A DNA stretch of 64,000 nt. It comes from Thermoplasmata archaeon (GTDB taxonomy: Archaea; Thermoplasmatota; Thermoplasmata; Thermoplasmatales; Thermoplasmataceae). Below are positions 1 through 64,000 of this stretch, piece by piece. Numbering within the stretch: the stretch's first letter is position 1; each line of letters begins with the position of its first letter. The notes beneath the pieces were generated by a model. That model did no database searches, was not told the DNA's origin, and worked only from the letters and a program-made list of their open reading frames with translations. The position numbers were made by a program, and so were the translations under genes. Location: positions 1-64,000 of the forward strand of contig JAJYRA010000031.1 of NCBI GenBank assembly GCA_021794355.1, in the 5' to 3' direction.

Positions 1-550
1 CCACATCCATGCTTACCGTTGTGGATGGTTTTATCTCTCTGGATTCAGGTATTTCATTCTGTGTTTCTGAAAGGATTGAAACATAGTATTTACCTGAACC
101 TGTTTTGGATATTGTAAGTGAATGCATTGTACCTTGAATCTCCCTGTGCATGATCAACCGTAATGGTGCTTTGAATTTCGGTATTGCGAGATGGTTGCCA
201 TCAATGCTGAAATGTTGAGGCACAGAGAATGATCCGCTGTTTTCCTTCTTTTTGAATCTTGGGTATCTGGTGACTTTCTTGAAGAATCCATGAAAGGCAC
301 TGTCCAGATGCATCACAACCTGCTGGATACTTTGGGAATTGATTTCATTAAGCCATTGATATTCATTCTTCAATGATGGTAAAAGCAATGCCATTTCCCT
401 GTATGTCATGCCCTTTCCAGTTTCCGTGTATCGACTATTCCGTATATGAAGAAAATGATTCCATACAAACCTGCATGATCCAATATGCTTCTCAATGAGG
501 ATCTTCTGATCATCATTGGGATACATCCTGAATCTGTAGGCTTTGTACAT
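1..550 (-). CDS. tnpB: IS200/IS605-family TnpB (OrfB) RNA-guided nuclease/transposase-associated protein, N-terminal part only; runs off window start
   Basis: Reverse-strand reading from ATG at 550 is open to the window edge: MYKAYRFRMYPNDDQKILIEKHIGSCRFVWNHFLHIRN...YPRFKKKENSGSFSVPQHF...KPSTTVSMDV. Typical TnpB N-terminus, with the probable RuvC-I Asp (MDV) at the edge. Absent from the ORF track because its stop lies outside the window. Confidence 0.9.
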   Translation of the reverse strand, partial: MYKAYRFRMYPNDDQKILIEKHIGSCRFVWNHFLHIRNSRYTETGKGMTYREMALLLPSLKNEYQWLNEINSQSIQQVVMHLDSAFHGFFKKVTRYPRFKKKENSGSFSVPQHFSIDGNHLAIPKFKAPLRLIMHREIQGTMHSLTISKTGSGKYYVSILSETQNEIPESREIKPSTTVSMDV

Positions 551-768
551 ATGCTATTTGTGTAGTATCACCCACTTTGTTAATCTTTTTGGTTCGCTTT
601 CATCTCCTCTCTTAAGATCGGAGTTTTCTCGCTCACCTGATTATAAATATAATCTCAACTTAGGTATCTGGCATTTTAGACTAAAATCCATGACACAAAA
701 ACAATAAGGAACTTGGAACAATTAAAAAAAAGGGATTAAGTTAGTATCAAAGAAATAAATAGAAAAAA

Positions 769-1242
769 TTAGTTAAGAGTGCTGAGCTTTTTCTTAATTG
801 CTTCGTAATCCGGTTCTTTCCCAGGGTCTTCAGAAATCCATGCATATGCGATTTTGCCAGTTTTATCCAGAATAAAAACGGACCTCTTGGAAACATCAAG
901 TTTTGAGAGTCCAATGAAGTTCTTATGGACGATTCCGTATTCGGATATTATTTTTTTACTGTGATCACTTAAAAGATCAAAATTCAGATTGTATGTTTCT
1001 GCGAATTTAGCAAGGGCAAACGGTGTATCAACGCTTATGCCCAGGACCTTTGCCTTGAGATCGTTGAATGCAGTCATGGAGTCTCGAAATGAGCACATCT
1101 CCTTGGTACAAACTCCAGTAAAAGCTCCAGGGAAGAAAGCTAGTACAACATTGGTCCCCTTGAACTCCGATAATTTTCTCATTTTGTTTTTTGAATCTGG
1201 CAATTCGAATTCTGGTGCCATATCTCCTTCTTTCAATATCAT
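769..1242 (-). CDS. Peroxiredoxin (AhpC/TSA, Bcp-like)
   Basis: ORF 157 aa; motif [19 protein letters not shown] is a typical peroxidatic Cys region. Confidence 0.93.
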
Positions 1243-1502
1243 TTTTTCACCAAGATGATATATGAAAATGATATTTAACTTTTTGAGAGAAAAATATAAT
1301 AGTAAAGAAAGGGTAAAAAGTAAAGAAAATGTATTTAATGACTCTCAATATACTACAAAAATTGACAACGGAAGGTTAGTTAATTAATAATTAAGTAAAC
1401 GCTCCTTTACAATAGGATAAAAATAAAACACATGAGAATTATGCAAGCAATCTTTGAAATAGAAAGGTCCCTGCGAAAGCTTGGGAGGAGTTCGATCCTA
1501 GA

Positions 1503-2150
1503 ATGAAATCAGTATCTCTACTTTCAGGTGGAAAGGATTCGTTTTTCGCAACCTTAATTGCAATGGAACAGGGCTTAGAGATTACTGAGTGCGTTACTGT
1601 TGAACCTGTTGAATTTTCTGAAATGTTCCATTTTCCAAATTTTCAGTTTGCAAAAGAGGTAGGAGAGCTGCTGGGTCTTAAAACCGTATTTTTAAAGGAG
1701 GATTCATTTTACTCTGGCCTTAAGGAAATTATTGAAAAAGATGGAATTCAGGCTGTGATTAGTGGAGCACTTGCTTCCAATTTTCAGAAGACACGGATAG
1801 AAAGGTTTTGTTCTGAAAATAATGTAATGTCCTATACTCCGTTGTGGTTGATGGATCAGGAAAATGAGCTAAGAGGGTTGATTGGTTCTGGTATAAAGGC
1901 TATGATAATAAGTGTATCAGCAGAGGGTCTCGGGAAAGAATTTTTGGGTAGGGAATTTAATGAAGAACTTATCGAAGATTTGAAGAGACAGGACCTCAAA
2001 ATTAGAATCAATCTATCTGGTGAAGGCGGTGAATACGAATCTTTTGTTACTGGCTACAGGAATAAATTTCTAAAAATAACCGACTACGAAGATGATTCAT
2101 ATGGATCCTTATCCTTCAGAAGAATTAAAAAATTGAGTAAAACACATTGA
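1503..2150 (+). CDS. dph6: Diphthine--ammonia ligase (Dph6-like, N-type ATP pyrophosphatase)
   Basis: SGGKDS PP-loop at the N-terminus, MJ0570-type sequence (AVISGALASNFQKTRIE, GEGGEYESFVT). Confidence 0.88.
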   Translation: MKSVSLLSGGKDSFFATLIAMEQGLEITECVTVEPVEFSEMFHFPNFQFAKEVGELLGLKTVFLKEDSFYSGLKEIIEKDGIQAVISGALASNFQKTRIERFCSENNVMSYTPLWLMDQENELRGLIGSGIKAMIISVSAEGLGKEFLGREFNEELIEDLKRQDLKIRINLSGEGGEYESFVTGYRNKFLKITDYEDDSYGSLSFRRIKKLSKTH

Positions 2151-2178
2151 AGTATGGGAATTGATTTAATCTTAAGAA

Positions 2179-3237
2179 CTAAATTTTAACCCTTTCCACT
2201 TCAATGGCGTCCCATGTAGGATATTCTTCCACCTGGTAAATCTCGTAATCAAGCTGGCCCTTTAGGTCTTCAGCTATCCATGGCGCTATTTCCACCCTCC
2301 TTTTTACCCTATTAATCTGCATTTCGGATTTTGGAATGCCAAGGGCTAGAAGGGCTTCGGCTATCTCCTCAACTTTCCCGCCCTGAACAATGCCCCTAAC
2401 AATAGTCCCATCCTTTGTCACAACGTCAAAGGGTTTGGCAATATTCTTTGCCCGTCTTTTAAGACGATTTTTCAATTGTACTCCGTCCTTGAAAGATGCA
2501 GAACAGTAATGAACGGTAAAATCTGGTGTTTCTCTAACCATTTGAATAGCCAGTTCCTGAGAATCCTTAGCGCCAGATTCAACATCATTTTTAATGGAAT
2601 AATTTTTTCCAAGTAAGTTTCCGAAATTTGTCTCAGAAAACTCAAGTTCATTGAGATTGATAAAATCAAGATCCATCTTTCTACAGAAATCTATTAACGC
2701 TTTTGTATCCTCAGTCCTCCCGGGTAAACTTGGAACTTCTATGCCGACACTCATACCCATGTCTCTGGACCATTTTATTCTATCTTTGAATATGGACCTA
2801 TCCATAACCTTCCATATCTCTTCTGGGGGATGAAACCTAATTTCATTTAATCCCGCCTTCCCAACTGTTTCTATGGCCTCCCTTGAACCGCTTATGGTAT
2901 ATAGGTGTATGTGGTGGGCACCTCCAAATTCTTCCTTTAAAATGCGTATGTATTCTGCAGTCCTTTCATAGAATTTAAGTGGATCTCCACCGGTTATTCC
3001 GGTTCCAGTGGCCTGAATCATTTTTGCCTCAAATATGGCATCTCTCATATTTGCCAGGGGCATTTCGTCAGCAAACATCACATCATTCATTTTCTTTTGT
3101 TCAGATAACGGACAGTAAAAGCATTTTGCATCACAAATTCCTGAAACAAAAAGAACCATTTTTGATCCCTTAGCACACATGGTACAGCCAAGGGGAAGAT
3201 GTCCATTGTAAACTGATTTTCCTGGAAGGGTTTTCAT
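2179..3237 (-). CDS. Radical SAM protein related to pyruvate formate-lyase activating enzyme (COG2108-like)
   Basis: CDAKCFYC radical SAM motif plus upstream GCTMC; start chosen at MKTLPG (internal Met of the 371-aa ORF). Confidence 0.82.
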   Translation of the reverse strand: MKTLPGKSVYNGHLPLGCTMCAKGSKMVLFVSGICDAKCFYCPLSEQKKMNDVMFADEMPLANMRDAIFEAKMIQATGTGITGGDPLKFYERTAEYIRILKEEFGGAHHIHLYTISGSREAIETVGKAGLNEIRFHPPEEIWKVMDRSIFKDRIKWSRDMGMSVGIEVPSLPGRTEDTKALIDFCRKMDLDFINLNELEFSETNFGNLLGKNYSIKNDVESGAKDSQELAIQMVRETPDFTVHYCSASFKDGVQLKNRLKRRAKNIAKPFDVVTKDGTIVRGIVQGGKVEEIAEALLALGIPKSEMQINRVKRRVEIAPWIAEDLKGQLDYEIYQVEEYPTWDAIEVERVKI

Positions 3238-3341
3238 TAGTACACGATACCACGGGAATATTAAAACATTACAACAAAAAGTTAGGCAACTCAACTTTAC
3301 TCTTGGGCAAAATTAAAATTCTTTGCCCCAGTATATTTGAA

Positions 3342-3917
3342 TCAAACATCCTCAAGCGTCTTCTGTTCTGTATCTATCAATGAACTTTCAGCCATGAGGC
3401 TGTTCTGCGAGAGTATGAGGTTTCTCATTATTCTCATTACTTGAAAATTATTGGTGCTCTCAGGCTCAATCAACATTTCATTATCTGGGATTTCTATCCC
3501 TGATTCTTGGAATGACTTGATAAATGTAATTTTTTTAGTTGAAAATGACTTTCTATAGTTCTTTGGAAGGTCCACATCACACAACTCAAACTCTCGGATG
3601 AAAATTGGCCTATTAAAGGTATAATACAAGAAAGAAAGGCAGATATCACCGTGGTTATCGGGATAAATTTCCCTAATTGCCTTTCCAATTTTCCTGTACA
3701 ATGAAACGGTTCCTTTTTGATTTAGGGAATATACCTTAGCAGGTTTTATTTCTTTAACCTTCAAAATTTCAGAATCAACCATTGAGGAAAGATATCCTGC
3801 AAGAGTGAGTCTGTGCATCTTTATTCCTAACTCCTCAAGGGATTTCTTTATGCCGGAAATTGACTGTTCATCTTTTTTTAATATCTGTACAATCTGCTTT
3901 TGTATGGTCTGAGTCAT
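3342..3917 (-). CDS. Hypothetical protein, probable winged-helix DNA-binding N-terminus
   Basis: ORF 191 aa overlapping the end of purB by 4 nt; N-terminus IVQILKKDEQSISGIKKSLEELGIKMHRLTLAGYLSSMVDSEILKV resembles wHTH. Confidence 0.55.
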   Translation of the reverse strand: MTQTIQKQIVQILKKDEQSISGIKKSLEELGIKMHRLTLAGYLSSMVDSEILKVKEIKPAKVYSLNQKGTVSLYRKIGKAIREIYPDNHGDICLSFLYYTFNRPIFIREFELCDVDLPKNYRKSFSTKKITFIKSFQESGIEIPDNEMLIEPESTNNFQVMRIMRNLILSQNSLMAESSLIDTEQKTLEDV

Positions 3918-5263
3918 AGCTTTTCACCCCATAATTTATGTGTATTTTCTATGGCAATGTCGCAAATTTCGGAGGAAGATCCGATGAAATTAAGTGGATC
4001 GATAAACTCTGTAATTTTTGCTTCAGTAAAAAGTTTTCCAAATTCGGATTTTCTTAGAATAGTATATAGATCATTTCTCCCTTCATAAAATTCCATTGAA
4101 ACCTTTCTTATGATCTCATGTGCCTTTGTTCTATCTATACCTTTAATGGTCAATTGAGAAGTGAGATTTTCTGAAATGCATAGGGGAGATCCAAGTAAAT
4201 TCCTTTTCATGTTTATTTCATTCACAACAAGGTTTGATATAATTTTCGTTAGTTTTGTTAATACATAATCAGTCAAGATACAGGAGTAGGGTATTGTAAA
4301 TCTCTCAATGGCACTGTTGGTCAGATCCCTTTCGTGCCAAGTAACTGCAGCCTCTGTCTCTGGCACAGTAAAAGATCTGATCATTCTTGAAAGGCTACAA
4401 ACGTTTTCAGATTCTATGGGATTCCTTTTGCTGGGCATAGAGGAAGATCCTACTTGGTTTAATGATTCAAAGTACTCCATCACTTCAAATATTTCTGGTC
4501 TCTGTAAATTCCTAATTTCCGTACCTATTTTCTCACAGGTCGTGGCAATATTCCCGAGTAATTGTAGGAATTCTATATATCTATCCCTGGCAACAAGTTG
4601 TCCCGTGGCGATTTCGGAGTTCAAACCGAGGGATTTCATAGCATCCTCACTCACCTTCAGGGCGGCCGAACCCATGGACGCTCCCGTACCCACAGGTCCA
4701 AGTGCTTTTCCAGTGAGTATTCGGTTTTTTATATCCTTCAATCTTTCCCAGTGCCTGTTAAACTCTTCCAGATAGGTTGAAAGCTTCAATCCAAATGTTA
4801 TAGGGCTTGCATGCTGACCATGGGTTCTTCCTAGCATGGCAGTTCCCTTATGTTTTTCTATTTTTTCAATCAGGGAAGCCTGCATTGCTTTAATATCCTC
4901 AGCTAAATAAGCACAATAATCCTTTATTTGCAATGCTGTGGCAGAGTCAATAATATCATTGGAAGTGATCCCAAAATGTAGAAATTTGAAAGAATCATGA
5001 CTCTGCACTTCAATGGTCCTTATGAATGCCATTATATCGTGCTTCGTCTCTTTTTCAATCTCGCTCATTCTCTTTATATCAACTCCCACTTTCAAAATTT
5101 CCTTCAATTCCTTAAGATCACATTCTGGAATCACCTTGTTTTTCATCTGTGCTTCTGAAATTGCTATTTCAACTTTTAACATGTAATTCAAACGATTTTG
5201 TTGCTCGAAAATTTCTCTTATTACTGGCCTTCCATAACGTTCTTCGATGGGCGAGATAGTCAC
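3914..5263 (-). CDS. purB: Adenylosuccinate lyase
   Basis: 449 aa; GSSSMPSKRNPIESENVCSLSR signature and TGKALGPVGTGASMG. Confidence 0.95.
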   Translation of the reverse strand: MTISPIEERYGRPVIREIFEQQNRLNYMLKVEIAISEAQMKNKVIPECDLKELKEILKVGVDIKRMSEIEKETKHDIMAFIRTIEVQSHDSFKFLHFGITSNDIIDSATALQIKDYCAYLAEDIKAMQASLIEKIEKHKGTAMLGRTHGQHASPITFGLKLSTYLEEFNRHWERLKDIKNRILTGKALGPVGTGASMGSAALKVSEDAMKSLGLNSEIATGQLVARDRYIEFLQLLGNIATTCEKIGTEIRNLQRPEIFEVMEYFESLNQVGSSSMPSKRNPIESENVCSLSRMIRSFTVPETEAAVTWHERDLTNSAIERFTIPYSCILTDYVLTKLTKIISNLVVNEINMKRNLLGSPLCISENLTSQLTIKGIDRTKAHEIIRKVSMEFYEGRNDLYTILRKSEFGKLFTEAKITEFIDPLNFIGSSSEICDIAIENTHKLWGEKL

Positions 5264-5323
5264 GAACTGTTATATTTTCTGTAGTTAAAAGTTTTCTTAT
5301 TTCTGAAATGTAAAAAATAATAT

Positions 5324-6394
5324 CTAGAGGATAAGTCTCATGGCCATAACCCCATTGGAAAAGTTATCGAAATAATATATCTTAATTTCATAGTTTCCTG
5401 CCGTAAGGTTAAAGGTACTATTAAAAGACGTTAAATTACCATTATATTTATGTTGATACGTATAATTATCAAACGGAACAATTGTGTTCGAAGCATTTCC
5501 CTTCTGCTCTATTCTAACATAGGACGGTTCTGATGTTGTTAAATTCAGAAACAGTGAAGTGGTAGATTTAGAAAGGTTAAAATAGGTTTCTGCAAAAAAT
5601 CCATAAACATTACTGGTGTAAGTCTTTTCGTTTAATTGCTCGTATGGAAATTTAATTCCTTTCTGAAAGAGATAACTCTGGGAATATGGGTTAAATGATG
5701 AATTAGTGGAGTTGAATTCAAACGTCATATTTCTATTGGAAAGCGAATTAAAAACACTCTGGTTATTCATCATAATTCCGGAAGGGTTTGAAACGTTCAG
5801 TTCACCATAAGTTAAATTTTTAGTCATTTGCATCTCATCTGAAATAAATGGTTCCAGTTTCATTCCATTTATTGAACTAGAGATACCGCTAACCGGGGAC
5901 CCGGTTAATATGGAATCTGTGCTTTTATCAATGATGGAAACATACGTGAAGTTCATATTTTCTGGAATGAACAGACGCATGGACAGGGATGAGTTAAAAA
6001 GTGTTATTGGAAGGTTCTTTCCGTTGAGTGAAATATCGCTTAAACACATGATGATAGGGTAGGAGTTATAAACTGATTTAGATGATAAGGATATGATAAC
6101 TGGCTTGCCGTAGTTATGTAAAACTATATCTAACTCTATTTGAGATATGGGTATATTTTCTGTAACACTCTGAACTTGAAGTAAGTACTCATTATTATAG
6201 GTTAACTCATCCCTGGTAAGCTGAATATTCATTCGTGGAACTTGTGGGTTTCCTTTGGGAGCATTCTGAAAAAGGAAAAGTCCCAGCGTCGTCATTAATA
6301 TTACTGTTATAGCAATCAGCAATAATGTGCCTATGAGCTCTGAAACGCTTCTGTCTTCCCTTACCCTAACTTGTTTCAATAAAATGAAATCCAT
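5324..6394 (-). CDS. Archaeal type IV pilin-like secreted protein
   Basis: N-terminus VREDRSVSELIGTLLLIAITVILMTTLGLFLFQNAPKG resembles an archaeal pilin class III signal plus hydrophobic domain; about 16 N-X-S/T sequons downstream. Confidence 0.7.
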   Translation of the reverse strand: MDFILLKQVRVREDRSVSELIGTLLLIAITVILMTTLGLFLFQNAPKGNPQVPRMNIQLTRDELTYNNEYLLQVQSVTENIPISQIELDIVLHNYGKPVIISLSSKSVYNSYPIIMCLSDISLNGKNLPITLFNSSLSMRLFIPENMNFTYVSIIDKSTDSILTGSPVSGISSSINGMKLEPFISDEMQMTKNLTYGELNVSNPSGIMMNNQSVFNSLSNRNMTFEFNSTNSSFNPYSQSYLFQKGIKFPYEQLNEKTYTSNVYGFFAETYFNLSKSTTSLFLNLTTSEPSYVRIEQKGNASNTIVPFDNYTYQHKYNGNLTSFNSTFNLTAGNYEIKIYYFDNFSNGVMAMRLIL

Positions 6395-7083
6395 AGGTTA
6401 CTTATAAAAGTGATCGTGAAGAATCGATCGTTTGTTATTCCTCATTCCTGTTCTTAATCGCGCATTAACTTTATGATCCCGTGAAAAGCTTATATTAAGG
6501 AGATTCCCCAACATTATTCCGGGATTATTCTCCTAAACTGTTTTAACATCATTCTTTAATTCTTTTTCTCTAACATCCATTATAAAGAAATAGGGAATTA
6601 CTTGAAGAGCCAAACAGGCAGCTAGTTTATGAGATCACTTTAATAAAAAGAGAAATCTTACAACCATTGAATCTCCCAGGAAAGTCTCAGTATTCTTAAA
6701 AAAATCATGTAAGGGAAATATGGTGATCTTTTAATAATATTGCCCTAACTTTAAAGGTCAACATTGCCAAGTTGCAAACTGAGGAAGTTTTCTCAACGAT
6801 GTATTTCTATCCAACGAATAGGTGTTCAAACGAAGGAAAAATTGGATAGAAATTTAATATTATCAACAGTTATTTATCAAAATGTTATACCGGTTTTGAG
6901 GATTGATTTGCCTCCTAAATTTTTTATACAAGTGAATTCATTTCACCATTATGTTCCCCTCTCCATAGTAAATCAAGAAATGAGTTTCAGGGATGATCTT
7001 CTAAACGAATTATAAGAGATTCATGTGACCGTATACAAAGTCAATTATAGGCATGTTTATCTATATGTAATTAATACAAAAAC

Positions 7084-7326
7084 ATGATCTCAACGGAAAA
7101 TGAAGTTATTAGTGTGCGTCTCAGAAAGGGGACTAGGGAAAAGTTAAAGAATCTGGGAATAAACCCATCAGATGAGGTTAGAAAATTTCTTGAAGAATTA
7201 GTTTGGAAAAAGGATGTTAGAAATACCATTGATAAGCTGGAATTGATGATACGACAATATTCGAAGCCTTCAGAAACAGGCTTTGCAGTTAAGTCCATTC
7301 GCGAGGATAGGGATGATGGTCATTGA
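7084..7326 (+). CDS. vapB: VapB-like antitoxin (RHH-type)
   Basis: 80 aa, VISVRLRKGTREKLKNLGINPSDEVRKFLEELV, directly upstream of and overlapping a PIN-domain ORF. Confidence 0.8.
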   Translation: MISTENEVISVRLRKGTREKLKNLGINPSDEVRKFLEELVWKKDVRNTIDKLELMIRQYSKPSETGFAVKSIREDRDDGH

Positions 7327-7699
7327 TTCCTCGACCATAGTCAAGTTCTTTTCACAAGAGCCGGGTTGGGAAAACTTACGCAAATATCTTTATGAGCCTA
7401 TTACCATAGAACTCTCGTTAAAAGAGCTTGGTAACGCTTTATGGAAAAAAGTGAATAGAGGAGAGTTTGAAGAGGTAAATGCCCTAGAAGTTCTAACAGA
7501 ATTTCAGCGTATCGGGAAGTTCCTGGCACAAGAGAAATACTTAAGAAAAGCATTCGAAATAGCGGTGAAGTATAAAATTACAATATACGATTCCTTCTTC
7601 ATATCAGCTGCTTTTATAGAAGATTATGACCTTATCACATCGGATATAAGGCAGGGAAATGTTTCGAAAGATTTAGGAATAAATACAATAATATGTTGA
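7313..7699 (+). CDS. vapC: VapC-like PIN-domain ribonuclease toxin
   Basis: MMVIDSSTIVKFFSQEPGW...YDSFFISAAFIEDYDLITSDIRQ: PIN-domain acidic residues; start reassigned to ATG 7313 inside vapB. Confidence 0.88.
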   Translation: MMVIDSSTIVKFFSQEPGWENLRKYLYEPITIELSLKELGNALWKKVNRGEFEEVNALEVLTEFQRIGKFLAQEKYLRKAFEIAVKYKITIYDSFFISAAFIEDYDLITSDIRQGNVSKDLGINTIIC

Positions 7700-7962
7700 G
7701 TTAAAGCTTCAGATTTTTTCATAAGAAACCTATCAAGAATATTGGTAAAATTCGTTCAATATATTGTGCAATCTATTTCTCTGGAATGCGATTAACTGTC
7801 TTCCTTGTATAATTGTCGTTATGACCGAAAAAAAAGAAACTTATAAGAAAAATATTTCTTCTCGTCTCTAGTGTCAATATGTCTCAACGACAGATACAGT
7901 GTTATGAAGTTAACACATTTTTCTACCACATTTGGTGGCGGTATCTTCAATATTTTTAAAAT

Positions 7963-8046
7963 GCGGAGGGCCGGATTCGAACCGGCGAACCCCTACGGAA
8001 GCAGATCTTGAGTCTGCCGCCTTTGACCTAGCTCGGCAACCTCCGC
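7963..8046 (-). tRNA. tRNA-Leu (anticodon CAA)
   Basis: Reverse complement GCGGAGGTTGCCGAGCTAGGTCAAAGGCGGCAGACTCAAGATCTGCTTCCGTAGGGGTTCGCCGGTTCGAATCCGGCCCTCCGC folds as a class II tRNA: acceptor GCGGAGG/CCTCCGC, anticodon loop CTCAAGA, T-loop GGTTCGAATCC. Confidence 0.95.
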
Positions 8047-8245
8047 TTATGGATTGATTGAAGGTATAGCCTTTCCTAATTTAACCCTTTTTCAAATATG
8101 TTTGTGAAAACTCCAATTTTTTTTGTAATGAAAAGATCATACGGGAACATTATTTCAGGTCATGATCCTGACCGTACTAAGAGCAAGATAATCTGATATT
8201 AGAGTTACCCAGATACGTTTATACCGTTTAAATTTCTTTCAGCGC

Positions 8246-9421
8246 ATGAATATTAGAGGTAAAGAATTAAAATTATTCCCCCATGAACCCTCAAAAGTAA
8301 TCAGAAGTAAAAGGTTCCTGAATTATGATTTCGGGGAATTTGAGAAGTTCTATTTTCCCGGATCTTTAGAAACTCTCAGTAAGAGAAAATCCGGAAGGGC
8401 TGACACTTTCATAGAAGATGACAATAGAGGTGCAATATATCCGGAAGAAATATGCAATATTGATGGAACGGAATTCCATATGTCCCTGAAAGGAGTTGGA
8501 TCTACTGTGGATCCGTATTCCCTTGAACCATTAAATATATACAGCATAGGATCACTTTCAAATAATACTCAATTCAGGAATGAAATAGAATCATCAGGCT
8601 ATCATGGGAATAGATTTATCACGGGAGAAACCTGGCTGAGAGGGTCTCCCTATGGAGGTCAGGGGCTTGAGCTCGCAAGTATAGCCTTAAATACTTCAGA
8701 AATGGCAAACCCCACATCAATTAACGGATTCAGAATTGCACCTGTTATTTCCATTGTCACAATGGAAGAAGAAATGCAGGGAAAGATCAGGGAATTATTC
8801 TGGTACAGAAAATACGGAGGTGATTTTGTTCAGGAAATCAGATTATTGCCCTCCAATGTGAGACTATATTTTCATGCCTCCAGCACTGTTGGAAATAATA
8901 TATCCAGCGTGTTCGAAATATTTGAGCTTTTTGACAATAGAAAGACTACCGACTTCATGGTTAATTTCATGAAATCTGGACTTGCTGCCCTAACTGCATT
9001 TTCAAGAACACTTAAAAAGGAGAAACCCGGAATATACTCCGGGCTTGATTTTTTTGATGTCTGGCTGGATAAGGATGCTGTTTTATCCAAAGATGGTACC
9101 ATATATTTTGTGGACCTTGAAGGCGTTGAGAGGAGATACGTAATGGAGGAAAAAGTCGCTGAAGCCGTCACTGATCAATTTTATCGATCACTGTACGAAC
9201 TGATGTATTCCTATGTGCGAATAGATGAGGAGAGAATTAGGAGGTTCGGAAGTCCCATAGAGCGCAGAACTCAGTTACAGAGTATCATCGAAATAGCAGT
9301 GGAGAACGATAAATTCATTAATACAGAGGAGAGAAATGGCAAAATGGATATTATAATTAGCAATGATTTAAAAGATGAAAATTTAAATAACCGTTTCACA
9401 ATGCTCAACCGGGTGAGATGA
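8246..9421 (+). CDS. Uncharacterised protein, possible SelO/protein-kinase-like fold
   Basis: 391 aa; MSLKGVGSTVDP, GGQGLELASIAL, LLPSNVRLYF and TIYFVDLEGVE appear in kinase-like order (Lys, Glu, S-x-V-R, Asp). Fold is a guess. Confidence 0.6.
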   Translation: MNIRGKELKLFPHEPSKVIRSKRFLNYDFGEFEKFYFPGSLETLSKRKSGRADTFIEDDNRGAIYPEEICNIDGTEFHMSLKGVGSTVDPYSLEPLNIYSIGSLSNNTQFRNEIESSGYHGNRFITGETWLRGSPYGGQGLELASIALNTSEMANPTSINGFRIAPVISIVTMEEEMQGKIRELFWYRKYGGDFVQEIRLLPSNVRLYFHASSTVGNNISSVFEIFELFDNRKTTDFMVNFMKSGLAALTAFSRTLKKEKPGIYSGLDFFDVWLDKDAVLSKDGTIYFVDLEGVERRYVMEEKVAEAVTDQFYRSLYELMYSYVRIDEERIRRFGSPIERRTQLQSIIEIAVENDKFINTEERNGKMDIIISNDLKDENLNNRFTMLNRVR

Positions 9422-9463
9422 ATCAAATCGTCAGATGTATACAGCTTTCTTAAGGGTATTTAC

Positions 9464-10954
9464 TTGGGGAAACCTGACACGCAAATAGATCAGGAAACTT
9501 TTAATTATCTTATAAATAATAAATATATTGAGTCATTTACAAAGGATCAGTACCTTGCATTATCCAATGAGGTTGCTGAGATTGAACAGATTTCAAAAAA
9601 TATGGCAGAGGAAAGGGCTGCTTTTCAAAAGGCGAAAAATTTAGAGGAGTCCTACTCCAATAAAATCCATTCAATCAGGTTTCATCTTGAAGGTAAAGAA
9701 AAGAAGACTGAGGAGAAAGATCAATTTCAAAAGGAAATTGATGAAGTAAATGAGATCTTTAAGGCTGAAAAGACATATGAAGAACAATTCAACCAGTTGA
9801 TGGCTAAGAAATCACAACTAAGTGGGATGGTGCCATTGGATCAGGTATACGTTAAGATAACTGATGAAGGGAAGCAAATCATTCATGATCTCTCTCTCAG
9901 GTTGTATCGGTTCTCAGATGAAGAATTCTCAAATTACCAGACTGAAATGAATGCAACCATTGGAGAACTCACAAATATAGTAGTCAGCGCTAAGGGATAC
10001 TTCAATTATCTGGAAGGAATAGTTAGTGACATTGAACAGAAGTCAACCTTGTTCAGTACGGCCATAGGTTTGGCTAAATTTAAGGATAGTGTCGAATCCG
10101 TTGAAACAAGATTTAGGAATGCCTATGAAGAGATGGGTAAATTTACGAAAAATGTTGAAAACAGGCTCATGGCAACTGAAATTCTCACAGGTTCTGGAAC
10201 TGACATCTCAGAACAAATGAGGTCGTTTGCCGAAGTCCATAAAGAAATACGGCATAAAATACATATTCCAAGAGAATCCGCCACAGCAGTAACGGCCATA
10301 ACCTTTCTTTCCAGGAGATATGATGGAACTTTCCCCTTGGAGAACCTGAAGACATTCATGAACATCACGCCTTCGTATGAATCCGCTGCAGTAATGGCTT
10401 CCATAAACAAGCCACTGGAAGATACCCAGGCGAAGTTTGTTGCAATGAAAAGAATATTTTCTGCATGGGGATATGATACTTCCGAAGATCTGGAACTGTC
10501 TTCAGCCTATGTAGCTATTTCAGATCTACAGCCAGAGGAAATTAAGGATAAGCTATCAGTGATTATAGATGCCATTAAAAATTACCTGGAGTATCCACTT
10601 GTTTCCTCTACCATAATTGCGACTGTTCCTGTTATGGAAGCTAACGAGACACTGGATTTACTTTCAAAAGCGTACAATATTATTGAAAATAATGTAAGTG
10701 GATTTGAAAAATCAGAGATAATGGCTGCTTCGGTTAGTCTTGTTCACGGAATAAAGAAGGAACTGATAACAGACGTTGATTCCAAGGCACCTGTTGTTAA
10801 TACCCCATATAATTTCCATTACATGCCCTCTCCTTTCTTCTTTCCCTTCTACATGCCCATGTTAATGGTTCAGGGAAGTTACTTTTCCACCTTCAGCGGG
10901 ATTGGTGGGGTTCATCCTGCTCATATTCATTCAGTGGGCGGGTTTTCGGGATGA
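9464..10954 (+). CDS. Uncharacterised protein with coiled-coil N-terminal half, helical-repeat C-terminal half and aromatic/Met/Pro-rich tail
   Basis: 496-aa ORF with TTG start; possible weak DUF4003-like helical repeats; tail FHYMPSPFFFPFYMPMLMV. Confidence 0.6.
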   Translation: MGKPDTQIDQETFNYLINNKYIESFTKDQYLALSNEVAEIEQISKNMAEERAAFQKAKNLEESYSNKIHSIRFHLEGKEKKTEEKDQFQKEIDEVNEIFKAEKTYEEQFNQLMAKKSQLSGMVPLDQVYVKITDEGKQIIHDLSLRLYRFSDEEFSNYQTEMNATIGELTNIVVSAKGYFNYLEGIVSDIEQKSTLFSTAIGLAKFKDSVESVETRFRNAYEEMGKFTKNVENRLMATEILTGSGTDISEQMRSFAEVHKEIRHKIHIPRESATAVTAITFLSRRYDGTFPLENLKTFMNITPSYESAAVMASINKPLEDTQAKFVAMKRIFSAWGYDTSEDLELSSAYVAISDLQPEEIKDKLSVIIDAIKNYLEYPLVSSTIIATVPVMEANETLDLLSKAYNIIENNVSGFEKSEIMAASVSLVHGIKKELITDVDSKAPVVNTPYNFHYMPSPFFFPFYMPMLMVQGSYFSTFSGIGGVHPAHIHSVGGFSG

Positions 10955-12000
10955 AGAAAGCAATCCTCATTTCCCTGTTTATTTTCTCCTTAATGATTGC
11001 TGGTTCCATTCCACAGGCTCAGGTGAATACATCTCCAAGCTCGGGTACCTTCTTTCAGTACAGAGAGCTTGTCGTTATAGATAATGGAAAAGGGAATTAC
11101 TCCGGATATCAGAGCAGGACATGGATCAATGGAACAGAAAAAGTCACCGGTCTTAGCGCTCAGGGAAATGTGCAAATGACCTACAATTATTCATGCAGCA
11201 TAAAGTCACCAAGGCTCGACTACTATAATCCTCAAATAGCTAAAGGAATTTTTACATTCTCAGATATAAACTGCAAATATGTAAATGGAACTGACAATGA
11301 AACGGGTTACACAAACCCATCCGTATGGTTTTACACAAATACCTCAATTCCTTCTGGATCAACAAGAGAAGTTCTGAACACTAATATGACAGTTATATCT
11401 ACAGACTATAATTATACTCCTCCAACTGGTAATGCACTTATAAAAACCATTTATCTAACAAATATGAGCGGATATGTAAGGAATGATGAATATGGGAAAT
11501 TCAATGCAACTTATAATTGGACTGCTTATTATGACAGATCCACCGGATTTATTGTAGCGTACGTTTACTCAGAGACTGATTCCAATGGGAGGGGAGATGG
11601 ATTCAGTTGCACAAACACACTGTACGTTTCGGATTCAAGTTATGGTATTGCAATAAGCGCCTCTAAACCACACCTATCAAAAACATCTCCTTTTCCATAT
11701 GTTCTTCTAGAGTTTATAGGCGTATTTGTCATTGTCATTCTTATTCTAGTGGCCTTATTGTCTAGGAAGGGAAAGAGAAATAAGATTAAACAGCATTCTA
11801 CTCCGAACAGAGTCAATGATAACATGAATGAGAATGTGAATAAGAATAGGGAAGATGAAAAGATAGATCTTGAACCTAAATCTCAGGGAACTGAACAGGT
11901 TGTCATAAAGGAGATTGTAAAGGTAAAATGTCAGTACTGTGGTGCCCTCATAGACTCAACGGCTGAGAAATGTCCATTCTGTGGAGCTCCCAGGAATTAA
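10951..12000 (+). CDS. Secreted/membrane protein with C-terminal zinc ribbon
   Basis: Signal-like N-terminus, many N-glycosylation sequons, TM segment FPYVLLEFIGVFVIVILILVALL, C-terminal VKCQYCGALIDSTAEKCPFCGAPRN; ATGA overlap with the preceding ORF. Confidence 0.75.
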   Translation: MKKAILISLFIFSLMIAGSIPQAQVNTSPSSGTFFQYRELVVIDNGKGNYSGYQSRTWINGTEKVTGLSAQGNVQMTYNYSCSIKSPRLDYYNPQIAKGIFTFSDINCKYVNGTDNETGYTNPSVWFYTNTSIPSGSTREVLNTNMTVISTDYNYTPPTGNALIKTIYLTNMSGYVRNDEYGKFNATYNWTAYYDRSTGFIVAYVYSETDSNGRGDGFSCTNTLYVSDSSYGIAISASKPHLSKTSPFPYVLLEFIGVFVIVILILVALLSRKGKRNKIKQHSTPNRVNDNMNENVNKNREDEKIDLEPKSQGTEQVVIKEIVKVKCQYCGALIDSTAEKCPFCGAPRN

Positions 12001-12052
12001 ATGATCAATTCATAATCAGAATCTGAATAAAGCAAAAAAATCTTCAAGCTTT

Positions 12053-12805
12053 TTATGGGTGAAACCACCTATATATCTTTCCCACATCTGCAAACCCAAA
12101 TTTTATTGCAATTTCCCTTGAATAAGTGCTTTTTTCAGGGATCTCCGACACAACTTTCCTTAATCTCACAAATCTAGCCCATTGAATTCTGGCGGTAACC
12201 AGAGATTCCCCTATTCTCATATTTCTATAATTCTCCTGAACATAGAGGCTGTGCAATCTCCCAATTCCTTCAAAAATACCTAACCATCCCATACCCACAA
12301 TTTTGGATTCTTTAATACAGATAAAACATTTTTCCCCGTGTTGCAGTGCCGAATTGACCCAGTTAATGTTCACTTTCCCATAGGCGTTTAACATGAAACG
12401 AATCAGATCACCACGCTTCATTTCATCAAAAATCTGAATCTGTTGTTTCAAAACGAGATCATTTCTCACCATTCCAATGTCAATAGAAAATAGGGTTTCG
12501 TATGTGCAGGAAGAAATACAAGGAAAGGATGTAAAGAACTCAGAATCTGGCTTTAAATGATAGAATTTCAATGCCGTATTCCTGTCATTGGTGAAGCAAG
12601 TTCCGGACTTTTCTACCGGATCGTAAACAAAAAGGGATTCAGGAGTTTTATCTTTGGAATAGGCAACATAGAGTTCTCCGTTACTTTCCATTGCCTCTTG
12701 GACAAATAGAGGAATGAAGTAGTTGAGAGTAGAATAATTCAACTTGTGGAAAATTAAGGATATTTCCCCGGGAGAAATTTCATCGACTCGAATCACTTTC
12801 CCCAT
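12053..12805 (-). CDS. GNAT-family N-acetyltransferase
   Basis: C-terminal LHSLYVQENYRNMRIGESLVTARIQWAR...AIKFGFADVGKIYRW. Confidence 0.75.
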   Translation of the reverse strand: MGKVIRVDEISPGEISLIFHKLNYSTLNYFIPLFVQEAMESNGELYVAYSKDKTPESLFVYDPVEKSGTCFTNDRNTALKFYHLKPDSEFFTSFPCISSCTYETLFSIDIGMVRNDLVLKQQIQIFDEMKRGDLIRFMLNAYGKVNINWVNSALQHGEKCFICIKESKIVGMGWLGIFEGIGRLHSLYVQENYRNMRIGESLVTARIQWARFVRLRKVVSEIPEKSTYSREIAIKFGFADVGKIYRWFHP

Positions 12806-12931
12806 ATGCCATGGTTAGATGAATTTGTAATATTTAATTTTAGATATTATTCCGGAAATTATCAATATACGAGTTATAAGAGTCTGGAGAAGAAAAAATA
12901 AAATCTTATACGAAAACAGCATTTCAGAACA

Positions 12932-13168
12932 TTGGATATCTCATTGGATTTCATGGATAACCCCAAAATATTGGAAATATTCTCTAAGTGTTTAACTCCA
13001 GAAAATGATAAAAGAATAGATCTAAAGTGGGTCAGTCAGGATCACTTGATTATTACGATTAAAAGGGTAAAATTAACTTCTCTTTATAGCCTGACAGATG
13101 AATTCTTAAAAATTAAGGATTTAATTTCAGAAGTTACAAATAAGGTCACTCCTGAACCTCAAGATTGA
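12932..13168 (+). CDS. KEOPS complex Pcc1-like subunit
   Basis: 78 aa, [49 protein letters not shown] resembles Pcc1; convergent with tfb. Confidence 0.55.
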
Positions 13169-14087
13169 GTTTTTCAGTCAGTTCTTTATACCTGTTTCTT
13201 ATGGTAACCTCTGTTACTCCTGCAACCTCAGCAACTGATCTCTGTGTCCTTCTTTCATTCATGAGAATTGAGGCTATATATATGGCAGCTGCAGCCACTC
13301 CAGTCGGGCCTTTTCCTGACGTCAGATCATTATCCTGAGCTAATTTAATTATCTCAGCAGCCTGTTTTCTTGTATCGAGCGATAACTTTAATTTACTGCA
13401 AAATCTGTTCAGGTAATCCTCAGGCTTTGAGGGCATGATATTCAACTGTAGATATCTGCTCATAATACGATAAGTACGTCCAATTTCTTTTTTCTTGACC
13501 CTGGTTATGGAAGCAATTTCATCCAGTGTTCTCGGAACATTTGTTATTCTGCAGGCGGCATAGAGTGATCCGGCAACCACTCCCTCTATGCTTCTACCTC
13601 TAATCATGTTCTGCTTAACTGCCTTCCTGTAAATCACTGCAGCAGTCTCCCTTACATCATTGGGTATGCTTAAATTTGATGCCATTCTTTCCATTTCCTG
13701 AAGAGCCTGGGACAGGTTTCTTTCAGCTGCATTTGAAACTTTTATTCTTTTCTGCCACTTTCTCAATCTATAAAGTTGTGCTCTGTTTCTGGTTGGAATA
13801 GATTTCCCATAAGAATCCTTATTTTTCCATGAAATATCTGTGGATAATCCTTTATCGTGTAGGGTAAAGGTCATGGGAGATCCGGCCCTTGCTCTGGATT
13901 CATTTTGTTCCGTGTCAAATGCTCTCCATTCTGGTCCCTGATCAATATAACTTTCATCAATAACAATCCCACACTTGTTGCAGACCAGTTCACCCCTTTC
14001 GTAATCCCTAGAAAGGTCAGTAGATCCACATTCAGGGCACTTTTCGATCTGCTCTATTTTTTTCTTCTCTTTTTCCATTCTAATCAC
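13146..14087 (-). CDS. tfb: Transcription initiation factor IIB
   Basis: [29 protein letters not shown] zinc ribbon, two cyclin-like repeats, [12 protein letters not shown]. Confidence 0.97.
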
Positions 14088-14303
14088 CTAATTTCTTACA
14101 AAAACTCTCTTATCATCAGAATCAAATTTCTTTGAAAGTACAACAACACCCATGGGTTGCTCCGGAGTACCAATAATCCTGACTACCCTACCTACTTTAT
14201 TTCCCCTATTATCAAAGACTGCTCTATTCATCATATCCTGAGTTACGTCTGTTACAACAAACTCATTTCCCAGGTCATGAAAGATAGTGAGAGCTAATTG
14301 CAT
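14088..14303 (-). CDS. gar1: H/ACA RNP component Gar1-like protein
   Basis: VFDNRGNKVGRVVRIIGTPEQPMGVVVL, directly upstream of tfb as in many archaea. Confidence 0.85.
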   Translation of the reverse strand: MQLALTIFHDLGNEFVVTDVTQDMMNRAVFDNRGNKVGRVVRIIGTPEQPMGVVVLSKKFDSDDKRVFVRN

Positions 14304-14520
14304 ATATTAACGTAATAGTTTATGATCCTATAAATCTTTCGTAAACATATTAAAAATTACTTCTCCATCTATTAAAACATATCACAATTAATTCTTCAAA
14401 GTTGCCCCTTTTATTCGCTCCTTAGGCATTTTATTAAGCTTTTATAATTTTGATAATTATGAGCAGGCGATTATTTCGATAGGTAAAAATGGCTAAAAGT
14501 AATACACTCTACATCGGCAT

Positions 14521-15087
14521 ATGAAGATATATGTAATAGACAATGGCGGTCAGTGGACTCACAAGGAGTGGAAGGTTCTCAGAGGATTGGGTGTTGAAAG
14601 CGAAATCCTTGATAATGATGTGGATTTCTTGAACATAAAAGATTCAGATGGCTGGGTTCTGTCTGGGGGAGCACCAAGTATTACCAACGAAATTCCTAAA
14701 TTAGGTAAAATATCAGAAATTTTGGACAATTCCGATGTACCTGTTTTTGGCATCTGCATTGGGGCGCAATTTATGGCATTGCATTTCAATGGGGAAGTTA
14801 GGAAGGCACCCTACCCAGAATTTGGGAAAACGATGGCGCAATTTTTTGATCAGGGGAGTATCTTCAGAGATGTACCTGATAATATTATTGTATGGGAAAA
14901 CCACAATGATGAGATTGTATCCCTTAATGACGAGTTTGTGACTTGCGCAAGGTCAAAAAACTGCCATGTACAGGCTTTTTACTCGAAAAGGCGACCATTT
15001 TTTGGGGTACAGTTTCATCCAGAGGTTGAAAATACACAAATGGGTAAGGAAATGTTCAAATCCTTCTTAGAATATTGTAAGAGGTGA
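14521..15087 (+). CDS. guaAA: GMP synthase glutamine amidotransferase subunit (subunit A)
   Basis: 188 aa; VFGICIGAQFMA nucleophile elbow, FGVQFHPEV. Confidence 0.92.
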   Translation: MKIYVIDNGGQWTHKEWKVLRGLGVESEILDNDVDFLNIKDSDGWVLSGGAPSITNEIPKLGKISEILDNSDVPVFGICIGAQFMALHFNGEVRKAPYPEFGKTMAQFFDQGSIFRDVPDNIIVWENHNDEIVSLNDEFVTCARSKNCHVQAFYSKRRPFFGVQFHPEVENTQMGKEMFKSFLEYCKR

Positions 15088-15091
15088 TAAT

Positions 15092-15352
15092 ATGATCTCG
15101 ACTGGCAATTTAATAGAAAAACCTGTCTATACTGAAAAAGGCATTCTGGTTGGAAACGTGTATGATGTAATCCTGGACTTTGAAAATGGATCAATATATG
15201 GTATACTGATAAAAGATACAAACACCGGCGTTGTGAACGAGGGTATACCCATATCCATTCCATTCAGATGGATCAAGGCAATTGGGGATGCAATCCTTCT
15301 CCTGACATTTCCTGATAAGGTAAATTATAATAGAAGGAACACAACTCAATAG
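15092..15352 (+). CDS. PRC-barrel domain protein
   Basis: 86 aa, KGILVGNVYDVILDFENGSIYGILI...IPFRWIKAIGDAILL. Confidence 0.8.
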   Translation: MISTGNLIEKPVYTEKGILVGNVYDVILDFENGSIYGILIKDTNTGVVNEGIPISIPFRWIKAIGDAILLLTFPDKVNYNRRNTTQ

Positions 15353-15690
15353 GCAAGGTATTTCTGAGGCTAATCAATGGGAAAGCGTAACAGAAGATAA
15401 TATTATGCAGTCAACCAATGAAAGGTATATCTTAGTGTTATGCTGAAGACAGTGCATAGAATCCTTTAAGTGAATCTGTATCCGTGAAATACACTCCTAA
15501 CTTATGCGGAAAGTTCCAACTTCTAAGGTTATTTGTGGAATTTAAACTGGCTTTATCGAATTTCTATATGAAGATTTATTGCCCACAATTCCAGAGAATC
15601 TGGTGTACTCTTATCTCTCTAATCAGACTCTTGAGGGATACTGTTGACACGGTAAAACTTAATTAATGTTTAAAAATGAGGGACTAAAAG

Positions 15691-17520
15691 ATGAGCTTAT
15701 CACGTAGATTTCCGGTGGCTGCTAGGTTGTATAAAAAAATGATGTCAACCGCTACCGGGAAGTGGGCTCTCATTGGAACACTTATAGGGATAATTGCTGG
15801 TCTTGGCTCCATTGCTCTTTATCTTTCCATAGAATATGTTACTAAATACCTGCTAACAGAACTTACTGGATTTGCCCCTCCGCGATCCGGTCTCATAGCA
15901 GGTGTTACTTTTTACAAATTTTCTCCAAACATTCATTATCTATTCATACCACTCTCATTAATAATTGGCGGTCTCGCTGTTGCTGCAATACTGAATAAAA
16001 CTGCCCCAGAGGCAAAAGGTCATGGCACTGATGCAGCCATAAGCGCGTTCCACAACGATCAGGGAAGAATCAGGAAAAGGATACCACTGGTGAAGACTAT
16101 AGCATCTGCAATCACCATCGGATCAGGGGGAAGTGCTGGAAGAGAGGGACCCACTGCACAGATTGCAGCAGGTTTTGGATCCTTTCTATCAGATATATTT
16201 CATCTTGACGATCACGATAGGAGAATAGCTGAGGCTGCAGGAATAGGTGCAGGAATTGGAAGTATATTTCTAGCTCCTCTTGGTGGTGCTATTCTCAGCA
16301 CTGAGATTTTATACAAGAAAGACTTTGAGACAGAGGCATTAATCCCCTCAACTATTGCTTCAGTTGTTGGTTATTCCATTTTTGGTTACTTTACAGGATA
16401 TAAAACAATATTTGTGCTACCTGTGACCCAGATTATAGGCTTCTATCACCCACTTTCACTGCTTGCATACGTTGTAATAGGTATCCTCGCAGGCCTTTCA
16501 GCCATATTTTACATTAAGGTTTTCTATGGTATGTCCAGCATTTTTTTAAAAGCAAAGAGAATTTCACCCTATGCAAAGCCCGCCATTGGTGGCGCCGCCG
16601 TAGGAATAATTGCCATATTTTTTCCCGAAGTTTTAGGTTTAGGTTACGGATGGGTTCAACAGATTTTAGACAATAATTTTTCATTGTTTGGTTCCAGTTA
16701 CCTTTCCCTATTTGCGATTTTTGTATTATTATTTTTCCTTAAAACTCTCGCAACTTCTCTCACAATTGGATCTGAAGGTTCAGGTGGGGTATTTGCCCCT
16801 GGTCTTGTTATAGGAGCCTTTATGGGAGCTGCAATTGCAATTCCCCTCAGGGTGATATTTCCTTTTTTAAGTTTTGATGAAATAGTAATTGTATCAATGA
16901 TATCCATGTTTGGAGGAGCTTCGAAAGCCCCAATTGCCATAATTATTATGGGTACTGAGATGACCGGCTCCTATGCCCTATTTATACCGTTGATGCTTGC
17001 CACAACCCTAAGTTATTTTGTAAGTGGAAATCTATCCATATATCGTTCCCAAGTTTTAGATAGAAGTCAATCTCCTGCCCATACTGATGAATACAGGAAG
17101 CCAATCATGGATGAAATCCCCGTATACACTGCAATGAAAAAGGATTATTTTAGGATAGGAAAGAACGAACCCTTGAGGAATGGCATAAATAGGATAAGGG
17201 AAAGCAAGACAAAAGGGGTTGTTGTGGAGGACGATGGGAAATTAGAGGGATATCTTTCCATAGAGGATATACCATTAGATGCTGACTACAATCAGACAGT
17301 GGAGACGATTATGCAAACCAATGTACCGAAGATATCCAGCAACGAAAATCTACACGTCGCTTTGAACCGACTGACCACTGAAGTCTCTGGCAAATTAGTA
17401 GTAATTGATCCTGGTGACCCCAACACGGCAGTAGGTACATTGACCCTTTCAGAGATAGCGGATGCATATAACAGGGAAATAAGAAGGATAAAAGAAGTCC
17501 AGAGATTGGAGACAAAATGA
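15691..17520 (+). CDS. ClC-family chloride channel/transporter with C-terminal CBS domains
   Basis: GSGGSAGREGPTAQI, GSEGSGGVFAPGLVIGAFMGA signatures; two CBS-like repeats at the C-terminus. Confidence 0.95.
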   Translation: MSLSRRFPVAARLYKKMMSTATGKWALIGTLIGIIAGLGSIALYLSIEYVTKYLLTELTGFAPPRSGLIAGVTFYKFSPNIHYLFIPLSLIIGGLAVAAILNKTAPEAKGHGTDAAISAFHNDQGRIRKRIPLVKTIASAITIGSGGSAGREGPTAQIAAGFGSFLSDIFHLDDHDRRIAEAAGIGAGIGSIFLAPLGGAILSTEILYKKDFETEALIPSTIASVVGYSIFGYFTGYKTIFVLPVTQIIGFYHPLSLLAYVVIGILAGLSAIFYIKVFYGMSSIFLKAKRISPYAKPAIGGAAVGIIAIFFPEVLGLGYGWVQQILDNNFSLFGSSYLSLFAIFVLLFFLKTLATSLTIGSEGSGGVFAPGLVIGAFMGAAIAIPLRVIFPFLSFDEIVIVSMISMFGGASKAPIAIIIMGTEMTGSYALFIPLMLATTLSYFVSGNLSIYRSQVLDRSQSPAHTDEYRKPIMDEIPVYTAMKKDYFRIGKNEPLRNGINRIRESKTKGVVVEDDGKLEGYLSIEDIPLDADYNQTVETIMQTNVPKISSNENLHVALNRLTTEVSGKLVVIDPGDPNTAVGTLTLSEIADAYNREIRRIKEVQRLETK

Positions 17521-17526
17521 TTTGGT

Positions 17527-18588
17527 TCAAAATAAGAAAGCAGCGTAGGTTAGGTTTCCACCAGAGATTATTATTTGAAAAACCAAATATGTTGCTATGG
17601 TAAAGGAAAATGTGGAATACAGACTATCAAATAATCCTGCTCCTCCTATTATTCCACCCTTTCCTGATAGTCCAGATGCATGAATGCCCTTTATTAAGTC
17701 AACAACAAATTCTGAAAAAAATATCATTGGAAAAATCAATGTTGAATCCACAATTTGAAGATTTCTGGGAGTTGAAAAATATAGTATTATGAACCATAAG
17801 AAAATCAGGCTTATCTTTATTCTGTAATGTGGATATGAAATTACTGAGCCTGTATATTTTCCGTCTTTTTCCTCTGGTTTCATTATTACAACAAAGAAAA
17901 GGATCAAGAATAGAAGTTCTATCAAAATATCGTAAAATGGAGGAAAAGAGCTATTTATCAACAGTCTGTAAGCTGAAAGGACTGAAAATATTAATATAAC
18001 TATTACAACGCCATTTATGCCTCTCTTTCTGGTTATGAAGAAATTAAACTGTGAAAACAGAACAATTAATCCATAGAAGATGGGAATCATATACGTATCC
18101 TTAAGGATGAATATGGAACCCGATGACAATCCAGTTAGAAAACAGGTAATCGCAATCCCCATAGTTGTTGCCACGAGTAAAGCTCTTCCTGCCTTATGTT
18201 CTGCTTTCTTATAATGGGTTTCATTTCTTTTTAAAACTAATGTAAAATTAATAACGAATAAGCCAATGGCTATCCATATTAAGGAATCCAGAAGAAAACG
18301 AATACTTAGCATGGATACTACCATATTTTTTAAGCCAGAGGAAAAATCCAACCGTAAGGAAATAAAGGCCAACCACGAAATAATCCACACTTCTGAAGCA
18401 TCCTTTGGAGAAACGGGATCAAACCATAAAATGGCCACTATGGTCATAAAAAAAGAAACTGTGAGCGAAGCAAGAATTTCAATGGATAAACTATCAATAT
18501 TTTTTAAATATAAATAAATCAAAATAAATACTAGGGGTAAAGAAAGAAGGGTTTTTTTAATATTGAGTACATCAACATAAATGTTCAT
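17527..18588 (-). CDS. Polytopic membrane protein of unknown function (possibly DUF1614-like)
   Basis: Multiple hydrophobic segments; C-terminal IGGAGLFDSLYSTFSFTIATYLV. Confidence 0.55.
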   Translation of the reverse strand: MNIYVDVLNIKKTLLSLPLVFILIYLYLKNIDSLSIEILASLTVSFFMTIVAILWFDPVSPKDASEVWIISWLAFISLRLDFSSGLKNMVVSMLSIRFLLDSLIWIAIGLFVINFTLVLKRNETHYKKAEHKAGRALLVATTMGIAITCFLTGLSSGSIFILKDTYMIPIFYGLIVLFSQFNFFITRKRGINGVVIVILIFSVLSAYRLLINSSFPPFYDILIELLFLILFFVVIMKPEEKDGKYTGSVISYPHYRIKISLIFLWFIILYFSTPRNLQIVDSTLIFPMIFFSEFVVDLIKGIHASGLSGKGGIIGGAGLFDSLYSTFSFTIATYLVFQIIISGGNLTYAAFLF

Positions 18589-18611
18589 TCAAATTCGTTA
18601 CCTAACTCTCA

Positions 18612-19418
18612 TTATACCACCGATGATACTGTATTGCCAAATTCAGTTGTTCCAGTCGTAATGCCAACATAAGCTGAAAGATCATTGATCAATACTCCAG
18701 GTTGCTTTCCAGAAATTGCAGCTGGATTGTATATCTCTCCTTCCAAGTAGTATGTGCCTGAGGGGCCAGTTATGATAAAACTTGAGGTCAGGTGACCCGC
18801 ATAGCTGGCAATTGCTTGACCACTTAAACCCGCAGTGGGGTACTGGGTCTCATATTTTACGAAAATGGAAGATATAGATGAAGGGAATTTGGCATCCAGC
18901 ACTGAAACCCCATGGTTTATTGAAGATTGACCATCCGGTGGAAGATATTCCCCATAAACGTAGAGAACGTGGAAATGGTAACTAATACCACTGAGGGTGT
19001 AGGAGAAATTATTGAACAACAATCCAGGTATATTGGTTGGACTCTCGTTGGGATCACTGAAGTGCATTTCCTTGTATATGGTGGAATTTGATAGGGAAGG
19101 ATCATGAGTGTGTATATAATTGTACACAACCCAGCTATCAGCGGCCCCTATGGGGCACCCCTGCCAAGAGAGAAAATATATGTTAACTCCGCCTTGAGGA
19201 GAAACGTCAGAACTGCTTATTTTTATGAATTGTCCACTGCTAACTGTGTTGGATTTCGATGTGGACGAATTAAACACTCCTGAAAATATTATTACACCAG
19301 TTACTACAACAACAGCAATAATAATGCTTACAGCCATAGTTAGAATGCGTCTCCTCTTTTGAATGAGTGTTCTGAGCTCCTCTTCCTGCTTTCTATTTTG
19401 CTTCTTGGGGTTAGCCAT
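18612..19418 (-). CDS. DUF929-like membrane-anchored protein
   Basis: N-terminal TM followed by FLSWQGCPIGAADSWVVYNYI, a motif I associate with DUF929; start at MANPKKQ. Confidence 0.7.
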   Translation of the reverse strand: MANPKKQNRKQEEELRTLIQKRRRILTMAVSIIIAVVVVTGVIIFSGVFNSSTSKSNTVSSGQFIKISSSDVSPQGGVNIYFLSWQGCPIGAADSWVVYNYIHTHDPSLSNSTIYKEMHFSDPNESPTNIPGLLFNNFSYTLSGISYHFHVLYVYGEYLPPDGQSSINHGVSVLDAKFPSSISSIFVKYETQYPTAGLSGQAIASYAGHLTSSFIITGPSGTYYLEGEIYNPAAISGKQPGVLINDLSAYVGITTGTTEFGNTVSSVV

Positions 19419-19518
19419 TGCTATAAATATCAAAAATGCGTATTTAAAGATTCTATAAATGTTACCTCAAGTCTTGAATTAATGGAATATATTATTAACC
19501 GATGTGGTATATTTGTCC

Positions 19519-20475
19519 ATGAAATTTGGTGTTGTGGGTATTGGAAACCATGCAATAAATAGAGTGATGCCAGCTATATTGGAAAGTGGCAATGAAATTG
19601 CAGGAATTACAACGGCAAATCAGGAAAAGGGAAATATAATTTCTGAAAAGTTTGGATGTAAATACTATCCCAATTACGCTGAAATGTTGTCCAGTGACAT
19701 AGACTCCATCTATGTTGGTTCACCCAATTTTATGCATTTTGAACATGTCAAAAAAGGTTTAAACAACAGTAAAAACGTCCTTGTGGAAAAGCAGATGACT
19801 TTGAGATCAGCGGATGCGAAGGAATTGACAAATCTGGCATCGGAAAAAAAAGTAAAACTTGCAGTGGGATTTCACTTAAGAATGCATCCAGCAGTGGATT
19901 ACATCAAAAAAGAACTTGTGAAACCGGAAGATCCAATAATTTATCAATCCGGAATATGGAGCTATAATAGTACGGTGAGAGAGCAAAGTGCAGATAGCAA
20001 ATGGTGGTCGGAACCTGATAAAGTTGGAGGTGGTTCCATAATGGGAACTGGTGTTCACGTAATTGATACATTAATTTCATTCAACAACAGGTTTCCAAGA
20101 AAGGTAACTGCGTTCAGAATACCTGAAGAGAAAATAATTGATGAGACAATGATAGTTAATATGCAATTTGAAAGGAGTTTTGCTACAGCTCTATCCTCCC
20201 GGCAGATGGAAGGAAATTACAATGACCTGACTCTTATGACTGGTTCAAATAGGATAACATGCAAGAACTTTTTCTCAACCACTATTGATACCGTATTAAA
20301 ACTGAACGATAAAGAGATTAAAAAGTTCTCGGGAGGGAATCTTTATTCATCCGAGATCGATGAATTCGTGAAATATGTGAACGATGAACCCAGCAAGATT
20401 GCGTCAGGTAATGACGGATATAGGGTTGTAAAGGTTGTAGAAGAGGCACAGAGATTCATTTCTATGGTACGATAA
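19519..20475 (+). CDS. Gfo/Idh/MocA-family oxidoreductase
   Basis: MKFGVVGIGNHAINRVMPAI Rossmann motif, NVLVEKQMTL, GGSIMGTGVHVID. Confidence 0.92.
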   Translation: MKFGVVGIGNHAINRVMPAILESGNEIAGITTANQEKGNIISEKFGCKYYPNYAEMLSSDIDSIYVGSPNFMHFEHVKKGLNNSKNVLVEKQMTLRSADAKELTNLASEKKVKLAVGFHLRMHPAVDYIKKELVKPEDPIIYQSGIWSYNSTVREQSADSKWWSEPDKVGGGSIMGTGVHVIDTLISFNNRFPRKVTAFRIPEEKIIDETMIVNMQFERSFATALSSRQMEGNYNDLTLMTGSNRITCKNFFSTTIDTVLKLNDKEIKKFSGGNLYSSEIDEFVKYVNDEPSKIASGNDGYRVVKVVEEAQRFISMVR

Positions 20476-20495
20476 AGAGTTAGTTAAGTCTACGT

Positions 20496-20876
20496 TCAAA
20501 GACTTTCCCTGGATTCCATCTCCCTGATGAGGTCTCTGGTTAACGTTCTCATCCTTTCGCTCAATTCTTCAATTTTATCCTTCAGTATCTTCTCCATTCT
20601 TGTGGAATTTACTAGGGCATATGTGAAGTAATAGCCCCCGTCCTTAATTGTCTGTGAATCTCTTATTACAAATCCCATTCCGGCCAATTTGAGCAATGAT
20701 CTATAAACCGTGCTCTGATCCTTTCCCACAATTGCAGATATATCCTCCACTCTGAACCATTTTCTCGGAGTAAGAGTGTAAAATACTATCACATCTGTTT
20801 TGCCAAAGTTAAAGACTGACTCAAGCAGATCGGAGCAACAGGCAATATCCGATGTAATTCTGGAGGTTATCTTCAT
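20496..20876 (-). CDS. wHTH transcriptional regulator (TrmB/Lrs14-like)
   Basis: WFRVEDISAIVGKDQSTVYRSLLKLAGMGFVIRDSQ followed by a C-terminal helix. Confidence 0.75.
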   Translation of the reverse strand: MKITSRITSDIACCSDLLESVFNFGKTDVIVFYTLTPRKWFRVEDISAIVGKDQSTVYRSLLKLAGMGFVIRDSQTIKDGGYYFTYALVNSTRMEKILKDKIEELSERMRTLTRDLIREMESRESL

Positions 20877-20968
20877 TTGAACTCATGTGTTAATTGTGAC
20901 ATTATATAAATGGTTTTGTTTGATTTTTCCAAAACCGTAACATTCATAAACTTACCATTGATATCCAT

Positions 20969-21388
20969 TTGAATTCGAAGATGACAGACGAAGATAAAGA
21001 ATTGGAAGAAATAAGAAAGAGGATGATGTCTCGGATTCAGGAAGAGAATGTAAGAAAGGAGGTTAAAAAAGTGAAACCAGTAGAATTAAATGATCGAAGT
21101 TTCAATGATGAGGTTAAAAAGAACAAAATAATGGTGGTGGATTTTTGGGCTTCATGGTGTGCACCCTGCAGATTCTTATCACCCATCGTAGAGGAGCTAG
21201 CTCAGGAATATGATGGAAAAATCTCATTTGGAAAAGTTGATGTTGATGCAAATCCAGAAGTCAGTTCATCCTTCAATATAACCAGTATCCCAACCGTTAT
21301 AATGTTTAAGAATGGTAAGGTGGCAGATGTAAGCATTGGTGCTGTACCCAAGCCTATGCTGGAAGCTAAACTTAAAAAACTGTTGTGA
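20969..21388 (+). CDS. Thioredoxin with charged N-terminal extension
   Basis: VVDFWASWCAPCRFLSPIVEEL; C-terminal TSIPTVIMFKNG. Confidence 0.95.
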   Translation: MNSKMTDEDKELEEIRKRMMSRIQEENVRKEVKKVKPVELNDRSFNDEVKKNKIMVVDFWASWCAPCRFLSPIVEELAQEYDGKISFGKVDVDANPEVSSSFNITSIPTVIMFKNGKVADVSIGAVPKPMLEAKLKKLL

Positions 21389-21391
21389 CGT

Positions 21392-21425
21392 GGCAATCTC
21401 ATACAGTCGAGTATGGGACTTTGCC
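21392..21425 (+). other. Hairpin (12 paired positions, one internal loop) immediately 3' of the thioredoxin gene, followed by T4
   Basis: GGCAA-T-CTCATAC-AGTCGA-GTATGGG-ACT-TTGCC-TTTT; arms pair with one G-T wobble. Confidence 0.6.
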
Positions 21426-21809
21426 TTTTCAGGGATCGTCCCGGAGTTAGGTTGGGAGAATATAAAAAGAAAGAAAGGAAGAAAATAGAACTGGAGTTGA
21501 TTAGGAACCGCTGATCTTTCACATGAATGTGGTTCTGTGATTGTATCTATGATCGGAATGGATGCTTTGGGTGAAAAGATTTAAAGACCACTTCAATAAC
21601 CCAGACATGAATCTATATTCGGGATGGATCATTACGAATTTACTTGCTCAGAGATAAGAACGATAGGGAAAAACAAAAACAGGGATTGGTGAAGGGAAGA
21701 TGTACATTAAAATAAAAAAGATGAAGTTGGAAGGATACAGAAATGGAATGAACCTAATGATCTACCAACTCTCAAATAAAATGCTTGGGATCTCATTGGA
21801 GGAAATTAG

Positions 21810-22778
21810 ATGAAATATGATATAATTATAATAGGAGGTGCGTTTGCTGGGCTCACAGCCGCCATTTATTCAGCACGTCAGGGTATGAAAACCCTAGTGG
21901 TCACTAAAGATATCGGAGGTCAGGGATTACTTACCACAGACATTCAAAACTACCCGGGATTTGAATCAATTTCCGGGTTCGACCTGGCATCCAAATTCCA
22001 AGGTCAGGCACAATTATATGGCTGCGAATTTATATATGACGAAATCAGGTCAGTGAATGATAATGAGGGCTCTTTTCTTCTTCAGGGAATTTCTGAACAG
22101 TATGAATCCGATGCATTGGTATTGGCCTTTGGAAAAACTCCCAGAGACCTTGGAAGTAAAGGCGAAGAAAAATATAAGGGAAGGGGCGTATCATACTGCT
22201 CAATATGTGACGGTCCACTATACAGGAAGAAAGTGGTTCTTGTTGCAGGAGCCGGTGATCACGCTCTTCAGGCAGCACTCTATCTTGGTACAGTAGCATC
22301 AACGGTATACGTGACACAGAAGGGAAACAGAATATCTGGATCGGAAGACATGATTCAACAGACTAAATCTCTACAAAATGTTGAATTCCTGTATGAATCA
22401 GAAGTTGAAGAGATTTTAGGGGATAGGACTGTGAATTCCGTTCTACTTAAGAAGAAAGATGGTTCTGAAAATAAACTACCTGTTAACGCAGTATTTGTAG
22501 AAATGGGATATATTGCGAAAACTGATATGCTACGGGGATTCGTAGATATGAATAAGGACAATGAGGTGGTAATCGATATGAGTGGTAAGACCAGCCATGA
22601 AGGAGTGTTTGCAGCTGGAGACGTTACAAACATACCTTACAAACAGGCAGTCATATCTGCGGGTCAGGGTTCAGTAGCCGCCTTGAGTGCCATTAATTAC
22701 GTGCATAAGAAACGAGGGAAAGGGGCTGTAAGAAGTGACTGGAAGTTTGTTGATCTGAATAAAAAACCAAAGGCATAA
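21810..22778 (+). CDS. trxB: Thioredoxin reductase-like FAD-dependent oxidoreductase
   Basis: IIIGGAFAGLTAAIYSARQGM, YCSICDG redox motif, HEGVFAAGDVTN. Confidence 0.92.
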   Translation: MKYDIIIIGGAFAGLTAAIYSARQGMKTLVVTKDIGGQGLLTTDIQNYPGFESISGFDLASKFQGQAQLYGCEFIYDEIRSVNDNEGSFLLQGISEQYESDALVLAFGKTPRDLGSKGEEKYKGRGVSYCSICDGPLYRKKVVLVAGAGDHALQAALYLGTVASTVYVTQKGNRISGSEDMIQQTKSLQNVEFLYESEVEEILGDRTVNSVLLKKKDGSENKLPVNAVFVEMGYIAKTDMLRGFVDMNKDNEVVIDMSGKTSHEGVFAAGDVTNIPYKQAVISAGQGSVAALSAINYVHKKRGKGAVRSDWKFVDLNKKPKA

Positions 22779-22780
22779 CC

Positions 22781-23110
22781 GTGAATATTATAACCACTAG
22801 GGATGGCTTTGACTCGAAGGGCCGAAAAAGGATACAGCAGCAAAATAGGGACATTACCATATTGCAATTGGAGGGTAAATTCTACGCTTTTGATTCTCAA
22901 TGCCCCCATAGAGGTGGTCCCATGTTCCTATGCAAGTACATAAAGAATAAGGGTATAATGTGCCCATCACACCACATCATTTTTAAACTGGAAGGGGGAG
23001 AAATTCTGGAAAACCCGATTCCCGTTTCCATGGGAGATTATTCACACTCTGAAAATTTGAAAACCTATGGAATCATAGAAAGGGAAAAAGACCTAGAAAT
23101 TATAATTTAA
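22781..23110 (+). CDS. Rieske [2Fe-2S] domain protein
   Basis: CPHRGGPM...IMCPSHHIIF, i.e. C-x-H ... C-x2-H. Confidence 0.88.
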   Translation: MNIITTRDGFDSKGRKRIQQQNRDITILQLEGKFYAFDSQCPHRGGPMFLCKYIKNKGIMCPSHHIIFKLEGGEILENPIPVSMGDYSHSENLKTYGIIEREKDLEIII

Positions 23111-24179
23111 ATTTTTTTCGGTTGGATTTCCACGAAACCTTCCTGAGAAGTGAATCTATATAATCAGATTGAAAGTCCTGTTTTAAAGCCTCCTTAAGGA
23201 GGGATTCGGATTCATCCAGTCTGTTTATTTCATATAGGCACATGGCCTTGGTAATTTTAGCTTCAGGATCATCAGCCATTTCAATTGCCATATCCAGATA
23301 TCCCATGGATTTATTGTATTCTTTCTTAGCCATCATTATCTTTCCCATTAAAATATAATATTCAGGGTCTTCATCATCGTGGCTTTTCTCAAGCGTGTTA
23401 AAAGCATCGTCCAGCATATCTGATTCAAAATAAAACTCTGCCAATTCCATTGCATAATCGGGATCTGAATCTGAAACTTCAAAAGCCTTAGAATAATACT
23501 TTTCTGCAAGTTCCCCATCTTCCAGCTCATCCATTACTGCAGCTATCTCAGAGTAAAATAAAGGTTCTTCTGGTTCAAGCCTTAGGCATTTAGTGATGTA
23601 TTCCAGTGCCTCACCTAGATGATCCTCTGCAAGTTCGTTCTGGTATAACAGATATGCAATATCCACATTATCGGGATCTTCATTCAAATTCTTCGTAAGG
23701 AGATCAGTGGATTCCTGTATCTTGCCGGATTCCTTTAAGATTAAGGCATAATTCGTGCTATAGATAGGGTTCTTATCCATTTCATAGGCAATTTTTGCCT
23801 CCTTAAGTGCTTTTGAATCCTCTTCCATGTCCATATATATATTGCTCTTTAAGAGGTGCACCTCTGCCATATCTCCGTGTCTTTGGGCCTCATTGGCAAG
23901 TCTCAACCCCTCCTCATTTTCTCCTGATGCATATAGCATGGACGCATATTGAAGGGTATATTCTGGTTTCTCTGAATCCTTCTTGTAGGCCAGTTCAGCG
24001 TGAGTTAAGGCCTTTTCAATATCACCTATTTGGGCAAAAGCTTCAGATGCGAGGGAATACGCTTCAGGGCTTTCAGAATTAACCTCTATAGCTTTTATGA
24101 ATTTCTCCAGACTCTTCTCATACTCACCCTGAGTCAATAACTCAAAGCCTTCCGCTATTTCTATATTGTAATCAACCAA
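23100..24179 (-). CDS. TPR-repeat protein
   Basis: Tandem TPR-like repeats (e.g. AYSLASEAFAQIGDIEKALTHAELAYKKDSEKPEY) over 359 aa. Confidence 0.9.
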   Translation of the reverse strand: MVDYNIEIAEGFELLTQGEYEKSLEKFIKAIEVNSESPEAYSLASEAFAQIGDIEKALTHAELAYKKDSEKPEYTLQYASMLYASGENEEGLRLANEAQRHGDMAEVHLLKSNIYMDMEEDSKALKEAKIAYEMDKNPIYSTNYALILKESGKIQESTDLLTKNLNEDPDNVDIAYLLYQNELAEDHLGEALEYITKCLRLEPEEPLFYSEIAAVMDELEDGELAEKYYSKAFEVSDSDPDYAMELAEFYFESDMLDDAFNTLEKSHDDEDPEYYILMGKIMMAKKEYNKSMGYLDMAIEMADDPEAKITKAMCLYEINRLDESESLLKEALKQDFQSDYIDSLLRKVSWKSNRKKFKL

Positions 24180-24187
24180 TCTAATCC

Positions 24188-25267
24188 ATGGTTTATTATG
24201 AATTCCTATTCATATATTGCCATCATAATCAAGAAAAGATATTAGGAAAAATTCCATATGTATCTATGGATCAATATGTGGCCGAGCTCTGCGCAGTTAT
24301 GACAAGCGATTTCTACAGGGAGGGCTTTGGAAATACACCCATGTTAAAATATGAGCTTAAGAACGGGTCAATTGTTTATGCTAAATTGGAATATTTCAAT
24401 CTTTATGGTTCCATAAAGGACAGGGGTGCTTTCTTCATGATAGATCACCTGCTTCATACCATTAAGGATCTTAAAAAGAAGACCATAGTGGAGGGTACTT
24501 CAGGAAACACCGGTATCGCAACAGGAAATATATGCAGAAAACTCGGGTTAAAGTCAATTCTATTCATTCCTCCAGGTACTTCGCAGGGAACAAAAGATGA
24601 ATTGTATCGTTCGGGAGCGGAGGTAATAGAAACTGATGAACCAAAGGATACCACCAGTACTGAGAAGGCTATAAATTTAGCACTGGACCTTGCCATAAAG
24701 GAGCCTGAAAAATATGTCTCTCTGCACCAGCATGGAAATGAATACAATTACCTATCGCACGTATATACAACTGGTCCTGAGGCCGAAACTCAAATTGGTC
24801 ATTTACCTGATGCCGTTGTCATTGCCATGGGTACTGGAGGATCCATAATTGGAAACAGTAAATACTTTAAGGAAAGAAATTCCAAAACAGGAATATACAT
24901 GCTACAATCCGATCAGTCCTCCTACATACAGGGGGTCAGAAATTTCTTAAAGGCAAAGGATAAGGCCATAATAGAAAAAAACATATCCCTGGTTAACAAG
25001 ATTGTGAATGTGAGTGAAGCAGATGCCGCAAAGGGTGTCAGAAAACTTGCAGATGAGCTTGAGATGTATGTTGGTTTTTCGTCTGGGGCTAATTTCATGG
25101 GAGCAATAAATATAGGGCTCAATTCAGATAATATGGATGTTTTCACAGTTTTTCCTGATAGTGGAACAAAATATAATGATCTTTATTTGAGAAAGAACAT
25201 ATTTAACGAAAGTGAAATACGGAATCTCGCTCCAGACGTGAAAAGGAAGAGAAAGGAATTTATTTGA
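24188..25267 (+). CDS. PLP-dependent cysteine synthase-family enzyme
   Basis: LEYFNLYGSIKDRGAFFMI (PLP Lys), EGTSGNTGIATGNICRKLG, MGTGGSIIGNSKYFKE. The true start may be an internal Met. Confidence 0.85.
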   Translation: MVYYEFLFIYCHHNQEKILGKIPYVSMDQYVAELCAVMTSDFYREGFGNTPMLKYELKNGSIVYAKLEYFNLYGSIKDRGAFFMIDHLLHTIKDLKKKTIVEGTSGNTGIATGNICRKLGLKSILFIPPGTSQGTKDELYRSGAEVIETDEPKDTTSTEKAINLALDLAIKEPEKYVSLHQHGNEYNYLSHVYTTGPEAETQIGHLPDAVVIAMGTGGSIIGNSKYFKERNSKTGIYMLQSDQSSYIQGVRNFLKAKDKAIIEKNISLVNKIVNVSEADAAKGVRKLADELEMYVGFSSGANFMGAINIGLNSDNMDVFTVFPDSGTKYNDLYLRKNIFNESEIRNLAPDVKRKRKEFI

Positions 25268-26021
25268 ATAGGTCGAAATTTACATTCCTGTTAAAAGTTG
25301 CCTCTCTTTTTTCGATAAAAGATCTTGCACCTTCCTTTTGATTTTCTGTCTTAAAGCAATTTCCAAAATACTCTTTTTCCCTATCCATCATGTTCCCAGA
25401 ACCGTTTCGGATAAGCTCCTTAATGTACGCAAGTGATTCAAAGGGCATTTTTTCATATAACTTTGCTGTTTCCATGGATCTTTCAAGATATTTCTCGTTG
25501 ATTTCATTGAGAATTCCAAGATTTAAAGCGTCCTGTGCCCCAATCTTTTTTCCCATGGAGGTCATTTCAAAGGCTTTACTTTCCCCAATAATCCTTTTTA
25601 ATCTCTGGGTTCCACCAAAGCCCGGGATAATACCCAGGGTCACCTCTGGTAAACCGAATATTGTTTCCGGATGGGAAATTCGAATATCACATGCAAGGGC
25701 CAATTCGAAACCGCCTCCCAGAGCAAATCCATGTATAGCTGCCAAAACCGGCATGGGTCTTTCCTGAATTGTATTCATTACATCATGTCCACGTTTTGCA
25801 AATTCATATCCTGTTTTCGAGTCTAGATTCAGGAAAACATTAATATCTGCACCGGCACTGAAAGCTCTGTTCATACCCGTAATAACAGCTATGTTTCTAT
25901 GATCCTTTAGAGCTTCTCCTATTTCCTCAATGGTTTCAATATCAAGGGGATTTAACTTCTTTTCTCTCTTAATAGCGATTTTGATTATTCTACCATTTCT
26001 TTCCACTTCAATATTGTTCAT
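25260..26021 (-). CDS. Enoyl-CoA hydratase/isomerase family protein
   Basis: AIHGFALGGGFELALACDIRIS, FGLPEVTLGIIPGFGGTQRL. Confidence 0.93.
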   Translation of the reverse strand: MNNIEVERNGRIIKIAIKREKKLNPLDIETIEEIGEALKDHRNIAVITGMNRAFSAGADINVFLNLDSKTGYEFAKRGHDVMNTIQERPMPVLAAIHGFALGGGFELALACDIRISHPETIFGLPEVTLGIIPGFGGTQRLKRIIGESKAFEMTSMGKKIGAQDALNLGILNEINEKYLERSMETAKLYEKMPFESLAYIKELIRNGSGNMMDREKEYFGNCFKTENQKEGARSFIEKREATFNRNVNFDLFK

Positions 26022-26866
26022 TTCTTCACCTCGTATTTGTAGAATCCCTCACCGGATTTTCTTCCTAGCTTTCCAGAATTGACAAAATTCCTTAGGGTAA
26101 CAGGAGCCTTAAATCTTGGATCTCCATAATTAATATATAAAACCTCCATTATGTCCTGGCATACGTCAAGACCAATAAAATCTGCCAGCTCAAGCGGCCC
26201 CATTGGATGATTCATTCCAAGCCTGAATGTTTTATCTATATCTCTTGCATTTGCAACATTTTCTTCAAATACCAGAATGGCCTCCCTGATTAGGGGCATT
26301 AGTACCCTATTGGAAACAAATCCCGGGAAATCTTTCACAAAAACTGGATCCTTTCCCACATTAACCAGCAAATCTGAGGCTTTTTTAAGGTAAAACTCAG
26401 TTGTTAATTCAGAGGAAACAACTTCCACCAACTTCATGATGGGCACTGGGTTAAAGAAATGTATCCCCAAAAAACGTTCTGGGTTGCGAACGTATTTTGA
26501 TAAGAAATTTATGGAAATGGATGAGGTATTCGTTCCAATTATTACATCTTTATCCACAGTATCGGAAATTTTTGAAAGTGTATCAGTTTTAATTTCCAAT
26601 TTTTCAAAAACGGCTTCTATAACGAGGTCACTTCTTCTAACACTCTCCATACTATCTGAAAAGTTAATTCGTTTAAGAATATCTTCTGGAGATTCGGATA
26701 TGGCATGCTTGGAATATAACTTATTGAGTGATTCAAGAATGGATTTTTCTGCCATATTCAAGGCTGTTTGATCCACATCCACCTGATTTACATCGTAGCC
26801 ATTTTGAGCAAATATTTGTCCTATTCCTCTTCCCATTGTTCCAGAACCTATGACAGAAACTTTCAA
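26018..26866 (-). CDS. 3-hydroxyacyl-CoA dehydrogenase
   Basis: KVSVIGSGTMGRGIGQIFAQNGYDV; LGIHFFNPVPIMKLVEVV; start moved to the TTG before KVSVIG, giving a short overlap with the thiolase ORF. Confidence 0.93.
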   Translation of the reverse strand: MKVSVIGSGTMGRGIGQIFAQNGYDVNQVDVDQTALNMAEKSILESLNKLYSKHAISESPEDILKRINFSDSMESVRRSDLVIEAVFEKLEIKTDTLSKISDTVDKDVIIGTNTSSISINFLSKYVRNPERFLGIHFFNPVPIMKLVEVVSSELTTEFYLKKASDLLVNVGKDPVFVKDFPGFVSNRVLMPLIREAILVFEENVANARDIDKTFRLGMNHPMGPLELADFIGLDVCQDIMEVLYINYGDPRFKAPVTLRNFVNSGKLGRKSGEGFYKYEVKK

Positions 26867-28038
26867 TTTACCACCTCGATGGCCATTGAATGACCTCCAC
26901 CTCCTCCGTGGCATAGTGTTGCTATTCCTTTCTCCATTTTTCTCTGCCTAAGTGCATGTAACAAAGTTACAACTATTCTGGCCCCACTGCTTCCAAGCGG
27001 ATGACCTATGGCAATGGCCCCACCGTTCACATTAAATCTGTCGTTATCGATTCCTAGTTGATCCCTCAATAAAATGCAGCCTCCCGAAAATGCTTCATTA
27101 TGCTCCACTAAATCAAAATCGTTAATTTTCCAGTCACATCTATGCAACATCTCCTTGGTAGATTTAATTGGTGCTTCAATAAAATCCCTGGAATCCATGC
27201 TTGCGGACCAGAAACCAGTTATCTTTCCTATGGGTTTAAGATCATTATCCTCTACTGCCTTTTTAGAAGCCAATACCAGTGCAGACGCCCCATCAGAAAT
27301 TTGGCTGGAATTTCCTGCAGTGTGAATACCATCGGGATTAAAAGAAGGTCTCAAAGAGGATAGCATTTCCATTGAAGTTTCTCTTATACCCTCGTCGTGA
27401 GAGAGTTCTTCCAATTCTACTATCTCATCTTTAAAACAACCTTTCTTCTGTGCTTCTCCAGCCCTAAAATAACTTTGATATGCATAGTCATCCACCTCTT
27501 TCCTTGTTTGATTATATTTTGCCGAAGTTTTGTCCGCATAATAGCCCATTGAGTTTCCATAGAAAGCATCCATCAGTCCATCGTTATACATCGCATCTGT
27601 GAAACTTTCCCTGTTGGAAAACATATTTTTTACCCCAAATCTAAATTTGCTTGAAATCAAATATGGAGCCCTACTCATGCTTTCCGTACCTCCTGCAACC
27701 ACTATATCCTTTTCACCCAATGAAATTTCCCTGCACCCATTTTCTATGGCAAGCATAGCAGAAGCACAAACAACATTGACAGTATTCTTGGTTACCTCAG
27801 ATCTTATGCCTCCATAGGTACTACACTGACCAGCTGGGTTCTGTCCGTTACCCGATTGTATTACATTTCCAAAAATTACCTCGTCCACCATTTCCTCTCG
27901 GATTTTTGCAGATTTTAAAGCCTCCTTTATGGCATATCCCCCAAGCCTTGTTGCCTCAACGTAGGCCAAGCTCTTTCCAAACTTACCATGGGGGGTTCTT
28001 CTTGCAGAAATAATATAGATATCTTTCACTCCTATCAC
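26863..28038 (-). CDS. Acetyl-CoA C-acetyltransferase (thiolase)
   Basis: NVVCASAMLAIENGCREI, NVNGGAIAIGHPLGSSGARIV, ATLCHGGGGGHSMAIEVV. Confidence 0.95.
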   Translation of the reverse strand: MIGVKDIYIISARRTPHGKFGKSLAYVEATRLGGYAIKEALKSAKIREEMVDEVIFGNVIQSGNGQNPAGQCSTYGGIRSEVTKNTVNVVCASAMLAIENGCREISLGEKDIVVAGGTESMSRAPYLISSKFRFGVKNMFSNRESFTDAMYNDGLMDAFYGNSMGYYADKTSAKYNQTRKEVDDYAYQSYFRAGEAQKKGCFKDEIVELEELSHDEGIRETSMEMLSSLRPSFNPDGIHTAGNSSQISDGASALVLASKKAVEDNDLKPIGKITGFWSASMDSRDFIEAPIKSTKEMLHRCDWKINDFDLVEHNEAFSGGCILLRDQLGIDNDRFNVNGGAIAIGHPLGSSGARIVVTLLHALRQRKMEKGIATLCHGGGGGHSMAIEVVN

Positions 28039-28118
28039 CTCTTTATGTTATATTTGTTTATATGTTTTACAATTTTTATAAACGATTGCTTCATACATAC
28101 ATTTTATAATACAATTCA

Positions 28119-28934
28119 TCATTTTTCTGTTCTTGCCACCTCAAGATTTCGACTTATCCAGTCACTATAACTTCCAAGGTATAACCTTGGCCTGATACCG
28201 AGTTCTTCCATTGCCAGAAAGTTAACACATGATGTAACGCCAGAACCGCAATAAATAATGTCACCATCACCAATGTCCTTAAAATACTCTTTTAAGGATT
28301 CAACATCTTTCAGTTTTCCATCTTCCATAAGTTCTGTATATGGAATATTTATGGCACCGGGAATTCTCCCTGGAAAGCGATCTATGGGTTCACTCTCACC
28401 GTTATACCTGTACACTTCCCTTGCGTCTATAATCTTATATTTACCCTTTGAATCGATCACATCCTCATGTGTAGCTAAAATACTCCTATTTATGTGAACA
28501 TTCACTTGACCATGCTTTGATTCACGGTTATCTCCCACCTCAACTGGAAACCCTAATTTTATCCAGCCTTCGAACCCTCCATTCAGTACTAAAACATCCT
28601 CATTCCCTATTAACCTTAAAAGAAACCACATTCTGGCAGCCCCAGATAGGTTATCATCATAGCATACCGCCCCCTTGGTTTTATCCATTCCTGCCTCTTC
28701 CAGCCTAAATTTGAACTTCTTAAGGTCAGGAAGTGGGTGTCTCCCGCCTGTTTTTCCAGGTTTCGAGGCCATATGCTCGTTTAAATCCATAAAACAGGAA
28801 CCCGGAATGTGTCCTTCTTCATATTTCATCTTACCATAATTTGGGTCAGTTAACCTATATCTGCAGTCAAAAATAACCTTATCCTGAAAGTTATTCCTTA
28901 ACTCAGATGCCGATATTAGTACCTTTTGAAACAT
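28119..28934 (-). CDS. Rhodanese-type sulfurtransferase (two rhodanese domains)
   Basis: Two rhodanese modules; active-site loop IIYCGSGVTSCVNFLAM. Confidence 0.93.
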   Translation of the reverse strand: MFQKVLISASELRNNFQDKVIFDCRYRLTDPNYGKMKYEEGHIPGSCFMDLNEHMASKPGKTGGRHPLPDLKKFKFRLEEAGMDKTKGAVCYDDNLSGAARMWFLLRLIGNEDVLVLNGGFEGWIKLGFPVEVGDNRESKHGQVNVHINRSILATHEDVIDSKGKYKIIDAREVYRYNGESEPIDRFPGRIPGAINIPYTELMEDGKLKDVESLKEYFKDIGDGDIIYCGSGVTSCVNFLAMEELGIRPRLYLGSYSDWISRNLEVARTEK

Positions 28935-29020
28935 AGTTTGCTATTCCGTTTATTTATTTATCATTTGTCACACAGATCCTCTATGGCTAAAGATATTATA
29001 GATGTAATTTATTTAGTATT

Positions 29021-29446
29021 GTGCTAATTATGAATGATCTGAAGGAGTTGACCAAGAAGGAGAGGGACTGTTTGATTTCTATTGGTCAGCATGATTCAGA
29101 AAAATTTCCCCTCAGGTTAATCGATTTATCAGAAAGCCTTAATATTAGATCTCCAACTGCACTAAATCTTGTCAAAAGACTTGAAAATAAGAAATTATTA
29201 ACACATATGAAGGGAATGATTCTATTGACTGGAAAAGGAAAGTCCTTTTACCATGAAATTGAGGAAAATCACCGTATACTGGAAACACTTATGGTAGAAT
29301 ATGGAATGGATCTTGGAAAGGCCTGTTTGTTATCTGAGAACATAGATTACCTAGTAGATCACAGGTCCATAGACAACATGTTTGTTAAGTTGGGTAAGCC
29401 TATTAAATGTCCACATGGAAGAATAATTGAACAATTTCATGACTGA
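29021..29446 (+). CDS. DtxR/MntR-family metal-dependent regulator
   Basis: LRLIDLSESLNIRSPTALNLVKRLENKKLLTHMKGMILLTGKG; C-terminal CPHGR. Confidence 0.85.
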   Translation: MLIMNDLKELTKKERDCLISIGQHDSEKFPLRLIDLSESLNIRSPTALNLVKRLENKKLLTHMKGMILLTGKGKSFYHEIEENHRILETLMVEYGMDLGKACLLSENIDYLVDHRSIDNMFVKLGKPIKCPHGRIIEQFHD

Positions 29447-29680
29447 ATTTATAATTTAGGTGATAGTTTTTTTCGCCCATTTTAGGTTTGATTGCTACCA
29501 AAAATGAAAAATTCGTTATTAGGATACAGTATTTACGACTTCGGATAATTAGGATATTTCAAAGAAAAGTTCGCCTAAACAAAATGGATCAAGTACTGAC
29601 AAAAGGAGCCATTTAATTCTCTTCCCTTTGAACAAACAAGCTTCAAAAGAAACAAAAATAAAACTTTATGTGGTTTTTTA

Positions 29681-31576
29681 ATGGAAAAAATTAATATAAG
29701 AATGCATTCACCATTAATGCCCTCGCGGAAGTCAATTTCACTTGGCGAATTAAACTCTGAGGAATATTTGAAAATAGGTCACCACGGACTTATTGCAAGT
29801 AATCGAACTGCAGCTCTCATTGGGATGAATGGTACAATAGACTGGGCATGTTTACCAAATTTCAATTCAGACCCCATCTTTGATTCTATTCTTGATTCTA
29901 AGAAAGGGGGTAGGTTTGTATTACAGCCCTCTCTTACGAATGATGTAGAGGCTTCTCAATTCTATATTGATAACACCAATATATTGGTTACCGAGTTTAA
30001 AAAATATAATCAGGTCATTTTAAGAATTACGGATTTCATACCAACCTCAAAATTCACAACCATCAATTTCCCGGAAATTCATAGATATGTTGAAACGCCC
30101 GTTGAAGGTATTAAGATTCATTCAGAGGTAAAACTCTCCTTTCACTTTGGACAAAAGTCCCACAATATATCAAAATACAAATTTGGTTACCTTTTCAATA
30201 GTGAAAATGAATACGTGGGGCTCTCTTCTGACTTTCCCTTCAGAAATGAAAAGGGATATCTCATTTCTGATTTCTTCACAAAGAAAAAGGGTAGTGGTTG
30301 GATGATTACATTCTATGGAATGCAACACATTCAAAAAACAACAGACTATAAGTCATTTGAACTCATGGAACACACTGCCAATTCTCAAAAAGAATGGATC
30401 TCTTCTGGTAATTTTCCCATCACCCATAATCATGAAGTCATAAGATCAGCTCTAGTGTTAAAAGGATTAATATATGAGCCAACAGGATTAATGGTGGCAG
30501 CACCGACCACCAGTCTCCCCGAATCCATAGGAGGCGACAGAAATTACGATTATCGTTTTTCTTGGGTAAGGGATGTGGCGTATGTAATTGAATCTCTTAC
30601 AATGCTTGGTTACAAAAATGAAGCGGTAAAATTTCTTTATGACGTGATGGAAAGAGTTAAGATGGAGGGTCATCTTAAGACCATTTATTCCATCAATGAA
30701 TACGATAATTTGGAAGAAAAAATAGTAGATTATGAAGGTTATAAAAAGTCTGCCCCAGTTAGGGTTGGAAATTTGGCTGCAAGTCAATTGCAGATAGATG
30801 AGTATGGTAGTCTGATTAACGCGGTATATCATGTTGCCTATAGTGGCGGGTTGATAAACACCTATCTATGGGACTTTGTCAGGACAATGCTTGCAAAACT
30901 TACAGAAATTTGGAGGTTTGGGGACTCAAGTATCTGGGAGTTCAGGACGGAGCCGTTACACTATACCTATTCAAAGGCGATCGCTTGGTCTGCTTTTCAA
31001 AGAGGAGTTGATATGTCGAAAAAGTTGGGTTTAACTGCACCAGTGGCAGAATGGAAGGCTCAAGCAGACACAATAAAGAAGGAATTGATGCAAAATGCTT
31101 TTGACAAGGAGGAAAATTCATTCATGCAGTATTACGGTTCTAAATCTACTGATGCATCCCTGTTAAGATTGCCTCTTCTTGGATTCTTACCCCCAAGTCA
31201 CCCGGCAATTACAGGTACCGTTAAGAAAATTGAACAGGATCTCATGGTAAATGGATATTTATTCAAGAGATACTCTGAAGAGGATAACTTCTCCTCAAAG
31301 GATAATGCATTCACTTTACTTTCATTCTGGTACGTGGAAGATCTTATTATTATGGGAAAGGTCAATAAGGCAAAGGAAGTTCTTGAAAGAATTATATCAC
31401 ATTCTAATTATTTAGGTCTAATATCTGAAGAAATTGATCTTAAAACGGGGGAACTTCTGGGAAACTTCCCTCAAGCATTAAGTCATTTAGGGCTTATTCG
31501 TGCAACGGTAAGGTTGAACAGGGTTTCCAAAAATCGTGGAAGGATAGGGCACGAGTTAAAATTTACTTTATTTTAG
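29681..31576 (+). CDS. Glycoside hydrolase family 15 (glucoamylase/trehalase-like)
   Basis: GHHGLIASNRTAALIGMNGTIDWACLP; AAPTTSLPESIGGDRNYDYRFSWVRD; GNFPQALSHLGLI. Confidence 0.93.
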   Translation: MEKINIRMHSPLMPSRKSISLGELNSEEYLKIGHHGLIASNRTAALIGMNGTIDWACLPNFNSDPIFDSILDSKKGGRFVLQPSLTNDVEASQFYIDNTNILVTEFKKYNQVILRITDFIPTSKFTTINFPEIHRYVETPVEGIKIHSEVKLSFHFGQKSHNISKYKFGYLFNSENEYVGLSSDFPFRNEKGYLISDFFTKKKGSGWMITFYGMQHIQKTTDYKSFELMEHTANSQKEWISSGNFPITHNHEVIRSALVLKGLIYEPTGLMVAAPTTSLPESIGGDRNYDYRFSWVRDVAYVIESLTMLGYKNEAVKFLYDVMERVKMEGHLKTIYSINEYDNLEEKIVDYEGYKKSAPVRVGNLAASQLQIDEYGSLINAVYHVAYSGGLINTYLWDFVRTMLAKLTEIWRFGDSSIWEFRTEPLHYTYSKAIAWSAFQRGVDMSKKLGLTAPVAEWKAQADTIKKELMQNAFDKEENSFMQYYGSKSTDASLLRLPLLGFLPPSHPAITGTVKKIEQDLMVNGYLFKRYSEEDNFSSKDNAFTLLSFWYVEDLIIMGKVNKAKEVLERIISHSNYLGLISEEIDLKTGELLGNFPQALSHLGLIRATVRLNRVSKNRGRIGHELKFTLF

Positions 31577-31782
31577 GTGTGGTCTTCAGCGTAATCCTTT
31601 AAGCTTTAGAGGGTCGAGGACCTTCATTACAAGGACTTTATTTCCTTTATCTTACTCCTCTCCATAAATAATTATCATAGGCGTAACCTTGACCATTGGA
31701 GGTCCTATCAGTACAAAATATGTCTTCATTATGTATTTCATTCCAATTCAGCGGTTCTTGGCTATCTTTTTAAACTCCGTAA

Positions 31783-31830
31783 AGTAAAATGAAGGTTTTA
31801 AAAAAACATGTATCTCTGCTTCATTTTACT
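31783..31830. promoter_or_regulatory. Perfect 12-bp inverted repeat with 24-nt spacer upstream of the sugar-binding protein gene
   Basis: AGTAAAATGAAG (31783-31794) ... CTTCATTTTACT (31819-31830); TATA-like ATTTAAAAATA follows at about 31843. Confidence 0.6.
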
Positions 31831-31908
31831 CGCACTAATAGTATTTAAAAATAACTAATAGCTGTAACATATTAATATAGGATAATTATCATGTCAGAAA
31901 TGATTTGA

Positions 31909-33324
31909 ATGGAGAATCCAATAGAACCAAAACCAAAGAAAATGAGTAAACTGATTCCCATAATAGCGATCGTGGTTGTTATTGTGGTGGTGGGGTCCTT
32001 TGTTGGGCTGGATTATAAAAACCTATTCCCCCCCTCTACTACCCCTACTACCTCTAACCAGGTCCTATATGTATATCCGGGAGTCAGCGGGCCGGCTAAT
32101 TCGGAGCATCTTCTAGGAGGATGTGTAGTTGCTGAGATGAAGGGTGGGTCAACACCTGCGGCTTCGGCGCAGTTAATGGCATATCTTTTGAATCCTGCTG
32201 TACAAAAAGCGTGTGAAGCAAAGACTGGGTTTATACCGGTTGATAAGTCTTCTTATACTATCAATCCAAGCAAAACTGTACCTACCATATATAGTTCATC
32301 TAACAGCACAGCTCAAGTTTCTTACTATACCAGTATAAGCACTGCCGATGAATCATACGTTACAGGAGTGATTAATAACTTCCAAAAGGATTATCCAAAC
32401 ATTCACGTCTCTGTCAGTTTTGTAACTGCCCCATCAATAGTTGAAGAAGTATCATCCCTAGTAACTGGGAACTCACATGCAAACGTGGTTATGACTATAG
32501 ACAACTTAGATATCGGAGTATTGTTCTATGATGGCTATCTTGCACCATTAAATGGGGCTAAGATTACAGCTGGTGAAGGAACAATAAGCTCGGTGACAAA
32601 TTTGACCAATTATGAAGTTTCCGTCTTCCATGGAGAGTATTTCCTAACACAGTTAGTAAACATACCACTAGTATGGATGGATTACACAGCCATGCAGGGT
32701 GCAGGAATAACAAAAGTTCCAACAACTTACAGTCAGCTGTACACAGACGCTAAAATACTGGATAAGAAATATGGGGTAGGAGAAATTAACATACAGGGAC
32801 ATGGTGGATCAAGCACACCTACTGAGTTATATCAGTGGATGGTACAGTTTGGTGGAAATCCAATGATGTTCAATGACAGTGGTGATATACAGGCAATGGA
32901 ATACATGTACAACCTTAGCCAATACTTTTCACCAGACTATAAGACATCGTACTGGGCAACATATACAGGCTTAGCTTCAAACTCTTACACAATGATGTAT
33001 TATCAATGGCCAGGTTCAGTAAATCTAACTAAACTTGGAATGAAAAGTTACAATAGTACAGACACTGTTGCAAATGTTTCACTGAAGGCAATCCAAGGAG
33101 GAGTCTTCTTAAGAAGCCCGGTTTCCTGGATAGGTCAGTGGCAAACGCTTATGGACAAGGCATGGGTGAAAATAGTTGAGGATCATGTTTCCTCCTGGAC
33201 TAGTATTCCTTCTATATTGCAGTCTGAAAATAGTGCAATGAACTCTTTCCTGCAAACAAACTACAATCAGCAGGTAGCTAATGAATATGAAAACGGAACG
33301 TACGCACCCATAGAGGGAGCGTAA
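31909..33324 (+). CDS. ABC transporter extracellular sugar-binding protein with rearranged segment order
   Basis: N-terminal anchor; SBP core VSYYTSISTADESYVTGVINNFQKDYPNIHVSV and C-terminal GVFLRSPVSWIGQWQTLMDKAWVKIV; C-lobe-like GG...AASAQLMAYLLNPAVQKACEAKTGFIPV lies near the N-terminus. Confidence 0.88.
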   Translation: MENPIEPKPKKMSKLIPIIAIVVVIVVVGSFVGLDYKNLFPPSTTPTTSNQVLYVYPGVSGPANSEHLLGGCVVAEMKGGSTPAASAQLMAYLLNPAVQKACEAKTGFIPVDKSSYTINPSKTVPTIYSSSNSTAQVSYYTSISTADESYVTGVINNFQKDYPNIHVSVSFVTAPSIVEEVSSLVTGNSHANVVMTIDNLDIGVLFYDGYLAPLNGAKITAGEGTISSVTNLTNYEVSVFHGEYFLTQLVNIPLVWMDYTAMQGAGITKVPTTYSQLYTDAKILDKKYGVGEINIQGHGGSSTPTELYQWMVQFGGNPMMFNDSGDIQAMEYMYNLSQYFSPDYKTSYWATYTGLASNSYTMMYYQWPGSVNLTKLGMKSYNSTDTVANVSLKAIQGGVFLRSPVSWIGQWQTLMDKAWVKIVEDHVSSWTSIPSILQSENSAMNSFLQTNYNQQVANEYENGTYAPIEGA

Positions 33325-33327
33325 ACC

Positions 33328-33335
33328 TTTTTTTT
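33328..33335 (+). terminator. T8 tract 3' of the sugar-binding protein gene, probable archaeal terminator
   Basis: Stop TAA at 33322-33324 followed by CC-TTTTTTTT-AATAAA. Confidence 0.5.
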
Positions 33336-33803
33336 AATAAATTATAAAACAAATTACCACTTATTTCACTTTATCAATTGTGATTGTAATCTATAGCGAG
33401 GGAACTTCCCAAATTCTTTTTTTTTATTTCCAGTAACATTAATAAACAGTTCAACTAGTGTAATGGTCTGCCCCCGTAATTTCTGACTGCACAAATATTC
33501 CTGGAAGGAAGTCAATAGAGATAGGTACATCACATAAATATCTATATTACAGGACACAATTCGTCGTAAAATGGAGACACAAAAAGGGGATAACTGTATG
33601 GATAACATTGTTAATGTAATGTCTAAAGAGTTAAACGCAAATCTTGTATCTGTATAGTCATTATTTCGTTAAAGAAAAATTGGATGACATATTCACTTTA
33701 ATATCTGCCTAGGTTACCAAACTTTGAGCTTTTATATTTTGCTAAATCACTTATAAAGGCTGTAAAAATAAGGATAAAATTAGGTTAGAGTCAAAGACGT
33801 TAC

Positions 33804-34817
33804 CTATTTTACAACCTTTTCTAAAACCCCTTCAGAATTATATATATTATACCTATTGAGATCAAATCCTACGGTATCATTTATCTCATATGGTTTAGAC
33901 GTTTTAAGAACAACTCTCTTCTCTCCGTCATCTTGCTCAGGGTTTTGGGATTCAATAAAGCAACTGATATGATAACTACCTTCTTCGTGTGTACACAATT
34001 CGACCCTTCCACTAACGGATTTGCCTTCTTTTATCCAGTAGTCTCTAAACCCTATTATTTTGTCAGGTAAATTGAGATATTCACCATCGATAAAATTCAT
34101 TGGGTATTCACCCACAAAATCTCCAAGCCACTTCGATCTTGGCTCATTTAAGATTTGATCATATTCACCTATCTGTTCGATCCTTCCATCTCTCAAAACA
34201 GCCACTCTATCTGACAATGTAGCCGCCTCTATTTGATCATGGGTAACATATACAAACGTGTGCCCCAATTCCTTTTGAATCTTTTTAAGTTCTGCCCTAG
34301 CTGTATATCTAACTCTAGCATCAAGGTTACTTAATGGTTCATCCAAAAGGAAAATCTTAGGATCTCTAACCAGAGCTCTAGCCAGGGCAACTCTCTGTTT
34401 TTGACCACCACTAAGCTGATTTATACCCCTTTGCAGTACTTCACTTATTTTCAAAGTTTCAGCAATTGCTTCAATTTTTCCTTTTATTTTACTTTTTTCA
34501 AATTTAGCCATTTTCAATGGGAATTGGATATTTTGATACACTGTCATATTGGGATATAACGCATAATTTTGAAATACCATAGCTATGTTTCTTTTGTTTG
34601 GAGGTCTCTTACTGATATCCTGGCCATCGAGAAATATTTTACCAGCAGTAAGATCTTCAATTCCAACGGTGGTTCTTAATAGTGTGCTTTTTCCCATGCC
34701 TGACGGACCAAGAATGACCAAAAATTCCCCATCGTATACTTCTAAATCTAACTTATTCAGAACCCTTTTGTTACCATACAATTTATAAACGTTCTCATAA
34801 CGCATTTTTACATTCAT
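33804..34817 (-). CDS. ABC transporter ATP-binding protein (MalK/UgpC type)
   Basis: Walker A GPSGMGKST, signature LSGGQKQRVALARAL, Walker B IFLLDEPLSNLD. Confidence 0.95.
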   Translation of the reverse strand: MNVKMRYENVYKLYGNKRVLNKLDLEVYDGEFLVILGPSGMGKSTLLRTTVGIEDLTAGKIFLDGQDISKRPPNKRNIAMVFQNYALYPNMTVYQNIQFPLKMAKFEKSKIKGKIEAIAETLKISEVLQRGINQLSGGQKQRVALARALVRDPKIFLLDEPLSNLDARVRYTARAELKKIQKELGHTFVYVTHDQIEAATLSDRVAVLRDGRIEQIGEYDQILNEPRSKWLGDFVGEYPMNFIDGEYLNLPDKIIGFRDYWIKEGKSVSGRVELCTHEEGSYHISCFIESQNPEQDDGEKRVVLKTSKPYEINDTVGFDLNRYNIYNSEGVLEKVVK

Positions 34818-35656
34818 CCTACAAGACCTCCTGAAAGATATGAACCTTTCAAATATTTCTGCAATATAATGGCAAGAATGATTACCGGGATGGTGGCAAC
34901 CAATGCAAATGTCGCAGACTCCAAGGGTAGATTCCTTGATACATAGTTATATAAAGTTACTGGAAAAGTTGAGTCTGTTGGAACTATTGGGGCAATAATA
35001 ACTGCATATGTAAACTCATCCCAAGAAGTCATCCATGCCAGTAAAAAAGCTACCATAATTGGCACTTTCATCATCGGTAGAAGTATTCTTGAAAATGTTG
35101 ATGAAAATGATGCTCCATCAACTCTTGCCTGATATTCCAGATCCCTAGGAAGACTTCTGAAACCACTAAGGGATATAAAAACAGACAGGGGAAGAACAAC
35201 TAATTCCTGAGCAAAGGCAACTCCAAATACTGTATTGTCTAAATTAGCATGCAAAAAGTAGATGGATATGGGAATGGCAATGACCAGACCAGGCATCATA
35301 TTTATTATGAATAGAAACACAATTAACTTATTAGATATTCCAGAAGTCAATTTTGAAAGCCCATATCCCGCTGGTATCCCTAACCCTAGAGCTATTCCTC
35401 CAACTAAAAACGCAACTTCAAGGCTTCTTTCAAGAGGTCCAACAAGATCAACCTCCTTAAATGACTGTGTTATATTTTGAAGCGTGAAAGCCAAAGGAAT
35501 TTGAGCAGGATATATTCTGTCGAAGGTTAAGTACGCAGGTTGAACTACATATATAATCAAAATCCATAGTGGGTAAATGAAAACTATAGACAGAATAAGG
35601 ACAACAATATAAGTACTCCAGTGACCCTTTCCTTCATCTGACATGGTCCTTTGCAC
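34814..35656 (-). CDS. Sugar ABC transporter permease (MalG-like)
   Basis: EYQARVDGASFSSTFSRILLPMMKVPIM, EAA-like loop of carbohydrate permeases. Confidence 0.92.
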   Translation of the reverse strand: MQRTMSDEGKGHWSTYIVVLILSIVFIYPLWILIIYVVQPAYLTFDRIYPAQIPLAFTLQNITQSFKEVDLVGPLERSLEVAFLVGGIALGLGIPAGYGLSKLTSGISNKLIVFLFIINMMPGLVIAIPISIYFLHANLDNTVFGVAFAQELVVLPLSVFISLSGFRSLPRDLEYQARVDGASFSSTFSRILLPMMKVPIMVAFLLAWMTSWDEFTYAVIIAPIVPTDSTFPVTLYNYVSRNLPLESATFALVATIPVIILAIILQKYLKGSYLSGGLVG

Positions 35657-36551
35657 CCCCTAATTTTACAACAATTATAGAATAGAGCATTATTATGGCT
35701 AAAAGCACAGTTGCTGCGGCATATGATATATTTCTAGTGAGGGACGACGAGTAGTTCTCATAAATAAGTGTGTTCAGGATTAATGGATGATATCCTATGA
35801 TAACCAATGGCAAAGCAAATATATTGAATTCACTCACTCCTCTTACCAGAAGCGCTATTGACATTATGGGTGCTATGTTGGGAAGTGTTATGTGAACGAA
35901 CCTATTAAATGATCCTGCACCATCAACTGATGCAGCCTCATATAGGGAAGGGGGCAAAGAAGATAATCCACCATACAGAATCAATGCTACTAAAGGGGTA
36001 TTCTTCCAAAAATCGGAAAACATTACAACACCTAATGATGATGAATTTGTATAAAACCAGTCAATCGGTCTCAACCCCAATCCTACTAAAGCTGAATTTG
36101 CATAGCCACCAACTGCTTGAAATATTATGGAAAAGACAAAGGCACTAACTACCGTTGATATTCCAAGTGGTATTATGACTAAGGTGGAAAAGGCCTTTTT
36201 CCCCTTGAAAGGCTTAACAAGGACCATCGCTATTGCCAGTGCGATAAATAACTGAATTAAGAGGGCACCAACACTTACAAGAAGTGTGTTGATTAATGCC
36301 CCATATAACCCATAACTGGGAAGGGCATAATAATTTGCCAGTGTGAACCCGTGGCGTCCTATAAAGCTGTCATAAACAACCGTAATTGCAGGTACTATTG
36401 CAAGACCTATCACATAAACCAATGCTGGGATTGCAAAAATAAGGTAAAAAATATCTTTCTTAAATTCTTTCTTAAACCGTTGACCGCGCGATAAAGAAGA
36501 TGGATCTCCTTGGTCAGCATTATTTAATTTTTCAATAGTACTACTCTCCAT
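35634..36551 (-). CDS. Sugar ABC transporter permease (MalF-like)
   Basis: LYEAASVDGAGSFNRFVHITLPNIAPIM EAA loop. Confidence 0.92.
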   Translation of the reverse strand: MESSTIEKLNNADQGDPSSLSRGQRFKKEFKKDIFYLIFAIPALVYVIGLAIVPAITVVYDSFIGRHGFTLANYYALPSYGLYGALINTLLVSVGALLIQLFIALAIAMVLVKPFKGKKAFSTLVIIPLGISTVVSAFVFSIIFQAVGGYANSALVGLGLRPIDWFYTNSSSLGVVMFSDFWKNTPLVALILYGGLSSLPPSLYEAASVDGAGSFNRFVHITLPNIAPIMSIALLVRGVSEFNIFALPLVIIGYHPLILNTLIYENYSSSLTRNISYAAATVLLAIIMLYSIIVVKLGGAKDHVR

Positions 36552-36942
36552 ATTTTACTCACTCCTTAGATCTATCGAAAGTAAATGTTTCATCACCTTT
36601 GAACTTCAATCTGGACTATCCCCTAGATGAGAAACCTTAAATTCCTTCAATTCGAAACTGTTTGAACACAAGTAGCTCTCTACAAAGGCACTTGATCCAT
36701 AGTATCCTATACCTTCATGATTATATATATTTTTTTCACTAAGTTAAATAGTAGCATTTAAAAATGATAATTTTTTCCATTTGTATTCCCCTTTCATCCT
36801 TGCCTTATTTGAAAAAGTTTTCCACCTATGGTTTTAGGCAAAAAAGTACTCGAGTTTTTATTAAACTCTACTTTAAACCTTGCCAGTTAATCCCAGTCTC
36901 AATTACAAAATATACAACATCGAAGCTAGACAAATGCAATTA

Positions 36943-38688
36943 TCATTCCTCAGTTTTGGTGTTACTTTCTGGTACCTTAACTTTGGCAAATCCTAACTCA
37001 TCAAGAACTGGTCTGGTAAATTCTGGATGCTCAAACTGTTCCTTAAACCCTGAAAGAACCCCCCATGGATAGAATACTGCCATAGATACCACGAATACTA
37101 TGAGAGTTGCAAAGTCGAAAGATATTAAAGTTCCCCATGCAACCGGTAATGTAATAGCAAATGTGGAGTTAATACCTATAGAAGAGAAATTCAATGAAGT
37201 GATGGTTCCGGTAAATCCATCTGAACCAACGAGGGTCATTATGGTTATGAAGACGATGTAAGCAACATACCAAATAGCATTCTTCGCTCCAATTTTTACC
37301 TTGGAGATAATCCCGATCAAAAGGGCACCGATAAACATAAGAAAGACTGCATATGGTTCAGAAGGCCATCCCGCCCAAAATGGGATAAGTGAACTCAATC
37401 CCACAGAGAGAGGGGCTATAAACCACATCCCCTTAAACATCTGTTCTTTTTTTGTAACCCCCTGTCTTCTCGAAACCATTAAGGCAATTGGAGTGACCGC
37501 TAAACCGAGATAACCAGCGGCCGACGCATCATCTATAAAACTATAAATCGACGGTACTGGGGCTGAAAGAAATACAATAATAGCTCCTATCATTGTAAAA
37601 GTTATTAATGCTACCAGAGGAATTGAATGCTTTATATCTATGTCCTTAAGTTTCTTATTTATGAAACCAGATCGGCCAATGGCCATCATAACTCTTGCAC
37701 CACTACCTGCATAGATATATCCTGTCACATAGGGAGCAAGGAAACCCGTTACAAGAGCTGCAATAAAGATCCAGAAGAAACCAGATCTATGTGCGAAAAC
37801 GAAGAATGGATTCAATCCGATTAGCGCGGGAGCACTTGTCAGTGCCGCAAAATCACCAGGTTTTATCCCAAAAGAGCTCCAGTGGAACCCCATAATAATT
37901 GCAAAGGCAACACCGATGTAGATGAGTGATTCGATAATTACAGTAAATAGCATGGCCTTAGTGACATCATTCTTATGCTTAGTTTCCTCCGCTAAATCTG
38001 GTATAACTCTTGTAGCACCAAAGTCATACATTGCCAGAGGCATTATGGAAAGAAAAGAAATTAAGGGTGTATGCGATGGAAAAAATCCATACTTAAAAAG
38101 ATTCTTTGCATTGAATACAAATCCAATTAGTCCGATAACCATAGCAATGTAAAAAATAAGTTTAATGAGTCCGATCCAGTTACTGGTCTTTCCAAACTGT
38201 TTAATTCCAAAATAATTTATGGGGATAAAAGTTAGAAGTAATACCACTCCAAGTAACCCACCATCAAAAGTTGGGAACCCTTGCTTTGTTACAAATAATC
38301 CTGGAAGAAAATAGCCGGAACCAATAATTATTGCAACCACTTCTATGGGTGGTATGAACAGATACCACAGGATATCTGCCATGGAATTTATCAGGTTTGT
38401 CCATCTACCGTGAGTATAAATAGAGTATCTGGTAGGACCACCCGCTTCTGGATAGACTTTACTCAGTTCAACGTAAGTAAAAGTTACCATTAAATAAATA
38501 AATGCTCCAAAGATGAATGCAACAATAGCGCTGGGACCGGCACCTGCAACCATATCTATTGTTCCAAAAAGGGCACCATTTCCCAATGATCCTGCGACCC
38601 CAATGATCAAGAGTTCGTAAAAGCCTAATTCCTTCTTAAGTCTAGGTTTCCTTAATAATCCTTTCCTTCTTTCACTTGTAGATTCCAT
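36943..38688 (-). CDS. APC-family amino acid permease
   Basis: 581 aa polytopic; KKELGFYELLIIGVAGSLGNGALFGT...VYPEAGGPTRYS. Confidence 0.9.
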   Translation of the reverse strand: MESTSERRKGLLRKPRLKKELGFYELLIIGVAGSLGNGALFGTIDMVAGAGPSAIVAFIFGAFIYLMVTFTYVELSKVYPEAGGPTRYSIYTHGRWTNLINSMADILWYLFIPPIEVVAIIIGSGYFLPGLFVTKQGFPTFDGGLLGVVLLLTFIPINYFGIKQFGKTSNWIGLIKLIFYIAMVIGLIGFVFNAKNLFKYGFFPSHTPLISFLSIMPLAMYDFGATRVIPDLAEETKHKNDVTKAMLFTVIIESLIYIGVAFAIIMGFHWSSFGIKPGDFAALTSAPALIGLNPFFVFAHRSGFFWIFIAALVTGFLAPYVTGYIYAGSGARVMMAIGRSGFINKKLKDIDIKHSIPLVALITFTMIGAIIVFLSAPVPSIYSFIDDASAAGYLGLAVTPIALMVSRRQGVTKKEQMFKGMWFIAPLSVGLSSLIPFWAGWPSEPYAVFLMFIGALLIGIISKVKIGAKNAIWYVAYIVFITIMTLVGSDGFTGTITSLNFSSIGINSTFAITLPVAWGTLISFDFATLIVFVVSMAVFYPWGVLSGFKEQFEHPEFTRPVLDELGFAKVKVPESNTKTEE

Positions 38689-39070
38689 CTATCGCTAATC
38701 TGCACTATATTATTTAGTATTTTTTTCACAAAATTTAATAATTATGAGAATGAATTTAATAGAAAACAAACATTTTCCGTGGTATTTTAGGTGAGATACT
38801 CGTTAGAAAAGGTATTTGGTTAGGTTTCACCGTACTTTTTTTAAATCTGAAAATAAAATATATTTTTAATATTATGAAGTTCCTCACTAAATATTAAAAA
38901 AATAAATAGCTCGAGCTAAAAAGACGGCATCTCCGACTTAATTTTCTAAAATTTCGTTTTAAAGTTTATAGACAGATTATCCAACGTAACTTGAATTGTC
39001 CGGAAGAATATTCACGCCCAGAAGATTAGCAATTAACGCAAGAGTGTAATATATTTATATCTACATGTTA

Positions 39071-39161
39071 ACATCGAATCCGTTATTGATTCGATGTCAG
39101 CTTGCTAAATGGCACAAAAAACGAAGCCTGACTTTATCTACTATGCTATGTCGCTTAGCAA
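39071..39161 (+). promoter_or_regulatory. Cluster of overlapping inverted repeats (candidate operator or structured leader/ncRNA)
   Basis: S1 ACATCGAATC/GATTCGATGT (39071-39080/39088-39097); S2 GTCAGCTT/AAG-C-CTGAC (39096-39103/39124-39132); S3 TTGCTAA/TTAGCAA (39102-39108/39155-39161); TATA-like tract just upstream. Confidence 0.45.
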
Positions 39162-39351
39162 AGAATGATGAATATCACTCCATAGAAAGGAAATCAAGCA
39201 AATGAAGAGTATATGAATGGCTCTTTAAATTAAAAGGTCATTAATAGAGTTTTAACGGGGTTGTAGGGCTTTGAATCAACATATTATTTCGTATTTAACC
39301 CAGAATGCAAATTGAAAAATTTAAATTACGTTGTATTGATCTATTCAATGT

Positions 39352-40956
39352 ATGACGTATATTAAATATGAATTAACACTCGGGAATTTATTAAGAAGCA
39401 GCATTTCTAGAAATCCGACGCAGGTAATTGCGGACAGCGAATTTGGAACGATAACTTTTGACACCTTTGGGAAAAATGTCAATAATCTCGCAAAGGGTTT
39501 GGTGAAACTCGGTGTCAAGCCTAAAGATAAAGTAGGAATTTTAGACTGGGATACAATAAACTTCCTGGAGTCTTTTTATGCTGTCCCTATGGCTGGAGCT
39601 ACCCTTCATACCGTTAATATCAGATACCCTTTAGAATTAATATATTACACAATTCAACATGCAGAGGATTCTTATCTCATTCTCAGAGATGAAATTGCAA
39701 AGATGTTTCTCAATTATAAGGATCTCTTTGGCTTCATTAAAGGATGGATCATTTATCGCACATCCAGTGAAAAATTTGATTTCCCCTTTGAAAATGTTGT
39801 TTATTTTGAAGATCTGATTAAAACAAATGAAAACATTCCATTACCATTCGTTTCAGAAGATGATATGGCCACCATATTCTATACATCTGGCACAACAGGC
39901 ATGCCCAAGGGCGTAACATTTACGCATAGGGATATTGTCATTCACGGAATTTCCCTTGCGAATACCTTTTCTGAATATCCGATGATCGTCACATCAAGAG
40001 ACGTGATGATGCCTTTAGTTCCAATGTTTCACGTACACGCGTGGGGGCTTCCTCAGTTTTTCTTGGTTAAGGGCATGAAATACGTGTTGCCAGGAAGATA
40101 TAATCCTGACAGCATTCTGGATTTGATGGAGAAAGAAGGTGTAACAGCTACTGCCATGGTTCCTTCCATCCTTTACATGATTTTATCGGCAAAGAGAGCA
40201 GGAGACGTTCTTCCTAAATTGAATCTAAAAGCAACCATTGGCGGTGGTGCCTTGAGCGGTGGTCTCAGGGATAGGGCCAAGCAATTTAACGTAACAGCTG
40301 TTGGTGCATACGGTCTTTCAGAGACAGCTCCTTTAGTATCAGTTTCTGTTTTTAATAATGAGGTTCTTAAACTCAATCAAACTGAGCAGGAAAAATATAT
40401 AACTAGAGCAGGTCTGCCAGCTAGCTTCGTAGAGGTTAAGATAATTGGAAAGGATGGAAAGGATGTATCCAACGATGGGGAAACCATAGGTGAAATTGTG
40501 GTAAGAGCTCCCTATTTAACAAAGGAATACTATAAGGACCCTGAAGCCACAAAAAAACTATGGGCCGAAGGGTGGTTACACACAGGAGACCTAGGTTACA
40601 TTGATCCTCGCGGTTACATTACTATAGTTGATAGAGAAAAGGACGCGGTCAAATCGGGTGGAGAATTCATACCAACACTGATTCTTGAAGATGTCCTCAG
40701 TCTATATGGAAGAATTAATGAAGTAGCAGTTGTTGGAAGAAAAGATGACAAATGGGGAGAGCGACCAGTGGCATTTTACACTTCAGACACCGTAATAAAA
40801 AAAGAAGACGTTGACGATTTCCTCATGAGATTTGTAGACCAGAAAAGAATAGAAAAATTCTGGATGCCCGATGTATATGTAAAGGTAGACTCCTTTGAAA
40901 AGGGGTCTACAGGGAAAATCGACAAAAAGATTTTAAGAGAAAAATTGGTGAAATAG
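39352..40956 (+). CDS. Acyl-CoA synthetase / AMP-dependent ligase
   Basis: IFYTSGTTGMPKGVTFTHRD; WLHTGDLGYIDPRGYITIVDREKDAVKSGGE; GSTGKIDKKILRE. Confidence 0.95.
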   Translation: MTYIKYELTLGNLLRSSISRNPTQVIADSEFGTITFDTFGKNVNNLAKGLVKLGVKPKDKVGILDWDTINFLESFYAVPMAGATLHTVNIRYPLELIYYTIQHAEDSYLILRDEIAKMFLNYKDLFGFIKGWIIYRTSSEKFDFPFENVVYFEDLIKTNENIPLPFVSEDDMATIFYTSGTTGMPKGVTFTHRDIVIHGISLANTFSEYPMIVTSRDVMMPLVPMFHVHAWGLPQFFLVKGMKYVLPGRYNPDSILDLMEKEGVTATAMVPSILYMILSAKRAGDVLPKLNLKATIGGGALSGGLRDRAKQFNVTAVGAYGLSETAPLVSVSVFNNEVLKLNQTEQEKYITRAGLPASFVEVKIIGKDGKDVSNDGETIGEIVVRAPYLTKEYYKDPEATKKLWAEGWLHTGDLGYIDPRGYITIVDREKDAVKSGGEFIPTLILEDVLSLYGRINEVAVVGRKDDKWGERPVAFYTSDTVIKKEDVDDFLMRFVDQKRIEKFWMPDVYVKVDSFEKGSTGKIDKKILREKLVK

Positions 40957-41077
40957 TTTATTCCACTTTCTAATTCTCCCTTTCGAGTTCCAAAATTTTC
41001 GATCTAAATTTTAAAATCCCTTGGTAATTTTTAAATGAGCATTCTAAATGTAGAGAAAAAAAGATAGGTTAAATATT

Positions 41078-42160
41078 TTGAAAGGATTATTCATTATGAT
41101 TCCAAGCGATCCTGATGATGAAGAAGAGAATTATGGAACACCGAAAGATAAGCTGACAGAGCTTGTAGAGGAAAATAAACTAAGGATCAAAATTTTCGGA
41201 ATGGGTGGTGCAGGCTCCAATACAATTAAAAGAATGGTGTCCAGGAGTTTTAATTCACCGTACTGCGAGATAACCTTTGTAGCGGCAAATACTGACGCTT
41301 CTCATTTAAGCAAAATAGGAGTGAAGGAAAAGATAGTTCTAGGTAAACAGCTAACAAAGGGAAGGGGTGCAGGTGCAGATCCTCAGGTTGGAAATGCAGC
41401 AGCTAGGGAGTCTCAAACAGAGATTGAAAAAAGTCTGGACAGGGTTAAAATAGCCATCATTGTCACTGGACTTGGTGGAGGAACAGGAACCGGTTCCGCG
41501 CCGTTCTTAGCGATGAAAGCCAAGGAGAGAAATGCAATTGTAATATCCATTGCTTCTCTTCCACTTGAGGGTGAGGGAAAAAAGAGAATGGAAAACGCTA
41601 AGAAGGGTCTTGGAGAGCTGATGCAGTTCTCAGATTCCACCATCCTATTCGAAAATGACAGGATAAGAAAGTATGCTCCCAGGGAGCTATTCTCTGTCGC
41701 CCTGGAATTTGCCGATTCCATAATGATGAGTGCCATAGAAGGTTTAATAGAAAGTGTGTCAAAAAGCGCTACAGTTAATACTGAATTATCAGATCTCGAG
41801 AAAATTTTGGAACTGGGAGGTCTTGGTATATTTGGAGTTGGGATATCTGATTCTTCTCCTGATCAGAGGGTTATAGAGGCATGTGAATCTGCCCTTAATT
41901 CACCGTTCAATTCCTCAGACATCGGGCAAGCAAAGGGTCTTCTATTGAGCATTTCTGGGGATAGTACACTGACAGTTGAAGAAAGAGAAAGGGCCATGAA
42001 ATACATGAAAGACAAGGTGTCCCCGGGGGCTAACATAATTGTGAGACAGGAAACTGACGATTTGTATAGAGCTAAGGTCAAGATCATATTTTTTGCAACT
42101 GGCATTATTCCTGATGGGTTTGAATATAAAGGTTCGAAAGACAGAAATGAAATAAGCTGA
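41078..42160 (+). CDS. ftsZ: Cell division GTPase FtsZ
   Basis: KIFGMGGAGSNTIKRM; VTGLGGGTGTGSAPFLA tubulin signature. Confidence 0.95.
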   Translation: MKGLFIMIPSDPDDEEENYGTPKDKLTELVEENKLRIKIFGMGGAGSNTIKRMVSRSFNSPYCEITFVAANTDASHLSKIGVKEKIVLGKQLTKGRGAGADPQVGNAAARESQTEIEKSLDRVKIAIIVTGLGGGTGTGSAPFLAMKAKERNAIVISIASLPLEGEGKKRMENAKKGLGELMQFSDSTILFENDRIRKYAPRELFSVALEFADSIMMSAIEGLIESVSKSATVNTELSDLEKILELGGLGIFGVGISDSSPDQRVIEACESALNSPFNSSDIGQAKGLLLSISGDSTLTVEERERAMKYMKDKVSPGANIIVRQETDDLYRAKVKIIFFATGIIPDGFEYKGSKDRNEIS

Positions 42161-42232
42161 AACTTTTAGCCTTTAAAAATAGGAAAAGTTTTAATTTCAA
42201 TATTCATAAAGTAAAAAGAGGTTATATCAACA

Positions 42233-43096
42233 ATGGAATTCTCCTGCAGTTCGGTTGGACATAGTAAGGATCTGGATAATAAAACCTTATTCAAGATTGC
42301 TCAAAACGCCAGATCATTAGTCATAAAGATGGTATATAAAGCTAAAAGTGGTCATCCTGGTGGATCCTTAAGCATCATAGATATTCTTACTGATCTTTAT
42401 TTTAATGAAATGAAAGTTGACCCAATGAACCCTAATTTGCCTACCAGGGACCGCTTGATAATGAGTAAGGGGCATGCATCTCCCGCACTCTATAGTCTTC
42501 TCGCTCTCAGGGGTTTTTTTCCACAGGAGCTACTGATGGATTTCAGGCAAATAAATTCCAAACTTGAAGGACATGTTCATAGGGGGGTTCCTGGAGTTGA
42601 ATCTTCCACTGGTTCCCTGGGTCAGGGACTTGGAATAGGAGTTGGATCAGCACTTTCAGCCAAGATAAAAAAGGAAGATTATAAGACCTACGTGATTCTT
42701 GGCGACGGAGAAATACAGGAAGGAAGCGTATGGGAATCCATGATGGCAGCAAGTAAATATAAACTGAATAATTTAGTTGCAATTCTGGACAAGAATGGAG
42801 TTCAGCTAGATGGTTTCACAAAGGATATTATGCCTATGGGAAATATTTTGGAAAAGGTTAAGGCCTTTGGGTGGGATGCAATGGAATTCAATGGTCACAA
42901 TTTCAATGAGATTAGAGGAGCAATTAAATTTGCTAAAGGCTCCATGGATAAACCGGTTTTTCTTATTGCAAATACGGTAAAAGGAAAGGGAGTAAGTTAT
43001 ATGGAAAATAACCCAAAATACCACGGCTCACCTCCAGCGTCTGATGAGGAGTATGAAATGGCATTGAATGAGATAGGTGCTAGAATTTATGAATAG
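42233..43096 (+). CDS. Transketolase, N-terminal subunit
   Basis: KAKSGHPGGSLSIIDILTDLYF; VILGDGEIQEGSVWE ThDP motif. Confidence 0.95.
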   Translation: MEFSCSSVGHSKDLDNKTLFKIAQNARSLVIKMVYKAKSGHPGGSLSIIDILTDLYFNEMKVDPMNPNLPTRDRLIMSKGHASPALYSLLALRGFFPQELLMDFRQINSKLEGHVHRGVPGVESSTGSLGQGLGIGVGSALSAKIKKEDYKTYVILGDGEIQEGSVWESMMAASKYKLNNLVAILDKNGVQLDGFTKDIMPMGNILEKVKAFGWDAMEFNGHNFNEIRGAIKFAKGSMDKPVFLIANTVKGKGVSYMENNPKYHGSPPASDEEYEMALNEIGARIYE

Positions 43097-44045
43097 GGAA
43101 AGTCTAAGGGAAGAATATGGAAGAAAGTTAATAGAACTTGGCAGAAGGGATAGAGATTTAGTGGTTCTTGATGCTGACCTTTCAAGTTCCACAAAAACGC
43201 AGGGATTTGGAAGGGAATTCCCCGAAAGATTTTTTAATATGGGAATTTCCGAACAATCCATGGTTACAACTGCGGCAGGTATGGCGCTTAATGGGTTAAA
43301 ACCCTTTGTTTCGACCTTTGCAATCTTTCTCACAAGAACCTATGAGCAGATAAGGCAATCTGTCTGTTATAATAATATTAATGTAAAATTTATTGTAACC
43401 CATGCAGGTATAACCGTGGGAGAAGATGGTGCAACGCACCAGATGGTGGAGGACGTAGGACTGATGAGTGGACTGCCCAATATGAAGGTCATTGTACCTG
43501 CCGATTCCATTGAAACTGCGTCAGTTATGGAGTACCTGATAGAAAAGACAAAGACTCCGTATTACGTCAGACTTACAAGGGAAAAGTTTCCAGTATTAAA
43601 CGATTCTGATTACGCATTCAGGGAGGCAAGAAACACAGTTTTGCGTGATGGAAATGATTTAGCAATTTTCGCAAATGGCTCCATGTTAGGGTTTGCGATG
43701 GAAGCAGCTGAAAAACTGAAAGAGTCTGCCATTGATGCAGCGGTGATAAATGTGTCTTCCATTAAACCTTTGGATAGACAGAATGTACTTACATATGCTA
43801 AAAAAACTGGACATGTTGTTACAGCTGAAGAACATTCCATCTATAATGGACTGGGAAGTAGAATTTGCGAGGTGACAGCTGAAGATTACCCAGTGCCGGT
43901 TGTCAGGATTGGTATGAAGGATACTTTCGGAAAATCGGGAAAGTCATGGGAACTTTTTGATTATTTTCATATGGGAGTAAATGATATAGTCTCAGCAGGC
44001 GTAAAAGCCTTCAGGGAGGAAAAAAAATATGAAACTATTTCTTGA
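43089..44045 (+). CDS. Transketolase, C-terminal subunit
   Basis: [22 protein letters not shown]; overlaps the N-subunit ORF; start at MNRESL. Confidence 0.94.
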
Positions 44046-44700
44046 TACAGCAAATATTGATGAGATCAGGCAGGCTAATGAGTGGGGACTACTGGATGGT
44101 GTTACAACAAATCCATCCCTCGTGGCAAAGGAGATGAAAAAGGGCGCATCCTTTAAAGAAATTGTCTCAAAAATACTAAATGAAACCCCGGGCCCCGTAA
44201 GCATAGAGGTTATAGCATCAGATTACGATAGTATCTTGAAGCAGGCTTTGAAAATTAGTTCACTTGGAGGAAATGCGGTCGTTAAGGTTCCCTTTAATAC
44301 TGTGGGGTTGAAGGCAACAAAAGCTCTGGACGAAAAGAGGATACCTGTAAATTCTACTCTAATCTTTAGTGGTATACAAGCATTATTTGCGGCCAAGGCC
44401 GGTGCAAAATATGTCTCACCTTTTGTAGGAAGGCTTGATGACATAGCTGAGGATGGTATGGCTCTTATTGAGCAGATAAAAACAATTTATACAAATTATA
44501 ACATGAAAACTAATATCCTCGTTGCTTCCATAAGAAATCCTCTTCACGTTCTAAGATCAATGCTCATTGGGGCAGATGTGGTTACTCTTCCCTTTGATGT
44601 ACTATCTAAATTACCCAGTCACCCCAAATCTGATGAGGGTTTGTCCAGATTCCTTGAGGATTGGGAGAAAGCATTCGGTAGTATGGAGTTCCCTCTTTAG
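44029..44700 (+). CDS. Transaldolase / fructose-6-phosphate aldolase-like
   Basis: [51 protein letters not shown]. Confidence 0.95.
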
Positions 44701-44733
44701 CCACTTTTTTATATCAGTATTTAATTATATCCC

Positions 44734-45690
44734 GTGATATTTCTCATTTTCCTGTTAATGAACATCGTAATTACCGTGGGAAGTATCGCACTCTTCACCC
44801 TATTTGATGAAAAATTTAGTGATTATTCGGGGATTACATCCGTAATTATTGGCATACTGATATATATTTATTTCCCAAATACCTTGGATTTCTCAATTGT
44901 TGTGCTTGGTACCATATGTATAAATACACTTTATACCAAAAAATCGTTTATTTTTATCATATTGCTTGTTATTATTAGCGTAGTAGATGGTTTAGCAAAT
45001 TTTACCATCTCATCATTGCTGAATGAGACCCTCGCTATCGGCGCGGGCATATCCATATCCTTGCTTTTATCCAATGAAGTTAGAATAATGAATATGAATA
45101 ACGAGAATCAAAGAGGAAAGACAAAGAAGACTGAGGTTGAAAGAGATTTAGTTCAGATACTTTGTGGCATCCTGATTTTATTGGCAATAATCCTGACACC
45201 TAAAATTTTACTGGAGGGGGGATTGCTCCTGAGCGTTCTTCTGGGCATAATCTTGATAAAAATTACAGCCGTTTACGGCAATTCGGTTATTTCCAAGACT
45301 ATACTTCACTTTGAGCGTAACGATGTGCAGCCAGGAATTGGAACATTATGGTTTATTGCAGGTTTAATGATACTCATTGCCCTATCCTTAAGGTGGAGGG
45401 TCGTCGAAATAGGGGTATTTGCCATGGCCATAGGAGACTCGCTGGCCACAATTGGTGGAGTGAATCTTAAGACAAGGAAACTATTCTTTAATCCTAAAAA
45501 AAGTCTGGGAGGTTTTATCTCCATGCTCATACCAACAGCAATATTCGCATTCTTTGTTCTTGGACCAATTTATATTATAATCGCAATTGTTGCAACTGTT
45601 ATAGAGTCACTATCCATGTACCCTATAGACGATAATATCACCATTCCTGTGGGCGTTATAGTAACAAATTTCTTAATTTCTCTCCTTTGA
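44734..45690 (+). CDS. Dolichol-kinase/phosphatidate cytidylyltransferase-like membrane protein
   Basis: VERDLVQILCGILI...GIGTLWFIAGLMI...AIGDSLATIGG...PKKSLGGFISM...ESLSMYPIDDNITIPV. Confidence 0.7.
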   Translation: MIFLIFLLMNIVITVGSIALFTLFDEKFSDYSGITSVIIGILIYIYFPNTLDFSIVVLGTICINTLYTKKSFIFIILLVIISVVDGLANFTISSLLNETLAIGAGISISLLLSNEVRIMNMNNENQRGKTKKTEVERDLVQILCGILILLAIILTPKILLEGGLLLSVLLGIILIKITAVYGNSVISKTILHFERNDVQPGIGTLWFIAGLMILIALSLRWRVVEIGVFAMAIGDSLATIGGVNLKTRKLFFNPKKSLGGFISMLIPTAIFAFFVLGPIYIIIAIVATVIESLSMYPIDDNITIPVGVIVTNFLISLL

Positions 45691-46025
45691 TTTGAATAAT
45701 ACCAGCCTTAAGAAACTATTTATTTCCTTGCAAACAGAAATGAAAATGGTCTAATTGGTTTTACTTGACATGTATGATTGCCCCTAGGAGGAGATTGACT
45801 AACAATGAAGATAAAGTTATTCCTGTCTAAAGGGGTTCCGGCCATAGAATTCTTGCTGATAGCCTTCAAGGGGTTAAGCTATTTGTCTGAATCTGGAGAA
45901 TAAGTGACGGATCTAAAGGCCGTCAATACACAACCAAGAAATGGATGGAAGGTAAAAATTAATTTATAAGTTTAAAGGAAATAAAATAAAAAGAACGCCT
46001 TAGATTAATATAAAAAGGGAATAAG

Positions 46026-47525
46026 TTATTCAATATCCTCCAGTTCAGAGTTCTCGATTATTCCCTCGTCCTTTACTTTACTCATTCCTTTCATTATGGC
46101 CATGCCTATTCCCACCACTATGAGGTTCAGTAGAAGAGCGAATATTCCTATGTAGACGAAATCGAAGTTCGCATAAAGTGATTTTTTAAAATCTAGCTGG
46201 GCAAGCATGATTATAGTAGTAGTCAATCCGACAAGCCATCCTGCCCCTACTGGATATTTATTTAGCTTTCTAGTAAATAAGGCAATGTATACTGCTGGCA
46301 GTGTCTGCATGATGATTGCTCCCCCTATTGTCTGAAGATATACAATTTCACCAGATGCTGCAGGTACAAGGGAGAATACAAGTGCACCAATAATAACTGC
46401 GATAACCAATATTCTGGAGAGGTTTGTTTGAGTTTTCTCTGATGCATTAGGATTGATGTATTCAAGATACACATTCCTGGTAAGCAAGTTTGCAGATGCC
46501 AAAGCCATTATGGATGCTGGCACAATGCTTCCAACTACCACTGCAGCAAATACAAAGGCAGTAAAAGATGAGGGAAAGAGGTTGAGAACCAATAGGGGCA
46601 GTGCTTCGCTACTAACTTTTGGATATGCATTGAAATATACCACCGCCATTATGCCAATCATTGCAACGAACAGTAACAATACATTGTATAGGGGAAGAAG
46701 CGAGGCATTTCTCCTTATGGTTTTCGAATCCTTAGCCCCAAGAGTACCGGTAATGGCATGTGGATAAAGAAATAACGCTAGCGCTGAACCAAGTGCAAGT
46801 GTGGTATACCCTAAGTATATTACAGGTGAAATGTTGAGAAGATTTGGACTAATTGTTGAAGCTTTACCAAATATAGCCCCAAAACCTCCCAGTTTAATTG
46901 GGATATATATTATGATCACTATAACGGCGGTCCATATTATGGCATCTTTTATTATGGCCGTTAGTGCAGGACCTCTCAATCCACTGATAAACGTAAAACC
47001 AGCAACGAGGAGGAATGCTATGACCAAACTCACCGTTATGGGAAGAGACAGGGCAGCCAGGACATATTTTATTCCCGTAATCTGCAAAGCTATATATGGT
47101 AATTCTGCCAGAACTCCTGTCAGAGCAATTAGCATTGCAAGGAACCTCGATGAGAAACGATCCTTGACAAAATCTGCTGCAGTAATATATCCACGCCTCT
47201 TTGAAACATTCCATAGCTTAGGCATAGTCACATATACAATGGGATATATCATTACACCGTATGCTATTGCAAACATTGCAAAGGCTCCGCCACCTATACC
47301 CGCAGTAGCAGCGGCCCCAGGTACAGCAATCAGGGTATACGCTGTATATACATCTCCACCCAATAAGAACCACATGACTACTGTTCCAAATCTTCTTCCC
47401 CCGAGACTCCATTCGCCCTTGGCACTCATATCCTCTGGCTTTCTCCAGAAATATGCCAGATAACCGGCAAAGAGGACTATTATAATAATAGCAAAGAACA
47501 ATGCGAGATCAACATTTGTAAACAT
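46026..47525 (-). CDS. Sodium:solute symporter family protein
   Basis: About 13 TM segments; WSLGGRRFGTVVMWFLLGGDVYTAYTL; GLRGPALTAIIKDAIIW. Confidence 0.92.
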   Translation of the reverse strand: MFTNVDLALFFAIIIIVLFAGYLAYFWRKPEDMSAKGEWSLGGRRFGTVVMWFLLGGDVYTAYTLIAVPGAAATAGIGGGAFAMFAIAYGVMIYPIVYVTMPKLWNVSKRRGYITAADFVKDRFSSRFLAMLIALTGVLAELPYIALQITGIKYVLAALSLPITVSLVIAFLLVAGFTFISGLRGPALTAIIKDAIIWTAVIVIIIYIPIKLGGFGAIFGKASTISPNLLNISPVIYLGYTTLALGSALALFLYPHAITGTLGAKDSKTIRRNASLLPLYNVLLLFVAMIGIMAVVYFNAYPKVSSEALPLLVLNLFPSSFTAFVFAAVVVGSIVPASIMALASANLLTRNVYLEYINPNASEKTQTNLSRILVIAVIIGALVFSLVPAASGEIVYLQTIGGAIIMQTLPAVYIALFTRKLNKYPVGAGWLVGLTTTIIMLAQLDFKKSLYANFDFVYIGIFALLLNLIVVGIGMAIMKGMSKVKDEGIIENSELEDIE

Positions 47526-47734
47526 TAGCTCGTCACCTTCCTTTTTCTTTCACTATTTTCGATAAAATAGACCACTGACGTAAGGGCTGCTGCAATAAAT
47601 ATCCATACAAGTTGATACCAATAAAAGAAAGGTATCCCTCCCAATTCTGGGTTAACCCTTGCATATATTGTTACCCCTGCCACCATAAAAAAATATGGCA
47701 AAGCCAAAAGTATATACTTAACTACAGGACTCAT
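47525..47734 (-). CDS. DUF3311-like small membrane protein, symporter partner
   Basis: 69 aa, two TM, immediately upstream of the symporter; PFFYWYQLVWIFIAAALTSVVYFIE. Confidence 0.75.
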   Translation of the reverse strand: MSPVVKYILLALPYFFMVAGVTIYARVNPELGGIPFFYWYQLVWIFIAAALTSVVYFIENSERKRKVTS

Positions 47735-48108
47735 TCGAATATTACCACTTCATATTATAAAAACCTATTGATGACTGTTTTCTGGTTAAATCCTTAAGCC
47801 AGAGGCTTAAATTGAGATTAAAATATGGCATATATATATGACAGTGTATTCAAGTGAGCATGTATGAAATCAGTTTCTAGTGTGACAATTTCTAAAACCC
47901 GATGAAAATCATTTATGATGGCTGTTCATATTACCGATTTCTCAAAGTTAAGGAAATTTTGAGATTTACACAAAACTGAGGTTTATAGAAATCTTCGTGT
48001 GTCTTTTATCTTTAGGTATGTTCCGTGGTCCATTTCCAATTCGAGAATATAAGATATGGATTTCAGCATCTTCAAATAAGTGGCAAGAAACTTTTAATTC
48101 ATTGAATG

Positions 48109-49074
48109 TTAATCTTTTCTTGAGACTTCTCTAAAATCCTTAAAGAACATTAAATCGTCTTCGCCTTCCTCAACAAACCCCATTTTTTGGTAAAGCTCAA
48201 TTGCCTTTGATTGATCGTTCACCCACAATTGAAGTTCTCTATGCCCAAGATTCTTTAATTTCTTCGCTAACATTACCATCAAATGACTTCCGTAACCCAT
48301 ATTCTGAAATTCTTTGGAGACAAATATATCCACCAGTAAAGGAGTGTTAATCCTGAAAAATTCAAAAGCACCATCACTTATAACGCACGAACCTATAATT
48401 TTACCATTATGAATTACCTTGGAAGGCGCCTTCAATATCTTTCCATAGTAACCACTGTCAATCACCTGCGGCGTTATGTTTTTTCCATTTTTATATACCA
48501 ATAGAAATTGATCTGGTGAATCGCCATAGGAGTCCAATTGAACCTCGGCCAAATCTTCCTGATCCACCTCTTCCTGTTGTAATTCAATAAATTCCCTTTT
48601 TAGTTTGGTAAATTCGGATTCCTTTTCTTTAAGATTTTCGATAATAGTGTCAACACTGCATACAAGTTTTACTCTGTGAACTCTTCTGAATTCCAATTTT
48701 TCGATCTCATTAAAAAACTGCTCACCATTGAATATGCCATCAAGGATAACGAGTTTGGAAGATTGAATTGCAATAGACTCGAACCACTTTATCATCTCCT
48801 TCCCTGTATCAACCTTATCCTTTCCATATTCTGAAAATCCCATGGAGCATAATATCCTATCATCTACTCCAAGAGGTGGCATGATATAACCATAGGTTGA
48901 CACCTTCCCTCCGGACAGAAATACTCGTGATGGTATTCTATTGTTGTTCAGCATGTCAATGAGTGGTGCGTATACCTCTTCAGCATTAACATCCTTATAT
49001 TTTTCCGCTAGCAATTTTTTTTGTGACATTAAGATTTGATTCCATTCCAACTTTACGTTATTTAATTCCTCCAT
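48109..49074 (-). CDS. GNAT-family acetyltransferase with extended N-terminal region
   Basis: C-terminal LLVDIFVSKEFQNMGYGSHLMVMLAKKLKNLGHRELQLWVNDQSKAIELYQKMGF. Confidence 0.8.
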   Translation of the reverse strand: MEELNNVKLEWNQILMSQKKLLAEKYKDVNAEEVYAPLIDMLNNNRIPSRVFLSGGKVSTYGYIMPPLGVDDRILCSMGFSEYGKDKVDTGKEMIKWFESIAIQSSKLVILDGIFNGEQFFNEIEKLEFRRVHRVKLVCSVDTIIENLKEKESEFTKLKREFIELQQEEVDQEDLAEVQLDSYGDSPDQFLLVYKNGKNITPQVIDSGYYGKILKAPSKVIHNGKIIGSCVISDGAFEFFRINTPLLVDIFVSKEFQNMGYGSHLMVMLAKKLKNLGHRELQLWVNDQSKAIELYQKMGFVEEGEDDLMFFKDFREVSRKD

Positions 49075-49123
49075 GAATAGATAATTTCGAAGTATATTTA
49101 AACAATTTTACCATATCTCCATA

Positions 49124-50458
49124 ATGAACAATGAAGAGAGAACACGGCAATTCAACAAAATTGCAGTGGAATACTCAAGGTATTATAAGGGAAAAATAAG
49201 GAATTATCCAAATGTCCCAATCAATTCAATTCAAGATTTTTCATACTGGTACACTCCTGGAGTGGCAGAGGTTTCAAGAGTTATCAACAAAGACCCAGAT
49301 CAATCTTTTGAACTCACTGGAAGGTGGAATTCCATAGGAATCATTACGGACGGAACAAGGGTTTTGGGTCTGGGAAATATTGGTCCAGAAGCAGCCATGC
49401 CTGTGATGGAAGGAAAGGCAATGCTATTCAACCTTTTTGGAGGGGTTAACGCAATCCCCCTTCCAATTAGAGTGAGTTCTGGTGATGATTTCATAAAGGT
49501 TGCCTTAGCTCTGGAACCATCATTTGGTGGGTATAATCTTGAGGATATCGAGAGCCCAAAGTGCTTCTATGTTTTAAAAGAACTACAGGAAAAACTAAAC
49601 ATCCCTGCCTGGCATGATGATCAGCTTGGAACTGCCTGCATTATTCTTGCAGGGTTGATCAATTCGCTTAAAATTGTAGGCAAGAAGATCCCTGATGCCA
49701 TTGTATCACTCATAGGTTCTGGTGCTGCAAACATTGCGGCTGCTAATTTAATGATCGAAGCAGGTTTTAAGGCGGAAAATATCATTATGGTCGATTCTAA
49801 AGGGATTCTCGAACCGGAAAGAGAAGATATTGATAAACTGATGATTTCAAATCCATGGAAATACGACCTGGCATTAAAAACCAATGGGGAAAGGAGAAAG
49901 GGAGATATAGAAGAATCAATGGAGGGGGCCGACCTTGTTGTATCTGCGGCCAGATCCCAGCCTGGGTTGATAAAAGAAGAGTGGGTCAGGAGAATGAACA
50001 AAGACCCGGCCATTTTTGCATTAGCAAATCCATTGCCTGAGATCTGGCCGGACGATGCTAAAAGGGCTGGTGCAAAGATTGTTGCCACAGGAAGGAGCGA
50101 TTTTCCCAATCAAATTAACAATAGCCTGGTATTTCCAGGAATATTTCGCGGAGTACTGGATGCTAGATCCAGAGGTGTCAATTTCAGGATAATGGTTAAG
50201 GCTGCTTATGAAATAGCAGATTACGTAAAAAATCCTGAATCGGATCATATCGTTCCCACCATGGGGGACTGGGGATTATATCCTCGGGTTGCATCATCTG
50301 TTGCAAGAGCCACTGTTGAAGAAAATCTGGCGAGGAAAAATAATAGCAAGGAGGGATTTTACAAAATAGCATCGGAAATAATAAAAACTAACAGGGAAAA
50401 CTTTGAAAAATTGATGGAGTTAAAAATAGTGAAGGAATTACCGGAGGTGGAAGAATGA
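49124..50458 (+). CDS. NAD(P)-dependent malic enzyme
   Basis: YTPGVAEVSR, IPAWHDDQLGTACIILAGL, IGSGAANIAAANLM. Confidence 0.95.
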   Translation: MNNEERTRQFNKIAVEYSRYYKGKIRNYPNVPINSIQDFSYWYTPGVAEVSRVINKDPDQSFELTGRWNSIGIITDGTRVLGLGNIGPEAAMPVMEGKAMLFNLFGGVNAIPLPIRVSSGDDFIKVALALEPSFGGYNLEDIESPKCFYVLKELQEKLNIPAWHDDQLGTACIILAGLINSLKIVGKKIPDAIVSLIGSGAANIAAANLMIEAGFKAENIIMVDSKGILEPEREDIDKLMISNPWKYDLALKTNGERRKGDIEESMEGADLVVSAARSQPGLIKEEWVRRMNKDPAIFALANPLPEIWPDDAKRAGAKIVATGRSDFPNQINNSLVFPGIFRGVLDARSRGVNFRIMVKAAYEIADYVKNPESDHIVPTMGDWGLYPRVASSVARATVEENLARKNNSKEGFYKIASEIIKTNRENFEKLMELKIVKELPEVEE

Positions 50459-50961
50459 AAACAAATGAGATTAATGTAAGAATAGCAGAAGAAAAGGATA
50501 TAGAGCAATTCCTGGACCTAATAATGAGAATGAAGAGATTGAACGGAGAATTTGATTCAATGTTTACTGCAAACGAAGGAAACCGGGAGGCCATAAAGAG
50601 TTACTACAGTCATTGTATCAGCGATAAAAAAAATTTTATTACTCTTGTGGCAGAATCAAATCACAAAATCTATGGTCTTATAAAGGCGGAAATAAGGGAA
50701 AGGATTTCATATTTACCAAGTCAGGAAGCAAGGATCATAGATCTTTATATTATGCCGGAAATCCGGAGGAAAAAGGTCGGCAATCTGCTCCTTGAAAAAC
50801 TGTATTCTGAAATGGAAAAACGAAATGTGTCTGTAGTAACGGCTGAATTTCCTGCAAAGAATTTGATTGCTCTGAACTTTTACGATAAAATAGGATACAG
50901 GGAAATTGGAAAGGTGTTTGGTAAATCTATAGTAGAAGAGCCGGGAGACGAAAGAGATTAA
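50455..50961 (+). CDS. GNAT-family N-acetyltransferase
   Basis: IIDLYIMPEIRRKKVGNLLLEKLYSEMEKRNV...NLIALNFYDKIGYREIGK. Confidence 0.88.
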   Translation: MKTNEINVRIAEEKDIEQFLDLIMRMKRLNGEFDSMFTANEGNREAIKSYYSHCISDKKNFITLVAESNHKIYGLIKAEIRERISYLPSQEARIIDLYIMPEIRRKKVGNLLLEKLYSEMEKRNVSVVTAEFPAKNLIALNFYDKIGYREIGKVFGKSIVEEPGDERD

Positions 50962-50962
50962 T

Positions 50963-51910
50963 TCAGAATAACCTTGATGATTTCCACTTATTGATTATTT
51001 TTTCAGACCTGAGAAAATATTCATTCATAATTTCATTTAGTTCTCTTTGATCTTTTCCTTCCACAAAAACCAGCTTATCATCAGCTTGTTTAAATAAGCC
51101 TGAATTTTCAGCCCAGTCCAATTCGTTTCTGGAAAAAAGTGATGTGGAGACCGGATTGCCTCTTCTCATCAAGAATTTATTTTTAATGTTCTTAATCAAT
51201 CTATATGAATTATATACGCTAAATTCCTCACTTTCTGAAAAGGTTTTAAATTTATTTTGAAGAGCAGCCAGTAAGCCTTCCGTGGTTATATTCTGGCTCA
51301 GATTGATCTTAGCTGGATAGGAGGAAACTGGAATAATCGAATCGGGCAAAATCTGATAAAAATTGTAATAAACCCTATTACCTTGTACAAACCCATATTT
51401 TGTGCAGTTTTTACTGGAATTTAAATGAGGGGATTCCAGTGATTTTGATGGAAACTCATTAAAAAATTCATCCGGAAACCTCAGGGCATTCTTTATTTCA
51501 TAGGATATCTCTATTACATCTATGGGACTATCTGTAACCTTTTGCTTAAGTTTAAAATTATAACACAAATCTATGGATTCTATGGTACCCAGAGAGTCAA
51601 TCTGAATTTCTGGTATGTCAGAATCGTCTACCTTTAAATTTTCAAGTTCTTCATCACTTATCTTTATGAATTCAATGGAATCTGATTTTAGTAAGGAATA
51701 ACCCATGTCCGTGATTAGGGTCTGCAATTCCTCATGAATGTCCAGCGGAATGTTTAGTTTTATCTGATCAAGATCAAAAGGGGTAAACTTGTATTCAGCG
51801 TCCCTCCCGCTATTATTAGCGTGGTAATATGTGGAGGTTGCAGTATAAATCCTTGTTCCAATGTTTCTTAAATCGCCTAAATATTTATTTAAAAGTCCCT
51901 TTGTGTCCAT
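50963..51910 (-). CDS. Hypothetical protein (no recognised family)
   Basis: 315-aa ORF with coding-like composition; no family recognised. Confidence 0.55.
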   Translation of the reverse strand: MDTKGLLNKYLGDLRNIGTRIYTATSTYYHANNSGRDAEYKFTPFDLDQIKLNIPLDIHEELQTLITDMGYSLLKSDSIEFIKISDEELENLKVDDSDIPEIQIDSLGTIESIDLCYNFKLKQKVTDSPIDVIEISYEIKNALRFPDEFFNEFPSKSLESPHLNSSKNCTKYGFVQGNRVYYNFYQILPDSIIPVSSYPAKINLSQNITTEGLLAALQNKFKTFSESEEFSVYNSYRLIKNIKNKFLMRRGNPVSTSLFSRNELDWAENSGLFKQADDKLVFVEGKDQRELNEIMNEYFLRSEKIINKWKSSRLF

Positions 51911-52348
51911 AGATGAGCATAACTGATTTCAAATAAATGTTTACGTTGAAAAGTACCTTATTGAGTTAATGCCTTAGGGTAAAAATCAAATTGGTACCCA
52001 TATTTCTAAACATCCTCTTTAACGATGGGGACGAAACTCATCCCATACCTAGCAGTGAATGTAACAAGATTTCTTGTCCATGTTAAAATGATCTCCACGA
52101 ATCTAAAATAGTCAACAGTATTCAAATCGTGGAATGCAAAACCAATTCAATTAATGTTTATCTGTGGTTCCTTTATGCCTGACCGCTGAACCCCAATTCC
52201 TCAGTGCCAATGACTGAAACTGTGATTTCTTGTTCATGATTAAATGACATGAATTATCGAGAAATTTCCAGGGAAGAATCTAATAATGAAAAGATTGTCC
52301 CATAAACGTTAAATAGACTCATTCTCTTGATATACTGAGGGGATATAA

Positions 52349-52951
52349 TTGGCATTTAAGTCGGAGTATTATCAAAAACTTGTTATCAATGGCACAATTG
52401 AAGATCTTATGGATTTATCTGAGCAGATTAACAATGACACCACTCTGACAGAAGAGGAATTAACCTGGTTAGAAAACACCATAAGGAGTAAATTAAAATT
52501 GTTGAATGGAATAAAAATTAAGGTGGTAAATTCTGAATCAGGTACCGAAGAACAGCCCCCACAAACCATGTATGATGATTTCGGTGGTTCTGCCATATAT
52601 CAGGGGGAAGTAAACATTTACGGAGTAAAATGGAAGGTCTATATTCCGGGTGCGAAATATTTTGATTCCACCAATAAGAGGTGGTTTTATAACGAAAAAA
52701 TAGCGGAAAAGCTTTCACAGATACTTCTTCCTGTAATTCCTGGTAAGTTTAAGGGTTATTTTGGGTATCCCCCATGGATACTGGGGACATCTTCAGCTCC
52801 AACAACTTATTACATACCTACGGAGGACATAGTTAACATGGCCATTGGAAGAGGTGTAATTAGAGGTTGGGAGTACCTTGTAGAGGCGGGCATCCCTAAA
52901 CCATTTGTCGAGAGGCTTAAATCCAGTAGTATGGGAAACGTACTTAAATGA
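52349..52951 (+). CDS. Hypothetical protein (no recognised family)
   Basis: 200-aa ORF, TTG start, overlaps the DUF309-like ORF by 4 nt (ATGA). Confidence 0.6.
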   Translation: MAFKSEYYQKLVINGTIEDLMDLSEQINNDTTLTEEELTWLENTIRSKLKLLNGIKIKVVNSESGTEEQPPQTMYDDFGGSAIYQGEVNIYGVKWKVYIPGAKYFDSTNKRWFYNEKIAEKLSQILLPVIPGKFKGYFGYPPWILGTSSAPTTYYIPTEDIVNMAIGRGVIRGWEYLVEAGIPKPFVERLKSSSMGNVLK

Positions 52952-53454
52952 GGATTATAATAGGCGTGAAAGGAAATAAAATTCAAGCATTCCCTCATCG
53001 AAGAATCGAAAGAATTACCTCCTACGGCCGAGAATTAGATTTCTTTGATTTAAAAGAGGGAACAATAATAGATACTCTTGATGATGAATTATTCAGGGTA
53101 TACCCTGAGGAATATCATAAAGAGAATGCCCTTAAAACCTTTGGTTTAAATCAGTTTGAGGAAATGGTTAAACTTGAAAGATTCTGGGAACTCCACGAAG
53201 TATTGGAACATTATTGGAGCCAGGCAGAAAGTATCAATAAAAAAATTCTGAAAGCACTCATAGGCATTATGGTTTCTCAGGTAAAATGGCAAATGTCTCA
53301 ATATAATACATCGGAACGAATTCTGAATAGAACTATTTGTGAACTGGAACAGCTTACCGGAATGAAAAAAGAAAACATATTAAAAGTGTCTTCCTATCCG
53401 GTGGTTTTGAGTGAAAATTTTATGTCTTCAGTAACGCAAATATATATTAAGTGA
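52948..53454 (+). CDS. DUF309-like protein
   Basis: [41 protein letters not shown]. Confidence 0.75.
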
Positions 53455-54758
53455 TCCGATGTGGGTTTATGAACCAGATTTCTGAAATTCTAAATGACTC
53501 ATCAATTGGAAGTACTAGGGAAGTCCGGGGTTGGGTATATCGATCAAGGACTTCGGGTAAGCTTGCATTTATCATTCTTAGGGATTCCACGAATATTATT
53601 CAATGCGTGGCCAGATCAGAAAATTTTAAGGAGGAGGATTTCAAACTATTATCCTCTTTAACCATAGAAAGTAGTCTTTCCCTGAGTGGTACGGTAAAGA
53701 GGGATGATAGGGCCGTAACAGGATATGAATTAAATATTTTGGAATTCAAGATTTATGAAAGAAATGAGAATTTTCCGGTATCAAGGGATATATCTGAGGA
53801 ATTTGAACTGGATAACAGGCATCTCTGGATTAGGAGCAGGGAATTCACATCCATCCTCAAGATAAGATCCACAGTTTTTAATGCTTTCCGTGATTATTTC
53901 AGTGAAAAGGGATACTTTGAAGTGCAACCTCCCCTGATGGTATCCACTGCTACAGAAGGTGGTTCAACCCTTTTTAAGGTTCCTTTTTTTGGGGAAGATG
54001 CTTATCTAACACAGAGTTCCCAGTTCTATCTGGAGACATTCATATTTTCTCTGGAAAGGGTGTATACCATATCTCCAAGCTTTAGGGCTGAAAAGAGCAG
54101 AACCTGGAGGCATTTAACGGAATACTGGCACGCTGAAGCTGAGCTTGCATGGGTGAACAACAATGAGATGATGGAAATCGAGGAGGAAATGATACATTAC
54201 ATCATCCGTAAGGTTATTGAAAAAAATGAGTCGGATCTCACCCTACTGAATAGGGATATTGATACGCTGAAGGAGAGTTTAAAGCCCTTTAAGAGGATGA
54301 AATACTCTGAACTCATAGATATTTCTGAATCACTGGGAATGCCGCTTAAATATGGGGATGATCTGGGTGCAGATGAAGAGAAGCAGATCATGTCAAATTA
54401 CAAGACGCCTATATTTATTACAGACTTTCCAGCTTCCTTAAAAACCTTCTATCACCAGCCCAACCCTGAAAAAATTGACGAAATATTGTGCCATGATTTA
54501 CTTGCTCCGGAGGGATATGGAGAAATTGTGGGTGGGGGAGAGAGAATATGGGATTACAAATTACTGAAAGATAGAATCCGTGAGAGTGGGCTAAACGAAA
54601 AGGACTATTACTGGTATCTTGACCTTAGAAAGTATGGGAGTGTACCTCATTCCGGGTTCGGTTTGGGAATGGACAGGATGTGCATGTGGATAATGCATCT
54701 GGATAAAATCACTGGAGCCATAGCATATCCTAGAACCATTAGAAGATTGAGACCTTAG
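53451..54758 (+). CDS. asnS: Asparaginyl-tRNA synthetase (class II, Asx type)
   Basis: [71 protein letters not shown]. Confidence 0.9.
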
Positions 54759-55745
54759 ATGAATTCTCTTCTTAATTCCGCATTAAATGGAGCTGAGCAT
54801 GAACAGGTTCCCGTATGGTTTATGAGACAGGCAGGCAGGTATATGCCTTCATACAGGAAAATGAGGAAAAATTTCAGTATGGAAGAAATATGCCATTCTC
54901 CACAAATGGCTGCTGAAATTACCCATGATGCAGCCCATTATCTGGGAGTAGACGCAGCAATTATCTTCTCTGATATCATGATACCGCTGGAAAACTTGGG
55001 TTATAGAATTAAGTATGTAGAGAATGTTGGACCTATTCCGGAAAGGACGGGAAATATCAGGGAAATGTATAAATCAGAAGCATCCTCTGCCATAAGGTAT
55101 TTCCGTTCCAGATACCAGGACTTACCCGTAATAGGGTTCATCGGAGGTCCCCTTACAATAGCCTCCTATATTATTGCTGGTGGTCCAGACCGGGAGTTAC
55201 GAAAAACAAAGGAACTGATTCTGACAGATGAGGATAATTTCCGAACTTTGATGAACGAAGTGGTTAAGATATCACTAAATGAGGCACGAGAACAGATTCT
55301 TGCTGGAGCAGCTGCCATACAGATATTTGATAGCTGGTTGGGATTTCTTGATCCGGTAATATCTGAGTACATTATTCTTGATTTTGTAAAGAAAATAGTT
55401 GACGGCATTAAGAAATTAAGAGGAAAGTCCATATATTTTACCACGGGTACTTCGGGTTTTGTGGAAGCATTGACCCTGTGTGGGGCTGATGTGTTAAGCC
55501 TGGACTGGAGATGCTCCCTTGGAGATGTTCATTCAGCATACCCCAATATGGGACTACAGGGAAATCTGGATCCAGTTATTCTTGCCAAATCCCTTTCAAA
55601 ATCTGTTGAAAGAAGTGTAATGATTATGAAGGAAATGCAAGATTTTAACAGATATATTTTTAATCTGGGTCATGGAATACTTCCTGAAACAGATCCGGGA
55701 AATGTAAGATCTCTGGTCAAGAAACTAAAGGAGATTAAATTATGA
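54759..55745 (+). CDS. hemE: Uroporphyrinogen decarboxylase
   Basis: PVWFMRQAGRYMPSYRKMR signature; AAIIFSDIMIPLE; LQGNLDP. Confidence 0.97.
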   Translation: MNSLLNSALNGAEHEQVPVWFMRQAGRYMPSYRKMRKNFSMEEICHSPQMAAEITHDAAHYLGVDAAIIFSDIMIPLENLGYRIKYVENVGPIPERTGNIREMYKSEASSAIRYFRSRYQDLPVIGFIGGPLTIASYIIAGGPDRELRKTKELILTDEDNFRTLMNEVVKISLNEAREQILAGAAAIQIFDSWLGFLDPVISEYIILDFVKKIVDGIKKLRGKSIYFTTGTSGFVEALTLCGADVLSLDWRCSLGDVHSAYPNMGLQGNLDPVILAKSLSKSVERSVMIMKEMQDFNRYIFNLGHGILPETDPGNVRSLVKKLKEIKL

Positions 55746-56623
55746 AAACTGCACTGCTGATGATGGCCTATGGAAGTCCTGAAAGGAAAGAGGATATAAT
55801 GGAATATTTAAGGGATGTGTATAGTGGAAATGAGCCTCCAGCCTTTGCGGTGGATGAGACAAATAGCAAATATTCTAAATTCGGTTACAGGTCACCATCA
55901 AGCGATATTATAAGAAAATTTACCGCTCAGATTAGAAATGCAGTAAAGGATATGGATGTATTTATCTCCTTCAAACACTGGAAGCCAGGTATCGATGAGG
56001 TGGTACGGAGTATTGAGAAGGATAATTATGAACGGATATTTCTTCTACCACTCTTTCCCATAAAGAACTCAAGCATCCAGAATAGTTATATAGATCCATT
56101 TAACAATGCCTTAATTAGAATGGGATTTTCCCCTAATGTTGTAGTGGTAAACGGCATGATGCAGGCTAAAAGCCTCACAGAATACTGGATTAAAAGCCTA
56201 AGTGATAGTTACAGGGAAGGGGACATGGTTCTTTTTACCGCCCACAGTCTCCCTCACACAGTGGAACAGGAGAGAGAATACCATGATATTTTTAGGGATT
56301 GGTCAGAGCAAATTGCCAAAGCTTCCGGCGTGAAGGATTTTGCCCATGCCTTTCAGAGTAAAGGATCCTATGGAAAGACATGGCTTGAACCCAGTATATA
56401 TCAAATTTTAGATAGCATTGAATCTGAAAACTATGAAGAGATACTCACGGTTCCAATCGGTTTCATCTATGATCATCTGGAAGTGTTATATGACCTGGAC
56501 TATTTATTCAGCAGTAAGGTAATTGAGAGAGGGATGAAATACAGAAGAGTGGGATTGCCAAACAATTCCCCACTGATGGTAAGGACCATACAGGAATGCG
56601 TTGAGTTGATGAAAAATGAGTAA
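55742..56623 (+). CDS. hemH: Ferrochelatase
   Basis: LLMMAYGSPERKEDIMEYL; VLFTAHSLPHTVEQE; AHAFQSKGSYGKTWLEPS. Confidence 0.93.
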   Translation: MKTALLMMAYGSPERKEDIMEYLRDVYSGNEPPAFAVDETNSKYSKFGYRSPSSDIIRKFTAQIRNAVKDMDVFISFKHWKPGIDEVVRSIEKDNYERIFLLPLFPIKNSSIQNSYIDPFNNALIRMGFSPNVVVVNGMMQAKSLTEYWIKSLSDSYREGDMVLFTAHSLPHTVEQEREYHDIFRDWSEQIAKASGVKDFAHAFQSKGSYGKTWLEPSIYQILDSIESENYEEILTVPIGFIYDHLEVLYDLDYLFSSKVIERGMKYRRVGLPNNSPLMVRTIQECVELMKNE

Positions 56624-57536
56624 TTTGAAAATCTATGCCTATGACCTTGATGATTTCATAAAGGGAATCGTAAAAAAACACACTGAAAGTGATATAGCTA
56701 TATACGGAAGGAAGGATGACAATGGTAATATTACATTGTTTTCTCCTTCCCGTTATCCCGATAAGATTTCATCCATGACGGACAGTATGACCCTGTCTGA
56801 TGTTTGCATCTTTAATGGAAAAAAATTGGACAGTTTCCTTGGGGAAAATATAATGTGTGCAGACCTCATGGAAAAGAAATATGGATATTTCATTGTAGAT
56901 CAGACAACTGACACTGATAAGTTAAGATTATTCACAAAGGGCTCCAATTTAAAAGAATATGAATTTTTCGACGGTTCCTCAATGGATCTTCTGGAAAAAA
57001 TTGACAGAAATAGGGACGTACATTCAAGGAATGGAGATCTAGTCGTGATTGTTGACCATTTTTTCAAAGTTAAGAGTGTTGGAACGGTTATTCTTGGTTT
57101 TGTGCTGTCAGGAACATTAAAAAAACACCAGACCTTATTCCTCAACCCAGCAGGTATTCAGGTCCAAGTGAGATCAATTCAAATGAATGACGTTGATTTT
57201 GAAGAAGCCCCTGCAGGTTCGCGGGTGGGAATAGCACTTAAGAATGCCAATCTAGATACCATAGATCGGGGATCAACGCTTACTGAGAAATTAGTCAATC
57301 CCGTATCAGATCTAGAGGGAGATGTGATATTCCATAAGGCTATATCCGAGGAAATAAGGAGGGATGGAGAAGTGTTTCTTGCGGGGCACTTTATTTATTC
57401 CAGGGGTATTATGGAAGGTAAGAAAATTCATACAGATAAACCAATCCTCCCGTGGAACGAATATATCCTGATAAAACCAAACTCAAAACCAAGAATCATT
57501 GGAAAAATGGTTATTTCAAATAAATTGATTCAATAG
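56616..57536 (+). CDS. EF-Tu/SelB-like protein lacking canonical GTPase motifs
   Basis: Domain-II-like FFKVKSVGTVILGFVLSGTLKKHQTLFLNPAGIQVQVRSIQMNDVDFEEAPAGSRVGIALKN; no P-loop, DxxG or NKxD in the N-terminal part. Confidence 0.7.
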   Translation: MSNLKIYAYDLDDFIKGIVKKHTESDIAIYGRKDDNGNITLFSPSRYPDKISSMTDSMTLSDVCIFNGKKLDSFLGENIMCADLMEKKYGYFIVDQTTDTDKLRLFTKGSNLKEYEFFDGSSMDLLEKIDRNRDVHSRNGDLVVIVDHFFKVKSVGTVILGFVLSGTLKKHQTLFLNPAGIQVQVRSIQMNDVDFEEAPAGSRVGIALKNANLDTIDRGSTLTEKLVNPVSDLEGDVIFHKAISEEIRRDGEVFLAGHFIYSRGIMEGKKIHTDKPILPWNEYILIKPNSKPRIIGKMVISNKLIQ

Positions 57537-58855
57537 TTGCCAGTTTTCATTTTCTCAACTTTTTCCTCAATAAATTTTAGTGAACCTATATCGTGTCTCA
57601 TTTCGTAATTTCCCCTGATTCGCCATAAATTCATCTCAACCATGGACGATGCGTCTGGAATGCTATCCGATTCTGCTACTATGGCAATTGCCCTGGAATC
57701 AGTCATTTTTACTTCATTGACCTCCCCTTCCACCGATGAGTAATATATATGGACATGATCTGGAAGGCCTTCTGTATTTATCCTGAGAATGTCAGGCTTT
57801 GGAGAAATACCATAACCGGGTGGTACAAGGTATTTCAGGGTGGTAGCTTTCCTTCTGAACGTGATCTTCGCCCTCTTCAGCTCGGCATCTGCAATTTTAA
57901 AAAGGAGATCCGTCACATCTCCTTCGATAACTGTAAGAATATTCATTCCCTCTGGATCAGCAAGCCTGCCATTTACCTCGATCACCTTCAGGTCATCCTT
58001 CGTCTGCATAAACTGTACGTACAATACCCCCCTGAAAATCTGACCATCCTGAGCGAGGGCTTCAACGAATCTTTTTGAAATATCCTTAGCCCTTTCATAT
58101 ATTTGGGGTCTAATAAAGGGTAACTTCAATTCCACATCGGTAATGGAGCCCATACCGCCAGTATTTGGACCCTTATCATTTTCATATAACCTCTTATAAT
58201 CCTGTGCAATTGGTGCAAATATGGTACTTATCCCATCGGTAAATAATTGCACTGAAAATTCTTCGCCACGAACAGCTTCTTCTATCAATACTTTCTTATC
58301 CCGGAGGAATACCTGCTTAGCATAATCAATGGCTTCTACACGGTTGTTAAAATGCTGATCCGTTAATCTGACCCCTTTACCGCCTGTCAGTCCCGAAGGT
58401 TTAATGGCAAATTCAAAAGAAGTATTGGATAACATCTTCTGAATGTCATACTCGTTATCTAGAACTTCGTATTTCAAGTTTCCTGGTATACCATATCTTT
58501 TCATCAATTGTCTCATGAATATTTTCGAACTTTCTATCTGGAAGGCCGTTGAAGAGGGGCAAGCCACCTTTATTTTATTGAATTCAAGCTTGTCCACAAG
58601 ATTTGTCTCCAGGTAGCTGTCAGGACTGACATATACAAGATCGGGCTTTTTATCCATTATAAACCCTGAAAGAAGATTTGCATCCCTGGATTTAGTAACA
58701 AGACATTCAGTGCTAATGGATCTTATGGATGGGTTATCGTTTGGCATGATTGTAATTAATTCTGCTCCACTTTCAAATAGCTTTCTGGCTAGGGCATCCT
58801 CTCTACCTCCGCCGCCCACCAGAGCAATTTTTTCACTCATTTTCTTTCTCACCAT
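57530..58855 (-). CDS. purD: Phosphoribosylamine--glycine ligase
   Basis: ALVGGGGREDALARKL; IKPSGLTGGKGVRLTD; VIEVNGRLADPEGMN. Confidence 0.93.
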   Translation of the reverse strand: MVRKKMSEKIALVGGGGREDALARKLFESGAELITIMPNDNPSIRSISTECLVTKSRDANLLSGFIMDKKPDLVYVSPDSYLETNLVDKLEFNKIKVACPSSTAFQIESSKIFMRQLMKRYGIPGNLKYEVLDNEYDIQKMLSNTSFEFAIKPSGLTGGKGVRLTDQHFNNRVEAIDYAKQVFLRDKKVLIEEAVRGEEFSVQLFTDGISTIFAPIAQDYKRLYENDKGPNTGGMGSITDVELKLPFIRPQIYERAKDISKRFVEALAQDGQIFRGVLYVQFMQTKDDLKVIEVNGRLADPEGMNILTVIEGDVTDLLFKIADAELKRAKITFRRKATTLKYLVPPGYGISPKPDILRINTEGLPDHVHIYYSSVEGEVNEVKMTDSRAIAIVAESDSIPDASSMVEMNLWRIRGNYEMRHDIGSLKFIEEKVEKMKTGNY

Positions 58856-59333
58856 CCTTATTCACTGTATTCTTTAATTCTCTTTTATTCTGGATATTGA
58901 AATATTTATAAAATTTACTAGTAAGCTGGAAAATTTCAGTGTTTCTATACTTGCTGGATCTGATAAAACCTAATTTCTTCAGGGAATGGATCACGTGATC
59001 AGATTGACCCCTAAATTTTTCATTTATTTCTCCCCTCATTGTTTTATCATTGTTTAAAATCAAGGTCAACAGTTTGATCTGCTCCCCTGATAGCTCAGGC
59101 TTTGTTACCTCTTTCACAACATCTGCATATTCACTTTTCAATATCATTCTGTATTTTTTCCCTATGGAACTTATCTCCATGCTTGTGTTTTCAGAACCGT
59201 ATCTCTGTATGAGTTTTCTCAACTCCTTTTTCACGACACCTGGCTCTTCTAATAGGATAGATGATATCTCTGTAATGCCTAAGGGTTCTTCCGTGGCAAA
59301 AAGAATTGCCTCCAGTTTTCTCTGAAGTTCCAC
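58833..59333 (-). CDS. scpB: ScpB-like segregation/condensation protein
   Basis: KLEAILFATEEPLGITEISSILLEEPGVVKKELRKLIQRYGSENTSMEI. Confidence 0.82.
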   Translation of the reverse strand: MELQRKLEAILFATEEPLGITEISSILLEEPGVVKKELRKLIQRYGSENTSMEISSIGKKYRMILKSEYADVVKEVTKPELSGEQIKLLTLILNNDKTMRGEINEKFRGQSDHVIHSLKKLGFIRSSKYRNTEIFQLTSKFYKYFNIQNKRELKNTVNKDGEKENE

Positions 59334-59516
59334 ATTGACCCTATGAGGTCCTAATATAAAATTTTTTAACCTTCGATCAATAAGTCTCCTTACATACGAT
59401 ATGGAACAAAAGCGAACGAAGGTATATGGCTGATGATTGAGTGCCTTCTCAATTGTTTACAATGTTGATAAGTGCGCATATTCCGTTATTAATTACATAA
59501 CCACTTCATTCAGGAC

Positions 59517-59729
59517 GTGAAATACGAGATGAGGGTGCTTACCAATGATACCAACGTTGATTTTCTCAAGATGGGGATAAAGGGAATCGCAGAAACATTC
59601 AATGATCATATTCTTGGAATAGAATGTAAGGGGGATCATTTTAACAAGCGTTCTAATTCCGAACTGTGCAAGATCATTTCAATTTTACTGAAATTTCAAC
59701 ATACCGTCTCTCTCTGGATAAAATGTTAA
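59517..59729 (+). CDS. Possible small uncharacterised protein (70 aa)
   Basis: GTG/ATG start in an otherwise empty gap; sequence not low-complexity. Confidence 0.35.
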   Translation: MKYEMRVLTNDTNVDFLKMGIKGIAETFNDHILGIECKGDHFNKRSNSELCKIISILLKFQHTVSLWIKC

Positions 59730-59812
59730 ACTTAAAAGGTCAATTTATTAAAAAAAGTGGTATAATATTTTAAAAATATGTAGAAGATAAAGATAATAGG
59801 ATCAGATCAGGT

Positions 59813-61705
59813 TTATCTTTTTCTAAATATCCAGACTGCTGCTGAACCAATAATTGCCAGTACCACAATGATAGCTGCGATAATATAGAGGTCATAGTTC
59901 GAGGAACTTCCAATCTTTTTCTGGGTTGGAGTGAAGTTAACCGTTATGGTCACATTATGCCCACTAACCCTGAAAGTTCCACCAGATGCGCTGTAAGCAT
60001 TTTTACTTGAATGTGCACTATATGAATACGATCCGTTCATAAGATACATTGTGTAGGACGAAAGGCTTATTTGATTGGAATTTTTCATGTCGGTTGAGTT
60101 GATGTACCATACCATGCCTGAGGGTAATCCGGTCTCTTTGAACACAATTGCATATGCAATGAATTTAAACTGAACGGAAGTGACATTGTTTTTACCTGAT
60201 ACCACAGCAGTTCCAGATGTTTGCTTAATAGCATAATTTACTACTGGATTGACCTTATAATTGTATGTTCCGTTTACCTCGAAGAAAGTAATTGTTCCAT
60301 TATTAGATGAACTTGTTGTTCCATTTAACGTAACATCCCACACCGTACCAGTTGCAAGACCGGTTTCAGTGAAAGTTACACCATAGACACTCTTGTTTTG
60401 TCCCGTAAATGTAATGGCCTGATAATAGGGTGTTCCATTGACTACAATAATTCCCTTTGATGGTAGTACTCTGTCAGTGGATTTGGCTGCAACACTGAAT
60501 GAGTATGAGCCGTTCACTTCGCTGAAAGTGATTGTGCCTGAAGTTGATGTTTTAGCAACACCACCAAGGGTAACATTCCATGAAGTTCCTGAAGTAAGGC
60601 CTGATTCAGTGAAAATGACATTATATAATGATGCTGGTCCAGTGAAGGAGGTGGGTGTTACTATTTTATTTCCCTGAAGAGTAACTTCAGTTTGAGCAAG
60701 AGCTCTCCCATTCAGTGAGGCTCCAGTTGAAATTGTTATGGCAGTTTGTGATAGTATGTTACCGGAGAACTGAACTCCTGTGCCCAGACTGACCTTACTT
60801 GCAACGGACCAGAATATATTCTGTGGAAGAGCACCTCCAGTAAGAATCACTTTAGCGCCATTGCCCACAGTAAGTGCACCTGCTACCTGAAATATCCATA
60901 CGGATTTGGAGCTCCCATTTAGTGTGACTGTGTTTGGAATGAGAAGTCCGGAGGTCCATTTATAAAGGCCAGGTACAAGAGTCATTCCGTTAATATTACC
61001 CGCTCCAAGATTTATATATCCAGGATCAGTTCTTCCTTGTGCATTGGTATAGGCCGTATGCATGTCACTAACTGCTGTGGTCAACATACTTGGTGTTGGA
61101 TTGGCATAGTTGGCTGCATACATGTTGCCCGTAACATATGTTGATGTGGAGAACTGTCCGTTGGATGCCATTACCTGGGAGAATCCAGCATAATAAGATG
61201 CTGCTGAAGGGCTTAGACCAATGTTTCCAGTTATGGATGAAGTTCCAGTATTAGTTACAGCTGTTTCGGCTAAAATTGCAAAGTTGCTTGCAGTGCCAAG
61301 ATTTACAGGGGCTAAATTAACGGGTGGAAGTGCCGTAAATGAAATTGCTTGATTATAGTTTATTCCAGAAACGGTAATATTACCGAACTGCGGTGAAGAT
61401 GTAAATCCAGTAACATTTGCTATGCGGTAGGCATAGGTACCATCCTGCATAGAAAATACAATCTCTGATGATGTGGATAGTTCTGAAACATTATTCAAAG
61501 TGACATTCCACTGTGTTCCATTTGATAACCCTGATTCGGTGAAGTTGACATCATAATTTGTAACTGTAGCGGAATGACCTAACAGATTGGAACTATTCTG
61601 GGTTTGATTCAGAACCAATGCACCTGAAGAAATGATGAAAATGAGGGAAATCGCGATAGCTAGCAAAACATTCATTCTTGACAAAAAATTTTTTTTATCA
61701 TTCAT
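59813..61705 (-). CDS. Surface-anchored protein with ice-binding-like (DUF3494) domain and four FTESGL-type repeats
   Basis: N-terminal signal, repeats (FTESGLSNGTQWNVTL, FTESGLTSGTSWNVTL, FTETGLATGTVWDVTL, FKETGLPSGMVWYIN), DUF3494-like block LGTASNFAILAETAVTNTGTSSITGNIGLSP...ILSQTAITISTGASLNGRALAQTEVTLQGN, C-terminal TM. Confidence 0.85.
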   Translation of the reverse strand: MNDKKNFLSRMNVLLAIAISLIFIISSGALVLNQTQNSSNLLGHSATVTNYDVNFTESGLSNGTQWNVTLNNVSELSTSSEIVFSMQDGTYAYRIANVTGFTSSPQFGNITVSGINYNQAISFTALPPVNLAPVNLGTASNFAILAETAVTNTGTSSITGNIGLSPSAASYYAGFSQVMASNGQFSTSTYVTGNMYAANYANPTPSMLTTAVSDMHTAYTNAQGRTDPGYINLGAGNINGMTLVPGLYKWTSGLLIPNTVTLNGSSKSVWIFQVAGALTVGNGAKVILTGGALPQNIFWSVASKVSLGTGVQFSGNILSQTAITISTGASLNGRALAQTEVTLQGNKIVTPTSFTGPASLYNVIFTESGLTSGTSWNVTLGGVAKTSTSGTITFSEVNGSYSFSVAAKSTDRVLPSKGIIVVNGTPYYQAITFTGQNKSVYGVTFTETGLATGTVWDVTLNGTTSSSNNGTITFFEVNGTYNYKVNPVVNYAIKQTSGTAVVSGKNNVTSVQFKFIAYAIVFKETGLPSGMVWYINSTDMKNSNQISLSSYTMYLMNGSYSYSAHSSKNAYSASGGTFRVSGHNVTITVNFTPTQKKIGSSSNYDLYIIAAIIVVLAIIGSAAVWIFRKR

Positions 61706-62011
61706 GACAAAGATATCATGAGTATATATATAAACATAGCTAAAAAAAATAGTGATTTAAAATAGTTGTATTAGATAAAATAATAATTATAATTGCAGAT
61801 TCTTTTATACAATAGTGGATTATCAATAACCGTTTAGATGGATTCTTTCAATTAATTTTCTCCTGTTTGAAAAAGTCGTATCAATCTGTTTCAGCCAGAA
61901 CTCATCAAGTTAAGATTCCATGAAAAAAGGGTGTTTTTAGAAACCTCCAATATATTTGGAAGCTAGTCTATATAAACGTATGATGTTTTTTATTCCTTGT
62001 TATCATTGTGA

Positions 62012-63412
62012 TTGGTGATGTTCAAGTCGACTGATGATACTCTTTCAAGTACACTGGATGTTAGCCAGAGATCCATGAAACCAAATTCCTTGTTTTACCT
62101 CTGGTTTGGGTCAAACCTTACGGTTGCCGATTTTGCTCTTGGTGTATTGGTTGAATCCTACGGATTGAGCATTTATTTTACCTTAATGGCTCTTCTCATT
62201 GCAAACGTTTTCGGAGGATTGCTGGTAGCCCTTATGAGTATCCTTGGGCCAAGAACTGGCATGGGACAGATGGAAATATCCAAGAAATCTTTTGGAAGTG
62301 GTGGTGGAAGAATCTTCTCGCTTTTACAATTTTTAAATACCATAGGTTGGCTTTCAATCAACCTTATAATTTCATCAAGAGCTTTGCAATTTATAATCAG
62401 TTCGCAAGATCAATATACTCCTGTCATTTTTGGAATAAATCTTTTGGAAATTCTTTCACTTTTTATAGTCATGACAATTATCGGGATTACAGTAATTTAT
62501 GGCCACCGATCCATCAAATCGTTTGAAAAAATAATGTCAGTTGTTCTTGGAATTTTATTTGTTGTTATTTCTATTTCTATATTTCTTTCACCCAGCAAAA
62601 ACATTTATTCCTATAATGGTAACTTTTCCTTAATTTCTTTTGCATCCATAATAATGCTTTCCTTTTCATATATAATGTCCTGGGGACCCTATGCGGCAGA
62701 TTATTCAAGATACGTTGAATCTAAGAAATCTGCATCCTTAAAATCCTTTATTTACACATTTCTTGGAACGGCACTTGCTTCATTTCTTGTCGAGGTAGTA
62801 GGATTTTTTGTTGGAATAAACCTAAATCTTAACGGTGTTTTTTCCAACAAGCTTTTCATACCCTTATTGGGTGGATTTTGGGTAATCGGATCGCTCACCC
62901 TATTCCTTGGAGGGCTTTCCGCAAACGCCCTAAACCTTTATTCAAATCTGATGTCAATTCGTTCACTTGGTTTTAAATCTGCAAGAAGATTCATAATTGT
63001 ATCAATCGGTATTTTTACCATCCTCATGGGCTACCTATTTTATAACACATTTTCATCATATTTCGAAGGTTTTCTATATGTTCTGGATTACTGGATAACC
63101 CCATGGATAGGTGTAATGATCGCTGAATATTTCCTGGTCAGAAGGAAGGAATACTATGCTTCAAGTATAAACTGGAATCCCATATTCTCCTACTTAATTT
63201 CCATAGCCATCTCAGTTCCTTTCATGGACACGGTGCAGTATTACTTTGGCCTATCTATCCCATTCTATTCCATAACTTCAGGCATAGATTTCAGCTACGT
63301 TATTTCATTCTTCATTGCCATTATTGTAACTTATCTATTTGAGGAGAAATTTGGAAGAAAAACTGTTACCAGCTTAAAGAGAGAGAACACAATTATTGGT
63401 TCTCAGGAATAG
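62012..63412 (+). CDS. NCS1-family cytosine/purine permease
   Basis: FYLWFGSNLTVADFALGVL; GPRTGMGQMEISKKSFG; SWGPYAADYSRYV. Confidence 0.88.
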   Translation: MVMFKSTDDTLSSTLDVSQRSMKPNSLFYLWFGSNLTVADFALGVLVESYGLSIYFTLMALLIANVFGGLLVALMSILGPRTGMGQMEISKKSFGSGGGRIFSLLQFLNTIGWLSINLIISSRALQFIISSQDQYTPVIFGINLLEILSLFIVMTIIGITVIYGHRSIKSFEKIMSVVLGILFVVISISIFLSPSKNIYSYNGNFSLISFASIIMLSFSYIMSWGPYAADYSRYVESKKSASLKSFIYTFLGTALASFLVEVVGFFVGINLNLNGVFSNKLFIPLLGGFWVIGSLTLFLGGLSANALNLYSNLMSIRSLGFKSARRFIIVSIGIFTILMGYLFYNTFSSYFEGFLYVLDYWITPWIGVMIAEYFLVRRKEYYASSINWNPIFSYLISIAISVPFMDTVQYYFGLSIPFYSITSGIDFSYVISFFIAIIVTYLFEEKFGRKTVTSLKRENTIIGSQE

Positions 63413-64000
63413 TCTCTCCCTTTTTAATCTCTACAGAAAGCAGCTCCCTAGATAGAATAGAGTTAGAGAATATTTTTTTTGCCTCATCAAGCAGTATTTC
63501 TGGATTGTCCACTCTCGGACTATAATGGAAGAGATAGAAACTTTTAACTTCTGCACTCCGTGCTATTTCAGCTGCCTGTCTTGATGACGAATGCCCAAAC
63601 TCATTTACCTTTGGTTCAAGAGATGAGTCTGTAGTTGTATCGTGAATCAATACGTCAACACCTTTTGCAAATTCCGGCATGTTTGGATTGGGTCTTGTGT
63701 CCCCACTGTATACCATACTTCTTCCCTTTTTTATCCCTCCTGAAATTTCATTAAGTGTTATGATCCTACCATCAAGGTTTATTGACCCATTCTTCCTTAT
63801 TTTTTCAAGCTTTTCAGAGGGGATACCAAGTAATTTTGCTTTTTCTGGATCGATTTTCACCATGTCATTCTCAGTAACCTTATAGGAAACTGCAGGAACA
63901 GGATGATCCGCTTTCAGTGTATCGATCCTGAAAAATCCTGTTTCCACAGATCCACCGAACGGGATTTCGTTTATCTCTATCTCGAAGCCTAGGGAGAAAT
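63393..64000 (-). CDS. rnz: Ribonuclease Z (tRNase Z), C-terminal part; runs off window end
   Basis: Frame open to 64000: ...FSLGFEIEINEIPFGGSVETGFFRIDTLKADHPVPAVSYKV...MVYSGDTRPNPNMPEFAKGVDVLIHDTT...EFGHSSSRQAAEIARSAEVKSFYLFHYSPR. Confidence 0.92.
   Translation of the reverse strand, partial: FSLGFEIEINEIPFGGSVETGFFRIDTLKADHPVPAVSYKVTENDMVKIDPEKAKLLGIPSEKLEKIRKNGSINLDGRIITLNEISGGIKKGRSMVYSGDTRPNPNMPEFAKGVDVLIHDTTTDSSLEPKVNEFGHSSSRQAAEIARSAEVKSFYLFHYSPRVDNPEILLDEAKKIFSNSILSRELLSVEIKKGETIPENQ

Follow-up and report, generated by a model that had tools for sequence, protein, structure and literature searches.

A non-circular permutation in a membrane-anchored family-1 solute-binding protein of Thermoplasmata archaea

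The 64,000-nucleotide stretch of archaeal DNA analysed here (the window) encodes a family-1 (cluster-D type) solute-binding protein that is non-circularly permuted: all segments of the family-1 profile are present, but they follow one another in the order X, A, C instead of the canonical A, X, C (Table 1). Taken as a whole, the evidence makes it very probable that this is the membrane-anchored sugar-binding protein of a CUT1-type importer, permuted once in its history and keeping the ordinary two-lobed fold of its relatives.

Segment order of the binding protein

A canonical-order profile HMM was built from ten usual-order homologues and compared with the window protein, which is encoded by an uninterrupted ORF. 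Three pieces of the protein match, namely residues 129-385 (profile positions 42-307, 221.9 bits), residues 47-123 (positions 304-380, 29.5 bits), and residues 387-468 (positions 383-466, 57.8 bits), and together they tile the profile without loss, in shuffled order. Shifting residues ~50-128 to position ~385 produces one continuous match of 344.8-349.7 bits, while the remaining block orders, including true cyclic shifts, reach 220.8-268.0 bits with the same HMM, and the top scorers among 300 random 74-residue moves are near-copies of the same X move. A circular permutation was ruled out, since no cyclic shift of A-X-C yields X-A-C.

The same reordering improves the E-value of the Pfam SBP_bac_8 match from 2.1e-8 to 1.7e-13 and that of the top PDB hit from 8.7e-4 to 1.1e-5. 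In the natural order, SBP_bac_8 and SBP_bac_1 matches of the whole protein are confined to residues 145-379; the gathering scores of the two family-1 models (PF01547, PF13416) are exceeded, at 34.7 vs 27 bits for one and 33.1 vs 26 bits for the other, and the reordered protein scores 51.5 and 40.3 bits. Block X alone matches positions 211-269 of the 279 in SBP_bac_8, and in PDB entry 9lff the stretch 318-381 is the counterpart of residues 66-130, both being late parts of the family, whereas residues 155-379 match SBP_bac_8 positions 3-202.

Block X, which reads QVLYVYPG...GFIPVDKSSY, lies after the membrane anchor and before the N-lobe in the window protein, whereas in ordinary relatives it separates the QWP region from GVFLRxP. 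At that usual place no X is found, and QWPGSVNLTKLGMKSYNST runs directly into LKAIQGGVFLRSPVSWI. A preceding sequence-only reading had already described the ORF, the transmembrane anchor, the PPSTTPTTS linker and the front block, all of which were confirmed at their positions, as was the absence of the block before GVFLRxP. Its proposal that an internal segment, and not the whole C-terminus, had been relocated is borne out by the tiling profile pieces and by the score gain on reordering, from 221.9 to ~350 bits. The block had been placed at residues 51-116; profile matches and seams extend its end to about residue 122-130, a range within which the 3′ edge is uncertain.

Table 1. Coordinates of the permuted binding-protein gene, its segments, and neighbouring genes in the window
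Feature	Position	Strand	Basis
Permuted family-1 solute-binding protein, 471 aa	31909..33324	+	ORF, Pfam, profile matches
N-terminal membrane anchor, residues 15-35	31951..32013	+	Hydropathy, mean KD 2.73; helix 15-39 in AlphaFold model
Ser/Thr/Pro linker 1 (including PPSTTPTTS), residues 36-49	32014..32055	+	
Relocated block X, residues 50 to ~128	32056..32292	+	Canonical HMM 304-380; Pfam SBP_bac_8 211-269; seams
Block A, residues ~129-385: first N-lobe segment, hinge I, C-lobe up to QWP region	32293..33063	+	Canonical HMM 42-307
Seam where relatives carry X, residues ~385-387	33061..33069	+	
Block C, residues ~387-468: C-terminal segment starting near VANVSLKAIQGGVFLRSP	33067..33312	+	Canonical HMM 383-466
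Partner ABC ATPase, GlcV/MalK/UgpC-like	33804..34817	-	Conserved beside each permuted gene whose neighbourhood was examined
Partner permease 2, BPD_transp_1	34814..35656	-	Pfam, neighbourhood comparison
Partner permease 1, BPD_transp_1	35634..36551	-	Pfam, neighbourhood comparison
Trehalase-like GH15 neighbour, TREH_N + Glyco_hydro_15	29681..31576	+	Domain matches, neighbourhood comparison

Conservation and phylogeny of the permuted order

The X-A-C order is present in 26 intact full-length genes from 26 genomes (that of the window and 25 orthologues), and this conservation places it far beyond chance. The orthologues, 52-84% identical where measured, come from ten genera of one family, and four more copies, in pieces (in genomes G003, G090, G105, and G018), likewise have X in front. 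A permuted copy in G018 (L021/L028, G018:C8:85783-87209) is broken over several reading frames, reflecting either decay or sequencing error. All 27 permuted sequences compared with the canonical HMM match it in the order X, A, C and tile its coordinates, whereas 28 usual-order homologues from families f1, f3, f14, and f15 each yield one continuous match. The permuted and canonical forms are ~40% identical, occur within one archaeal class, and are found together in one genome (G026); in 969 genome searches of overlapping sets, every permuted copy belonged to family f1. The window's own genome has a second binding protein of the same superfamily (L002, G000:C16:4323-5597), which is of ordinary order, 33% identical to the window protein, and placed in a far more distant clade.

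Permuted and ordinary sequences separate with a bootstrap value of 100 whether trees are built from all columns, from X alone or from the rest alone. Because all three trees support this separation at that level, the simplest reading of these alignments is that the relocation arose once, in the ancestor of a group within one Thermoplasmata family. Mean identity within the permuted clade is 0.556 for X vs 0.589 for the rest, and dN in X is close to that of the rest for the pairs computed, with dS saturated in most pairs. These comparisons bear on another explanation of the front block, namely that the protein gained X from a different solute-binding protein as an additional N-terminal domain, the original segment having been lost and the fold of the body altered. 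Such an origin would fit the N-terminal location of X and the two linkers that flank it, but we consider it improbable, since X tiles exactly with the absent profile positions, is conserved like the remainder of the protein, and gives, as does the remainder, a tree with one permuted clade among the same canonical relatives. A distant paralogue as the source of X was disfavoured by the X-only tree and the identities.

Base composition and cysteines were also considered. In the window gene, the GC content of X is 0.46 vs 0.40 in the rest, and GC3 is 0.36 vs 0.37. The excess lies at codon positions 1 and 2 (+0.10), the mean difference at position 3 being -0.04. The elevated GC of X is therefore attributable to amino-acid composition, and a foreign GC-rich insert was ruled out because GC3 is not raised. 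The relocated DNA is more GC-rich, as had been remarked from the sequence, and composition accounts for this hint. Cys72 (32122-32124) and Cys102 (32212-32214) are present together in 16 of 27 sequences; Cys102 never occurs without Cys72, four sequences have Asp and Tyr at these positions, and the others have one Cys or neither. Cys72 occupies the Asp position of the GGD motif in ordinary relatives. The cysteine pair noted earlier is real, and it may form a disulfide in some members; a universal disulfide was ruled out by the 16 of 27 count.

Lobe and hinge assignment of block X

The best solved sequence relative of the ordinary sister group is TdCIBP (9xf5), for which the published boundaries are N-I 53-168, hinge I 169-171, C-I 172-315, hinge II 316-319, N-II 320-385, hinge III 386-393, and C-II 394-432 (PMC13084667). 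The Gly-Gly of the LGG motif aligns at 9xf5 chain residues 320-321, assuming that chain numbering equals that of the paper. From these boundaries and the alignment, residues 51-65 of the window protein would correspond to the end of C-I, residues ~66-69 to hinge II, and residues from 70 onward to N-II. In CMMBP, the N-domain comprises residues 31-143 and 303-358, and sugar is bound via the main chain of the hinge residue Gly301 (PMC7676653). The Gly-Gly of block X (residues 70 and 71), invariant in a 15-sequence alignment, is taken to be equivalent to this hinge Gly301 region. By comparison with both relatives, X is assigned mainly to the N-lobe and hinge, as the last C-lobe strand, the hinge II Gly-Gly, and the second N-lobe segment, and the initial description of a C-lobe segment is mostly wrong.

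In MalE, the N-lobe is formed by residues 1-109 and 264-309 and the C-lobe by residues 114-258 and 316-370. The MalE/CMMBP boundaries put the 3′ edge of X near hinge III, implying removal of one interlobe crossing; on this convention, hinge crossing III would be lost and the three crossings would be reduced to two. Hinge III boundaries differ among published relatives, and while mapping onto MalE/CMMBP implies a cut hinge III, the TdCIBP boundaries (PMC13084667) would make helix 387-397 part of the N-lobe, so that the number of crossings would not drop. An arrangement with both lobes fully contiguous (three crossings to one) was dropped because X starts with a C-lobe strand.

Predicted structures

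Among solved structures, those nearest to the canonical sister group are the cluster D sugar binders 1eu8, 9xf5, and GacH, and the nearest to the permuted protein is GacH. An AlphaFold model of the permuted protein, computed with 15 permuted sequences, has a pLDDT of 53.9 and a pTM of 0.48, with most of the C-lobe below 50; that of an ordinary relative, computed with 10 sequences, has values of 64.2 and 0.66 and aligns end to end with 1eu8, a trehalose/maltose-binding protein (436 columns, TM 0.70). Foldseek matched the low-confidence permuted model to cluster D proteins over part of the chain only, as expected of an order-dependent comparison, yet a poor model would give the same result. The predicted secondary structure of X (strands 53-57 and 72-77, helices 83-93 and 96-106) agrees with the corresponding series of the ordinary relative (strands 310-313 and 328-332, helices 340-350 and 353-362), and in both models confidence is highest in the pieces N-I and X/N-II. 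The shared strand-helix series and these confident pieces are supportive of canonical packing of X, although they do not prove it.

Transporter neighbourhood and candidate ligand

Permease and ATPase genes like those at 33804-36551 adjoin the binding-protein gene in every permuted neighbourhood examined. In the window and in genomes G009, G011, and G028, the binding-protein gene has a trehalase-like GH15 gene as its immediate neighbour; in three more, the GH15 gene lies within ~10 kb. Judging from these neighbours and the fold, the protein probably binds an alpha-glucoside, for example trehalose or maltose. The GH15 neighbour in the window scores 378 bits on NCBIfam TreH1, below its cutoff of 820. 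In the proteome of Cuniculiplasma divulgatum, the CUT1-family ATPase CSP5_0849 is expressed (PMC7285479); its number fits the locus position in G009, suggesting that it is the ATPase of this locus.

At ordinary loci (L079-L084), the binding-protein gene points the same way as the permease genes, whereas at most permuted loci (L065-L078) it is on the opposite strand, with exceptions in G099 and G008. This strand difference suggests that the move of X coincided with or preceded a rearrangement of the locus.

Proposed mechanism and origin

Based on these observations, we propose that X, which normally follows the QWP region, was shifted to a position behind the membrane anchor and ahead of the first N-lobe strand, and that the C-lobe was closed directly at the vacated site. 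Most likely, the chain adopts the two-lobed shape of ordinary sugar-binding proteins, with X in its usual place, the end of X being connected to the start of the N-lobe by a new linker of ~15-20 residues (about PSKTVPTIYSSSNSTAQ). The point of membrane tethering would thereby shift from the first N-lobe strand to X. Sugar would be caught extracytoplasmically by lobe closure and passed to the adjacent permeases and ATPase. Two routes could have led to this order: X may have been duplicated in frame to the 5′ end and the original copy then lost, or tandem copies of the gene may have fused and been partly deleted. None of the genomes searched showed a gene with X in both positions, as a duplication intermediate would have.

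Attachment via a flexible stretch of ~15-20 residues would also allow X to complete the N-lobe of a neighbouring molecule in a domain-swapped dimer or oligomer, and swapped elements have been seen in circularly permuted ribose-binding-protein constructs (PMC10601554); we regard this as very unlikely here, since the linker appears long enough for X to reach its site within one molecule. An assembly or annotation artefact has a negligible chance of accounting for the order, for although several source genomes are fragmented metagenome bins, the order is common to all 26 intact genes, including those on the single-contig genomes G009 (1,938,699 bp) and G089 (1,859,113 bp), which refutes it, upholding the earlier argument for an intact gene and contradicting a misassembly with close homologues that keep the block in its usual place.

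The permuted protein could further represent a distinct subclass of cluster D, having two instead of three crossings and a relocated tether, with changes in how the hinge works and in how sugar is delivered to a dedicated transporter; we put the chance of this at a little under even.

Relation to known systems and significance

Canonical cluster D-I proteins (TMBP 1eu8, GacH 3jzj, CMMBP 7bvt, and TdCIBP 9xf5; PF01547, PF13416) share with the window protein all segments, the secondary-structure series, the Gly-Gly hinge motif, and permease and ATPase partners, and the anchor is as in archaeal relatives; the window protein differs in being X-A-C, not A-X-C, and in having a second linker. Its nearest precedent is TpMglB-2 (Tp0684) of Treponema pallidum, a tethered glucose-binding protein designated ‘Type Ic / cluster Bc’, in which a circular permutation has added a fourth crossing and for which tethering was proposed as a reason for the permutation (PMC4990184). 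Both are naturally permuted, tethered sugar-binding proteins of ABC importers in which hinge crossings and the tether point would be affected. However, TpMglB-2 is circularly permuted and belongs to cluster B (Type I), whereas the window protein is non-circularly permuted, belongs to cluster D, and likely differs in the effect on crossings. Core elements have also been reordered within the same superfamily by the domain dislocation between type I and type II binding-protein folds (Fukami-Kobayashi 1999, as related in PMC10601554); as presented there, that is an ancient fold-level change, whereas the two orders described here are those of homologues with ~40% identity from one archaeal class.

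In a survey of non-sequential cases among similar proteins, 95.5% were circular permutations, and about 1% of cases were in only seven families (PMC2213659). Like the non-circular swaps of that survey, the present case is a fragment swap other than a circular permutation. No report of this permutation was found in the literature covered, with most subscription papers outside that coverage.

Among proteins of similar sequence, non-circular permutations are rare (PMC2213659). The present case shows that profile searches split or miss proteins that carry them. Since both orders are found in close archaea, and even in one genome, at ~40% identity, a direct comparison can test how chain order affects folding, hinge bending, and transport. 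After TpMglB-2, this is a second natural case to bear on tethering as a driver of binding-protein rewiring.
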